Shown here: piece after piece, positions 1 through 49,502 of the stretch
How the letters are laid out: every line of letters starts with the position of its first letter
Numbering within the stretch: the stretch's first letter is position 1
NCBI GenBank assembly: GCA_021324635.1
Contig: JAJPIS010000094.1
Span: forward strand, 1 to 49,502
Length of the DNA stretch: 49,502 nt
DNA from: Gemmatimonadota bacterium
Lineage (GTDB): Bacteria > Gemmatimonadota > Gemmatimonadetes > Gemmatimonadales > Gemmatimonadaceae
Direction of reading: 5' to 3'
Made by a program: the position numbers and the translations under genes
The notes under the pieces: generated by a model
What the model saw: the letters and a program-made list of their open reading frames with translations, nothing else
Database searches by the model: none
What the model was told of the DNA's origin: nothing

Positions 1-93
1 CGGCATGACGGGCCGAACGGCGAACGGCGGGCGGCATGACGGGCCGAACGGCGAACGGCGGGCGGCATGACGGGCCGAACGGCGAACGGCGGG
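1..93. repeat. 31-bp tandem repeat, three perfect copies
   Basis: Units at 1-31, 32-62 and 63-93 are identical and begin CGGCATGACGGGCCGAACGG. A fourth, diverged start follows at 94. The unit begins with half of the GGGCGGCAT palindrome that recurs at 138, 346, 49419 and 49465, so the array seems to be a local expansion of the edge of that repeat element. The array may continue beyond the window. Confidence 0.95.
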
Positions 94-380
94 CGGCATG
101 AATGCCGGGCCAGGCATCCGTGCGGGATGCGAGTCGCGGGCGGCATGAATGCCGCCCCTACGGTGCGCGCACGTTTGCCGCGCGTGCGGCGGTACCCGCG
201 TCGCGCCCGCCGTGGTTGTCCCCGGTGCAGGGGCAATTCGCGACGCGAATTGCCCCTGCACCATCCAAAAAACCCGTTCCTTTGGTGGCCGCGGGACGCG
301 GACGGCGCGACATGCCGCCCGGCATCGGTGCGGGATGCGAGTCGCGGGCGGCATGAATGCCGCCCCTACGCGGGGCCGCG
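91..380 (+). repeat. Composite palindromic repeat element, left copy
   Basis: The block contains palindromes GGGCGGCATGAATGCCGCCC at 138-157 and 346-365, with an imperfect one at 91-110. A long hairpin lies at 224-262: two 18-nt perfect arms around a GAC loop, followed by ATCCAAAAAA. The same modules in the same order, reverse-complemented, make up 49310-49502. Open frames across this region give low-complexity Arg/Gly/Pro translations and I regard them as non-coding. No transposase is present, so it resembles a REP/BIME-like intergenic repeat. Confidence 0.85.
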
Positions 381-424
381 CGTCGCACTCTTTTTTCAGC
401 GCTTTTTTATGGGCGCCGCGGCCG

Positions 425-443
425 GCCTTCACGCGACCTTCAC
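425..443 (+). promoter_or_regulatory. Direct repeat upstream of the kdp promoter, possible activator site
   Basis: CCTTCACG occurs at 425-432 and again at 436-443, start to start 11 bp, ending 11 bp before the putative -10. Two half-sites one helical turn apart where a -35 should be is the usual architecture for OmpR/PhoB-family regulators such as KdpE. No KdpE gene is in the window, so the binding protein is unknown. Confidence 0.4.
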
Positions 444-454
444 GCCCCGCCCGT

Positions 455-460
455 TAGGCT
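455..460 (+). promoter_or_regulatory. Putative -10 element of the kdp operon
   Basis: TAGGCT ends 8 nt before the ATG at 469. There is no recognisable -35, consistent with an activator-dependent promoter using the direct repeat just upstream, and no Shine-Dalgarno, consistent with a leaderless transcript. Confidence 0.5.
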
Positions 461-468
461 CGTATCCC

Positions 469-588
469 ATGCTCGACGCCGTGTACGTCGCCTGCACGAT
501 CGCGTTCTTCGCCCTGATGCTGGCGTTCGTCCGCGGACTCGAGCTCCTCGGCCGGGACCGCGCCGCTGACGATCAGGATCCTCGATGA
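469..588 (+). CDS. Small membrane protein preceding kdpF (39 aa)
   Basis: The 39-residue product is one hydrophobic helix (about residues 3-21) followed by a charged tail ending RDRAADDQDPR. Its TGA (586-588) overlaps the ATG of kdpF (585-587) in an ATGA junction, so it is very probably co-translated with the Kdp pump. The ATG at 469 is preferred because the reading frame upstream runs through the repeat element, and a -10 hexamer sits 8 nt before it. It is not KdpF, which is the next gene. An accessory small subunit or assembly factor of KdpFABC is inferred from position only. Confidence 0.65.
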   Translation: MLDAVYVACTIAFFALMLAFVRGLELLGRDRAADDQDPR

Positions 589-674
589 GCGCCGAGACCG
601 CCATCGGCGGCGTCGTCGCGCTCGTGATCCTCGTGTACCTCGTGTACACGCTTCTCCGTCCGGAGCGGTTCTGA
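585..674 (+). CDS. kdpF: KdpF, small subunit of the potassium-transporting ATPase
   Basis: The 29-residue hydrophobic peptide has the KdpF pattern: a short polar N-terminus (MSAETAIGG), a single membrane helix rich in Val/Leu with LVYLVYTLL, and the C-terminal PERF typical of the family. KdpF is a lipid-like stabilising subunit between KdpA and other subunits in the inner membrane. It overlaps the preceding ORF by 4 nt, and its TGA is separated from the kdpA ATG by one base, so the genes are translationally linked. It is too short for most gene callers. Confidence 0.93.
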   Translation: MSAETAIGGVVALVILVYLVYTLLRPERF

Positions 675-675
675 G

Positions 676-2394
676 ATGACCGCCGCGGGCTGGGTCCAGA
701 TCGCCCTCTTCTCGGTCGTGCTCCTGGCCGTGACGAGTCCCATGGGCCGGTATCTCGTCCGCGTGTACGACGGCTCCATGCAGTGGCTCGGCCCCGTCGA
801 GCGCCTGCTCTATCGCGCCGGCGGCGTGGACCCGGACGAAGACCAGCACTGGACGCGCTACGCCGCGTCGCTGCTGGTCTTCAGCGCCGTCGGCATGCTC
901 GTGACCTACGCCGTCCTGCGCCTGCAACAGCGGCTGCCACTCGACCCCGCCCACCTCCCGGCCGTCGTCCCGCGCCAGGCATTCGAGACCTCGGCATCAT
1001 TCACGACCAACACCGACTGGCAGTCCTATCCCGGCGGCGAGACGACGATGTCGTACGCGAGCCAGATGACCCAGCTCGCGTTCCACAACTTCATGTCCGC
1101 CGCCGCCGGCGCGGCTGCCGCCGTCGCCCTCGTGCGGGGCCTCGCACGGCGCAGCGCCGGACGAATCGGCAACTTCTACGTCGATCTCGTCCGCGGCACG
1201 CTCTACGTGTTCCTGCCATTCTCGATCGTGCTCGCGCTCCTGTTCGTGCAGCAGGGCGTGATCCAGAACTTCCACCCGTACATCCACGCGGTGACGCTCG
1301 AGGGCGGAGTGCAAACGCTGCCGATGGGTCCGGTGGCGAGCCAGGAAGCGATCAAGCAGCTCGGCACGAACGGCGGCGGCTTCTTCAACCAGAACTCCGC
1401 CCACCCGTTCGAGAACCCGACACCCTGGTCGAACTTCCTCCAGATGGTGGCGATCTTCATCGTCCCGGCCGGCCTCGTGTCGATGTTCGGTCGGATGGTC
1501 GCGAACGGCCGTCATGCCTGGGCGATCTGGTCCGCGATGTTCCTGCTGTTCCTCGGCGGGACCACGGTGACCTACTGGGCCGAGGCGCGGGGAAATCCGA
1601 TTCACGCCGCCCGTGGCATCGACGTGAGCGCGACCGCGACCAACCCCGGCGGCAACATGGAAGGGAAGGAGGTGCGGTTCGGGATCGCGGGCTCGGCCCT
1701 CTTTGCGACCGTGACGACCGACGCGTCCTGCGGCGCCGTCAATGCCATGCACGACTCATTCACGCCCCTGGGCGGGATGGTGCCGCTCGTGAATATGCAG
1801 CTCGGGGAGCTGGTCTACGGTGGGGTGGGGTCCGGTCTCTACGGCATGATCGCCGAGGTCGTGCTCGCCGTGTTCATTGCCGGCCTGATGGTGGGCCGGA
1901 CGCCGGAATATCTCGGCAAGCGCATCGAGAGCCGGGAAGTTCGCGTCGTGATGCTCTTCGTCCTCGTCTATGCCCTGGTCGTGCTGACGTTCACGGCCAC
2001 GGCCGCCGTGACTGCGCCGGGACTGGCGGGCCTGAACAACGCCGGCCCGCACGGCTTCTCCGAGATACTCTACGCCTTCAGCTCCACCGCCGCGACCAAC
2101 GGCAGCGCCTTCGCGGGCCTCACCGGCACGACCACCTTCTACAACACGATGTTCGGCGTCGCCATGCTCTTCGGCCGCTTCGCCATGAAGGTGCCGGTTC
2201 TCGCGCTCGGCGGGTTCATGGCGGAGCGCCGGGCAGCACCGGCAACCGCCGGCACCTTCCCCGTCACGACGCCGCTCTTCGTCGCGCTGCTCCTGAGCGT
2301 GATCGTCATCGTGACCGCGCTCACGTTCGTCCCCGCGCTGGCGTTGGGGCCGGTCGTCGAGCACCTGCTGATGGACGCCGGGCGCCTGTTCTAA
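676..2394 (+). CDS. kdpA: Potassium-transporting ATPase, K+-binding subunit A
   Basis: KdpA forms the K+-selective channel-like subunit of the high-affinity KdpFABC pump in the inner membrane. The 572-residue length is normal. It shows about ten hydrophobic segments and the pore-loop signatures TNGGGFFNQNSAHPFENPT and SCGAVNAMHDSFTPLGGMV, plus TNGSAFAGL near the C-terminus, which correspond to selectivity-filter repeats of the KdpA/Trk superfamily. The ATG follows the kdpF stop by one base, and kdpB begins 12 nt after the stop. K+ limitation presumably controls the operon, but the regulator is not encoded here. Confidence 0.97.
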   Translation: MTAAGWVQIALFSVVLLAVTSPMGRYLVRVYDGSMQWLGPVERLLYRAGGVDPDEDQHWTRYAASLLVFSAVGMLVTYAVLRLQQRLPLDPAHLPAVVPRQAFETSASFTTNTDWQSYPGGETTMSYASQMTQLAFHNFMSAAAGAAAAVALVRGLARRSAGRIGNFYVDLVRGTLYVFLPFSIVLALLFVQQGVIQNFHPYIHAVTLEGGVQTLPMGPVASQEAIKQLGTNGGGFFNQNSAHPFENPTPWSNFLQMVAIFIVPAGLVSMFGRMVANGRHAWAIWSAMFLLFLGGTTVTYWAEARGNPIHAARGIDVSATATNPGGNMEGKEVRFGIAGSALFATVTTDASCGAVNAMHDSFTPLGGMVPLVNMQLGELVYGGVGSGLYGMIAEVVLAVFIAGLMVGRTPEYLGKRIESREVRVVMLFVLVYALVVLTFTATAAVTAPGLAGLNNAGPHGFSEILYAFSSTAATNGSAFAGLTGTTTFYNTMFGVAMLFGRFAMKVPVLALGGFMAERRAAPATAGTFPVTTPLFVALLLSVIVIVTALTFVPALALGPVVEHLLMDAGRLF

Positions 2395-2406
2395 CCATCG
2401 CCACCC

Positions 2407-4515
<2,109 letters not shown>

Positions 4516-4523
4516 CGGCCTCC

Positions 4524-5135
4524 ATGCTCCGACACCAGCTCCGTCCCGCGGTCCTCCTGACGCTTCTCCTGATGGTCCTGACCGGTGGCGTCTATCCCGG
4601 GATCGTTACTGGACTCGCGCAGGTGCTGTTTCCCCATCGGGCCGACGGATCGCTGATCGTGCGCGCCGACGGGCGCGTCATCGGGAGCGCCCTCATCGGG
4701 CAGCGGTTCACCGGGATGGGCTACTTCCACCCCCGGCCCTCGGCCGCCGGCTCGGGGTATATCGCCGACTCCTCCGGCGCGACCAACAAGGGTCCGACCG
4801 ATCGCAAGCTCGCCGACACGCTCATCGCCCAGGCGGTCGACAGCGTCGTGCGACGCGAGGGCGCGGTCAGAGGGCATATCCCGTCCGACATGGTCACATC
4901 CTCCGGGTCAGGACTCGACCCCGACATCTCACCGGCCAACGCCGAGCTCCAGGTCGCCCGGGTCGCCCGCGCGCGCGCCACGACCGCCGAGGCCATCCGG
5001 GCGCTGGTCGCATCGCATACGCGAGGGCCCGATGCGGGCGTCTTCGGCGAGTCGCGGGTCAACGTGCTGCTCCTCAACCTCGCTCTCGACTCGGCCGTCC
5101 CGCGCCCGTCCGGTGCGGCACCCTCGGCCAAGTAG
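4524..5135 (+). CDS. kdpC: Potassium-transporting ATPase, subunit C
   Basis: KdpC is the single-span subunit that stabilises the KdpFABC complex and raises nucleotide affinity. The 203-residue protein has one N-terminal membrane helix (LLTLLLMVLTGGVYPGIVTG), then the family motifs GSALIGQRF, YFHPRPSAAG, SSGATNKGPTD and GSGLDPDISPANAELQVARVA. The C-terminus keeps GPDAGVFGESRVNVLLLNLALD. It begins 8 nt after kdpB and is followed by the porin gene after a 27-nt gap. Confidence 0.97.
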   Translation: MLRHQLRPAVLLTLLLMVLTGGVYPGIVTGLAQVLFPHRADGSLIVRADGRVIGSALIGQRFTGMGYFHPRPSAAGSGYIADSSGATNKGPTDRKLADTLIAQAVDSVVRREGAVRGHIPSDMVTSSGSGLDPDISPANAELQVARVARARATTAEAIRALVASHTRGPDAGVFGESRVNVLLLNLALDSAVPRPSGAAPSAK

Positions 5136-5162
5136 GCCTCACTCGGACGGTCGGAGACCATC

Positions 5163-6593
5163 ATGCACGCTCGTTCCTGCGCCGTTGCGCACGCCTTCGC
5201 GCGCGCGGTCACCCTCCGTGTCCCGCTCTCCGCCGCGCGGGCGGCCGCGCTCGCGCTCGTGGTAGCCGTTGCCCCGCCGGACGTCCGCGCCCAGGCGCCG
5301 GACTCGGCGATGCCACACCGGGACAGCGCAGCCAAACCGGCGCCGTTCTCGTTCGCGGACTTCACGTGGGTGAACGGGAACAGCCGCGCTCATACATCGC
5401 CGCTCGACACCAAGTACTTCACGCCCGAGTTCCGGTTCGACGGGAACTACGTGAACGATCTCAACCGGCCCAAGGATCACACCCTCGACGGCGCCGCCGA
5501 GCTGGGCCGCACGAGCGAGGTACAGGTCCAGCAGCTCGGGATCGGAGGAGACTTTCACTACAACCAGGTACGCGGCCGAGTGATGACGCAGTTCGGATTG
5601 TACTCGCAGCTGACGCCGCGGAGCGACCCGAGCCCGGCCCGCGGGCAGGGGCATCTCGCCGACGCCTATCGCTATGTCTCGGAGGCGTACGGGGGGTACC
5701 ACTGGAACGCCTGGAACGGCATCAATCTGGACGCCGGCATCTTCCTCTCGTACGTCGGGCTCTTCAGCTACTACAACGCCGACAACTGGGCGTACCAACC
5801 GTCGTACGTCTCGGCGAACACGCCCTGGTACTTCAACGGACTCCGCCTCCAGACCTTTCCGAGCCAGAAGCTCAAGGTCGAGCTCTGGCTCGTGAACGGA
5901 TGGCAGTCGTACGGCATGTTCAACGGCCAGCCGGGGTGGGGCACGCAGATCCTCTGGCGTCCGACGGGATCGGTGACGCTACTGACGAACGACTATTACG
6001 GCTTCGATACCTTTGGTGCGCCGAGTCGGATGCGCATCCACAGCGACAACAGCTTTCTCCTCAAGTACTACGACCGGCCGGGCAGCTTCTTCGATCGCGC
6101 GGCGTTCTCGTTCACGGGCGACCTGGGGTGCGAGAGCGGCGGCGGTGTCCGATGCGTCAACGGCGGCGCGGCCCGTCCCGACCAGTACTTCATCGGCTAC
6201 ATGCTCTACGACCGGTCCTGGTTCTCCCACGACCACTTCGGGCTGACGGTCGGCGGCGGGGGCATCACGAACCCCGGTCGCTACCTCGTCCTGCTGCCAC
6301 CGATCAACGGCGCGACGGCCGCGTCCGGTACGCCGTACTTCACCACCAACCCCGGCGACACGTTCCGCGCCTGGGACGGGTCGGTGACGGTCGACTACAT
6401 GCCCGACGAATTCGTGATGTTCCGTGGCGAGCTCGATCACCGGGAGGCGAACGTGCCGTACTTCGTGGGCCGCGGGGGGATCACGCCGCCCGGGGGGAAC
6501 ACGGGCGCCCCGGGCTCGCGGGTCCCCGGCTTCACGCCGGATCTCCGACGGACCGAGACCCGCTTCAACTTCGCCCTGCTCGTCAAGCTCTGA
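5163..6593 (+). CDS. Outer-membrane beta-barrel porin associated with kdp (BBP2/OmpL-like)
   Basis: This 476-residue protein begins with a basic, hydrophobic signal sequence and a likely signal-peptidase site after VRA (about residue 41). The mature part has many alternating aromatic/polar strands, with phrases such as GYHWNAWNGINLDAGIF, NTPWYFNGLRL and LKVELWLVNGWQSYG. These resemble the putative beta-barrel porin-2 family, and the C-terminal strand ends in alternating hydrophobics (FNFALLVKL). A good Shine-Dalgarno (GGAG, 6 nt before ATG) is present. Sitting between kdpC and kdpD, it is likely to supply K+ passage across the outer membrane under K+ stress; that role is inference. Confidence 0.82.
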   Translation: MHARSCAVAHAFARAVTLRVPLSAARAAALALVVAVAPPDVRAQAPDSAMPHRDSAAKPAPFSFADFTWVNGNSRAHTSPLDTKYFTPEFRFDGNYVNDLNRPKDHTLDGAAELGRTSEVQVQQLGIGGDFHYNQVRGRVMTQFGLYSQLTPRSDPSPARGQGHLADAYRYVSEAYGGYHWNAWNGINLDAGIFLSYVGLFSYYNADNWAYQPSYVSANTPWYFNGLRLQTFPSQKLKVELWLVNGWQSYGMFNGQPGWGTQILWRPTGSVTLLTNDYYGFDTFGAPSRMRIHSDNSFLLKYYDRPGSFFDRAAFSFTGDLGCESGGGVRCVNGGAARPDQYFIGYMLYDRSWFSHDHFGLTVGGGGITNPGRYLVLLPPINGATAASGTPYFTTNPGDTFRAWDGSVTVDYMPDEFVMFRGELDHREANVPYFVGRGGITPPGGNTGAPGSRVPGFTPDLRRTETRFNFALLVKL

Positions 6594-6617
6594 CCGGGCC
6601 ATGATCGGGGCACACCG

Positions 6618-7787
6618 GTGACCGCTCCCTCGGGATCGTCCACCTTCCTCGATGTCCTGACCCCGCGCGAGCGGGGGAAGCTCAAGCTGTATATCGGCTC
6701 CTTCGCCGGAGTCGGGAAGACGTACCGCATGCTCAACGAAGCGCACGAGCTCCGGCGCCGGGGCGTCGACGTCGTGATCGGCTTCGTCGAGACGCACGGC
6801 CGGGCGGAGACGGCGGCCCAGGTCGGCGACCTCGAGGTCGTGCCCCGGCGGCGGATCGAGTACCGCGGGGTCGTCCTCGAGGAGATGGACCTCGAGGCGG
6901 TGCTCGCGCGACGACCCGAGCTCGCCCTGGTCGACGAGCTGGCTCACACCAACGTGCCCGGCGTCGCCCACCGCAAGCGGTGGGAAGACGTCATGCAGCT
7001 GCTCGACGAGGGGATCAATGTCATCTCGGCCGTCAACGTCCAGCACCTGGAGTCGCTCAACGATGTGGTCGCGCGGACACTCGGCGTGACGGTGCGGGAG
7101 ACGATCCCGGACTGGGTGCTCGGGGCCGCCGATCAGGTGGTCAATATCGATGTCTCGGCCGAGGACCTCCGGCAGCGGCTGAGCGAAGGGAAGATCTACA
7201 GCGCGGACAGGGTCCCATCGGCGCTCGCCAACTTCTTCACCGCCGAGCATCTCACGACGCTCCGAGAGCTGGCGCTCCGCGAGGTCGCGAGCTCGGTCGA
7301 CCGGGTCCGCGAGGCGATCGTCCGGCGGGAGGAGGGTGCTCCGCCCCCCACAGCGAAGACGGTCGACCGGATCCTGGTCGCACTCGCGAGCAACCCGCCG
7401 CACACCGCGGTGCTCCTCCGGAAGGCGAGCCGCATTGCCGGGCGTCTCAACTCGGACTGGTACTGCGTGTACGTGCAGACGCCCGAGGAGGGCGCCGAGC
7501 GGATCGAGACCGACGTGCAGCGACGGCTGGTGGACAACATCCAGCTTGCCCAGTCGATGGGCGCCGAGGTCGTCAAGCTGGTCGGGAGTGACATCGCCGC
7601 CGAGCTCACGCGCTTCGCCCGGACCCGTGGCGTCACGCTCCTCATCATCGGGCAGAGCCGGCGGTCGCGCTGGCACCGCCTGCGCCATGGATCGGTGGTC
7701 GAGCGCCTGACGCACAATGGGGAGAGTCTCGACGTGCTGGTGGTCGCCCTCCCGGCCAAGGGGGACATCCGGCGGGAGCCGCCATGA
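6618..7787 (+). CDS. kdpD: Short KdpD: N-terminal sensor domain plus universal-stress domain, no kinase
   Basis: The 389 residues correspond only to the cytoplasmic N-terminal half of KdpD. A P-loop GSFAGVGKT lies at residues 27-35, a Walker B ALVDELAHTN near 103-112, and a universal-stress-protein (UspA) domain covers about 250-379. E. coli KdpD (894 aa) continues into four membrane helices, GAF and histidine-kinase domains; all are missing, and the reading frame ends cleanly. Short KdpD proteins are known, for example in cyanobacteria. It starts with GTG and its stop overlaps the next ATG (ATGA at 7784), so the two proteins are probably made together. A role as K+ or nucleotide sensor for the pump is inferred. 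Confidence 0.9.
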   Translation: MTAPSGSSTFLDVLTPRERGKLKLYIGSFAGVGKTYRMLNEAHELRRRGVDVVIGFVETHGRAETAAQVGDLEVVPRRRIEYRGVVLEEMDLEAVLARRPELALVDELAHTNVPGVAHRKRWEDVMQLLDEGINVISAVNVQHLESLNDVVARTLGVTVRETIPDWVLGAADQVVNIDVSAEDLRQRLSEGKIYSADRVPSALANFFTAEHLTTLRELALREVASSVDRVREAIVRREEGAPPPTAKTVDRILVALASNPPHTAVLLRKASRIAGRLNSDWYCVYVQTPEEGAERIETDVQRRLVDNIQLAQSMGAEVVKLVGSDIAAELTRFARTRGVTLLIIGQSRRSRWHRLRHGSVVERLTHNGESLDVLVVALPAKGDIRREPP

Positions 7788-8767
7788 GCATCAATCAGCG
7801 TCTCTTCCTCGCCGTCCTGCCCGGGATTCTCGGCGTTCTCACGGTCGCCGGCCTCGCGTACTGGGGGCAGTACGGGCGCCAGGCGCCGAACCTGCTCGTC
7901 GGCATCGCCATCGTCGCATCGCTGGTGTCGCTGGCCGTCGCGTGGCGGACGACCCGCGAGGTCGCGGCCCGCGTGTCGCGGCTCGCGGCCTCCGGCTCCG
8001 GCGGGCCGACCGATGAGCTGCGGGCGATCGAGGACGAGGTCGCGCGCCTCCGCCAGGCGCTCGCGGACGCGCACGCGGAGGTGGCCTCGAGCGAAGCCCG
8101 CGCCGACGACGTCGCGCGGGAGTACCGGGGACTGGTCGCCGACGCCGCCGGCTCGGCGGCGCGGCAGCTCGACGAAATCCGGATGCCGCTGCACATCCTG
8201 TTGGAGAACCGCTTCGGCGATCTCAACGAGAATCAGGAGGAGATGCTCAGCGCGGCGCGACAGGCGGCGGACGAGGCCCAGGGGGCGCTCGACCGGCTAC
8301 GTACGGTCGCCGACATCGACCGTGGCGGTCTCCGGCTACGCGCCGAGCGCGTGCGGGTGGGCGATCTGCTGGCGGCGCTGATGCCCGCCCTGGCGGCGGA
8401 CGCGGCCCGAGGCGGGGTCGCGTTCGACGTCGAGATTGCGCCGCTCCTGCCAACGGTCGACGGTGACCGGGCCCGATTGCGCCGGGCGCTCGATCTCGTG
8501 GCGCGCGACGCCGTCGGACGGACGCCCGCAGGCGGCCGCGTGCGGATCACCGCCCGAGCGTGTGCAAGCGCGCCGGGGATCGAGATGCGCGTCAGCCACG
8601 GCGGCGGGCCGCCGCACGCGACCGACATCGCGCTCGCCCGCCGCATCATCGAGGCCCATCGGGGCAGCGTGCGGCAGGATGGCGCGGAGACGGTCGTGTC
8701 GCTGCCGGTGGCGGACCCACAGGCCAGCTCCGGTTGCGTTCGATCGGGGTCGGTCGTGTCTCAGTAG
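7784..8767 (+). CDS. Degenerate membrane histidine kinase-like protein, partner of short KdpD
   Basis: The 327 residues contain two membrane helices (about 5-27 and 38-54), a coiled coil (75-115), a dimerisation-like segment (120-175) and an HATPase-like C-terminus (190-309). Key residues differ from working kinases. In the H-box the motif reads LDEIRMPL, with Asp130 where the phospho-acceptor His should be. The N-box reads LVARDAVGRTP, with Asp242 for Asn. The G1 box lacks the usual D-x-G-x-G and reads VSHGGGP. The G2-side helix RRIIEAHRGSV is retained. It looks like a pseudokinase. The gene overlaps kdpD by 4 nt. Confidence 0.72.
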   Translation: MSINQRLFLAVLPGILGVLTVAGLAYWGQYGRQAPNLLVGIAIVASLVSLAVAWRTTREVAARVSRLAASGSGGPTDELRAIEDEVARLRQALADAHAEVASSEARADDVAREYRGLVADAAGSAARQLDEIRMPLHILLENRFGDLNENQEEMLSAARQAADEAQGALDRLRTVADIDRGGLRLRAERVRVGDLLAALMPALAADAARGGVAFDVEIAPLLPTVDGDRARLRRALDLVARDAVGRTPAGGRVRITARACASAPGIEMRVSHGGGPPHATDIALARRIIEAHRGSVRQDGAETVVSLPVADPQASSGCVRSGSVVSQ

Positions 8768-8816
8768 CTGCGGGTCACAGGCCAGCGGCACACCGACTCC
8801 CCCGCTTCCGCCGGAC

Positions 8817-9278
8817 ATGAGCGCCACGCCGCAACCCGATCCTTCGTCGCCGTCGGCCATCACGGCGCTTCAATTGAAGCGTGAGCGGCTGCGCTTCACG
8901 GACTTCAAGTTCGTGCGCACGCCATCCGGACTGTGCACGGCCGAGGTCGAGCTCGAGTGGTTGGACGGCGTGACGGTCGTCGGCAAAGCCAGCGGTCAGT
9001 CCAGTCCTATGGGGGATCTCAGAATCGCCGCCGAAGCGTCGCTCCGCGCCCTGGAGAGCTTCTCCGGTGGCGCGCTGGAGTTCGAGCTGGCGGGCATCAA
9101 GGCCCTGCGTGCGTTCGACGCGAACATCGTCATCGTCGCCCTCGGGGTGCGGAAAGGTGATGGCCCTCGACGACTCCTGGGGAGCTATCTTGCCGAGCGT
9201 GACCCTGTGCGAGCGGCCGTGATCGCCGTGCTCAACGCCACCAACCGTCTGCTGGGAAACTTCATCGCCACACGGTGA
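8817..9278 (+). CDS. Conserved-looking protein of unknown function (153 aa)
   Basis: I do not recognise a named family. The ATG at 8817 is chosen because upstream codons in the same frame are the out-of-frame shadow of the kinase-like gene. The product is soluble with a disordered first 20 residues. It then has a strand-rich unit (RFTDFKFVRTPSGLCTAEVE, a GxAxG-like turn at GKASGQSS), a helix LRIAAEASLRALESF, and a second strand-helix unit ending AVIAVLNATNRLLG. The alternation of Val-rich strands with one long helix suggests a small alpha/beta ligand-binding or regulatory domain. Its stop overlaps a possible GTG at 9275 of the next gene. Confidence 0.7.
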   Translation: MSATPQPDPSSPSAITALQLKRERLRFTDFKFVRTPSGLCTAEVELEWLDGVTVVGKASGQSSPMGDLRIAAEASLRALESFSGGALEFELAGIKALRAFDANIVIVALGVRKGDGPRRLLGSYLAERDPVRAAVIAVLNATNRLLGNFIATR

Positions 9279-9364
9279 AGCACGGCCGGCCTGACGGCCC
9301 CGCGGACCTGATGCGAACGGTTCGGGGTACGGGGCCCATGACCAGGAACGAGGGACTCACCGCG

Positions 9365-11026
9365 ATGGACCGTGGCCGCATCCAGGTCGGACCGACCGTA
9401 GCGCCCGCACTGCTCCCAACCCACCCGGTCCGGCGGCGGTCGCGGGCCGGCGTGGTGGCGATCGGCGCGATGGCCTTGCTCCCGCTCGGGTGTGGCCACC
9501 ACGCCCCGCCGCGCGTCGGCGTCAGGCCTGCGCCGGCCGCGCCGAGTGCCGCGCCCGGTGCCGCGTCCGATGCCGCGTCCGATGCCGCGCCCGGTACGTT
9601 GTCCAGCACTGTGGCGGCGGGCGACAGCGGTGCGACGCAGCACTCGGCCCGTCCACGCGCCGACACGGCCGTCTCGCACGAGCAGGTCACCGAGCAGGCG
9701 CTGCGTGTCTTCGGCGACTCGACCGGCGCGAGCGTCGCCATCGGCGATTCCGCCAGCGCGACCGACAGTGCATCGGCGCACGGGCCGCCCGATGCGGCCG
9801 CGGGCCCGACCTGGGACATCGACGTGCGGTCGTACGCGACGCAGGCAAGGGTCGAGTACTTTGTCGCGCGCTTCACCGGTCAGGCCCGTGATGTGTTCAC
9901 GTCCTGGCTCCAGCGCGGCTCGCGCTACGAGCCCGTGATCCGCGCCAAGCTTCGCACCGCCGGGCTGCCCGAAGACATGGCCTACCTGCCCCTGATCGAG
10001 AGCGGGTATTCGCCGCACGCATACTCGCGCGCTGCGGCCGTCGGTCTCTGGCAGCTCATGACGTCGACCGCGCAGGGGGCGGGCCTCCGGGTGGATTGGT
10101 GGATCGACGAACGGCGCGACCCCGTCCGCTCGACCGATGCGGCGATCCGATTTCTCAAGTACCTCAAGGACCAATTCGGCTCGATCTATCTGGCCGCCGC
10201 CGCCTACGATGGCGGGCCCGGACGCATCTCACGCGGGCTGGCGCGCTACGCCGGCGACTTCGAGGGCACCTCGGGCGACGATCTCTTCTTCGCCCTCGCG
10301 GACAAGAAGTATCTCCGCACCGAGACCAAGGACTACGTCCCGCAGCTCATCGCGGCCGCCCTCGTGGCCAAGGAGCCGGCGCGCTACGGGCTACACGTCG
10401 ATTCACTGCCGCCGTACAGCTACGAGACCGTCCGGGTCGGCGCCTCCACCCCGCTCGCCGCGATCGCCAGAGCCTGTGGGACGAGCCTCGCGTCTATCAC
10501 CGATCTCAACCCGCACATCCTGCGCGGCGTGACCCCACCGAGAGACTCGTTCGCGGTGCGGGTGCCGGTCGGCAAGGCGGCGGGCTTCGATTCGGCCTAT
10601 GCCGCGCTCCCGCTGGAGACGCGCCAGGCGTACGCGCGCGTCGTGACGCGGAAGGGCGACACGTACAGCGCGATCGCACGCCGCGCCGGCCTCTCGGCCC
10701 GCCAGGTGAGTTGGTACAACCCCAGGCTGCGACCGTCGAAGAGCGGCCGGCTGCCGGCGGGCGTCACCGTGCTCGTGCCGTCGACGGCGGTGGTTCGGGC
10801 GGCGCTCGACGTTCCCGATCCGTCGATCGAGCGCTACGGGAGTGGCGGTCGCCAGATCCACATCGTGACCCGCGGCGAGTCGCTCGGTCGCATTGCCCTC
10901 CGCTACCACACGACGGTGGCGTCGATCATGCGGCTCAACGGCCTTCGCAAGAGCATCATCCTCCCTGGCCAGGCGCTCGTCGTCGCCGGCGCACCGGCCG
11001 CCCGGCATCGACACCGACGCGGGTGA
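9365..11026 (+). CDS. Membrane-bound lytic transglycosylase with LysM repeats (MltD-like lipoprotein)
   Basis: The enzyme cleaves peptidoglycan glycan strands in the periplasm. With the ATG at 9365 the protein has 553 residues, a basic stretch and hydrophobic segment, and a lipobox LPLGC (Cys43). An Ala/Asp-rich linker (50-140) leads to the SLT domain with catalytic Glu212 in LPLIESGYS, then GLWQLMTSTA and AAYDGGPGRI. Three LysM-type modules follow (about 360-405, 430-480, 498-545). A GAGGG sequence lies about 10 nt before this ATG. A GTG at 9275, overlapping the upstream stop, would add 30 residues. A strong hairpin terminator follows. Confidence 0.88.
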   Translation: MDRGRIQVGPTVAPALLPTHPVRRRSRAGVVAIGAMALLPLGCGHHAPPRVGVRPAPAAPSAAPGAASDAASDAAPGTLSSTVAAGDSGATQHSARPRADTAVSHEQVTEQALRVFGDSTGASVAIGDSASATDSASAHGPPDAAAGPTWDIDVRSYATQARVEYFVARFTGQARDVFTSWLQRGSRYEPVIRAKLRTAGLPEDMAYLPLIESGYSPHAYSRAAAVGLWQLMTSTAQGAGLRVDWWIDERRDPVRSTDAAIRFLKYLKDQFGSIYLAAAAYDGGPGRISRGLARYAGDFEGTSGDDLFFALADKKYLRTETKDYVPQLIAAALVAKEPARYGLHVDSLPPYSYETVRVGASTPLAAIARACGTSLASITDLNPHILRGVTPPRDSFAVRVPVGKAAGFDSAYAALPLETRQAYARVVTRKGDTYSAIARRAGLSARQVSWYNPRLRPSKSGRLPAGVTVLVPSTAVVRAALDVPDPSIERYGSGGRQIHIVTRGESLGRIALRYHTTVASIMRLNGLRKSIILPGQALVVAGAPAARHRHRRG

Positions 11027-11049
11027 GATCGCACCACACAGGCCCTCAC

Positions 11050-11086
11050 GACAAAACCCCAATCGCACGGCGATTGGGGTTTTGTC
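11050..11086. terminator. Bidirectional intrinsic terminator
   Basis: Arms GACAAAACCCCAATCGC and GCGATTGGGGTTTTGTC (17 bp, perfect) flank a 3-nt loop ACG. Each strand ends in a TTTTGTC tract. It lies between the convergent ends of the MltD-like gene and the minus-strand transglycosylase gene and can serve both. Confidence 0.95.
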
Positions 11087-11108
11087 ATCGAGAGCCCGCC
11101 CGACTCGT

Positions 11109-11801
11109 TCAGTTCAGGATGCCGGGCCCCTTGTAGCCTTTCATCACCAGACGCTCATACCCGTTCGATGGGTCGAGCCCCTGTTGGCGCGACTGATCGA
11201 CTGCGAGCTCCCCGCGATTGTACACCAGCAGCGCGAGTCGCAGATCGTGGTACTGCCGCACGAGCGCACGCAGATAGCGCAGCCCCACGCGCAGGTTCGT
11301 CTCCCGCTGATACAGCCCCTGGCGGGTGATCCCGGGGACGAAGAACTGCGCCGTGCCCGGCATGACTTGCGTGAGGCCGATCGCACCCACCGGGCTGCTG
11401 GCGTGCTCGTTGAAGTCGCTCTCCACCTTGACCAGGCGGAAGGCGAGCTCCGGCTCGATGCCTTCGGCGAGCGCCACGTCGTAGATCGACCCGGCGAGAT
11501 CCGCCCCGATGTGGTAGCGGCTCGAGAATGCGACCACCGCATTGAGCCGCTCGAGCTGCGCGTTGGCCAGGTCCAACTGTCCCCGGGTCGCGCTCAACTC
11601 GTCACGCAGGTTGTTCGTGCCGAACCCAAAGAGCGATGGGGTCGAGCCCTGACCGGCCGCCAGGGCGTCCGGAGTCCGCCGGCTCGCCACCAGCACCGCG
11701 ACCAGCGCCCCCACCCCGAGCCCAACGGTCATCTGCCGGGCCCGCGCGCGCCGTCGCTCGATGTCGCCCCGATGAACGTACGTCCCACGTAGAGTCTGCA
11801 T
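11109..11801 (-). CDS. Membrane-anchored soluble-lytic-transglycosylase family protein
   Basis: From the ATG at 11801 the protein has 230 residues: a basic N-terminus, a membrane helix (MTVGLGVGALVAVLVA), a short coiled coil (LRDELSATRGQLDLANAQLE) and an SLT domain. The domain shows catalytic Glu in VKVESDFNEHA, GAIGLTQVMPGTAQFF, and a C-terminal LLVYNRGE replacing the common AYNxG. It probably cleaves peptidoglycan on the outer face of the inner membrane. An in-frame ATG 45 codons upstream gives a 275-residue alternative, but AAGG 8 nt before 11801 and the normal anchor position support the shorter form. Confidence 0.8.
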   Translation of the reverse strand: MQTLRGTYVHRGDIERRRARARQMTVGLGVGALVAVLVASRRTPDALAAGQGSTPSLFGFGTNNLRDELSATRGQLDLANAQLERLNAVVAFSSRYHIGADLAGSIYDVALAEGIEPELAFRLVKVESDFNEHASSPVGAIGLTQVMPGTAQFFVPGITRQGLYQRETNLRVGLRYLRALVRQYHDLRLALLVYNRGELAVDQSRQQGLDPSNGYERLVMKGYKGPGILN

Positions 11802-11920
11802 TTGCCTCGCCTTAGCCAGAAGTTCGTAGCCCCAGACGGGCATCGCACGCCCGAGCGGCCTCCGAAGAGGTCGGTCGTATGCCGCCTCCCGGGGCAACGG
11901 CTGTGCCAGCCACCGGGAGG

Positions 11921-12406
11921 TCAGGCCCGCTTCCAATGGCCACTGCGTCCGCCGTCCTTCTCCTCCAGGCGAACGTCCGAAATGACCATGGCCTTATCTA
12001 ACGCCTTGGCCATGTCGTAAACGGTGACAAGCGTCACCGCGACGGCGGTCATCGCCTCCATCTCGACACCTGTCTTTCCGACAGTTCGCACGGCCGCTTC
12101 GACACGAAGCCCCGGTAGCGTATCGTCCGGCACAACCGTGACTTGAACGTCGGTCAGCGGGACGGGGTGACAGAGCGGAATCAGCTCCGCCGTACGCTTG
12201 GCTGCCAGGATGCCAGCGACGCGCGCCACGGCGATGGCGTCGCCTTTGGTGACAGTGGCCTCCGCGATCGCCCGGAGGGTTGCCGGCGCCATCCGGATGG
12301 ATCCTGTCGCGCGGGCGAGACGAAGCGTGTCGCGTTTGCCGGAGACGTCGACCATGTGGGCCTCGCCGCCCGTATCGATATGCGACAGCCCGTCGGCCCC
12401 GATCAC
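11921..12406 (-). CDS. moaC: Cyclic pyranopterin monophosphate synthase MoaC
   Basis: MoaC converts the MoaA product to cyclic pyranopterin monophosphate, the first stable intermediate in molybdopterin biosynthesis. The 161-residue length equals that of E. coli MoaC. Family motifs are clear: [53 protein letters not shown] with the active-site His, and [17 protein letters not shown]. The GTG start at 12404-12406 overlaps the stop of the delta-prime gene (GTGA). No other moa or moe gene is in the window, so moaC here stands apart from its pathway. Confidence 0.95.
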
Positions 12407-13533
12407 GGTGTGCTCCCGCCCGGGGTCGCGTCGGCCAGACCCCGCAGGAGTTCCGCGGCGACGAGTTGTGGGTTCGCGTTGCCCGAGGCGCGGAGTTTCG
12501 CCGCTTCGACGGTCGCGATCGCGGCGCACGCGGCGCGCGCCCCGGGCTCGTCGGCCCGATGCACGGCCGACCGGGCCCGCGCGTGGAGGGCATCGGTCAG
12601 CGCGTCCAACGCCTCCGCGAACGCGCCGCGCGCGCCGGACGACCCTTGCCTGAGCGCTGCCGCATAGCGCGCCGCGTCCCGCCCTGGGGTCGTCGCCTCG
12701 AGGAGCGCGCGCGCGGCCGCCGCCGCGGTCTGTCGCGCCGATCCGGCCAGCAGCATCCCCGGCGCCCCGCCCGCCCGCCGCACGCGTTCCGCGGCCGACG
12801 CCGGGAGCCCCGCCGCGTCGAGCGCCAGTCGCACCCGCGCATGACCGACCCAGGCCTCGACGTCCGCGTGCTCCAGCCGGGAGACCCGCACGGCGGCCAC
12901 ACGCGAGCGGATCGTCGGCAGCAGCCCGCCCGGTGCGCTCGAGGTGAGCACGATGGTCGTATCGGCGGGGGGCTCCTCGAGCAGCTTGAGGAAGGCGTTG
13001 GCGGCGAATTCCGTCCCTTCCTGCGCGACCATGCGCTCGGCGTTCCCGACCACGAGGACCTTGCGCTGCCCGCCGGCGAGGGCGGGCGTCAGCGCTGCCG
13101 CACGGACGAGCGCGCGGACGGTCGCGACATAGATCCCCTCGGTACCCTCCGCGGGAGCATACAGCATCCCATCGCGCACGCGGGTCGCGATCGCATCGGC
13201 GTAGTCCCGGAAGACCTCCTCCGCGCTCGGGTCGCCATCCCTGGGCCGCGGACGGGGGAACACCCATCGCAGGTCCGGGTGTACGAGCTCGACCATGTAG
13301 CGGCAGCTCTGGCAGGCGCCGCAGGCCCAGCCGTCCGCCGGCTGCCCGGCGGCCGAGCTCGGCGCGAGGCAGAGCAGTTGTCGGGCGAGCCAGAGCGCCA
13401 GGCGCTGTTTGCCGATCCCCGGCGGGCCATGGAGCAACAGGCTGGCCGGCAATGTCCCTCTGGCTGCCGCAGCCGCCAACTGCGTCCGTACGCGGACGTG
13501 GCCGATCAGGGGGACGACATCGATCGCTGGCAC
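12403..13533 (-). CDS. holB: DNA polymerase III, delta-prime subunit (clamp loader)
   Basis: The delta-prime subunit is the stator of the clamp-loading complex with DnaX. The 376-residue protein carries a degenerate P-loop GPPGIGKQ (Gln where Ser/Thr is expected, consistent with a non-hydrolysing subunit). It also has a cysteine cluster WACGACQSC, the HPDLRWV segment, EGTEFAANAFLKLLEEPP and a sensor/arginine region LLPTIRSRVAAVR. The GTG at 13533 (VPAIDVVPLIGH) fits the family N-terminus; a longer frame would add 45 non-conserved residues. It is divergent from the gene at 13641, with a 107-nt gap. Confidence 0.87.
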   Translation of the reverse strand: MPAIDVVPLIGHVRVRTQLAAAAARGTLPASLLLHGPPGIGKQRLALWLARQLLCLAPSSAAGQPADGWACGACQSCRYMVELVHPDLRWVFPRPRPRDGDPSAEEVFRDYADAIATRVRDGMLYAPAEGTEGIYVATVRALVRAAALTPALAGGQRKVLVVGNAERMVAQEGTEFAANAFLKLLEEPPADTTIVLTSSAPGGLLPTIRSRVAAVRVSRLEHADVEAWVGHARVRLALDAAGLPASAAERVRRAGGAPGMLLAGSARQTAAAAARALLEATTPGRDAARYAAALRQGSSGARGAFAEALDALTDALHARARSAVHRADEPGARAACAAIATVEAAKLRASGNANPQLVAAELLRGLADATPGGSTP

Positions 13534-13628
13534 GCCGCAATATGGCGAGGCATCGGACGGATCGTGAGGCCACGCGCGCTCCACGCCCCGCGATCGTCGG
13601 ACGCTCGCGCGACCACGGCCCGCCGCGC

Positions 13629-13634
13629 TAAGTT
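13629..13634 (+). promoter_or_regulatory. Putative -10 element, leaderless arrangement
   Basis: TAAGTT ends 6 nt before the GTG at 13641. No Shine-Dalgarno or good -35 is visible. Confidence 0.45.
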
Positions 13635-13640
13635 GGACGG

Positions 13641-14303
13641 GTGACGCTGGTTCGCACACCTCCTCCACCGCCCCGGATGCCCGGCGCGCCGCACGCCGCC
13701 TCCGATCGTGCGGCGGCCGAGAGCGGCACCCTACCGCTCCACGATCGCGCGTTCGACAACTTGCAATTCATCCGCGACACGATGGAGCGCGCGGGTGCCT
13801 TCACCGCGATCTCCGGACAGGGCATGGTCGCCATGGGCGCGATCGCCCTCATCGCCGCTGCCATCGCCGCGCGTCAGCAGTCACGCGGTGCGTGGCTCGC
13901 GACCTGGCTGGCGGCCGCCGTGCTCAGCGCATCGGTGTCGAGCCTGGCGATCACGCGCAAGGCGCGCGCGGCCCGCACGCCGCTCCTGTCGGGCCCCGGC
14001 CGGAAGCTCGCCCTCGGCTTCGCGCCCCCGATGGCGGTCGGGGCGCTCCTCACATGGGCCCTCTACCATGCCGGGCTCGACTCGGTGCTTCCCGCCGTCT
14101 GGCTTCTCCTGTATGGCACTGCCGTCGTCTGTGGGGGTACGTTCTCGGTTCGCATCGTCCCTGTCATGGGGCTGTGCTTCATGGTGCTCGGCGCCATGGC
14201 GCTGGCGGCGCCGCCGGCGTGGGGCGGGATGGAGCTGGCGGCGGGGTTCGGCGCGGGGCACGTGCTGTTCGGCGCCGCGATCGCGCGGAGGTATGGTGGC
14301 TAG
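13641..14303 (+). CDS. Multi-span membrane protein of unknown function
   Basis: The 220-residue protein has a Pro-rich N-terminal tail, a conserved-looking phrase NLQFIRDTMERAGAFTAISG, then five to six hydrophobic helices covering residues 58-218. I recognise no catalytic motif. It overlaps the following winged-helix regulator by 11 nt; such pairs often work together, the regulator controlling or responding to the membrane partner. Function is not assigned. Confidence 0.75.
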   Translation: MTLVRTPPPPPRMPGAPHAASDRAAAESGTLPLHDRAFDNLQFIRDTMERAGAFTAISGQGMVAMGAIALIAAAIAARQQSRGAWLATWLAAAVLSASVSSLAITRKARAARTPLLSGPGRKLALGFAPPMAVGALLTWALYHAGLDSVLPAVWLLLYGTAVVCGGTFSVRIVPVMGLCFMVLGAMALAAPPAWGGMELAAGFGAGHVLFGAAIARRYGG

Positions 14304-14718
14304 ATCGTCCGTGGTACCCAAACAGCGCGAGCCTCGCGACCGCGATCGGGACGATCACGCGCGCGGGGAGGCGCCGACCGCTCGGCTCGAGCGCCGCAGT
14401 GGTGGGCGGGCAGCGGCGCGCGTCTCGGCCGGGCTCGATCGGCTGATCCACGAGCGGCTGCGGTTGGGCATCGTGAGCGCGCTCGCGGTGAACGACTCGC
14501 TCAGCTTCAACGAGCTCAAGGCGCTCATGCGGGCGACGGATGGGAATCTCAGCGTGCACGCCCGGAAGCTCGAGGAGGCCGGCTACGTGGCGTGCGCGAA
14601 GACGTTCTCCGGGCGCGTCCCGCGGACCGAGTACCGGCTGACGCCGGCGGGACGCCGGGCGCTCGAGCGGTACCTCGACCACATGGAAGCGCTGATCCGG
14701 GTGACGCGCGACGGCTGA
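14293..14718 (+). CDS. Winged-helix DNA-binding transcriptional regulator (HTH_27/MarR-like)
   Basis: The 141-residue protein starts with a basic, probably disordered stretch, then a compact winged helix at about 52-138. The motifs are LDRLIHERLRLGIVSAL, LSFNELKALMRATDGNLSVH (recognition region) and the wing RTEYRLTPAGRRALERYL. This resembles the small transcriptional regulators of the winged-helix DNA-binding Pfam family. GGAGG lies unusually close to the ATG at 14293 (1-2 nt), so translation may rely on coupling to the overlapping upstream gene or a later start. Confidence 0.82.
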   Translation: MVARSSVVPKQREPRDRDRDDHARGEAPTARLERRSGGRAAARVSAGLDRLIHERLRLGIVSALAVNDSLSFNELKALMRATDGNLSVHARKLEEAGYVACAKTFSGRVPRTEYRLTPAGRRALERYLDHMEALIRVTRDG

Positions 14719-14751
14719 GCATCGGACATCTTTTTTTTGCGGAGAAACTTC

Positions 14752-15483
14752 GTGCTGCAAAGTACTTCGCCCGACGCCGCCCGGCCCGGCTTGCACGTCG
14801 CGATCATCATGGACGGGAACGGCCGCTGGGCGGCGGCGCACGGCCGCCCGCGGGCTGCCGGGCACGCCGCGGGAGTCAGCGCGCTCCGCGAGGTGGCGGA
14901 GACCGCGCCCGCACTCGGCATCGCGACGCTCACCGTCTACGCCTTCTCGGCCGACAACTGGGCCCGCCCGCGCGCCGAGGTCTCCGCCCTCATGCGGCTC
15001 CTCCAGCGGAGTCTCGCCACGGAGGTCGACCGGTGCGTGACCAACGGGGTCCGCCTCTCGATCATTGGACGGCGCGACCGGCTCCCGGCGAGCCTCGCCC
15101 GCGCGATCGCGGCCGCCGAGGAACGGACCGCAGACGGGCGTCGGCTCTGGCTTCGAGTGGCGGTCGACTATTCGGCGCGCGATCTGATCCGTCGCGCCGC
15201 CGCCGCCTGGGTCGGTCCGCGCCCGCCGACCCGCGAGGAGTTCTCGGCCCTGATCGGCGAGGTCGGGAGCGCGGGCGGGGCACCCGATGTCGATCTGTTG
15301 GTCCGGACCGGCGGTGAGCAGCGGCTGAGTGACTTCCTGCTCTGGGAGTGCGCCTACGCCGAGCTGTACTTCACGCCACGGATGTGGCCCGACTTCGACG
15401 CGGCGGAGCTTGGCCGGGCCGTCGCTGACTTCCGCCGGCGCGAGCGCCGCTTCGGCGGGCTGCCCCAGGCGGCCGCCGGGTGA
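14752..15483 (+). CDS. uppS: Isoprenyl (undecaprenyl) diphosphate synthase
   Basis: This cis-prenyltransferase makes the C55 lipid carrier for cell-wall synthesis by adding isopentenyl units to farnesyl diphosphate. Family motifs are HVAIIMDGNGRWAAAHGRPR, LTVYAFSADNWARP, and DVDLLVRTGGEQRLSDFLLW followed by YAELYFTPRMWPDF. At 243 residues it matches the family. The GTG at 14752 is chosen because GGAG lies 7 nt upstream; an in-frame TTG at 14737 would add five residues. Confidence 0.95.
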   Translation: MLQSTSPDAARPGLHVAIIMDGNGRWAAAHGRPRAAGHAAGVSALREVAETAPALGIATLTVYAFSADNWARPRAEVSALMRLLQRSLATEVDRCVTNGVRLSIIGRRDRLPASLARAIAAAEERTADGRRLWLRVAVDYSARDLIRRAAAAWVGPRPPTREEFSALIGEVGSAGGAPDVDLLVRTGGEQRLSDFLLWECAYAELYFTPRMWPDFDAAELGRAVADFRRRERRFGGLPQAAAG

Positions 15484-15501
15484 GCGCCCCCCGCGCGCCC
15501 G

Positions 15502-16296
15502 CTAGTGGGTCTCGCCGATCGCCTTCGTCCAGCGCTCGACCTCCTCACGTGTCATCGGGCCGCGCGGCGCCACGCGGGCGTCGAAATATCCCCACGCCTC
15601 CACGTCCGGGAGATACTGCTCGCGTGAGATGATCGTGCCCTGGCACACCTGCTCGCCGTCGTCTGTACCGAGCTCGGCGGAGAGCCGGCCGACCAGCTCC
15701 GTCATGACCCACCGCGGGATATGGCTCCGCTCCCCCGGGTAGATGAAGCCGAACAGGACCAGATGCGCGAGGAGCACGCGCCACTGCGGGCCGAAGCGCG
15801 CGACGAGGCGGGCCCAGTCGAGCCGCTCGTGGCAGGCGTGGACGGTGTGCGCGACGTCGGCCCCGTCGAACCGCTCGCGCTCCATCACGAACGCTTTCGA
15901 CCAGATCATCTCCTCGGGTGGCGTCAGCAGGATCGACTGGCCCAGCACGGTCGCCGGCTCCGCGTGACGGAACCACAGGTCGTCGACGGCCGCCATGGCG
16001 TTGCCGGAGCTGAAGATCAGGTCGACGAAGTCGTCGCCCCGATAGGCTTTGGCCAGCCAATGCGGGTACGCGAGCTCCGTCCGACACCCGGCCTCCGCGA
16101 GGACGCCCAACGCCGCGTCGAGGTCCGCGCGCCGCAGAAAGATGTCGAAGTCCTTGGTGCTCCGGACGATCCCCGTGTAGTGCGCGAGTGCGTACGCGCC
16201 GCCGACCAGGTACGGAATGCGCGCCCGCGCGAGCTCCTGCATCACACGGCGATACAGTGCGGCCGCGGCGTCATCCGGCGCTCTCGTCAGCTCCAA
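15502..16296 (-). CDS. Nucleotidyltransferase-fold protein
   Basis: The 264-residue protein has the pol-beta-type nucleotidyltransferase core: GGAYALAHYTG (residues 32-42), then TKDFDIFL giving the D-x-D metal pair, and a third acidic position in DDFVDLIF. The C-terminal half is a helical domain of unknown role. Members of this broad group include AbiEii-type toxins and tRNA- or antibiotic-modifying enzymes; the specific activity cannot be read from the sequence and no antitoxin partner is adjacent. The start is TTG at 16296 with GGAGG 5 nt upstream. Confidence 0.78.
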   Translation of the reverse strand: MELTRAPDDAAAALYRRVMQELARARIPYLVGGAYALAHYTGIVRSTKDFDIFLRRADLDAALGVLAEAGCRTELAYPHWLAKAYRGDDFVDLIFSSGNAMAAVDDLWFRHAEPATVLGQSILLTPPEEMIWSKAFVMERERFDGADVAHTVHACHERLDWARLVARFGPQWRVLLAHLVLFGFIYPGERSHIPRWVMTELVGRLSAELGTDDGEQVCQGTIISREQYLPDVEAWGYFDARVAPRGPMTREEVERWTKAIGETH

Positions 16297-16487
16297 GCCT
16301 GCCTCCGTCGCCGGTGGCCGGTGTCACGCACCGGGCTGAGCGATCGAACGGAACGGGAGTTGAAGGAAGGGTCCGCGCTCCCGCATGCGCTCCGGCGGCA
16401 TGCTCATGCAAAGGTGGGGCTAGCGCGGACGGGCACGTCGCCCACTCCGTGCGGCGCCGACCCCCTTCCCGTCACCAGAGGATGCGC

Positions 16488-17321
16488 ATGGCGTCTCCGC
16501 GCACGCTCGCCGACCGGCCGGCGCCGGTGCGTATCGCAGCGATGAGCGACATCCACTGCGGACGCAGCTCGCAGGGGACGCTCCACCGTCACTTCGCCCA
16601 TGCCGCCGAGCACGCGGACGTGCTGCTCCTGTGCGGCGACCTCACGGACTATGGGCTGCCCGAAGAGGCACGTGTCCTCGCGCGGGAGCTCAGTGTCGCG
16701 CGGATCCCCACGGTGGCCGTGCTGGGGAACCATGACCACGAGTCCGGGCGCGCGGCCGAGGTGACGGACACCCTGCGAGACGCGGGGGTCGTGATCCTGG
16801 ATGGCGACACGTACGAGACGAACGGGATCGGCTTCGCCGGGGTCAAGGGCTTCTGCGGGGGCTTCGGGCGCGGGGCCCTCGGCCCCTGGGGGGAGTCGAT
16901 CATCAAGCAATTCGTTCATGAAGCCGTCGCCGAGGCACTCAAGCTCGAGTCGGCCCTGGCCCGCCTCCGCACGCCCCACCGCGTCGCCATGCTCCACTAC
17001 TCGCCGATCCGTGGGACGGTCGAAGGGGAGCCGCCGGAGATCTTTCCATATCTCGGATCCAGCCGACTCGAAGAGCCACTGACGCGGTACGCGGTCTCCG
17101 CCGTCTTCCACGGGCACGCGCACAACGGAGCACTCGAGGGGCACACCGCCGCGGGGACCCGCGTCTACAATGTCGCGCTGCCGCTCCTGCGCAAGTTGGC
17201 GCCGCAGGAGCCCCCCGTGCGCATCCTCGAGATCCCCGGACCCGACGCCGTCGCCGGCCCCTCCGGCATCGTGTACGGCGAGCGGCGGATCACGCTCGGC
17301 GATCGTCGGCGAATGGGGTGA
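16488..17321 (+). CDS. Metallophosphoesterase, calcineurin-like
   Basis: All metal-site motifs are present in order: SDIH (Asp21, His23), LLCGDLTDYG, VLGNHDHESG, AMLHYSPI and VFHGHAHNG, defining a dinuclear phosphoesterase of 277 residues. The substrate is unknown. The ATG at 16488 has GAGG 6 nt upstream; another ATG at 16482 is too close to it. The gene's last 32 nt overlap, antisense, the end of the SRPBCC gene. It is divergent from the nucleotidyltransferase gene with a 191-nt gap. Confidence 0.9.
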   Translation: MASPRTLADRPAPVRIAAMSDIHCGRSSQGTLHRHFAHAAEHADVLLLCGDLTDYGLPEEARVLARELSVARIPTVAVLGNHDHESGRAAEVTDTLRDAGVVILDGDTYETNGIGFAGVKGFCGGFGRGALGPWGESIIKQFVHEAVAEALKLESALARLRTPHRVAMLHYSPIRGTVEGEPPEIFPYLGSSRLEEPLTRYAVSAVFHGHAHNGALEGHTAAGTRVYNVALPLLRKLAPQEPPVRILEIPGPDAVAGPSGIVYGERRITLGDRRRMG

Positions 17322-18090
17322 CCCCTTCGCCCTCTCCCTTCCTCTCCCTCTCCATCGCCCGCTTGAACCGCCCAAGATCATCGCGAAGATGGAGAGCCGG
17401 CTCAGTCCCGAGCAGTCGCGCCAGCGCCACGCCCAGCACCCCCGCGGGCAGGGCGTACTCGAGCACCACGCGAACCTCGGTGCCGCGCCCGTCGGACGCG
17501 GGTCGGAAATGGACGGAGCCGGCGTTGGGGACGGTCGCCAGGCGGACCGACTTCCAGGCGATCAACTGTCCCGGGATGTCGTTCACCAATTCCGCCTCCC
17601 ACTCGATCGGGACCCCGCCGGGTCCGCGGGCGACCCACCGCGACTGCGTGGCGGTCGTCTCGGTCACCGAGATCAGGTGCGGCATGATCGTCGGGAGCGT
17701 GCGGAGGTGGCGCCAGCGCCGATACAGCGTGGCCGCGTCCGCGTCGATCGTCACCGCACGCTCGATCCGCCGCGCACGCTGCGCATCGAGCACCGCGGCC
17801 GGCCCGTGCTGTTGTACGAGCCATGGGTACCCGGTCGTCGTGACGCCGAGTCCCGCATAGAGCGTCGAGTAGCCGGACAGCGCCCGGTCGACGAGGGCGG
17901 CGCCGACGGCGGCGATCGCCACGCCCGGGAGATCCCGGCGCCGCAGCCCGTACAGGGCGAGGAGACTGCCCCCGAGTCCCGAGAGCCACCGCTCGGCCGG
18001 TGCCATATTGGTCGCCGAGCGCTGGCCGCCCGCGGCACGTGCGGGGCCGGGTGCGACGTATGCGCGCGCGCGTTCCGGGAAGGTCACCAT
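17290..18090 (-). CDS. SRPBCC (polyketide cyclase/START-like) family membrane protein
   Basis: The 266-residue protein has an N-terminal hydrophobic region (about 32-85) resembling DUF2892-type membrane segments (NMAPAERWLSGLGGSLLALY). A helix-grip SRPBCC domain follows (105-245) with RRIERAVTIDADAATLYRRW, PHLISV, VNDIPGQLIAWKSV and GRGTEVRVVLEYALP. SRPBCC proteins bind hydrophobic ligands; this membrane-anchored version is common but uncharacterised. AGGAGG 8 nt before the ATG is a strong ribosome site. Its stop lies inside the convergent metallophosphoesterase gene. Confidence 0.85.
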   Translation of the reverse strand: MVTFPERARAYVAPGPARAAGGQRSATNMAPAERWLSGLGGSLLALYGLRRRDLPGVAIAAVGAALVDRALSGYSTLYAGLGVTTTGYPWLVQQHGPAAVLDAQRARRIERAVTIDADAATLYRRWRHLRTLPTIMPHLISVTETTATQSRWVARGPGGVPIEWEAELVNDIPGQLIAWKSVRLATVPNAGSVHFRPASDGRGTEVRVVLEYALPAGVLGVALARLLGTEPALHLRDDLGRFKRAMERERKGEGEGVTPFADDRRA

Positions 18091-18172
18091 CGTTGCAGCC
18101 TCCTGATTCCGGCGTCGGTGTGCGGGCTTGGCTCAGCAAGCTGGGGGCCATCGGCCGCGCCCGGTCGGCGTG

Positions 18173-19306
18173 CTAGCCGAGTCGTCCGGCGGCCTCGAGC
18201 ACGCGCGCCCTGGCTTCGAGCGGCGTGTCGGCCACCGCCGCCAGGTGTCCCATCTTGCGCGCCGGCCGTGCGTCGCGCTTCCCGTACAGGTGCAGCCGTG
18301 TGTCGGGCACCGCGAGCGCCGCCGCGAAGTCGGGTGGGCGGTGGTCACGCCACGCGTCGCCCAGAATGTTGGCGATCGCGGCCGGCCGGAGCAGGCCGGT
18401 ATCGCCGAGCGGGAGGTCGCAGACTGCGCGCACGAGCTGCTCGAACTGGCTCGTCACGCATCCCTCGATCGTGTGATGAAAGCTGTTGTGCGGCCGGGGC
18501 GCCAGCTCGTTCACGAGCAGCGTCTGGTCGCCCAGCACGAACATCTCGATCGCCAGCACACCGACGACCCCCATGGCCGCGGCCACGGCGCGCCCGAGCT
18601 GCGCCGCCGCCTCGCTCAGTCGCGCATCGACCGGTGCCGGAATCACCGACCATGCGAGTTGCCCACGCTCGTGGTGGTTGAGCGCGACCGGGAAGATGGC
18701 CGTCTCACCTCCCGGGCGCCGTGCGACCATCACCGACACTTCGGCCGCCAGATCGAGGGCCTGCTCGACCACGCACCGCGTTGCCCGGAGCGCGCGCCAG
18801 GCCGCTGCACACTCGTCGGGTCGATCGACGCGCACCTGACCCCGCCCGTCGTATCCGCCCGTCGATGCCTTGACGAACGAGGGCCCGAGCGCCGCCACCG
18901 CGGCCTCGCACTCCGCGACCGTGCCGGCGCTCCGATACGGTCCGACCGGGAATCCGTGGTCGCGCAGCCACGCCTTCTGGCGCTCGCGCTCCTGCACGAC
19001 CGCGAGCACCGCTGCTCCGGGGCGGACCGGCGCGTGTCGCGCCGCCGATTCCATGCTGGCGATCGCGATGCGCTCGATCTCGATCGTGACGACGGCGCAC
19101 GACTGCGCGAGCCGGGCCGCTGCCTGGGGGTCGTCGAACCGGGCCGTGATCACTTCCGTGGCGAGCGCGCCGGCCGGGCAGTCCGGGTCCGGGTCGAGCA
19201 CGTGAACGTCGTACCCCATCTCACGCGCCGCCAGCGCCGCCATCCGCCCCAGCTGTCCCCCGCCGAGGAATCCGATCGCGGCGCCCGGCAGAATCACGTC
19301 GCTCAC
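18173..19306 (-). CDS. purK: 5-(carboxyamino)imidazole ribonucleotide synthase PurK
   Basis: PurK is an ATP-grasp enzyme that carboxylates AIR with ATP and bicarbonate in purine synthesis; its product is used by PurE, encoded just upstream. Motifs are GFLGGGQLGRM (residues 12-22), SFVKASTGGYDGRGQ (glycine-rich loop), LLVNELAPRPHNSFHHTIEG (metal-binding ATP-grasp core) and HLYGKRDARPARKMGHL. The length is 377 residues. The GTG at 19306 has GGAG 6 nt upstream. A longer open frame upstream overlaps purE out of frame and is not used. Confidence 0.95.
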   Translation of the reverse strand: MSDVILPGAAIGFLGGGQLGRMAALAAREMGYDVHVLDPDPDCPAGALATEVITARFDDPQAAARLAQSCAVVTIEIERIAIASMESAARHAPVRPGAAVLAVVQERERQKAWLRDHGFPVGPYRSAGTVAECEAAVAALGPSFVKASTGGYDGRGQVRVDRPDECAAAWRALRATRCVVEQALDLAAEVSVMVARRPGGETAIFPVALNHHERGQLAWSVIPAPVDARLSEAAAQLGRAVAAAMGVVGVLAIEMFVLGDQTLLVNELAPRPHNSFHHTIEGCVTSQFEQLVRAVCDLPLGDTGLLRPAAIANILGDAWRDHRPPDFAAALAVPDTRLHLYGKRDARPARKMGHLAAVADTPLEARARVLEAAGRLG

Positions 19307-19325
19307 GCGAGGCTCCACGCGAGGC

Positions 19326-19886
19326 TCACGCAGGAGTCGGGACGGGCAGCGTCTGTCCGAGGACCTCATCCCGTCGCGCTGCGCGCCAGGCGGCGAGTCG
19401 CGCCCGCAGCGCCGGATCGTGCAGGGCGAGGATCTCGGCCGCCAGGAGCGCCGCGTTGGCCGCGCCCGGAGCGCCGATCGCCAGCGTTCCGACCGGGACC
19501 CCTTTGGGCATCTGCACGATCGACAGCAGGGCATCGAGCCCGTTGAGCTGTGTCGCGGGGACGGGGACGCCCAACACGGGCACGAGCGTCTTGGCGGCGA
19601 GCATCCCCGGGAGATGCGCCGCACCGCCGGCGCCGGCGATGATCACTTGCACACCACGCGGCTCAGCCGACTCCGCATACTCGAACAGCCAATCGGGCGT
19701 GCGGTGCGCCGACACCACACGCGCCTCGTACGCCACGCCGAGCTCCGCGAGGAGATCGCACGCCGGTCCGAGGTGCTGGTAGTCACTCCGGCTCCCCATG
19801 ACGACGCCGACACGCGGTCGGTGCCGGTCCCGAGCGCTCGCTGCCCCGACCGAGCCGCGGGCGGCCGCCCTCGCATTCGCGCTCAT
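19326..19886 (-). CDS. purE: N5-carboxyaminoimidazole ribonucleotide mutase PurE
   Basis: PurE (class I) rearranges N5-CAIR to CAIR in purine biosynthesis. Motifs are [37 protein letters not shown] and [20 protein letters not shown]. The ATG at 19886 gives 186 residues, including about 25 non-conserved N-terminal residues; GAGGG lies 5 nt before it. The stop is 19 nt before the purK start, so the pair forms an operon with the two consecutive enzymes of the pathway. Confidence 0.96.
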
Positions 19887-20060
19887 GCCGCCCTCTGCGT
19901 GGGCGCCGGGTGGAGGACAGTGGGCACGGACGAAATGAACACTCTCACGGGGGTGGCGCGCTCCTCGGAACAGAGAGTCCTGGCAGACGACCGACCGCTC
20001 ACGAAACATGCTCGATTGCGAGCGCCGCCGCAGGACCGGTCACCCGGGCTGCTCGAGCGC

Positions 20061-20519
20061 TCACGTCCGACGAAGGAGACGGGGATCGAACGCGAACGGG
20101 CGATGCCCCGCGATGGTGATGCGCCTTGCCTCCGGATGCAACGGATTGATGAGGAAGTTGTGTTCTTCGGGGATGAGCGCCGATGGCACGCGCAGCGTCG
20201 CCGCTCGCTGGGTCGCGAGCCAGGCGTCGCCGATCGGACGGCAGCCCTCGAAGGCCGGACTGCGCCACTCCGGCGGGAGCGTCGACGCGTCGAGCCGATC
20301 GGAGCGCATATCCTCCGGGACGTCGAGCTCGAACGCGCGGTGATCGTCCGGAATCAGGTCGGGATCAGTATGGAGGAGCACTTCCAGCGCCGCGAGCGAG
20401 AGCTGAGAGGCCGCGTAGACAACCGGGCGGCCAATGGTGTGCCACCGCCCGGAGGCGAAGAGTCCGCCACCGCCGTCGAGCTCTCGGTGTACCCAGCGGG
20501 CAATGCGCCACAGCCGCAC
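20061..20519 (-). CDS. RES-domain toxin (NAD+-degrading type)
   Basis: The 152-residue RES-domain protein shows the conserved pattern: N-terminal LWRI, GGLFASGRWHTIGRPVVYAA with the Arg and Tyr of the active site, Glu in LAALEVLLH, and Ser in VPSALIPEEHNFLINPLHP. Characterised RES toxins such as MbcT and those of ParT type break down or transfer ADP-ribose from NAD+, halting growth. The gene lies 30 nt downstream of the Xre-type antitoxin and starts with GTG. Pairing and motif content make toxin function likely. Confidence 0.9.
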   Translation of the reverse strand: MRLWRIARWVHRELDGGGGLFASGRWHTIGRPVVYAASQLSLAALEVLLHTDPDLIPDDHRAFELDVPEDMRSDRLDASTLPPEWRSPAFEGCRPIGDAWLATQRAATLRVPSALIPEEHNFLINPLHPEARRITIAGHRPFAFDPRLLRRT

Positions 20520-20549
20520 GGGACGAGGGTGGTAGCGCTCGCTCGGGCC

Positions 20550-20981
20550 TCAGCTGAACATCCCGTGCGCGAGTCGCAGCAGCACGTCCTCGACGACCCG
20601 CGCGCCACCACTCGTCGCCACCAGATCGATCGGCCGGGCGCCCCGAAGCGCGCGGTTCGGGCGGCGCAGCCAGACCCCGGCGTTCTCTCCGTTCTGGAAG
20701 GTCTCCGCGGCCGAGGCTATGACCCGGGCCGCACGCGCCAGGCGATCTGATTCGTCGCGTGTCAGCGGTTCGTGCCGCTGCCGCCGGTGCGCGAGCGTGC
20801 GGCGCGGGATGATCAACTCCTCCACCTCGTCCTGCGACAGCGCACCGCGGCGCACCATGGCGTCGAGCGACGCCGTCGGCAGTCCCTCATCGACCAGAAG
20901 AGCCAGGTCGAGCTCGGTCGTGACCGGCTCGGACAGCGTGTCCGGGCCCCCCAGATACGCGACGACGTCGCCGACGCCCAT
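20550..20981 (-). CDS. Xre/MbcA/ParS-type antitoxin
   Basis: The 143-residue protein matches the DUF2384 plus Xre-like antitoxin layout. An N-terminal helical DNA-binding part (about 15-75, VDEGLPTASLDAMVRRGALS and VEELIIPRRTLAHRR) is followed by a C-terminal toxin-binding part (80-140) with WLRRPNRALRGARPIDLVAT. It is first in the operon with the RES toxin, the usual order. A good Shine-Dalgarno (AGAGAGG, 7 nt before ATG) precedes it. An inverted repeat over its promoter suggests autoregulation. Confidence 0.9.
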   Translation of the reverse strand: MGVGDVVAYLGGPDTLSEPVTTELDLALLVDEGLPTASLDAMVRRGALSQDEVEELIIPRRTLAHRRQRHEPLTRDESDRLARAARVIASAAETFQNGENAGVWLRRPNRALRGARPIDLVATSGGARVVEDVLLRLAHGMFS

Positions 20982-20999
20982 GGCTCAGCCTCTCTGCGC

Positions 21000-21046
21000 G
21001 GGGTGCAAGATTGCCACAATCTAGGGGCAAATTGCACCCCGTGCAA
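21000..21046 (-). promoter_or_regulatory. RES/Xre operon promoter with overlapping inverted repeats
   Basis: On the minus strand a -35 TTGCAC (21041-21046), a 17-nt spacer and a -10 TAGATT (21018-21023) are seen. GGGGTGCAA (21000-21008) and TTGCACCCC (21032-21040) form an outer inverted repeat. AGATTG-CCA-CAATCT (21008-21022) forms an inner one over the -10. This is the expected position for operator sites of the antitoxin. Confidence 0.7.
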
Positions 21047-21073
21047 GAGAGCGGGTTCGGCCGGGACGACAAA

Positions 21074-21100
21074 GGGTCCCCGGCTACCCGCCGGGGACCC
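21074..21100 (-). terminator. Intrinsic terminator after tRNA-Asn
   Basis: Arms GGGTCCCCGG and CCGGGGACCC (10 bp, perfect) with a 7-nt loop; on the minus strand the stem is followed by TTTGTC. It lies 37 nt after the tRNA. Confidence 0.8.
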
Positions 21101-21137
21101 CATGAGCGTCAGCGCCAAAGTGCCGACCGTCGCAACG

Positions 21138-21210
21138 CTCCCGAGGAGGGACTCGAACCCCCGACCCGGCGGTTAACAGCCGCCTGCTCTACCAACTGAG
21201 CTACTCGGGA
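21138..21210 (-). tRNA. tRNA-Asn (anticodon GTT)
   Basis: The 73-nt minus-strand sequence folds as a cloverleaf. The acceptor stem is TCCCGAG/CTCGGGA with discriminator G, the D arm AGCTCAGTTGGTAGAGC, the anticodon arm GCGGCTGTTAACCGC with GTT, and the T arm GGGGGTTCGAGTCCC. The CCA is not encoded. The promoter lies immediately upstream, within the end of uvrA. Confidence 0.97.
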
Positions 21211-21223
21211 AGAACCTCGAAAG

Positions 21224-24145
<2,922 letters not shown>

Positions 24146-24151
24146 CCCTCA

Positions 24152-24157
24152 AACGTA
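24152..24157 (-). promoter_or_regulatory. Putative -10 element of uvrA, leaderless arrangement
   Basis: On the minus strand TACGTT ends 6 nt before the GTG of uvrA. The intervening TGAGGG looks like a Shine-Dalgarno but abuts the start codon, too close to act. The -35 is weak. Confidence 0.4.
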
Positions 24158-24188
24158 ACGCCGCCGGTCCCGAAGAAACACCGGCATC

Positions 24189-24449
24189 TCAGAGGCGCCG
24201 GACCAGTCTCCCCGCCAGGAGGATGAGGGCGGCTCCGAGGGTCGCGAGCGCCAACGAGCGCGGCTCGAAGCGCTCCGCGGACACGGCGCCCCACCCCAAG
24301 CTCGCGCCGATCAGCCCTCCCAGCAGCGCGCCGACGATGCCCAGCAACACCGTCACGATACATCCCGAGGGATCCCGCCCGGGGACGAGAAACTTCGCCA
24401 GTGCCCCTGCGAGCAGGCCGAGCACGATCCAATGAAGCCACAGTGGCAC
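24189..24449 (-). CDS. GlsB/YeaQ/YmgE-family small membrane protein
   Basis: The 86-residue protein has three hydrophobic helices and the family pattern LGLLAGALAKFLVPGRDPSG, then TVLLGIVGALLGGLIGASLGW. These proteins (Pfam transglycosylase-associated) are stress-linked inner-membrane proteins of unknown mechanism. The GTG at 24449 fits the family N-terminus; a GTG at 24470 would add seven residues. It is followed after 43 nt by uvrA on the same strand. Confidence 0.83.
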   Translation of the reverse strand: MPLWLHWIVLGLLAGALAKFLVPGRDPSGCIVTVLLGIVGALLGGLIGASLGWGAVSAERFEPRSLALATLGAALILLAGRLVRRL

Positions 24450-24570
24450 GGCGCATCTTGCCCCAATCACGGGGACCCGTCAAGCGCATCGGCCCGATGC
24501 ACCCGCGACGCCTCGCGCACTGCCGCGCGCGCCGCGCGGTGGAGACACGGGGGACGGAGCGTCGCACAGA

Positions 24571-24586
24571 ACGCCGCACGCGGCGT
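24571..24586. repeat. Short inverted repeat upstream of the ABC transporter promoter
   Basis: ACGCCGC-AC-GCGGCGT is a perfect 7-bp palindrome about 50 bp upstream of the -35, followed by spaced CCGGGCG motifs up to 24620. Possible regulator site or simple GC-rich hairpin. Confidence 0.3.
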
Positions 24587-24635
24587 CACCGGGCGTCACA
24601 CCGGGCGCCGCATCCGGCGTGGCGTGCGCGGGCGA

Positions 24636-24665
24636 TTGACCCTGAACGCCGGCGGCCGTTAGGCT
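24636..24665 (+). promoter_or_regulatory. Promoter of the ABC transporter gene
   Basis: A -35 TTGACC (24636-24641), an 18-nt spacer and a -10 TAGGCT (24660-24665) are seen. The ATG at 24675 lies 9 nt after the -10, so the mRNA should have little or no leader. Confidence 0.75.
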
Positions 24666-24674
24666 TCGCGAGAC

Positions 24675-26663
24675 ATGGCGACGGACGCGGGCGGGCCGGG
24701 CGGCATCCATGCCGAAGATGCACTCGGGAAGGCATACGACGCCCGCCTGGTGCGCCGCCTCGGCCGATATGCGCGACCCTATGCCGCGCTGGTCCTGAGC
24801 GCGCTCGGCCTCATCCTGATCGACACCGTGCTCCAGCTCGTGGGCCCGGTGCTCACCAAGCGCGTCATCGATATCGCCGTCCCGGCCCGCGACGGTCGAC
24901 TCATCGTCCGCTACGCGGCGCTGTTCGCCACCGTCCTCGTGGCGCAGTTCGGGACCGAATATGGCCAGACGCTCCTCACGAGCCTCCTCGGCCAGCGTGT
25001 CATGCGCGATCTGCGACTCGAGCTCTTCGCGCATCTCCAGCGACTCCCGGTCGCCTTCTTCGACCGCAACCCCGTCGGCCGCCTCATCACGCGGGTGACC
25101 TCGGACATCGAGGCCCTGAACGAGCTGTTCACCTCCGGCGTGGTCGCGGGGCTGGGGGATCTGGCCATCCTCTTCGCCGTCGCCGTGCTGATGATCGTCA
25201 CCGACTGGCGGCTCGCGATCGCGGGGTTCCTCGTGATCCCGTTCGTGTACCTGACGTCGCACCTGTTCCGGGCCAAGGTCCGACCCGCGTATCGGGACAT
25301 CCGGGGCCGCCTGGCGCGCATCAACGCCTTCCTTCAGGAACGATTGACGGGGATGCGCATCGTGCAGTTGTTCGGCCGCGAGCGCGACGAGATGGCGCGG
25401 TTCGAGCGGCTGAACTACGGCCACCTGGACGCCAACCTGAAGTCGATTACCTACTACGCCCTGTATTTTCCGGCGATCGAGTTTCTCACCTCGGTCGCCC
25501 TGGCCAGCCTGATCGTCGCCGGCGCCGGCCGCGTGCGCGCCGGCACGCTCACGATCGGCACCGTGACGCTGTTCCTGCTGCTCGTCCGGCGCTTCTTCCA
25601 ACCGCTCCAGGACCTCTCGGACAAGTACAACACGCTCCAGCAGGCGATGGCGGCGTCGGAGCGCGTGTTCAAGCTTCTCGACGAGCCGGTCGGTCCCGCG
25701 GCGCCCCCGCTCGCCCTGCCTGGCTCGACTCCCACGCCCCATGCGGCCGCCACCGCTGCCCCGGCTGCCCCGGCTGCCCCGGCTGCCCCGGCTGCCGCTC
25801 TCGTTTCTGCCGCCGACGGGGATGGGTCGCGGAGAGTCCGCGGCGTGACGATCGCGTTCGAGGATGTCTGGTTCGCGTACGATCTCGCGCACATGGCGGC
25901 CGATGGTCGACCCCCGGCCAAGCCCGAGTGGGTGCTCAAGGGCGTGAGCTTCCGCGCGTCGCCCGGTGAGACGGTGGCCCTGGTCGGCCACACCGGGGCG
26001 GGGAAGACCACCGTCGTCAGCCTGCTCATGCGCTTCTACGACCCGCAGCGCGGCCGCATCACGCTCGACGGCGTCGACATCCGAGAGATGCCGGTCGCCG
26101 ATCTCCGGGCGCGGATCGGGTACGTGCAACAGGACATCTTCCTCTTCGCCGGGGACGTGGCGAGCAACATCCGCCTGTCGAGCGCATCGAGCGATGCCGA
26201 TGTCCAGCGTGCCGCCGCGAGCGTCGGTGCCGACCGGATCATCCGGCGGTTGCCGGGCGGCTACCGCTACGAGCTCGGCGAGCGCGGCGCCTCGATCAGT
26301 GTCGGTGAGCGGCAGTTGTTGTCGTTCGCTCGCGCCATCGCCGCCGACCCGGCGCTCCTCATCCTGGACGAAGCCACGAGCGCCGTCGACAGCGAGATCG
26401 AGGCCGAAATCCAGGCCGCGCTCGCGGTGCTGATGCAGGGGCGGACGACGATTGCCGTGGCCCACCGATTGAGCACGATCGTCGACGCGGACGAGATCCT
26501 CGTCATGCAACACGGTGAGATCCGCGAGCGGGGGACACACCGCGAGCTGCTCGCGCGGGCGGGATTGTACGAGCGGCTGTATCGCCTTCAGGTCGGTGAG
26601 GCACCGCGGCAGCCGGGTGAGATGGACGCGTCGGAACAGAGCGCATCCGCAGCCACCGTCTAG
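24675..26663 (+). CDS. ABC transporter, fused permease and ATPase (MsbA/MdlB-like exporter)
   Basis: The 662-residue half-transporter has a six-helix membrane domain (about 35-330; coupling region LPVAFFDRNPVGRLITRVTSD) and an ABC ATPase (395-640). ATPase motifs are Walker A GHTGAGKTT, Q-loop YVQQDIFLF, signature ISVGERQLLSFARAI in place of LSGGQ, Walker B LLILDEATSAVDS and H-loop AHRLS. It would act as a homo- or heterodimer exporting lipids or drugs; the substrate is unknown. The linker between domains (340-380) holds an Ala-Pro repeat not expected in this family. It is transcribed alone from a recognisable promoter. Confidence 0.93.
   Translation: MATDAGGPGGIHAEDALGKAYDARLVRRLGRYARPYAALVLSALGLILIDTVLQLVGPVLTKRVIDIAVPARDGRLIVRYAALFATVLVAQFGTEYGQTLLTSLLGQRVMRDLRLELFAHLQRLPVAFFDRNPVGRLITRVTSDIEALNELFTSGVVAGLGDLAILFAVAVLMIVTDWRLAIAGFLVIPFVYLTSHLFRAKVRPAYRDIRGRLARINAFLQERLTGMRIVQLFGRERDEMARFERLNYGHLDANLKSITYYALYFPAIEFLTSVALASLIVAGAGRVRAGTLTIGTVTLFLLLVRRFFQPLQDLSDKYNTLQQAMAASERVFKLLDEPVGPAAPPLALPGSTPTPHAAATAAPAAPAAPAAPAAALVSAADGDGSRRVRGVTIAFEDVWFAYDLAHMAADGRPPAKPEWVLKGVSFRASPGETVALVGHTGAGKTTVVSLLMRFYDPQRGRITLDGVDIREMPVADLRARIGYVQQDIFLFAGDVASNIRLSSASSDADVQRAAASVGADRIIRRLPGGYRYELGERGASISVGERQLLSFARAIAADPALLILDEATSAVDSEIEAEIQAALAVLMQGRTTIAVAHRLSTIVDADEILVMQHGEIRERGTHRELLARAGLYERLYRLQVGEAPRQPGEMDASEQSASAATV
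25761..25796 (+). repeat. 9-bp tandem repeat, four copies, inside the ABC transporter gene
   Basis: CCGGCTGCC is repeated four times without change, coding for an alternating Pro-Ala-Ala run in the linker between the membrane and ATPase domains. Copy-number changes would keep the frame. Confidence 0.9.
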
Positions 26664-26703
26664 CGGCCGCGCGCGATCGCGCCGCGCGCAGCCGTCACGT
26701 TCC

Positions 26704-26732
26704 TTGCCAGCCCCAGCGGCCACCCGTAGCTT
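26704..26732 (+). promoter_or_regulatory. Promoter of the FHA-PP2C operon
   Basis: A -35 TTGCCA (26704-26709), an exact 17-nt spacer and a -10 TAGCTT (26727-26732). The ATG at 26761 would be about 21 nt downstream of the start site. Confidence 0.7.
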
Positions 26733-26760
26733 TGCCGTTTTCCGGCCGCTTCCGAGCGCA

Positions 26761-28206
26761 ATGCCGTACCTCCAGATCAACGACAAGCAGGTTCAGCTCC
26801 GCCCCGGCGAGACTCGCATCGGGGTCGGATCGCAGGTGGAGGTTCGGCTCCCGCCGACGGCAACCGCCGACGCCAGCGGGGCGCTCGCCGTCGTCGACCT
26901 CGGCCGCGACAGCGTCGCCATCCGGCGGGCCGGCCCGGACGCCGTCGTGCGCGTCAACGGGGTGCAGCTCGGCGCCGAGCCGACGCCGCTCCTCCACGGC
27001 GACAAGATCGAGATCGCCGGCGCCGAACTGTACTACGGGGACGACCGGCGGGGCGGCAGCACGCAATTCATCCCCATGGCCAATGTCGCCGACCTGCCTC
27101 GGCTCCGCTCGCCGCTGCCCGGCCGCGCAACGGCCGCGACCGGCGGGAGGATCATCTCACTGGTCGATGGTCGTGAGTATTCGGTCGGTCTCGCCGGCCT
27201 CGTCCTCGGCCGCGATGCGTCGTGTGACGTGGTGATTCCCTCGGCCGAGGTGTCCCGCCGGCACGCCGAGATCGTCGCCGGCGACAGCGGGTACGTCGTG
27301 ACCGACACGAGCACGAACGGTCTGTTCGTCAATGGCGAGCGCATCGAGGGCGCCCAGGTGCTCGGGCGTGGCGACATCCTGCGGATCGGCACCGAGGAAT
27401 TCCGGTTCTACGCCGACGCCGCGCCCGCCGCGGCGGACGTCGTGGCCAAGGCTGGGCCGGGCGCCCGCGCCGATGCCGGGGCGGCGACCCGGCCCGGCCC
27501 GAGTGGCGGCGTATCCGCGGCCCCGCCGGCTGCCAGCGGCGGGCTTCCCGCCGCGGCTCCCGCAGCGCCGGCCGCTCTGCCGGCCGCCGCCGCCCCCGCC
27601 CCCGATGCCTCGCCCGCGGCCGGCCCCGAGAGCGGCCGCCACTGGTCGCGGGAGGCGATCGCGATGCTCGAGATGGTCGGAAGCGGCGTGCTGCGCGGGC
27701 GGCGCTTCCCCGTATCGGCGGTGCTCGCCCACGTCGGCCGCGGCGAGCACAATGACGTGGTGATCCCGGACGAAAGCATCTCCGACTCCCACGCCAAGCT
27801 CCAACGCCGCGATGGCGTCTGGTATGTGACGGACCTGGGGTCCACCAACGGCACATACGTTGCCGGTCGGCGCATCGCATCGGAGGAACGGCTGGACGAA
27901 CCGGCGGATCTCCGCCTCGGCGGGGTCAAGCTGTCGTTCACGGCGCTCACTCCCGAGCCGATGACGAGCCCCCGTGGCGCCACCCGGCAGTTCTCGGCGG
28001 GTATCGGCCCGGCGCCCGTCCGGCGTGCCGCCCCCGTCGGGAGCCCAGGCGGCGGTGCCGTCCCGCCGCGCGCCCCTGCCCCCTCGCGAGAGCGGCTCGA
28101 GGGCGAACGGCCGGCCAGCACGACCGGCCGGGGCGCCCCCTGGTTCTGGTGGGTGGTCGGTGCGGCGGCGGTGGCTGGCGCGGTCTACCTCATCAAGGGT
28201 CGGTAG
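26761..28206 (+). CDS. Triple-FHA-domain protein with C-terminal membrane anchor
   Basis: FHA domains bind phosphothreonine. The 481-residue protein has a degenerate first FHA-like unit (1-95), lacking the GR/SxxH/NG set apart from VNGVQL. A complete FHA follows at 130-216 (LVLGRDASCDVVI, VSRRHAEI, STNGLFVNG). After an Ala/Pro linker comes a third FHA at 298-395 (HVGRGEHNDVVI, ISDSHAKL, GSTNGTYV), with Asp for the usual Arg next to His. A single helix at 461-478 (WFWWVVGAAAVAGAVYLI) ends in KGR, a tail anchor. The adjacent PP2C phosphatase overlaps by 1 nt, indicating a Ser/Thr phosphosignalling pair; no cognate kinase is in the window. Confidence 0.9.
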   Translation: MPYLQINDKQVQLRPGETRIGVGSQVEVRLPPTATADASGALAVVDLGRDSVAIRRAGPDAVVRVNGVQLGAEPTPLLHGDKIEIAGAELYYGDDRRGGSTQFIPMANVADLPRLRSPLPGRATAATGGRIISLVDGREYSVGLAGLVLGRDASCDVVIPSAEVSRRHAEIVAGDSGYVVTDTSTNGLFVNGERIEGAQVLGRGDILRIGTEEFRFYADAAPAAADVVAKAGPGARADAGAATRPGPSGGVSAAPPAASGGLPAAAPAAPAALPAAAAPAPDASPAAGPESGRHWSREAIAMLEMVGSGVLRGRRFPVSAVLAHVGRGEHNDVVIPDESISDSHAKLQRRDGVWYVTDLGSTNGTYVAGRRIASEERLDEPADLRLGGVKLSFTALTPEPMTSPRGATRQFSAGIGPAPVRRAAPVGSPGGGAVPPRAPAPSRERLEGERPASTTGRGAPWFWWVVGAAAVAGAVYLIKGR

Positions 28207-29009
28207 TGCACCTGACTTACGCGTCCCGGAGCGACGTCGGGATGATCCGGTCCGGCAACGAGGACAGCGTCTTCGCGGACGCGAACCCCGAGCGCGGCGT
28301 GTTCATGGTCGCGGACGGGATGGGTGGACACGCGGCCGGCGAGATCGCAAGCGAGATGGCGGTGGAGATCGTCGTTCGCGAGCTCGCGAGCGTCCGGGAG
28401 ATCGGGTCCGACTCCGGGGACGCATGCCTCCGCGAGGCGCTGCGCCGCGCGAACCGCGCCATCTTCGAGCGGACGCTCGCCGAGTCGGATAAGCAGGGCA
28501 TGGGAACGACGGCATCCGTGCTCCTGCTCAGCGGATCGCAATACCTGATCGGTCAGGTGGGCGACTCGCGGGTTTACCGCGTGCGCGGCGGCGTGCTTCA
28601 GCAGCTCACCAAGGATCACTCCTACGTGCAGGAGCAGGTCGACGCCGGCTACATCACGCCCGAGCAGGCCCGATACCACCCGTACAGCAACGTGATCACC
28701 CGATGCGTGGGGGCGAGTCGGGATGTCGAGCCCGACACGTACGCGGGGGACGTGCAGCCGGGCGACGTCTTCCTGGTCGCGAGCGACGGATTGACGGGCA
28801 TGGTCGACGACCAGCGCCTCCAACAGCTGCTCTCGTCCCGCGCCTCCCCCGGCCGCCTCGTCGACGCCCTCATCAACGAGGCCAACGGCCGCGGAGGCCT
28901 CGACAACATCACGGCCGTCGTGGTGCAGGTGCTCAGGACCGACGACACGACACCGACCGCCGAGCGCCCCGCGTTCGGGGCGGCCACGCCGCCGCCGGGG
29001 CGCCGATGA
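28206..29009 (+). CDS. PP2C-family serine/threonine protein phosphatase
   Basis: The 267-residue enzyme has the bacterial PP2C (Stp/PrpC-type) motifs: RSGNEDSVFAD, VADGMGGHAAGE with metal ligands, GDSRVYRV, LVASDGLTGMVDD and DNITAVVV. It removes phosphate from Ser/Thr residues, probably from targets read by the FHA protein. Its GTG start shares one base with the upstream TAG, and AAGGG lies 6 nt before it, so translation is coupled. The last 25 residues are Pro/Thr-rich and non-conserved. Confidence 0.94.
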   Translation: MHLTYASRSDVGMIRSGNEDSVFADANPERGVFMVADGMGGHAAGEIASEMAVEIVVRELASVREIGSDSGDACLREALRRANRAIFERTLAESDKQGMGTTASVLLLSGSQYLIGQVGDSRVYRVRGGVLQQLTKDHSYVQEQVDAGYITPEQARYHPYSNVITRCVGASRDVEPDTYAGDVQPGDVFLVASDGLTGMVDDQRLQQLLSSRASPGRLVDALINEANGRGGLDNITAVVVQVLRTDDTTPTAERPAFGAATPPPGRR

Positions 29010-29064
29010 GCGCGTGGCGGGGGCGGGGGCGGGACGTCGGGCCGCCGGCGGCGCTCCGCCCGGC

Positions 29065-29268
29065 GTGACCTCGACTGTGGCCGAGTCCGCCGCGGAGACG
29101 GTTGGCGCGCTCGCCGAGCTCTATCTCGGCAACATCCTCTACGCGCTCGAGCGCACAGCCGTCGCCCTGGAGCAGGACGGCCGGGGCGAGGACGCGGCGT
29201 TCTACCGGGGGATCGCCCGCCACTTGGCCGAGGCCCGGGGCCGCGCGCTCCGGGCCAGCCCGCCGTAG
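29065..29268 (+). CDS. Small helical protein of unknown function (67 aa)
   Basis: A short frame 55 nt after the phosphatase encodes a helical protein (ETVGALAELYLGNILYALER, then EDAAFYRGIARHLAEARGRA) with coding-like composition. A GTG at 29014 would add 17 low-complexity residues. No family is recognised. It may be the last gene of the FHA-PP2C operon. Confidence 0.5.
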   Translation: MTSTVAESAAETVGALAELYLGNILYALERTAVALEQDGRGEDAAFYRGIARHLAEARGRALRASPP

Positions 29269-29380
29269 AGACGGCGAGCCCTCTCGTCCCGCCCGCCGTC
29301 GGCCGGTGATGCCGCGCCGGTCGCGGACGCCGACGGTCCCGCGCGGTCGCGATCGTCGCGCGCGGGCCGGGTCCGGCTCG

Positions 29381-29827
29381 TCACCCCGGGCGCTCGCCGC
29401 GCGCCCGGTCCAGGATCCCGCTACCCCGATCGAGCGCCGCGCGCAGCTCGGCGGCAATCGTCATGGGATTGAACGGCTTGGTCAGGCACCCGGTCGCGCC
29501 CGCGTCGGCCGCGCGTTGCCGCTCCTCGCGCAGCGTCTTGGCGGTGAGGAACACCACCGGCAGGTGTGCCGTCGCGGGGTCGGCTTTGAGTCGTCGACAC
29601 GTTTCGTACCCGTCGAGCCCCGGCATCATCGCGTCGAGCAGGATCGCGTCGAATGTACCGCTCGTCACCCGCTCGAGCACGGCTACCCCGGAGGGAACGA
29701 TCTCCACCTCGAGCGTCGGGTCGAGCCCGAGCGCCAGGTCGAGAATGGCACGGATGTCCTCTTCGTCGTCCGCACACAGCAGCCGCATGGGCAACATCTC
29801 GACAGAAGTGACCGGCGGAGCCTCCAT
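29381..29827 (-). CDS. Single-domain response regulator (CheY-like)
   Basis: The 148-residue protein is a receiver domain with no output domain: acidic pair at Asp20/Asp21, phospho-acceptor Asp65 in LLDAMMPGLDGYE, Thr95 in VVFLTAKT and Lys117 in CLTKPFNPM. A short basic tail follows. GGAGG lies 4-5 nt before the ATG. It is divergent from the HPt gene, with a 66-nt shared promoter region, and the two could exchange phosphate in a relay. Confidence 0.92.
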   Translation of the reverse strand: MEAPPVTSVEMLPMRLLCADDEEDIRAILDLALGLDPTLEVEIVPSGVAVLERVTSGTFDAILLDAMMPGLDGYETCRRLKADPATAHLPVVFLTAKTLREERQRAADAGATGCLTKPFNPMTIAAELRAALDRGSGILDRARGERPG

Positions 29828-29893
29828 CCGTCCTCCGCGTGGGCACGACGACTGCCCAGCCGCCGGGCAACGCTCGCCACCCTCCCCCCTCGT

Positions 29894-30301
29894 ATGACTC
29901 CGCCGCCTCCCGGGCCACCGTCCTCCCCGCCGCCGTCCTCGCCGCCGCCGATCCCGCCGGGCGGAGCGGGCACGGCGGGACGCGCCGCTCAGGTGATCGA
30001 GCAGCTCCGCTCGCGCTATCAGATCTCATCGGCGGCGATCGTCGCCTCAATTCGAGAGCACGCCGCGGCGCTCGGCTCGGCGCCGGCCGCGCCGCCGACA
30101 CTCACCGCGCTCGAGCAGCTCGCCCACCGGGTGCATGGGACAGCCGGGAGCTACGGGCTGACGCGCGCGAGCGAGCTCGCCGCCGCCTTCGAGGTCCGCG
30201 TCGCGGGCTGGGCGCGCGATCCGGCGCTCGAGACCGGCGAGCGGCACATCCTGGCTCGGGAGTTCGCCGGTGCGCTCGAGGTCGCGTTGCGTGGGGGCTG
30301 A
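29894..30301 (+). CDS. HPt (histidine phosphotransfer) domain protein
   Basis: After a Pro/Ser-rich N-terminal tail of about 25 residues the 135-residue protein forms a four-helix HPt domain. The motif LAHRVHGTAGSYGLTRASEL places the phospho-accepting His at residue 78, and LAAAFEVRVAGWA follows as the next helix. HPt proteins pass phosphate between receiver domains. The divergent neighbour is a lone receiver, a likely partner. The ATG at 29894 is the first in frame after non-coding sequence; no clear Shine-Dalgarno is seen. Confidence 0.82.
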   Translation: MTPPPPGPPSSPPPSSPPPIPPGGAGTAGRAAQVIEQLRSRYQISSAAIVASIREHAAALGSAPAAPPTLTALEQLAHRVHGTAGSYGLTRASELAAAFEVRVAGWARDPALETGERHILAREFAGALEVALRGG

Positions 30302-30305
30302 GATG

Positions 30306-30311
30306 TAAGTT
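30306..30311 (+). promoter_or_regulatory. Putative -10 element of the transaldolase gene, leaderless arrangement
   Basis: TAAGTT ends 6 nt before the ATG at 30318, with no Shine-Dalgarno and no convincing -35. Confidence 0.45.
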
Positions 30312-30317
30312 GCGAGC

Positions 30318-31469
30318 ATGCCCACACCCTCCGCCTCCGCTCCCGGCACGCCATCCCGGCTCCAGCAGCTCCACGACGCGGGTCAATCGATCTGGCTGGA
30401 CTTCATCGATCGGACGATGCTCCAGAACGGTGAGCTCGCGCGCCGCATTCGCGAGGACGCGCTGACCGGGATGACCTCGAACCCCACCATCTTCCAGAAG
30501 GCACTCGCCGAGGGCACGGCCTACGACGCGCAGCTCGCCGCCGTGGGTGAGCCGGCTCCGTCGGCGCAGGAGCTCTTCGAGCGTCTGGCGACCGACGACG
30601 TCCGGACGGCGTGCGACGCATTCCGCCCCATCTACGACGCGACGGGCGGCGCCGACGGATTCGTGTCGATCGAAGTGTCGCCGGGCGTGGCCGGTGACGC
30701 GACCCGCACGGTGATCGAGGCCACGCAACTCTGGCGCGATGTCGCGCGGCCGAACGTCATGGTCAAGGTGCCGGGGACGATCGAGGGAGCGAAGGCCGTG
30801 CGCGAGCTCATCGCCGCGGGGATCAACGTCAACATCACGCTCCTGTTCGCGGTCGACGCACACGCGCGGGTCATCGAGGCGTACCTGGCGGGCCTCGAGG
30901 ATCGAGTGCGGACCGGCGCGCCGATCGATCGGGTGGCGTCGGTGGCGAGCTTCTTCGTGAGTCGTGTCGACAGCGAGGTCGACAAGCGCCTGGAGGCGCT
31001 CGCCGCGTCGCGCAGCACGGACCGTGACAGGCTCCTCGGACTCCGGGGCCGGGCCGCGATCGCGAACGCCAAGCTCGCCTATCGTCTCTTCACCGAGCGC
31101 TTCGCCGGACCGCGGTGGGCCGCGCTCGCGGCGCGGGGCGCCCGCGTCCAGCGGCCGCTCTGGGCGAGCACGAGCACCAAGAACCCGGCCTACCGCGACG
31201 TCATGTACGTCGAGCAGCTCATCGGCCCGAACACGGTCGACACGTTGCCTCCGGCGACCCTCGAGGCATTCCGCGATCATGGCGTGGTGGCCCGGACCGT
31301 CGACGCCGACGTGGCGGGTGCCGAGCGACTCCTCGCCGAGCTCGAGGCCAGCGGCATCTCGATGGCGGCCGTCACCGAGCAGCTGCTCCGGGAGGGGATC
31401 GCCAGCTTCGTGAAGTCGTACGATTCGCTGCTCGAGGGGCTGGAGCGCAAGCGGCACGCGCTGGTCTAG
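30318..31469 (+). CDS. tal: Transaldolase
   Basis: Transaldolase moves a dihydroxyacetone unit between sugar phosphates in the non-oxidative pentose phosphate pathway. The 383-residue length and motifs GQSIWLDFIDRTML, LTGMTSNPTIFQKAL, VMVKVPGT (Schiff-base Lys150), INVNITLLFAVD, SVASFFVSRVDSEVD and WASTSTKNPAY fit the longer actinobacterial/proteobacterial type. A two-way terminator lies 42 nt downstream. Confidence 0.95.
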   Translation: MPTPSASAPGTPSRLQQLHDAGQSIWLDFIDRTMLQNGELARRIREDALTGMTSNPTIFQKALAEGTAYDAQLAAVGEPAPSAQELFERLATDDVRTACDAFRPIYDATGGADGFVSIEVSPGVAGDATRTVIEATQLWRDVARPNVMVKVPGTIEGAKAVRELIAAGINVNITLLFAVDAHARVIEAYLAGLEDRVRTGAPIDRVASVASFFVSRVDSEVDKRLEALAASRSTDRDRLLGLRGRAAIANAKLAYRLFTERFAGPRWAALAARGARVQRPLWASTSTKNPAYRDVMYVEQLIGPNTVDTLPPATLEAFRDHGVVARTVDADVAGAERLLAELEASGISMAAVTEQLLREGIASFVKSYDSLLEGLERKRHALV

Positions 31470-31511
31470 CGGCCGGCGCCGGCCGGCGCGACGCAACGCC
31501 TCGAGATGACC

Positions 31512-31545
31512 GAGGGCCAGCGTGGGTGATCCCACACTGGCCCTC
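31512..31545. terminator. Bidirectional hairpin terminator
   Basis: Two 15-nt arms (GAGGGCCAGCGTGGG and CCCACACTGGCCCTC, one mismatch) with a TGAT loop lie between the convergent transaldolase and lipoprotein genes. It lacks a strong U-tract. Confidence 0.8.
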
Positions 31546-31571
31546 CGACCATCAGCGACCGCTCGCCGCGA

Positions 31572-32477
31572 TCAGTGGCAGTTGCTGACCTCCCCGGTAG
31601 CGAGATCGAGGTCGCAGGTGAGCGTCGTCGAGCCGATCACCTGGAGCTGCGCCGTCTGCGTCCCGTTGTAGGTGATGACGATGTGCCGGCTCACCGTGCC
31701 CGACTTCGAGCTCGGGCCGCTTGCCGTGTAGCTCCATTGCGCCCAGCGGTGGAACTGTCCCGAGAGCGGGAAGGGGTGGGCCACACGCGGGCGGCGGAAG
31801 ACGACAGCGGCGGTGGTGTCGTACGCCGTGCCGTAGTAGTGCACGGACCAGACGGGGCCCGTGTACGACGCCGTGTCGGTCGCGAGCGTGTTGCCGTTCC
31901 ACGTCGTGCTCGAGTCCGGATCGAGCGCGAACGACGGATTGAGATCGCTCGCCGTGTGGTTGCGCACGCGGTGGCTCACGCCCTGCCAGCGGGCCCGGTG
32001 GACCGCGACGTAGACGGGCACCCCGTTCGCGCCGCCGAAGTTGATCGAGTCCGTCTGGTTGGAGAAGGAGGTCTGACCCGCCCCGTTGGCGAAGAACTCG
32101 TAGTTGCGCTGGCGAATCAGTGTGTCCGCCCTGGCGTTGTTCTGGATCGTCATCGTGTCCGCGCCACAGTACCACCGCAGATCGCTCGGCGCGTTGGTCT
32201 GGCTACAGTTGCCGCTGCCCATCCCGTAGAGAACCGACGCCGAGATGCCGTGCGGCAGGACGAGCGCGTACTGCCCGCCGCCCGACCCATCGTCGCCCGT
32301 CTGGGCCAGGTCGGACACCGCCGCCTGACCGGCGCTCGACGCGGCGTCGTTGGACATCTGCATCTGGAGTACCTGATCGCTGGAGTTCCCCGGGCTGACC
32401 GCGCTGCCGCTGCACGCGGCGAGCAGGGCGAGGGTGGCGCAGGCGCTGACCCCGGCGAGACTCTTGTGGTACGGCAT
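31572..32477 (-). CDS. Secreted lipoprotein of unknown function
   Basis: The 301-residue protein has a lipoprotein signal with lipobox LAAC (Cys22). A Ser/Asn-rich linker leads to a beta-rich, aromatic mature domain with SDLRWYCGADTMTI, NYEFFANGAGQTSF, WSVHYYGTAYDTT and SGQFHRWAQWSYTASG. Cysteines near the start (NCSQ, WYCG) and end (TCDLDL, SNCH) could form disulfides. No family is recognised. GGAGG lies 6 nt before the ATG, and a short hairpin in the leader (32492-32510) sits just upstream of it. Confidence 0.82.
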   Translation of the reverse strand: MPYHKSLAGVSACATLALLAACSGSAVSPGNSSDQVLQMQMSNDAASSAGQAAVSDLAQTGDDGSGGGQYALVLPHGISASVLYGMGSGNCSQTNAPSDLRWYCGADTMTIQNNARADTLIRQRNYEFFANGAGQTSFSNQTDSINFGGANGVPVYVAVHRARWQGVSHRVRNHTASDLNPSFALDPDSSTTWNGNTLATDTASYTGPVWSVHYYGTAYDTTAAVVFRRPRVAHPFPLSGQFHRWAQWSYTASGPSSKSGTVSRHIVITYNGTQTAQLQVIGSTTLTCDLDLATGEVSNCH

Positions 32478-32918
32478 TGCTGACCTCCGATTGGCGGCTG
32501 GACGCCGCCACGAGTGAGTGGTCCTGGTGTTCCGGCGCCGGCCGTTGCATCGAACCCGACGGCGCGCCGTTCCAGAGGAGACGACATGCGGCTGGGGCCG
32601 TTAACAGCGACGTGACCGAGGTGCGGCCGGCGTAACGGTCGTGTCCCCGCATGTGACGGTCGCGCCGTACGCGCGAGCGTTCGTGACGGGTGGCGTCGTC
32701 CGCCCACGCATCGCCGAGCGCGGCTTGGAGCGTGCCCGGGCTCGCGTTAACCTTCGCCGGTCGCCGCACGCGGCTGCGTCGCTCGACCGCGCGGCGCCGG
32801 CCGCGCTCCGCTCACCCGCCCAGTCCCCCTGCCCACGCCCACGCCGCTGCCCGCCCCTCGCGCCCCGCGCTCCGCGGCGGCTGCTGCTGCTGCCGCTCTC
32901 TCACCGACTGTTCCCGCC
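32478..32918. other. Non-coding region between the lipoprotein gene and pyk
   Basis: No credible gene is seen in these 441 bases. The left part carries the leader of the minus-strand lipoprotein gene, with the hairpin TGGCGGC-TGGAC-GCCGCCA at 32492-32510. A plus-strand promoter lies at 32725-32753. The remainder up to pyk is C-rich, low-complexity leader sequence. Confidence 0.7.
32725..32753 (+). promoter_or_regulatory. Putative pyk promoter
   Basis: A -35 TTGGAG (32725-32730), an exact 17-nt spacer and a -10 TAACCT (32748-32753). It would give pyk a leader of about 160 nt. Confidence 0.55.
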
Positions 32919-34430
32919 GTGCCCGGCCTCTCCGCCAGTTCCGTCAGCTCCGCTGCTCCCGCCCCGCTCGCGGCCGACGGCCCTCGTGGTCCCCGCCGCA
33001 CTCCGCTCCCGGCGACCCTGCCGCGCGCCAAGATCGTGTGCACCCTCGGCCCGTCGAGCGCGACCGAGGCCGTCATTGGGGATCTCGTCGACGCGGGGAT
33101 GAACGTGGCCCGCATCAACTTCTCGCACGGCGCCCCCGACGAGCATGCCGCGACGATCGGCATCGTCCGGCGTGCCGCTGCCGCGCGTGGGGTCCCGGTC
33201 GCGATCCTGGGCGATCTCCAGGGACCTCGCATCCGGATCGGAGCGCTCCGCGAGCCGGTGCAGCTCGAGCCGGGCGGCGACGTGGTGCTCGTCCCGGAAG
33301 CCCTGGCGCATGGCGCCGAGCTGCCGGTGACCTACGAGGCACTCGCCAGCGACGTGCACGCCGGTGATCGCATCCTCATCAACGACGGGCTCCTGGAGCT
33401 GATCGTGCTCGACGTCACGGCGCCGCGCGTGCATGCGCGCGTCGTGCATGGCGGCGAGCTGCTCGGCCACAAGGGGATGAACCTCCCCGGCGTCCACGTC
33501 TCGGCGCCGTGCGTCACCGACAAGGACCGGGAGGACATCGCCTTCGCGGCCGCGCACGACCTCGATTATCTCGCCCTCAGCTTCGTCCGGCGCGTGGAGG
33601 ACATCGGCGAGATCCGGTCGCTGCTCCCGCGCGGGTTGCTCGTGATCGCGAAGATCGAGAAGGACATGGCACTCCGGAACATCGAGGAGATCGCGCGCGC
33701 GGCCGACGGCGTCATGGTGGCCCGGGGCGATCTCGGCGTCGAGCTGCCGTTCGAGGAGGTCCCGATCGCGCAGAAGCGGATCATCCGGCACGCCAACCTC
33801 CTGGGCCGTCCGGTCATCACGGCGACGCAGATGCTGGAGTCGATGGTCGAGAACCCCCGGCCCACCCGCGCCGAGGCCAGCGACGTCGCGAACGCGATTC
33901 TCGATGGAACCGACGCTGTCATGCTGTCCGCCGAGACGGCGGCGGGCGCATTCCCTCGGCTGGCCGTCGAGGCGATGCGGCGGATCATCCTGGAGATCGA
34001 GCACCACGCCCGTCCATCGGGCCGCGACGAGCAGCGGACGCGTCGCGTCGCCGATCGCGAGCGGGTGGTGCCGACCGAGGAGGCGATCGCCGCCGCGACC
34101 TGCGCCGCCGCCCGGATGCTCGCCACGCCGCTGGTGATCGTGATCACCAAGAGCGGGTTCAGCGCCCGAGTTGTCGCGTCCCACCGCCCCGGTGTTCCGA
34201 TCCTTGCGCTCACCGATGAGCCCCGCACATACCGGCAGCTCGCCCTCGTCTGGGGCGTGATCCCGCACCTGATCGAGCACGTCGCCAGCTACGAGGCGGT
34301 CGTGCCGCTCGCGCGCGCCGCCGCGATCGGCCGCGGGCTCGCCGACCCCGGCGATCGGGTGCTGGTGACGGCGGGCGTGCCGTTCGATGTTCCCGGCAGC
34401 ACGAACCTCCTCAAGGTGGAGATCGTCTGA
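32919..34430 (+). CDS. pyk: Pyruvate kinase
   Basis: Pyruvate kinase converts phosphoenolpyruvate and ADP to pyruvate and ATP. The 503-residue protein has RAKIVCTLGPSSATE, GMNVARINFSHG, ILGDLQGPRIRIG, IAKIEKDMAL with the active-site Lys, MVARGDLGVELPFE, ITATQMLESM and NAILDGTDAVMLSAETAAG. The C-terminal domain is complete (VITKSGFSARVVASHRP). The GTG start gives about 35 disordered residues before the core; a later start is possible. Its stop overlaps the CTG start of the next gene. Confidence 0.95.
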   Translation: MPGLSASSVSSAAPAPLAADGPRGPRRTPLPATLPRAKIVCTLGPSSATEAVIGDLVDAGMNVARINFSHGAPDEHAATIGIVRRAAAARGVPVAILGDLQGPRIRIGALREPVQLEPGGDVVLVPEALAHGAELPVTYEALASDVHAGDRILINDGLLELIVLDVTAPRVHARVVHGGELLGHKGMNLPGVHVSAPCVTDKDREDIAFAAAHDLDYLALSFVRRVEDIGEIRSLLPRGLLVIAKIEKDMALRNIEEIARAADGVMVARGDLGVELPFEEVPIAQKRIIRHANLLGRPVITATQMLESMVENPRPTRAEASDVANAILDGTDAVMLSAETAAGAFPRLAVEAMRRIILEIEHHARPSGRDEQRTRRVADRERVVPTEEAIAAATCAAARMLATPLVIVITKSGFSARVVASHRPGVPILALTDEPRTYRQLALVWGVIPHLIEHVASYEAVVPLARAAAIGRGLADPGDRVLVTAGVPFDVPGSTNLLKVEIV

Positions 34431-35206
34431 AGCTCACCTTCCTGGGCACCGGGACCAGCTTTGGGGTGCCCCAGATCGGCTGCCATTGCGCGGTGTGCCA
34501 GTCCGCCGACCCGCGCGACCGGCGAACACGGGTCGGCGCGGTGGTCGAGACCGACCGCGGCACGCGTCTCCTCATCGACACGCCGCCGGAACTGCGCATT
34601 CAACTGATCGCGAACGGGATCGACCGCGTCGACGCGGTGCTCTTCACGCACGAGCACGCCGATCACACCCACGGGCTCGATGACATCCGCGCGGTCTCGG
34701 TCCGCCGTCACGCGCCCCTCCCGATGTACGGGTCGGCGGCGACGCTGGCCGCCCTCGCGCGGAAGTTCCCGTACATCTTCGACGATGCGATGCAGCCGCT
34801 ACCCGGCACATCGAAGCCCGAAGGGCGCGCGACCGTCCTCGTGGCCGGGGCCGAGGTGGCGATCGACGACGCGGTGGTGACCCCGATCGCGCTCCCGCAC
34901 GGACAGATCACCGTCTTCGGCTACCGGATCGGCCCATTGGCGTACGTCACGGACGCGAAGCGAATTCCGCCCGAGGCCCGCGAGGCGCTCTCGGGAGCCA
35001 AAGTGCTCGTGCTGAACGCGCTGTTCCGCACCGAGCACCCGACGCACCTGAGCCTTCCCGACGCCATTCGGACCGCGCAGGAGCTTGGCGCCGAGCGCAC
35101 CTACCTGACCCACCTCACGCACGCGAATTTTCATGCGGACCTCGAGGCCGAGCTGCCGCGGGGCATCGTGCCGGCGTTCGACGGCCTGACCGTCCGCATC
35201 GACTAG
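34427..35206 (+). CDS. MBL-fold metal-dependent hydrolase (PhnP-like), probable CTG start
   Basis: The 259-residue protein has the first strand LKLTFLGTGTSFGVPQIGC, a cysteine pair in CHCAVC, RVGAVVETDRGTRLLIDTPP, the metal motif THEHADHTHG, and downstream LPHGQITVFGY and YLTHLTHANFH. These place it with the PhnP-type metallo-beta-lactamase phosphodiesterases. The conserved first strand is in frame only if translation begins at CTG 34427, because the frame upstream has no ATG, GTG or TTG near pyk's end. GGAG lies 5 nt before the CTG, and CTGA overlaps the pyk stop. The next in-frame start, GTG 34466, would remove that strand. Confidence 0.85.
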   Translation: MKLTFLGTGTSFGVPQIGCHCAVCQSADPRDRRTRVGAVVETDRGTRLLIDTPPELRIQLIANGIDRVDAVLFTHEHADHTHGLDDIRAVSVRRHAPLPMYGSAATLAALARKFPYIFDDAMQPLPGTSKPEGRATVLVAGAEVAIDDAVVTPIALPHGQITVFGYRIGPLAYVTDAKRIPPEAREALSGAKVLVLNALFRTEHPTHLSLPDAIRTAQELGAERTYLTHLTHANFHADLEAELPRGIVPAFDGLTVRID

Positions 35207-35268
35207 CGCGGGGCTCGGCAAGCAGTTTGCGGGACGCACCAGCGCTGGTGACCGCCGGCGCGCCGGGG

Positions 35269-35274
35269 TAGATT
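35269..35274 (+). promoter_or_regulatory. Putative -10 element upstream of the aldolase gene
   Basis: TAGATT, with only a weak -35 (TGGTGA, 17 nt upstream). The aldolase ATG at 35435 would follow a leader of about 150 nt. Confidence 0.45.
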
Positions 35275-35434
35275 CGGAAGCCGTCGCCGTTCGCTCTTGC
35301 CCCCAAGTCATTGGGCCGCAAGGCGATGCGACACCCATCCGACTGCCCTCCGCCCGGCGGCGGCGCCCGAACATCTGCGATCTCGGCTCCCCTGAGTCCC
35401 CTGACCCCCTGACCCCGCCCTCCCAAGAGCTTCC

Positions 35435-36868
35435 ATGGCGACCCTCACCGCTTCGTATCTCCACCCGTTCGGTGACGCCGTTCGGATCGAGCACGGCAGA
35501 GTGTCGGTGCTCCGCGACACCCTGTTGGCGACCGACCGCATGGACCGCCTGGCGCGGGACGCCGTGTTCGCCGCGCAACCCGCCCAATCCGTCGCCCGAT
35601 GGCTCATCTGGGAGCTGGCCCAGGCCGTCGGGGTCCGGCCGGCGTCGATTCACGACCTCTACATGGCGCGTGGGCGGGGGCTGGTGCACGGGTTTACCGT
35701 GCCGGCCATCAACGTGCGCGGGATGGCCTACGACACGGCGCGGTCGATCTTCCGCACTGCCCGGGCGATCGAGGCGGGCGCCTTCATCTGCGAGATCGCC
35801 CGGTCCGAGATCGGGTACACGGACCAGCGGCCCGCCGAGTATACGGCGGTGATCCTTGCCGCCGCGCTGCGTGAAGGATTCCGGGGACCGGTCTTTCTCC
35901 AGGGTGACCACTTTCAGGTCAACGCCAAGAAGTATGCGGTCGACCCCGAGCCCGAGGTGCGCGCGGTCAAGCAGCTCGCCCGCGAGGCAGTGGCGGCCGG
36001 GTTCTACAACATCGACGTCGACACGTCGACGCTCGTCGACCTGCACCGTCAGACCCTGGCCGACCAGCAGCGACTCAACGTCGAGGCGGGCGCTGACATC
36101 ATCGCGGACGTCCGATCGATCCAGCCAGCCGGCGTGACCATCTCCATCGGGGGCGAGATCGGGGAAGTCGGGACCAAGAACAGCACCGTCGAGGAGCTCC
36201 GCGCCTACATGAGCGGGCTCGCGGCGGTGCTCGCCGGTCGAGGCTCGGCCCGGGCGCCAGACGCCGGGCTGTCCAAGATCAGCGTCCAGACCGGGACCTC
36301 GCACGGCGGGGTCGTGCTCCCCGACGGATCGATCGCCGACGTCAAGGTCGACTTTCACACGCTCGAGGAGCTCTCCCGCGTGGCCCGTGCGGAGTACGGC
36401 CTCGCGGGCGCCGTGCAGCACGGCGCGTCGACCCTGCCGGACGCGGCGTTTCATCATTTCCCGCGCACCGAGACGGCGGAGATCCATCTCGCGACGAACT
36501 TCCAGAATATCCTGTTCGACCATCTGCCGGCTGCGACGCGGGACGAGGTGTACGCCTGGCTGCGCGTGAACGCGAAGGACGAGCGCAAGCCGAGTGACAC
36601 CGACGAGCAGTTCTTCTACAAGACGCGGAAGAAGGCGTTGGGCCCGTTCAAGCGCGCCTTCTGGGATCTGAGCGAGGAGACCAAGGCGGAGTTGGCGGCG
36701 GCGTACGACGCGAAGTTCCGCTTCCTCTTCGAGCAGTTGGCGGTCGGCGGGACGGCTTCGATGGTCGCTCGGTACGTCGACGCGGCGGAGCAGCATCGAG
36801 CGCCGCCGGACGGCTCGGATGCGGGCGCGGTCGCCGCCGCGCCCGACGACACCGACCTCAGTGACTGA
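35435..36868 (+). CDS. Class II aldolase-family protein (fructose-bisphosphate aldolase-like)
   Basis: The 477-residue protein has a class II aldolase barrel: GFTVPAINVRGMAYDTARSIF, VFLQGDHFQVN with the zinc-type His159, AGFYNIDVDTSTLVDL, ISIGGEIGEVGTKNSTVEEL, QTGTSHGGVVLPDG, and HGASTLPDAAFHHFP. It is much longer than E. coli FbaA (359 aa), with about 80 extra N-terminal residues and a C-terminal extension, so the exact substrate is uncertain. The context of pyruvate kinase and transaldolase supports central carbon metabolism. Its stop overlaps the next reading frame (GTG 36861) by 8 nt. Confidence 0.83.
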   Translation: MATLTASYLHPFGDAVRIEHGRVSVLRDTLLATDRMDRLARDAVFAAQPAQSVARWLIWELAQAVGVRPASIHDLYMARGRGLVHGFTVPAINVRGMAYDTARSIFRTARAIEAGAFICEIARSEIGYTDQRPAEYTAVILAAALREGFRGPVFLQGDHFQVNAKKYAVDPEPEVRAVKQLAREAVAAGFYNIDVDTSTLVDLHRQTLADQQRLNVEAGADIIADVRSIQPAGVTISIGGEIGEVGTKNSTVEELRAYMSGLAAVLAGRGSARAPDAGLSKISVQTGTSHGGVVLPDGSIADVKVDFHTLEELSRVARAEYGLAGAVQHGASTLPDAAFHHFPRTETAEIHLATNFQNILFDHLPAATRDEVYAWLRVNAKDERKPSDTDEQFFYKTRKKALGPFKRAFWDLSEETKAELAAAYDAKFRFLFEQLAVGGTASMVARYVDAAEQHRAPPDGSDAGAVAAAPDDTDLSD

Positions 36869-37265
36869 GGATCGCGTGCCGCCCGCCGCGGACGCGCGTG
36901 CGCACGACCTCCGCAATGCGGTCAACGGCATTGCGGTGAGCCTCGAGGCGCTGCGCACCGTGTTGCCGCAGCGGGACGCCGGGCCCGGGGCGGCCCGCTT
37001 TCTCGACGCGGCCATCGCGCAGTGTGAGCAGGCGGCGGCCCTGATCGGTGGGCCGCCGGCGGCGTCCTCGAGCGTCGACAGCGCCCCTGCCTCGAGCGGA
37101 TCCGGCGGCGCCATCCGTTCCGGGTCCCGTTCCGCCCCGGGGGGCGACGGATCGGCCCGCGACCCGGTGCGGGTCGCGGGTCACGTGGGTGCACGGCGCA
37201 ATCCACCTGGCGATGCAGCGGGCGCGGGGCCGGGTTACATTGCCAATTTCCCGAGTGCTGCGCGG
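36861..37265 (+). CDS. In-frame N-terminal segment with DHp-like helices, upstream of the sigma-54 regulator
   Basis: From a GTG that overlaps the aldolase stop, 135 codons run without a stop into the response regulator in the same frame. Residues 10-65 look like a two-helix histidine-kinase dimerisation segment: ARAHDLRNAVNGIAVSLEAL with an HDLRN phospho-acceptor-like motif, then a second helix RFLDAAIAQCEQAAALI. No ATPase domain follows; residues 66-134 are low-complexity. Either the protein is one 688-residue fusion, or the regulator is also made from ATG 37266. A -10-like TACATT at about 37236 favours a separate internal promoter. Confidence 0.5.
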
Positions 37266-38927
37266 ATGACGCGACCCAAGATCCTGATCGCGGACGACGA
37301 GCGGGCGATTGCTGCCGGCCTGAGCGCCGTCCTGGCTGACCTCAAGTACGACGTCGACGTCGTCGCCGACGGCGAGGAAGCGCTCGAGCGCCTCACGGCC
37401 GAGCGCTACGGCCTGGTGCTCGCCGATCTCAAGATGCCGCGGGTCGACGGGCTGACGATGCTCAAGGAGCTGCAACAGCGCGCGATCCCGACCGAGTGCA
37501 TCATCATCACGGGGCAGGCGTCGATCGGCTCGGCTGTCGAAGCGATGCAGAGCGGGGCCTACGACTACATCGAGAAGCCGCTCACCGCCGAGAAGCTCAA
37601 TCGCCTCAAGGCGCTGATCCCGAAGGCGCTCGACAAGTACGCCGTGCGCGAGCAGAACCGCGAGCTGTCCTCGCAGCTGGTGGGGCTGACCCACTACGCC
37701 GAGCTGACGGGCGCCTCCGAGCCGATGCGTGAGGTCTACCGCATCATCGATGCGGTCGCGCCGTCGACGGCCAGTGTGCTCATCCTCGGCGAGTCCGGGA
37801 CCGGCAAGGAGCTGGTCGCGCGGGCGCTGCACAGCAAGAGCGAGCGCGCCAAGGGGCCGTTCTTTGCCCTCAACTGCGCCGCCCTTCCCAAGGAGATCCT
37901 CGAGAACGAGCTGTTCGGCCACGAGAAGGGAGCGTTCACCGGGTCGACGAACGAGAAGCCGGGCGCATTCGAGATGGCGAGCGGCGGGACGCTCTTTCTC
38001 GACGAGGTCGCCGAGATGCCGCCCGACATCCAGGTGAAGCTGCTCCGCGCGATCGAGTCGCGGCTCGTGCGGCGGCTGGGCGGAAAGAAGGAGATCGCGG
38101 TCGACATCCGCGTTGTCGCGGCCACCAACAAGGATCTCCAGCAGGCGTTGGCGGACGGCGAGCTACGCGAGGATCTGTACTATCGGCTCGCCGTCGTCGA
38201 GCTGTATCTGCCGCCGCTGCGCGAGCGGGCGGGCGACATCCAGTTGCTCGCGAACGAGTTCCTGGCACGCTACGCCCAGCAGAACGGGAAGGCGATCACC
38301 GGGTTCGACGAGGCCGCGATGGAGTGGATCCTGACGTACTCCTGGCCCGGCAACGTTCGTGATCTCAAGAACGCCGTCGAGCGGGCCGTCGTGCTGGCGC
38401 GTGGGCCGGTGATCACGACATCGGAGCTCATGCCGCGACATCTGCGGGTGGCGGCGGCCGCCGAGCCGTCGAGCACGGTCACGCTGAGCGTCGGATCGAC
38501 CCTGACCGACGCCCGGCGGCAGCTCGCGCTGCGAACGCTCGCCTCGACCAACGGCGATGTGGCCCGCGCCGCGACGATCCTCGGGATCGGTGCGGCCGAG
38601 CTGCGCTCGGAGCTGGCGGCGCTGCTCCAGGACCCCTCGCCCGCGGGGGCGTCGGGTTCCGTGGCGCGCCCCGTGAACGGCGCCGCGGTCGCGCCGGTTG
38701 CGCCGGTTGCGCCGACGTCGTCGGGGGCTGCGGCCGGGCCGCCGGCGGGGGTGCCGGCGCCCGCCGGAACGGTCGGCAGCATCACCTCGCCGGCCGCCGC
38801 CCCGTTCGGGATCGGCGCTCCGCCGCCGGAGCTCGCGACCGCCGGTGCGGGCGCGGCGGGTCGCACGCCGCGAGCCGCGGACGTGAAGACGACCGGGAAG
38901 AAGGTCGCCGGGCGCCGCACGCGGTGA
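37266..38927 (+). CDS. NtrC-family response regulator with AAA+ sigma-54 interaction domain
   Basis: The 553 residues comprise a receiver domain (3-120; Asp10/11, phospho-Asp54 in LADLKMP, Lys in IEKPL) and an AAA+ domain (about 145-380). A Fis-like helix-turn-helix follows (ARRQLALRTLASTNGDVARA), then a 95-residue Ala/Pro tail ending in basic GKKVAGRRTR. AAA+ motifs are Walker A GESGTGKE, GAFTGS (Ser in place of the final Ala of GAFTGA) and Walker B GGTLFLDEV. It would activate sigma-54 promoters when phosphorylated. No rpoN or full histidine kinase is nearby. The true start may lie upstream at 36861. Confidence 0.88.
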   Translation: MTRPKILIADDERAIAAGLSAVLADLKYDVDVVADGEEALERLTAERYGLVLADLKMPRVDGLTMLKELQQRAIPTECIIITGQASIGSAVEAMQSGAYDYIEKPLTAEKLNRLKALIPKALDKYAVREQNRELSSQLVGLTHYAELTGASEPMREVYRIIDAVAPSTASVLILGESGTGKELVARALHSKSERAKGPFFALNCAALPKEILENELFGHEKGAFTGSTNEKPGAFEMASGGTLFLDEVAEMPPDIQVKLLRAIESRLVRRLGGKKEIAVDIRVVAATNKDLQQALADGELREDLYYRLAVVELYLPPLRERAGDIQLLANEFLARYAQQNGKAITGFDEAAMEWILTYSWPGNVRDLKNAVERAVVLARGPVITTSELMPRHLRVAAAAEPSSTVTLSVGSTLTDARRQLALRTLASTNGDVARAATILGIGAAELRSELAALLQDPSPAGASGSVARPVNGAAVAPVAPVAPTSSGAAAGPPAGVPAPAGTVGSITSPAAAPFGIGAPPPELATAGAGAAGRTPRAADVKTTGKKVAGRRTR

Positions 38928-38993
38928 GCGCGGAGGCCGTGGCGACGTAGGTGTGCACGGAGTGGGTGGTCTCGAGGTCGACCGGGGGGGGCC

Positions 38994-39536
38994 ATGGCGC
39001 GGTACGATGCGGATGAAGTCGAGCCGTACGTCATCATCGAGGAGCGGTCGAGCGACGTCGGCGCGTTTCTGCTCGGCGCCGCGGTCGGCGCCGGCCTGGC
39101 GCTGCTCCTCGCGCCGCGCTCCGGAACGGAGACGCGTCATGCCATCGGGCGGCGAGTCCGGGAGGCGCAGGACGCCGCGCGGAGCGCGGCCGGCGGCGTC
39201 GCCGACCGCGTCACCGACACGTTCGCGGACGCGCGCGACGAGCTCGAGCGTCGTATCGAATCGGCCCGTGCCGCCGTGACCGCCCGCACGCGCCAGCTCG
39301 CCGACGCCGTGAATATCGGTCGCGCGGCCGCGCGGGACGCCCGCACGGACATCCGCTCCCGGCTCGATGCACCTGCTCCGCCTGTCGCTCCCGCCTCCCC
39401 TTCCGCCTCCCCTCCGTCCATCCCGCCCTCTCCCGCTCCCCCGTCCTCGGCCCCGCGCCCCGCCACGACGCCGACGCCCGACGCCGCGGGTGAGCGGCGC
39501 CGCGGCGGCGCCGCCGCCGCACCGGGCGAGGGGTAG
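38994..39536 (+). CDS. YtxH-like membrane protein
   Basis: The 180-residue protein has one N-terminal membrane helix (VGAFLLGAAVGAGLALLLAP) followed by RSGTETRHAIGRRVREAQDA, the classic YtxH pattern. A long amphipathic coiled-coil region (60-120) and a Pro/Ser/Ala-rich tail complete it. YtxH-like proteins are stress- or envelope-associated with no known activity. A G-rich stretch immediately before the ATG may act as ribosome site. It is followed by the YihY-like gene. Confidence 0.8.
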   Translation: MARYDADEVEPYVIIEERSSDVGAFLLGAAVGAGLALLLAPRSGTETRHAIGRRVREAQDAARSAAGGVADRVTDTFADARDELERRIESARAAVTARTRQLADAVNIGRAAARDARTDIRSRLDAPAPPVAPASPSASPPSIPPSPAPPSSAPRPATTPTPDAAGERRRGGAAAAPGEG

Positions 39537-39697
39537 CTACGTCGGCGACCGCCGCCCAGCCCGGCGCCGCGCCGGGGGGACCTCCCGACTCCGCCCGTCA
39601 CGTCCCGATCCCGCCGCGTGACGCGTCGAGGCGGCCGCCCGCGCGACCGCCGCTCGGTCGCCGGCTACGGGCCGCCCTGTGGGGCCCACAGTCGGTC

Positions 39698-40564
39698 GTG
39701 CACGACTACATCCGGCGCGTCTGGGACAACAGCGCCGACGACAACATTTTCTTTCTCGCGAGCGGCGTCGCCTTCAACATCCTGCTCGCGGCCGTCCCGT
39801 TCTTTCTCCTGCTCGTGAGCGGCCTCGGGTACGTCCTCAACATGTCGCCCGCCGCCTCGATGGCGCGCGTCTCGGAGCTGATGGACCGGCTCCTGCCAGC
39901 GGGCGCGGGCGGCGCGCGGGCCGTGATCCACGGGTTGCTCATCGACGTCATCCGCGCCCGTGGCCAGGTCGGGCTCTATAGCGCGATCGGCTTCGTCTGG
40001 TTCTCGACGCGACTGTTCGGCTCCCTGCGAAGCGTGTTGGCGAACGTCTTCGACATCGACCGGGACCGCGGCATCATCGCCGGAAAGGTCTTCGATGTGC
40101 GCGTCACCATCGTCTCGACGTTGCTCGTGGTCCTCTACGTGATCCTGAGCGCCTACCTCGCGATCGCGACGACGCGTGGCGCGCAGGTGCTCGCCGACGT
40201 CGGCGTCGAGCCGCGGACGATGGGGACGGTCGCCTACTCGGCGGGCCGACTGCTCGCCTTCACGATCATCGCGCTCATGTTCTTCGCGCTCTACAAGTAC
40301 CTGCCGAGCCGGCATATCCGAGGGCAAAAGGCGCTCGCGTCGGCGGGCGTCGCCGCCATCCTGTTCGAGCTCGCGAAAGCGGCTTTTCGAGCCTATATCC
40401 GTCACTTCAACCCCGGCTCGGTCTACACCGGCACGCTCGCGGCCTTCGCCATCATCATCCTCTGGATCTACTACGCGGCCCTCGTCTTCGTCCTCGGCGG
40501 CGAGATCGGCCAGGTCTACGAGCTGCGCCGTGTCCGGCGACTCCAGGAGCTGGACGCGCTCTGA
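39698..40564 (+). CDS. YihY/virulence-factor BrkB family membrane protein
   Basis: The protein has at least 288 residues and six membrane helices, with family features: DNIFFLASGVAFNILLAAVPF, STRLFGSLRSVLANVFD, ALYKYLPSRHIRGQKALASA, RHFNPGSVYTGTLAAFAIII and YYAALVFVLGGEIG. YihY proteins are inner-membrane proteins of unclear role. The GTG at 39698 is the only usable start, yet upstream codons stay open back to 39536 and encode a plausible family-like stretch (RRLRAALWGPQSV), so translation may begin upstream at a non-standard codon. Confidence 0.85.
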   Translation: MHDYIRRVWDNSADDNIFFLASGVAFNILLAAVPFFLLLVSGLGYVLNMSPAASMARVSELMDRLLPAGAGGARAVIHGLLIDVIRARGQVGLYSAIGFVWFSTRLFGSLRSVLANVFDIDRDRGIIAGKVFDVRVTIVSTLLVVLYVILSAYLAIATTRGAQVLADVGVEPRTMGTVAYSAGRLLAFTIIALMFFALYKYLPSRHIRGQKALASAGVAAILFELAKAAFRAYIRHFNPGSVYTGTLAAFAIIILWIYYAALVFVLGGEIGQVYELRRVRRLQELDAL

Positions 40565-40580
40565 GCGGGCAGGTTAGCTT
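40551..40580 (+). promoter_or_regulatory. SRP RNA promoter inside the end of the YihY-like gene
   Basis: A -35-like TGGACG (40551-40556), 18-nt spacer and -10 TAGCTT (40575-40580), placed to start transcription at the GGG beginning the SRP RNA. Confidence 0.6.
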
Positions 40581-40583
40581 TCG

Positions 40584-40686
40584 GGTGCTCCAGGTCCCGG
40601 AGGGCGCGAGCCCGCTAACCCCGTCAGGACCCCGCAGGTAGCAGCGGCATGTGGTGTCTTTCGTTGCTCCGTCAGACCTGGAGTAT
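40584..40686 (+). ncRNA. ffs: Signal recognition particle RNA (4.5S-type)
   Basis: The SRP domain IV consensus is visible: GTCAGGACC, then GCAGGTAGCAGC (40623-40645), matching the GTCAGG-TCCGGAAGG-AAGCAGC core that binds Ffh. Outer arms TGCTCCAGGTC (40586-40596) and GACCTGGAGTA (40675-40685) pair to close the hairpin. At about 100 nt it is the short bacterial form without an Alu domain. Its position just before dnaX is common in bacteria. It directs secretory and membrane proteins to the translocon with Ffh. Confidence 0.9.
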
Positions 40687-40840
40687 CGCGCGGGCGGAAG
40701 GCGACACCGGACGAGACCGGTGGCGACAGGCCCGCGCTCGTCATCCTGGCCCCGCCATCCCCCCCATCCCCGCACTCCCCGCGGCCCCTGCCGCCGCCCC
40801 TGCCGACCGGCGTGCGGGCGTTCGCGCCTGACCGACGCCG

Positions 40841-42760
40841 ATGCCGCTCGCCCTCGCTCGAAAGTATCGCCCCAGGTCGTTCGCGGCCGTCGCGGTCCAA
40901 TCCCACGTCTCGACCACGCTCCAGGGCGCGATCGCGCACGACCGCGTCGCCCATGGCTACCTCCTCTGCGGGCCTCGCGGCACCGGGAAGACGACGCTCG
41001 CCCGCGTGCTGGCAATGGCCCTCAACTGTGAGCGGCGCGGCGAGCGGAGCGACGGGGAGCCATGCGGCGAGTGCGGCTCCTGTCGCCGGATCTGGAGCGG
41101 CGCGGCGAGCCTCGACGTGGTCGAGATCGACGCCGCCTCGAACCGCGGCGTCGATGACGCACGCGAGCTCCGGGAGCGGGCGATGTATGCCCCGTCGGCC
41201 GGGGACCGGTACAAGGTCTACATCGTCGACGAAGCCCACATGCTCACGCGCGAGGCGTGGAACGCGCTCCTCAAGATTCTCGAGGAGCCGCCGCCGCGGG
41301 TGGTGTTCGTCTTCGCCACCACCGACCCGCAGAAGATCGCGCAGTCCGCGGCGCCGGTCCTGAGTCGACTGCAGCGCTTCGACCTGAAGCGCATCGGGGC
41401 GGCCGACATCAGGCAGCGGCTCCGCGATGTGCTGACCGCCGAGGGCATCGCGGCCGATGCGGAGGCCCTGGCGATGCTCGCCCGAGCGGCCGACGGCTCG
41501 ATGCGCGACGCGTTGAGCCTCACCGATCAGGTGCTGGCGCTCGGCGACACCGCCGCCGTCACGCCGGACCGGGTCCGCGGCGCGCTCGGGCTCGTGCCCG
41601 AGGATGAGTACCTCGCGGCCCTCGCCATGCTCGCCCAACGCCGCGCGGGCGATGTGTTCCCGTACGTGGCGCGGATCGCCGATGCCGGCATCGACTTCTC
41701 CGCGTTCTTCACCGGCCTCGCCGATCTCCTGCGGGCGCAACTCGCCGCGGTGCTCGGCACGTCGCTCCCGGACGTGGGGGAGCGCACGCGGGCCGCCGTG
41801 ATGGCGCACCGCGAGGTCTGGTCGGCCGGCGATCTGCTGCGGATGCTGGGTGCGATCAGGGAGCTGGAGCCGCACTTTCGCAAGAGTGCCCAGCAGCAGC
41901 TGCTGCTCGAGACGCTCCTCGTCCGCTGCGCCCTGCTCGATCGCGCGGTCATGCTGGAGGAGCTCCTCCGCGGGCTGGAGCCGGGGTCCGACGCGGCCCT
42001 GCGGTCGTCCCGCGCCGCCGGGGCGCGGACGGGGGGAGAGGCCGTCTCTTCGGGGCGAGCCGGCGCAGGGCGCTCGCCAGGTGCCACACCGCCGGAGGCG
42101 CCCCCGCCGGCCGCCAGTGCGCGCTCGGCCGGCCCGCCGTCCGCCCGGACCCCCGCAGGCGCTCCGGTGACCGGCGGCGGCCCCGCGGGGAGCCTGGCGT
42201 CGATGGATGCCGGGCCGGTTGGATTCGGTCTCGCCGCGCCGCCCACCCGGTACCCGCCCCCGCAACCCGCCGGGCAGCCGTCCCGGGTGGCACCGCCCCG
42301 TGATGCGCCGCGTGCCTGGGACACCGACGACGAGGGGCAGGTCGCGGTCGCCGTGAGCGCGCCGCCTGCCCCCGATGTCGAGCGACTGGTGGCGCGGTGG
42401 CCCGACGTGGTCGATCGCGTGCGTCGGGAGCGCCAGGCGCCGATGTTGATCGCCGCGCTCGAGCAATCGCGCCCGGAAGTCGGTCTCGACGCCGAGGTCG
42501 TGACACTCCGGCTCACGGAGCCGAACGACATCCTGGCGCGCGCGATCGAGCACGGCCGCGACGACGTCCTGGCCGCGCTCCGCGCCGAGTGGCCGCAGAT
42601 CGAGCGGGTGCGGGTGGCGACGCCGGAGGACGTGTCCGGCGCGCCGCCCCGGCGAGTCACCGCCGAGGCCGTCCGTGCCGAGCGAGTGGGCGCCCTCCGC
42701 CGCCGGGACCCCGTCCTCGGGGCGGCGATCGACGCGCTCGACCTGGAGCTCATCGAGTAA
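40841..42760 (+). CDS. dnaX: DNA polymerase III, gamma/tau subunit
   Basis: DnaX is the ATPase motor of the clamp loader and organises the replisome. The 639-residue protein has Walker A GPRGTGKTT (44-52), a zinc site with Cys63/75/78/81, ASNRGVDDARELRE, Walker B VYIVDEAHML, and the SRC-type motif LSRLQRFDL. An Ala/Pro-rich linker (about 380-490) and a C-terminal tau-like domain (500-639) follow. No slippery A-rich frameshift site is visible, so only the full product is expected. Its stop is 14 nt before ybaB, whose -10 begins 2 nt after it. Confidence 0.95.
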   Translation: MPLALARKYRPRSFAAVAVQSHVSTTLQGAIAHDRVAHGYLLCGPRGTGKTTLARVLAMALNCERRGERSDGEPCGECGSCRRIWSGAASLDVVEIDAASNRGVDDARELRERAMYAPSAGDRYKVYIVDEAHMLTREAWNALLKILEEPPPRVVFVFATTDPQKIAQSAAPVLSRLQRFDLKRIGAADIRQRLRDVLTAEGIAADAEALAMLARAADGSMRDALSLTDQVLALGDTAAVTPDRVRGALGLVPEDEYLAALAMLAQRRAGDVFPYVARIADAGIDFSAFFTGLADLLRAQLAAVLGTSLPDVGERTRAAVMAHREVWSAGDLLRMLGAIRELEPHFRKSAQQQLLLETLLVRCALLDRAVMLEELLRGLEPGSDAALRSSRAAGARTGGEAVSSGRAGAGRSPGATPPEAPPPAASARSAGPPSARTPAGAPVTGGGPAGSLASMDAGPVGFGLAAPPTRYPPPQPAGQPSRVAPPRDAPRAWDTDDEGQVAVAVSAPPAPDVERLVARWPDVVDRVRRERQAPMLIAALEQSRPEVGLDAEVVTLRLTEPNDILARAIEHGRDDVLAALRAEWPQIERVRVATPEDVSGAPPRRVTAEAVRAERVGALRRRDPVLGAAIDALDLELIE

Positions 42761-42762
42761 AT

Positions 42763-42768
42763 TAGATT
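42763..42768 (+). promoter_or_regulatory. Putative -10 element of ybaB, leaderless arrangement
   Basis: TAGATT ends 6 nt before the ATG at 42775 and begins 2 nt after the dnaX stop. No Shine-Dalgarno is present. A weak TCGACC lies 19 nt upstream. Confidence 0.55.
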
Positions 42769-42774
42769 CCGCGC

Positions 42775-43092
42775 ATGGCGGACTTCATGAAGATCCTCCA
42801 GCAGGCGCAGCAGATGCAGGGCCGCTTGCAGGAGATCCAGGATCAGCTCCAGCACCAGACCGTCGCCGGCAGCGCGGGCGGCGGGATGGTGACCGTGGAG
42901 GCCGACGGGCGAGGGCAGGTGCTCCGTGTGAAGCTCGACCCGAGTGTGGTCTCATCCTCCGACGTCGAGATGTTGGAGGACCTCATAGTCGTCGCCGTCA
43001 CCGACGCGCAGAAGAAGGCGGCGGCCCTCGCGGGGGCCGAGATGGGGAAGCTCACGGGCGGGCTGCCCCTGCCGTTCAAGCTGCCGCTCTGA
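42775..43092 (+). CDS. ybaB: YbaB/EbfC family nucleoid-associated protein
   Basis: The 105-residue protein has the family layout: an N-terminal helix rich in Gln/Met (MKILQQAQQMQGRLQEIQDQ), a beta-sheet with GGGMVTVEADGRGQVLRVKL, and a helix DLIVVAVTDAQKKAAALAGAE. The end is Gly/Leu-rich. YbaB dimers bind DNA and affect nucleoid structure or gene expression. The dnaX-ybaB-recR order is conserved across many bacteria. Confidence 0.96.
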   Translation: MADFMKILQQAQQMQGRLQEIQDQLQHQTVAGSAGGGMVTVEADGRGQVLRVKLDPSVVSSSDVEMLEDLIVVAVTDAQKKAAALAGAEMGKLTGGLPLPFKLPL

Positions 43093-43137
43093 TCCGCCGG
43101 CGCGGCGCGACCGCCGTGGGCCGCACCCTCCGCTGAC

Positions 43138-43728
43138 ATGTCCGCGATCGATGAGCTGGCCACCGAGCTCGCCAAGCTGCCGGGGATCGGGCGCAAGACG
43201 GCCCTCCGGCTGACCTACCATCTCCTCAAGCAGCCGGCGGCACAGAGCCGACGGCTCGCCGACGCGCTGGTGGCGGTCGGGGACCGCGTGCACGCCTGTG
43301 AGCGGTGCTTCAACCTGACGGAAGACCCGCTGTGCGCCATCTGCCGCGACAGCCGGCGCGAGCCGGCGCTCATCTGCGCCGTCGAGGAGGCGTCCGACAT
43401 CGGGGCGATCGAGCGCGCGGGCGAATTCCGCGGGGTCTACCATGTCCTGGGGGGCCGGCTCTCTCCGCTCGATGGCGTCGGCCCGGAGGATCTCACCGTG
43501 TCACAGCTCGTCGGCCGCGTGGCCGCAGGCGGAGTTCAGGAGGTCATCATCGCCACCAATCCGAGCCTCGAAGGGGAAGCGACCGCGCTGTACGTCCAGC
43601 GCCAGCTGGCCAGCTATCCGCTGACGGTGACACGCATTGCCCGTGGCCTGCCGGTCGGCGGTGACCTCGAGTACGCGGACGGCGTCACTATCGCGCAGGC
43701 GTTGTCGGCCCGGCGGGAGATGCGGTGA
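43138..43728 (+). CDS. recR: Recombination protein RecR
   Basis: RecR acts with RecO/RecF to load RecA at gaps. The 196-residue protein has a helix-hairpin-helix (LAKLPGIGRKTALRLTYHLL), a four-cysteine zinc finger (CERCFNLTEDPLCAIC) and a Toprim domain (LICAVEEASDIGAIERAGEF, VLGGRLSPLDGVGPEDL). The C-terminus has ITRIARGLPVGGDLEYAD. The stop overlaps the next GTG by 4 nt (GTGA). Confidence 0.97.
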   Translation: MSAIDELATELAKLPGIGRKTALRLTYHLLKQPAAQSRRLADALVAVGDRVHACERCFNLTEDPLCAICRDSRREPALICAVEEASDIGAIERAGEFRGVYHVLGGRLSPLDGVGPEDLTVSQLVGRVAAGGVQEVIIATNPSLEGEATALYVQRQLASYPLTVTRIARGLPVGGDLEYADGVTIAQALSARREMR

Positions 43729-44057
43729 CCCCCGCGGGCCGGCGGCAGCGGGTGGTGGTCGTTGGAGCCCCGCGGCGCGAGGGCTCGGCCTGGGATGGGG
43801 GCCGACTCGCGGCACTGGGGTTCCTGGGGGGGCTGGCGGTCGGCATGGTCGTCTGGAGCCGGCAACAACACCGGCACCGCCGCGGCCTGTTCAGCCGTCA
43901 TCCGCTCCGGCGGTTGGCCGCGCTCGGCTACCTGAGTGCGCGGCCCTCGGCGGCGACTGCACGTCTCCTGCGCGATTACATCCGCTGGGAAGCGCGTCCG
44001 GTCCTCCGGCGGCGTGGCAGGCAGGTGCTACGGCACGTGGAGGCGTCACTCGAATAG
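43725..44057 (+). CDS. Small single-span membrane protein of unknown function (110 aa)
   Basis: The product has one hydrophobic helix (about 28-44, LAALGFLGGLAVGMVVW) in a strongly basic protein (RQQHRHRRG, RPVLRRRGRQ). The C-terminal part has PLRRLAALGYLSARPSAAT and ends RHVEASLE. No family is recognised. It overlaps recR by 4 nt and precedes the MglB-like gene by 10 nt, so it is in the same operon and may be linked to the MglAB module. Confidence 0.7.
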   Translation: MTPAGRRQRVVVVGAPRREGSAWDGGRLAALGFLGGLAVGMVVWSRQQHRHRRGLFSRHPLRRLAALGYLSARPSAATARLLRDYIRWEARPVLRRRGRQVLRHVEASLE

Positions 44058-44067
44058 GCAGGCCTCA

Positions 44068-44559
44068 ATGCCGGTCGGTGCAGCCAGTTGGTCGTTCACG
44101 GAAGACGATTACGGCGCCATCACGCAGTCGCTCCAGCGCTTCCTGTACGAGAGCAACGCGCGCTGCGCCCTCCTCGTCGATCGCACCGGCCAGCTCGTCA
44201 CGACGGTCGGCGAATCCCCCAATTTCGATCCGACGGCGTTCGCCACCCTCACCGCCGCCGATTTCAGCGCCAACGACCAGCTGGCCCGGCTGATCGGGGA
44301 GCGCGACTTCAATACGCTCTTCCACCAGGGCGAGCGTGAGTCGATGTATCTCGCCGACGTCGCCCGCCGCGTGATCCTGGTCGTGCTCTTCGACAACCGG
44401 ACCACACTGGGACTGGTTCGGCTCAAGATGAAGGGTGCGGTCGACGATCTCACCCGCCTCTTCGAGCAGGTATTCCTGCGCGGCACGCCCGACGGCACTG
44501 CCGCCACGCCCAATCTTCTCGCGGGCGCCGATGACGAGATCGACCGACTGTTCCAATAG
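44068..44559 (+). CDS. Roadblock/LC7 domain protein (MglB-like)
   Basis: The 163-residue protein has a roadblock/LC7 fold: an N-terminal helix DYGAITQSLQRFLYESN, the strand pair CALLVDRTGQLVTTVGE, a helix in FATLTAADFSANDQLARLIG, and strands around ESMYLADVARRVILVVLF. A flexible tail of about 25 residues ends DDEIDRLFQ. MglB-type proteins are GTPase-activating partners of MglA, whose gene follows by 18 nt. Together they set cell polarity in myxobacteria; here the role is unknown. Confidence 0.88.
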   Translation: MPVGAASWSFTEDDYGAITQSLQRFLYESNARCALLVDRTGQLVTTVGESPNFDPTAFATLTAADFSANDQLARLIGERDFNTLFHQGERESMYLADVARRVILVVLFDNRTTLGLVRLKMKGAVDDLTRLFEQVFLRGTPDGTAATPNLLAGADDEIDRLFQ

Positions 44560-44577
44560 GGCGGGGGGGACGCAGTC

Positions 44578-45255
44578 GTGTCGATGATCAACTACGCGTC
44601 ACGCGAGATCAACTGCAAGATCGTGTACTACGGCCCGGGGCTCGGCGGGAAGACCACCAACCTCGAGCACGTGTACGGGAAAGTGCAGCCGGAGACGCGC
44701 GGGAAGCTCATCTCGCTGGCGACCGAGACCGAGCGCACGCTCTTCTTCGACTTCCTTCCGGTCGACCTCGGGACGATCCGCGGGTTCAAGACGCGCTTCC
44801 ATCTCTACACGGTTCCGGGACAGGTCTACTACAACGCCAGCCGGAAACTCATCCTCAAGGGAGTGGACGGCGTCGTCTTCGTGGCCGACTCGCAGATCGA
44901 GCGCATGGAGGCCAATCAGGAAGCGATGCAGAACCTCTACGACAACATGGCGGAGTACGGCTACGATCTGCGGCGGATGCCGTTCGTCGTGCAATACAAC
45001 AAGCGCGATCTGCCGAACGCCGCCTCACTGCCCGACCTCCAGGTGGCCCTCAACCCGGGGTGGGAGGTCGAGGATCCGGCCCGCCAGCGCGTGCTGCCCG
45101 ACCCGGTGCACCCGGGCGAGAGTCTGGTCGAGCAACTGCCCACGGGCGAGTGGGTCGAGCGGGCGCCGTACTTCGAGGCCGTGGCGGTCGCCGGAGATGG
45201 GGTCTTCGACACACTCAAGTCGGTGAGCAAACTGGTGCTGAAGTCGCTGGCTTGA
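44578..45255 (+). CDS. mglA: MglA-type small Ras-like GTPase
   Basis: The 225-residue GTPase closely follows Myxococcus Mgl[21 protein letters not shown] (P-loop 19-26), [40 protein letters not shown] (Walker B/G3 region), [20 protein letters not shown], and [10 protein letters not shown] (G4, 141-144). Unlike the 195-residue Myxococcus protein it has about 30 extra residues (161-196, [20 protein letters not shown] and beyond) between G4 and the final helix. A G-rich ribosome site precedes the GTG. With the MglB-like gene it forms a polarity or trafficking switch. Confidence 0.94.
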
Positions 45256-45260
45256 TCGGC

Positions 45261-45266
45261 TAGATT
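45261..45266 (+). promoter_or_regulatory. Putative -10 element upstream of pgsA
   Basis: TAGATT lies 5 nt after the MglA stop and ends 7 nt before the ATG of a six-codon frame that runs into pgsA. Confidence 0.5.
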
Positions 45267-45273
45267 CCACGGC

Positions 45274-45294
45274 ATGCGGACGGAGATGCCGTGA
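45274..45294 (+). CDS. Six-codon leader ORF overlapping pgsA start
   Basis: ATG at 45274 opens a frame encoding MRTEMP, whose TGA (45292-45294) overlaps the pgsA GTG (45291-45293). A -10 lies 7 nt upstream, so this ATG could be at the very 5' end of the mRNA. It may be a coupling device or coincidence. Confidence 0.35.
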   Translation: MRTEMP

Positions 45295-46004
45295 ACCTGC
45301 CGAACGCCATCACGGTCGGTCGCATCGCGGCGGCACCCGGGCTGCCGATCCTCGCACTCGCGCCACCCTGGCCCTTGCGGCTGCTCGCCTTCGTTCTCTT
45401 CGTCGGCGTCGCGGTCACCGATTACGTCGACGGCAAGCTGGCGCGCGAGCGCAACCTCGTCACGAACCTCGGCCGCCTGCTCGATCCGCTCGCCGACAAG
45501 GTGCTGCTCGTCGCCACCCTCCTCCCGATCTACCTGCTCCAGACCACGGGGACGGGGGCGGAAGGGATCACGCCGGGCGCGATGCTGACGGCGCTCCCGC
45601 CGGCGTGGCGCGAGCCGGCGCCGTTCCTCACGCCGGTCGGTCAGGTCTGGCTCCCCCTCTGGGTGCTGCTGGTGGTGCTGGGGCGCGAGGTCTTCATGAC
45701 GGTCTTCCGTCAGGCAGCCGCCTCACGCGGCGTCGTCATCGGGGCGAGCGCGTCGGCCAAGATCAAGACGGGATTCCAGTGGACGTGGATCGGGACCGCC
45801 TTCTTCTGGTTCGCGGCCGTCCGCGCGGCCGAAGAATACCGATGGGCGGGCACCCCGGAGTGGCGCGGCGCCGCGGAGTTCATCGGCACGGTCGGCGTCG
45901 GCGCCATGGCGGGCGCCGTGTCGCTGACACTCTATTCGCTGGCGCTCTACCTGCGCCGATACGGCGGCCTGTTTGCGCATCGAGCTGATCACCATCGGGG
46001 ATGA
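45291..46004 (+). CDS. pgsA: CDP-diacylglycerol-glycerol-3-phosphate 3-phosphatidyltransferase
   Basis: PgsA makes phosphatidylglycerol phosphate, the committed step to acidic phospholipids. The CDP-alcohol motif D-G-x2-A-R-x8-G-x3-D-x3-D is complete in VDGKLARERN and GRLLDPLADK. The start MNLPNAITVGRIAAAP is typical, and about six membrane helices are present. At 237 residues it is longer than E. coli PgsA, with an inserted loop (about 85-115). GTG has GGAG 5 nt upstream. Its last 32 nt overlap cinA. Confidence 0.92.
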   Translation: MNLPNAITVGRIAAAPGLPILALAPPWPLRLLAFVLFVGVAVTDYVDGKLARERNLVTNLGRLLDPLADKVLLVATLLPIYLLQTTGTGAEGITPGAMLTALPPAWREPAPFLTPVGQVWLPLWVLLVVLGREVFMTVFRQAAASRGVVIGASASAKIKTGFQWTWIGTAFFWFAAVRAAEEYRWAGTPEWRGAAEFIGTVGVGAMAGAVSLTLYSLALYLRRYGGLFAHRADHHRG

Positions 46005-47229
46005 ACTCCTCCTGGGATTCACCCTCGACACCAATGCTGCCCACCTCGCGCGCGAACTGGCGGCGGTCGGCGTCGAGATCACTCGCCGCACCACCGTCGG
46101 CGACGTCGGACCGGCGATCGCCGCCGCCGTCGGTGAGGCCCTGGAGCGGGCGGGGGCGGTCGTCACCACGGGCGGCCTCGGCCCCACCAGCGACGATCTG
46201 ACACGGCCGGCGATCGCGGCGCTGTTCGCGCGCGAGCTGCGCTTCGACGCGAACGTGTACGAGCGGATCGAAGAGCGGTGGCGCGCCCGCGGTCTCCCCG
46301 GACACCCGCCCGCGGCGAACCGCCACCAGGCCCTGGTGCCGGATGGCGCCGTCGTGCTGCCCAACGCGGAGGGCACGGCACCAGGTCTCTGGCTGGAGGA
46401 CGAACGCGGGCGGTGGGTCGCCATGCTGCCCGGCGTCCCCCGAGAGATGCGGGCAATGGCGCGGGACGTTCTGCTCCCCCGGCTGCGCGTCCTGTCCGGC
46501 GCCGCGGCGACGGTCGTCCGGTCGCGGACGCTGCGGACCACGGGGATCGCGGAGTCGGCGCTCGTCGAGCGGCTGGGCCAGCTCGCGGCAGGGGTCGGCG
46601 ACTTGCCGCTCGCCTTCCTGCCGGGCGCCGACGGGGTCGACCTGCGGCTGACCGCGCGGGCCCTCCCGCCGGAGCGGGCCGATGAGGCGCTGGAGGGGGG
46701 CGTGGAGCAGCTCCGGGCCCGCGTCGGACGCTACGCCTACGGTGAGGACGGGGCGGACCTGGCCGCTGTCGTGCTCGACGCATGCCGGCGCAGGCGCGTC
46801 CGGATCGCCGTCGGCGAGAGCTGCACCGGCGGCATGCTGGGCGCCCGTATCACGGCGATCCCCGGGTCGAGTGCCGTCTTCCTCGGCGGCGTCATCGCAT
46901 ACGACAACGCGATCAAGGAGGCGTTGCTCGAGGTGCCCCGGGATGAGTTGGAGGCCGCCGGGGCCGTCAGCGAGCCGGTCGCCGCCGCCATGGCCCGCGG
47001 ATCCCGCGCGCGGACGGGCGCCGAGATCGGCGTGGGGATCACCGGCATTGCCGGGCCCGATGGCGAGACGCCCGGCAAGCCGGTCGGCACGGTCTGGACT
47101 GCGGTGGCCGGTCCTGCGGGACAGATCGTCACCCGCCGCGCGACCTTCGTCGGCGACCGCCAGGAGGTCCGCTACCGCGCGACGCAGCACGCCCTCGACA
47201 TGATCAGGCGTGCACTGCCGGAATGGTGA
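45973..47229 (+). CDS. cinA: CinA family protein (competence/damage-inducible, NMN amidohydrolase)
   Basis: The 418-residue full-length CinA has an N-terminal MoaB-like domain (MRIELITIGDELLLGFTLDT, VVTTGGLGPTSDDLTRPAIA, LPNAEGTAPGLWLE, MLPGVPREMRAM). The C-terminal PncC-type deamidase domain has IAVGESCTGGMLGARIT, FLGGVIAYDNAIKEALL, GITGIAGPDGETPGKPVGTV. It recycles NMN and hydrolyses ADP-ribose or related pyrophosphates. The TTG start lies within the 3' end of pgsA, matching the common pgsA-cinA arrangement. Confidence 0.94.
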   Translation: MRIELITIGDELLLGFTLDTNAAHLARELAAVGVEITRRTTVGDVGPAIAAAVGEALERAGAVVTTGGLGPTSDDLTRPAIAALFARELRFDANVYERIEERWRARGLPGHPPAANRHQALVPDGAVVLPNAEGTAPGLWLEDERGRWVAMLPGVPREMRAMARDVLLPRLRVLSGAAATVVRSRTLRTTGIAESALVERLGQLAAGVGDLPLAFLPGADGVDLRLTARALPPERADEALEGGVEQLRARVGRYAYGEDGADLAAVVLDACRRRRVRIAVGESCTGGMLGARITAIPGSSAVFLGGVIAYDNAIKEALLEVPRDELEAAGAVSEPVAAAMARGSRARTGAEIGVGITGIAGPDGETPGKPVGTVWTAVAGPAGQIVTRRATFVGDRQEVRYRATQHALDMIRRALPEW

Positions 47230-47388
47230 TCGCGGTGCTATTCCTCTGCCGTCCAGGCAGCCGGACAGGGCACGGCCGTTGCACGCGATGCCCAGCGCCC
47301 TGAAAATTCCACCGTATAGGCCATGCATCGAGAGCACCGAGAGCATCGGGACCATCGAGGGCGGCGTTCCGGAACCGAACGCGAGCCC

Positions 47389-48081
47389 ATGTCATCCCAA
47401 GCCCCACCCCCACCCCCACCCCCACCCCCACCCCCGCCTGTGCCCGGCCCGTCCGCCGCGGCCCCTTCGGGACCGCCCGCCGGCGATCCTCGTGTCGGGG
47501 CTCCCGGATCGGAGGACCAATTCGCGCGGGGGAGCGACGCGGCGGCCGACGGCGACGGCGGCGCGCGGTCTGGCGCCGAGCCGGGATCCGGCGGCGCCAC
47601 CTCCGACCCGGTCGCCCAGCCCACGATGACGACATCGACAACGACTGAGCTCGAGGAGCAGCGCGAGCGCTATCTCCGACTGGCGGCCGAGTACGACAAT
47701 TACCGGAAGCGCTCGCAGCGCGAGCGCCAGGAGGCCGGCGCCCGGGCGCAGGCGGACCTCGTGAAGCGGTTCATCGATGCCCTCGACGATCTTGCCCGGT
47801 TCGCGCATCTCGATCCGGCGACGGCCGATGCGGCCACCGTGGTGCAGGGCGTCGACATGGTCGAGCGCAAGCTCCTCAAGGCGCTCGTCGGTGCCGGGGT
47901 CCAGGTCATCAACCCGATCGATCAGGCGTTCGACCCCAACCTGCACGAGGCGGTCTCCACGGAGCGTGCGCTCAGCCCCGAGGATGATCACCTCGTCGCC
48001 CGGGTCTTTCAGCCCGGCTACCTGTTCGGTGGACAGTTGCTTCGCCCGGCGCGCGTCGTGGTGAAGCAGTGGAACGGCTAG
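47389..48081 (+). CDS. grpE: GrpE, nucleotide exchange factor of DnaK
   Basis: GrpE promotes ADP release from DnaK. The conserved region covers about 85-229: LEEQRERYLRLAAEYDNYRK coiled coil, RFIDALDDLARF, GVDMVERKLLKALVGAGVQV, FDPNLHEAV and the C-terminal RPARVVVKQW. The N-terminal 80 residues are low-complexity, including a run of about 13 prolines from a hexanucleotide repeat. The ATG at 47389 is chosen over an in-frame ATG at 47323, which would add a repetitive His/Arg/Glu segment; the true start is uncertain. dnaJ follows after 37 nt; dnaK is not in the window. Confidence 0.9.
   Translation: MSSQAPPPPPPPPPPPPVPGPSAAAPSGPPAGDPRVGAPGSEDQFARGSDAAADGDGGARSGAEPGSGGATSDPVAQPTMTTSTTTELEEQRERYLRLAAEYDNYRKRSQRERQEAGARAQADLVKRFIDALDDLARFAHLDPATADAATVVQGVDMVERKLLKALVGAGVQVINPIDQAFDPNLHEAVSTERALSPEDDHLVARVFQPGYLFGGQLLRPARVVVKQWNG
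47401..47435 (+). repeat. Hexanucleotide repeat (CCCCCA) at the start of grpE
   Basis: Single A residues occur exactly every six bases (47406, 47412, 47418, 47424, 47430) in a C run, coding for polyproline. Length changes by whole units would keep the frame. Confidence 0.9.
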
Positions 48082-48106
48082 CACCGCAAGCACGTCGCGG
48101 CCGCTT

Positions 48107-48112
48107 TAGATT
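48107..48112 (+). promoter_or_regulatory. Putative -10 element of dnaJ, leaderless arrangement
   Basis: TAGATT ends 6 nt before the ATG at 48119. No Shine-Dalgarno is present and the -35 is weak. Confidence 0.55.
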
Positions 48113-48118
48113 CTCGAC

Positions 48119-49273
48119 ATGGCGCAGACGAAGGACTTCTACGCGGTCCTCGGCGTGTCCGCATCGGCGACGCAGGACGAGATCAAGAAGCAGTACCGCA
48201 AGCTCGCCAAGCGCTATCACCCCGACGCGAACGCCAACGATCCAAAGGCCGCCGAACGATTCAAGGAGGTCTCTGAGGCGTACAACGTCCTGAGCGATCC
48301 AGAAAAGCGCCGGCAGTACGACGACATGCGGCGGCTCGGTGCATTCGGTGGAGGGTCGCCCTTTGGCGCCCGTGCCCGCGGCGCCTCGGCCGCCGGCGCT
48401 CGGCGCGGCCCCGCCGGCGCGGCGGGGCCCGGCTCGGGCGGCGGATCGTTCCGCTTCGAGGACTTCGACATCGGCGGCCTCGGCGGCCTCGGCGACCTGT
48501 TCAGCTCCATGTTCGGCAATGGAGCACGGGCCGGCGGCCGGGCCGGGCCCGAGCGCGGTCAGTCGGTCGAGACGACGGTCGACGTTCCGTTCCGGACCGC
48601 GGCGCTCGGCGGCAAGGTGGCCGTGGAGCTCGAGGTGACCGAGGAGTGCCCGACCTGTCACGGCAACGGCGCCGCGCCCGGCGCCACCTTCAAGACCTGC
48701 CCCGAGTGCAACGGACGCGGCGTCGTGTCGCTCGGCCAGGGCGGGTTCGCCGTCACCCGGACCTGTCCCGTCTGCCTGGGCCGCGGCCGCGTCCCGTCGC
48801 AGCGGTGCCCCACGTGCAACGGCATCGGGGAAGTCCGCAGCCGCAAGAAGGTGCTCATCACGGTCCCCCCGGGCGCGGACAGCGGGAGCAAAGTTCGGTT
48901 GCGGGGCCAGGGCGGGAGGGGCGCCGACGGCGGTCAGGCGGGCGATGTGGTGATCAATTTCAACGTGCTGCCCGACCGATTCTTCCGGCGCGAAGGGCTC
49001 GACATCCACGCGACCGTCCCGCTCAACATCCCGCAGGCGACCCTGGGATCTCGCATCAACGTGCGGACGATCGACGGCAAGAAGGTGGCGCTCCGGATCC
49101 CCGAAGGCACGGCCGCCGGCAAGCGTTTCCGGATCCCCGGCCAGGGGATCGCGAAGGAAGGTCGGCGCGGCGACATGATCGTCGAGGTCACGATCAAGGT
49201 CCCGGAGCACCTCACCGAGGAGCAGCAGCGGATGATGCGGGAGTTCGCCGCCGCCGGCGGCCTCAAATATTGA
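48119..49273 (+). CDS. dnaJ: DnaJ molecular chaperone
   Basis: DnaJ delivers substrates to DnaK and stimulates its ATPase. The 384-residue protein has the J domain ([20 protein letters not shown], with the HPD tripeptide in YHPDANAND) and a Gly/Phe-rich region (75-145). Four zinc-finger repeats follow ([32 protein letters not shown]), then the C-terminal substrate-binding and dimerisation domains ([11 protein letters not shown]-type phrase [19 protein letters not shown]). It is a full type I DnaJ. It follows grpE by 37 nt but seems to have its own promoter. Confidence 0.97.
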
Positions 49274-49309
49274 TTGGTCCGGGCGGCCGTTCACGCCGCC
49301 CGCGTCCCG

Positions 49310-49502
49310 CGGCCCCCAACGGAACGGGATTTTTTGGATGGTGCCAGGGGCAATCGCGCAGCGATTGCCCCTGGCACCGGGAACAACCACGACGGCGGCG
49401 CCGGGATGCCCCGCGTAGGGGCGGCATTCATGCCGCCCGCGACGCGCATTCCGCACCGATGCCGGGGCGGCATTCATGCCGCCCGCGACGCGCATCCCGC
49501 AC
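49310..49502 (-). repeat. Composite palindromic repeat element, right copy (inverted)
   Basis: Read on the minus strand this matches the left-end element in module order: palindromes GGGCGGCATGAATGCCGCCC at 49465-49484 and 49419-49438, then CGTGGTTGT, then a long hairpin at 49340-49378 (two perfect 18-nt arms around a 3-nt loop). ATCCAAAAAATCCCGTTCC and a GC-rich GGCCGCGGGACGCGG end it. It begins about 40 nt after dnaJ; the hairpin may also end dnaJ transcription. It runs to the window edge. Confidence 0.88.

What the first reader, a model, noticed from the sequence alone, without database searches (positions are those of the whole stretch)
6618..8767. Split and disabled Kdp sensor: short KdpD plus an overlapping pseudokinase, no kdpE
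KdpD stops after its P-loop and USP domains. The following gene, overlapping by 4 nt, has two membrane helices and histidine-kinase architecture but Asp130 in place of the phospho-His, Asp in the N-box and no Asp in the G1 box. Together they cover the KdpD sensory and membrane parts while losing kinase chemistry. The pair may sense K+ or turgor and signal by protein contact rather than phosphotransfer, possibly acting directly on the pump.
Basis: partly seen in the sequence, partly recalled or inferred. Interest (0 to 1): 0.6.

Follow-up and report, generated by a model that had tools for sequence, protein, structure and literature searches.

The report
Pseudokinase partner of short potassium sensor
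In one group of soil bacteria the potassium-pump sensor KdpD is split in two, its working kinase and regulator lie just beyond the edge of this window, and the sensor's front half is nearly always followed by a conserved dead kinase that probably helps it control the pump.

Summary
The short KdpD and the overlapping kinase-like gene are real. The 327-aa protein (pHK) has a histidine-kinase fold but no phospho-His and no intact ATP-binding motifs. It is not decaying: all 44 homologs compared lack the His, and dN/dS is 0.05-0.31.

"No kdpE" and "kinase lost" come from an assembly break. The window starts in a 31-bp tandem repeat. Contig C51 of the same genome overlaps it exactly (94 bp) and carries kdpE and an intact DUF4118/GAF/HisKA/HATPase kinase. 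A sister genome has the order contiguous: kdpE, kinase, kdpFABC, porin, short kdpD, pHK. This is the known split-KdpD design plus one new part. KdpD's N-terminal domain is published as a serine kinase that inactivates the pump through KdpB Ser162; those residues are conserved here.

pHK occurs in 29 of 249 phylum genomes, always directly after short kdpD, usually with the same 4-nt overlap, and fused to KdpD in one lineage. Seven relatives with long KdpD lack it. Most likely it is a non-catalytic partner of the KdpD serine kinase. Thirteen of 30 pHK genomes lack a detectable diadenylate cyclase, so c-di-AMP is unlikely to be the general input. The partnership is inferred, not shown.

The parts
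1..94 (.). 31-bp tandem repeat at the contig end; exact 94-bp overlap with contig C51, beyond which lie the Kdp histidine kinase and kdpE
   Evidence: suffix-prefix comparison of C51 reverse complement with the window
585..674 (+). kdpF, 29 aa
   Evidence: PF09604 and TIGR02115 over cut-off
676..2394 (+). kdpA, K+ channel-like subunit
   Evidence: PF03814, 765 bits
2407..4515 (+). kdpB, P-type ATPase; carries [10 protein letters not shown], whose Ser corresponds to E. coli S162, target of the KdpD serine kinase
   Evidence: E1-E2_ATPase and Hydrolase; motif
4524..5135 (+). kdpC
   Evidence: PF02669
5163..6593 (+). BBP2 outer-membrane beta-barrel porin inside the operon
   Evidence: PF07642, E 3e-39; found between kdpC and kdpD in most related loci
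6618..7787 (+). short kdpD, 389 aa: KdpD P-loop (atypical serine kinase) domain + Usp domain
   Evidence: PF02702 and PF00582; best NCBIfam match KdpD-like non-kinase potassium sensor, below its cut-off
6696..6722 (+). Walker A, G-X5-GKT (GSFAGVGKT)
   Evidence: sequence; conserved in relatives
6933..6938 (+). Walker B Asp-Glu of LVDELAH, residues published as needed for phosphorylating KdpB
   Evidence: sequence; PMC11018627
7784..8767 (+). pHK, 327-aa pseudo-histidine kinase; its ATG overlaps the kdpD stop by 4 nt
7790..7957 (+). pHK N-terminal membrane helices 3-28 and 36-58 with a very short loop
   Evidence: helices in the model, hydrophobic sequence; missing or reduced in several relatives
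8186..8242 (+). pHK hairpin-tip motif PLHILLENRFGDLNENQEE, the best conserved part of the family
   Evidence: invariant L139, F144, G145, L147, N150, Q151, E153
8345..8707 (+). pHK CA-like domain without N-box Asn, G1 Asp and ATP lid

Best explanation
This is a KdpD split over separate proteins, with KdpE as regulator and one extra protein, in Gemmatimonadota. Shown by sequence: the histidine-kinase half (DUF4118 membrane part, GAF, intact DHp/CA) is a separate gene next to kdpE, upstream of kdpFABC; the N-terminal half (P-loop serine-kinase domain + Usp) is the short kdpD downstream; and short kdpD overlaps pHK, a conserved pseudo-histidine kinase. Inferred from published work on E. coli and Deinococcus geothermalis KdpD: short KdpD shuts the pump off at high K+ by phosphorylating KdpB on the TGES serine. 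Inferred: pHK is the dedicated, non-catalytic partner of that serine kinase. It would dimerise through its DHp-like hairpin, hold KdpD at the membrane in most lineages, and gate or position its kinase domain, supplying the membrane and dimer scaffold that short KdpD lacks now that the real kinase half is a separate protein.
For: In 249 phylum genomes pHK occurs in 29, all directly after short kdpD. 24 of 28 loci have the same 4-nt overlap of the two genes. KdpD and pHK are one open reading frame in one lineage, L187 (= L103) and L105. Seven relatives with long KdpD lack pHK. G023 has short KdpD and the split kinase without pHK, and unlinked kdpE-kinase pairs occur elsewhere in several genomes, so pHK does not follow the histidine kinase. 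Purifying selection; invariant hairpin tip. Serine-kinase residues and the KdpB target serine are conserved. 13 of 30 pHK genomes (91-100% complete) have no detectable diadenylate cyclase, so the c-di-AMP control published for a short KdpD is unlikely to be general here.
Against: No interaction, phosphorylation or phenotype data. pHK has few or no membrane helices in several genomes, so anchoring is not its only role. G023, G060 and G222 manage with short KdpD alone. The own genome has a diadenylate cyclase (C66), so c-di-AMP may act here. The fusion is a single lineage. Gene coupling also fits a shared role with the histidine kinase.
Confidence: 0.52

Rival explanations
1. pHK acts mainly on the active Kdp histidine kinase encoded in the same operon. 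It forms heterodimers with it, as the pseudokinase RocA interacts with CovS, shifting the kinase/phosphatase balance and so KdpE output. It may also bridge that kinase to short KdpD.
For: The kinase and kdpE are intact in the same cluster. Nearest solved structures include DivL and RetS, pseudo or unorthodox kinases. RocA is a published precedent (PMC7028121).
Against: pHK is fused to and overlaps KdpD, not the kinase. The kinase occurs without pHK in G023 and as unlinked kdpE-kinase pairs in several genomes.
Confidence: 0.27
2. pHK is only a passive membrane anchor that keeps short KdpD near the pump.
For: Two short membrane helices in most members; short KdpD has none.
Against: G031, G069, G111, G224 and the fused G206 have no membrane helices, G003 and G151 only one, while the DHp hairpin tip is the most conserved part.
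Confidence: 0.1
3. One reading: the pair replaces the two-component system, senses K+ or turgor and signals by contact only.
For: pHK has no kinase chemistry.
Against: kdpE and an intact Kdp histidine kinase are present in the same cluster.
Confidence: 0.05
4. pHK is an atypical enzyme that still phosphorylates, for example on His137.
For: His137 is kept in 41 of 44 members; a CA-like fold remains.
Against: His137 is Tyr or Gln in three members; G1 Asp is lost in all 44 and the N-box Asn in 43; the ATP lid is missing in the model.
Confidence: 0.03
5. pHK is a decaying kinase without function.
For: Catalytic motifs are gone.
Against: dN/dS 0.05-0.31 in 13 pairs, invariant residues across the class, conserved gene overlap.
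Confidence: 0.01

Closest known systems
Split Kdp regulation of Deinococcus radiodurans (KdpD-N + separate sensor kinase + response regulator; PMC5716572)
   Same: KdpD N-terminal half encoded after the pump genes; C-terminal-type kinase and response regulator as separate genes next to the operon
   Different: Deinococcus has no pHK; its kinase is annotated as HAMP type and its kinase/regulator genes are divergent; here the kinase has DUF4118 + GAF and precedes kdpF on the same strand in most loci
Short KdpD serine kinase of Deinococcus geothermalis, c-di-AMP controlled (PMC11018627)
   Same: KdpD + Usp architecture, Walker A and B, KdpB target serine
   Different: Here coupled to pHK; 13 of 30 such genomes have no detectable diadenylate cyclase; D. 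geothermalis uses c-di-AMP
Pseudo-histidine kinases DivL (Caulobacter), RocA (group A Streptococcus), RetS (Pseudomonas)
   Same: DHp-CA fold; DivL is the top fold and profile match; catalytic residues lost as in DivL and RocA
   Different: Those act in histidine-kinase networks; pHK is linked and in one lineage fused to the P-loop serine kinase KdpD, and has the ATP lid and G1 box missing
Full-length KdpD/KdpE of E. coli
   Same: All functional modules of KdpD and KdpE are present in the cluster
   Different: Spread over two chains plus an extra degenerate DHp/CA protein; full-length KdpD occurs in other Gemmatimonadota, which lack pHK

Membership tests
KdpD atypical serine kinase (short KdpD) | KdpD domain PF02702 followed by Usp domain | tested here: met
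   313.5 and 41.2 bits, both over cut-off
KdpD atypical serine kinase (short KdpD) | Walker A G-X5-GKT, Walker B Asp-Glu, and TGES serine in KdpB | tested here: met
   [26 protein letters not shown]
KdpD atypical serine kinase (short KdpD) | Phosphorylates KdpB | not testable with these tools
   needs a biochemical assay
c-di-AMP-controlled KdpD | Diadenylate cyclase in the genome | tested here: met
   present in the own genome (C66:29003-29356); absent in 13 of 30 relatives with pHK
c-di-AMP-controlled KdpD | SXS-X20-FTAXY motif in Usp | tested here: inconclusive
   absent; the E. coli-type RXXXR-X8-WXXVY is present instead; but D. radiodurans KdpD-N lacks the S. aureus motif too
Split KdpDE two-component system | Separate DUF4118/GAF/HisKA/HATPase kinase with intact H, N, G1, G2 boxes | tested here: met
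   L157:195-1925, contig C51
Split KdpDE two-component system | KdpE response regulator | tested here: met
   49% identical to E. coli KdpE; best NCBIfam model is KdpE, 228 bits, below its cut-off of 325; next to the kinase
Active histidine kinase (for pHK) | Phospho-acceptor His | tested here: not met
   none of 44 members, in either register
Active histidine kinase (for pHK) | N-box Asn, G1 Asp, G2 glycines | tested here: not met
   D, H and no GxGLG in the window protein; G1 Asp in 0 of 44, N-box Asn in 1 of 44; 20 of 20 control kinases keep both
Pseudo-histidine kinase (DivL/RocA type, for pHK) | DHp-CA fold without catalytic residues | tested here: met
Pseudo-histidine kinase (DivL/RocA type, for pHK) | Binds and modulates a partner kinase | not testable with these tools
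   no interaction data

The most novel reading that the evidence does not exclude
pHK is the missing input device of the KdpD serine kinase. In Gemmatimonadota that use short KdpD without c-di-AMP, a membrane-bound pseudo-histidine kinase senses the cell's state and switches the serine kinase that inactivates the K+ pump. A histidine-kinase scaffold would thus have been rewired to control a P-loop protein kinase by contact.
Probability: 0.3. Interest if true: 0.68.

Novelty: new variant of a known kind. Interest (0 to 1): 0.45.

Why it matters
The inhibitory phosphorylation of KdpB was assigned to KdpD's N-terminal domain only in 2024, and control of a short KdpD has been shown only for c-di-AMP. 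A protein encoded together with short KdpD in nearly all these genomes, including those without a detectable diadenylate cyclase, is a direct candidate for another control. It would also be a pseudo-histidine-kinase family whose probable client is not a histidine kinase.

Tried and rejected
Missing kdpE and kinase: rejected once C51 was found. Asp130 as a fixed replacement of the His: rejected (register; D/E/A/Q/K/T/R in homologs). Decaying copy: rejected by dN/dS and conservation. Absence of the S. aureus-type c-di-AMP motif as evidence against c-di-AMP control: dropped, because D. radiodurans KdpD-N lacks it too. Link between loss of membrane helices in pHK and presence of a diadenylate cyclase (7 of 7 reduced pHKs are in cyclase-bearing genomes): cannot be tested, only 2 supported independent pairs. 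Modelling the natural KdpD-pHK fusion: given up, because the pHK-only rows appeared misaligned in A3. One search was my error: I translated the antisense of kdpE, and its counts are not used. pHK relatives on plasmids: none. Relatives outside Gemmatimonadota: the collection scan gave only four distant matches to ordinary kinases (L113-L116); it is limited to loci with the motif FG[DEA]LN[DE]NQ. Two literature searches (KdpD with Gemmatimonadota; KdpD with pseudokinase) gave no title or abstract on such a protein.

Full report
What is in the window. The operon reads kdpF (585-674), kdpA, kdpB, kdpC, a BBP2 porin, short kdpD (6618-7787) and a 327-aa kinase-like gene (7784-8767), here called pHK. 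KdpD carries the KdpD P-loop domain and Usp only. pHK has almost no Pfam signal: HisKA at E 0.02, and of 44 homologs only one reaches HisKA and two HATPase_c at E 0.01. AlphaFold gives a confident model (mean pLDDT 88): two N-terminal helices, a long helix, a DHp hairpin and a CA-like domain. The best solved matches are DHp-CA structures, with the pseudokinase DivL first by Foldseek and by profile, and HK853 at 3.3 A over 201 residues.

The missing kinase and kdpE are an artefact of the window edge. A search of the own genome found one response regulator clearly closest to KdpE (49% identity to E. coli KdpE; next 41%) near the beginning of contig C51. Behind it lies a 577-aa protein with DUF4118, GAF, HisKA and HATPase_c over their Pfam cut-offs and with SVSHDLRTPL, NLLENAL, DRGVGV and GAGLGL intact. 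The reverse complement of C51 ends in the same 31-bp tandem repeat with which the window begins; the exact overlap is 94 bp. A shared repeat alone does not prove the join, but in the sister genome G002 and in most other relatives the order kdpE - kinase - kdpA - kdpB - kdpC - (porin) - short kdpD - pHK is contiguous. Of 18 genomes searched (17 with pHK, plus G023), all have KdpE and 17 have the kinase; in the exception, G001, kdpE sits at a contig end. So this is the split-KdpD design known from Deinococcus (PMC5716572; gene order in D. radiodurans), and described by Silberberg et al. as the commonest split combination (PMC11018627).

pHK is a conserved pseudokinase. Homologs were collected from whole genomes and from a collection of about 85,000 species genomes; 44 sequences were aligned, nearly all from records labelled Gemmatimonadota (one contig labelled Gammaproteobacteria is probably misbinned). 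None has a His at the phospho-acceptor site in either possible register, none keeps the G1 Asp and one keeps the N-box Asn, while 20 of 20 control kinases keep all three. Asp130 is not fixed (D 23, E 11, A 4, others), and the structural comparison places the His site near residue 123 (inferred from the ranges). The strongest conservation is at the hairpin tip, FGxLNxNQxE. dN/dS for 13 pairs is 0.05 to 0.31.

pHK belongs to short KdpD. In 249 genomes drawn from the phylum, pHK occurs in 29 (E at most 3e-57; the next matches, E 6e-28 and weaker, are ordinary kinases), each time directly after short kdpD. Short KdpD occurs in 32 of them; the three without pHK are G023, G060 and G222. None of seven relatives with full-length KdpD (G005, G010, G028, G037, G045, G055, G056) has it. 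In 24 of 28 loci the two genes overlap by exactly 4 nt. In one lineage (L187, the same contig as L103, and L105) KdpD and pHK are one open reading frame without membrane helices. In G031, G069, G111 and G224 pHK has no membrane helices, and in G003 and G151 only one. On the KdpD tree G060 and G222 fall outside the clade that holds all pHK-bearing genomes and G023, so pHK was probably gained once and lost in G023.

How it most likely works. Published: the KdpD domain is an atypical serine kinase that phosphorylates KdpB S162 and stops the pump; a short KdpD from D. geothermalis is stimulated by c-di-AMP (PMC11018627). Here Walker A, Walker B and the TGES serine are intact, so the same activity is expected (inference). 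A diadenylate cyclase is present in the own genome but not found in 13 of 30 pHK genomes that are 91-100% complete, so c-di-AMP is unlikely to be the general control. Short KdpD has no membrane part and no DHp of its own, and pHK offers both. The simplest reading is that pHK is a non-catalytic subunit of the KdpD serine kinase that gates or positions it. A role on the neighbouring histidine kinase, as for RocA on CovS (PMC7028121), is the main rival; gene order and fusion favour KdpD. Direct contact and effect are not shown.

Verdict. Observation partly confirmed, interpretation partly supported. The pump, the serine-kinase KdpD, the split kinase and KdpE are known kinds; the coupled pseudo-histidine kinase is a new part of a known system.

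Noticed in passing
window 469-588 (+): 39-aa membrane ORF (MLDAVYVACTIAFFALMLAFVR...) overlapping kdpF by 4 nt; similar ORFs precede kdpF in L032, L034, L039 and L044; no NCBIfam match.
   Followed up: partly
window 5163-6593 (+): A BBP2-family outer-membrane porin sits between kdpC and kdpD in most related kdp operons, suggesting an outer-membrane K+ route.
   Followed up: no
window 8817-9275 (+): 153-aa protein, 88-90% identical in two sister genomes, without any Pfam or NCBIfam family above cut-off.
   Followed up: no
window 1-94 and contig C51 end: 31-bp tandem repeat at which the assembly broke; similar GGCGGCATGA-type repeats continue to about 370.
   Followed up: partly
G006, G020, G021, G022, G023, G027, G031, G032, G033: Additional kdpE-like regulator plus similar-kinase pairs lie away from the kdp operon in several genomes; their targets are unknown.
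   Followed up: no
L192 (G222): Short kdpD overlapped by an NtrC-type response regulator instead of pHK, in another family of the class.
   Followed up: no
L080: Contig labelled Gammaproteobacteria carries KdpD and pHK 56-78% identical to the window; probably a misbinned Gemmatimonadota contig.
   Followed up: no
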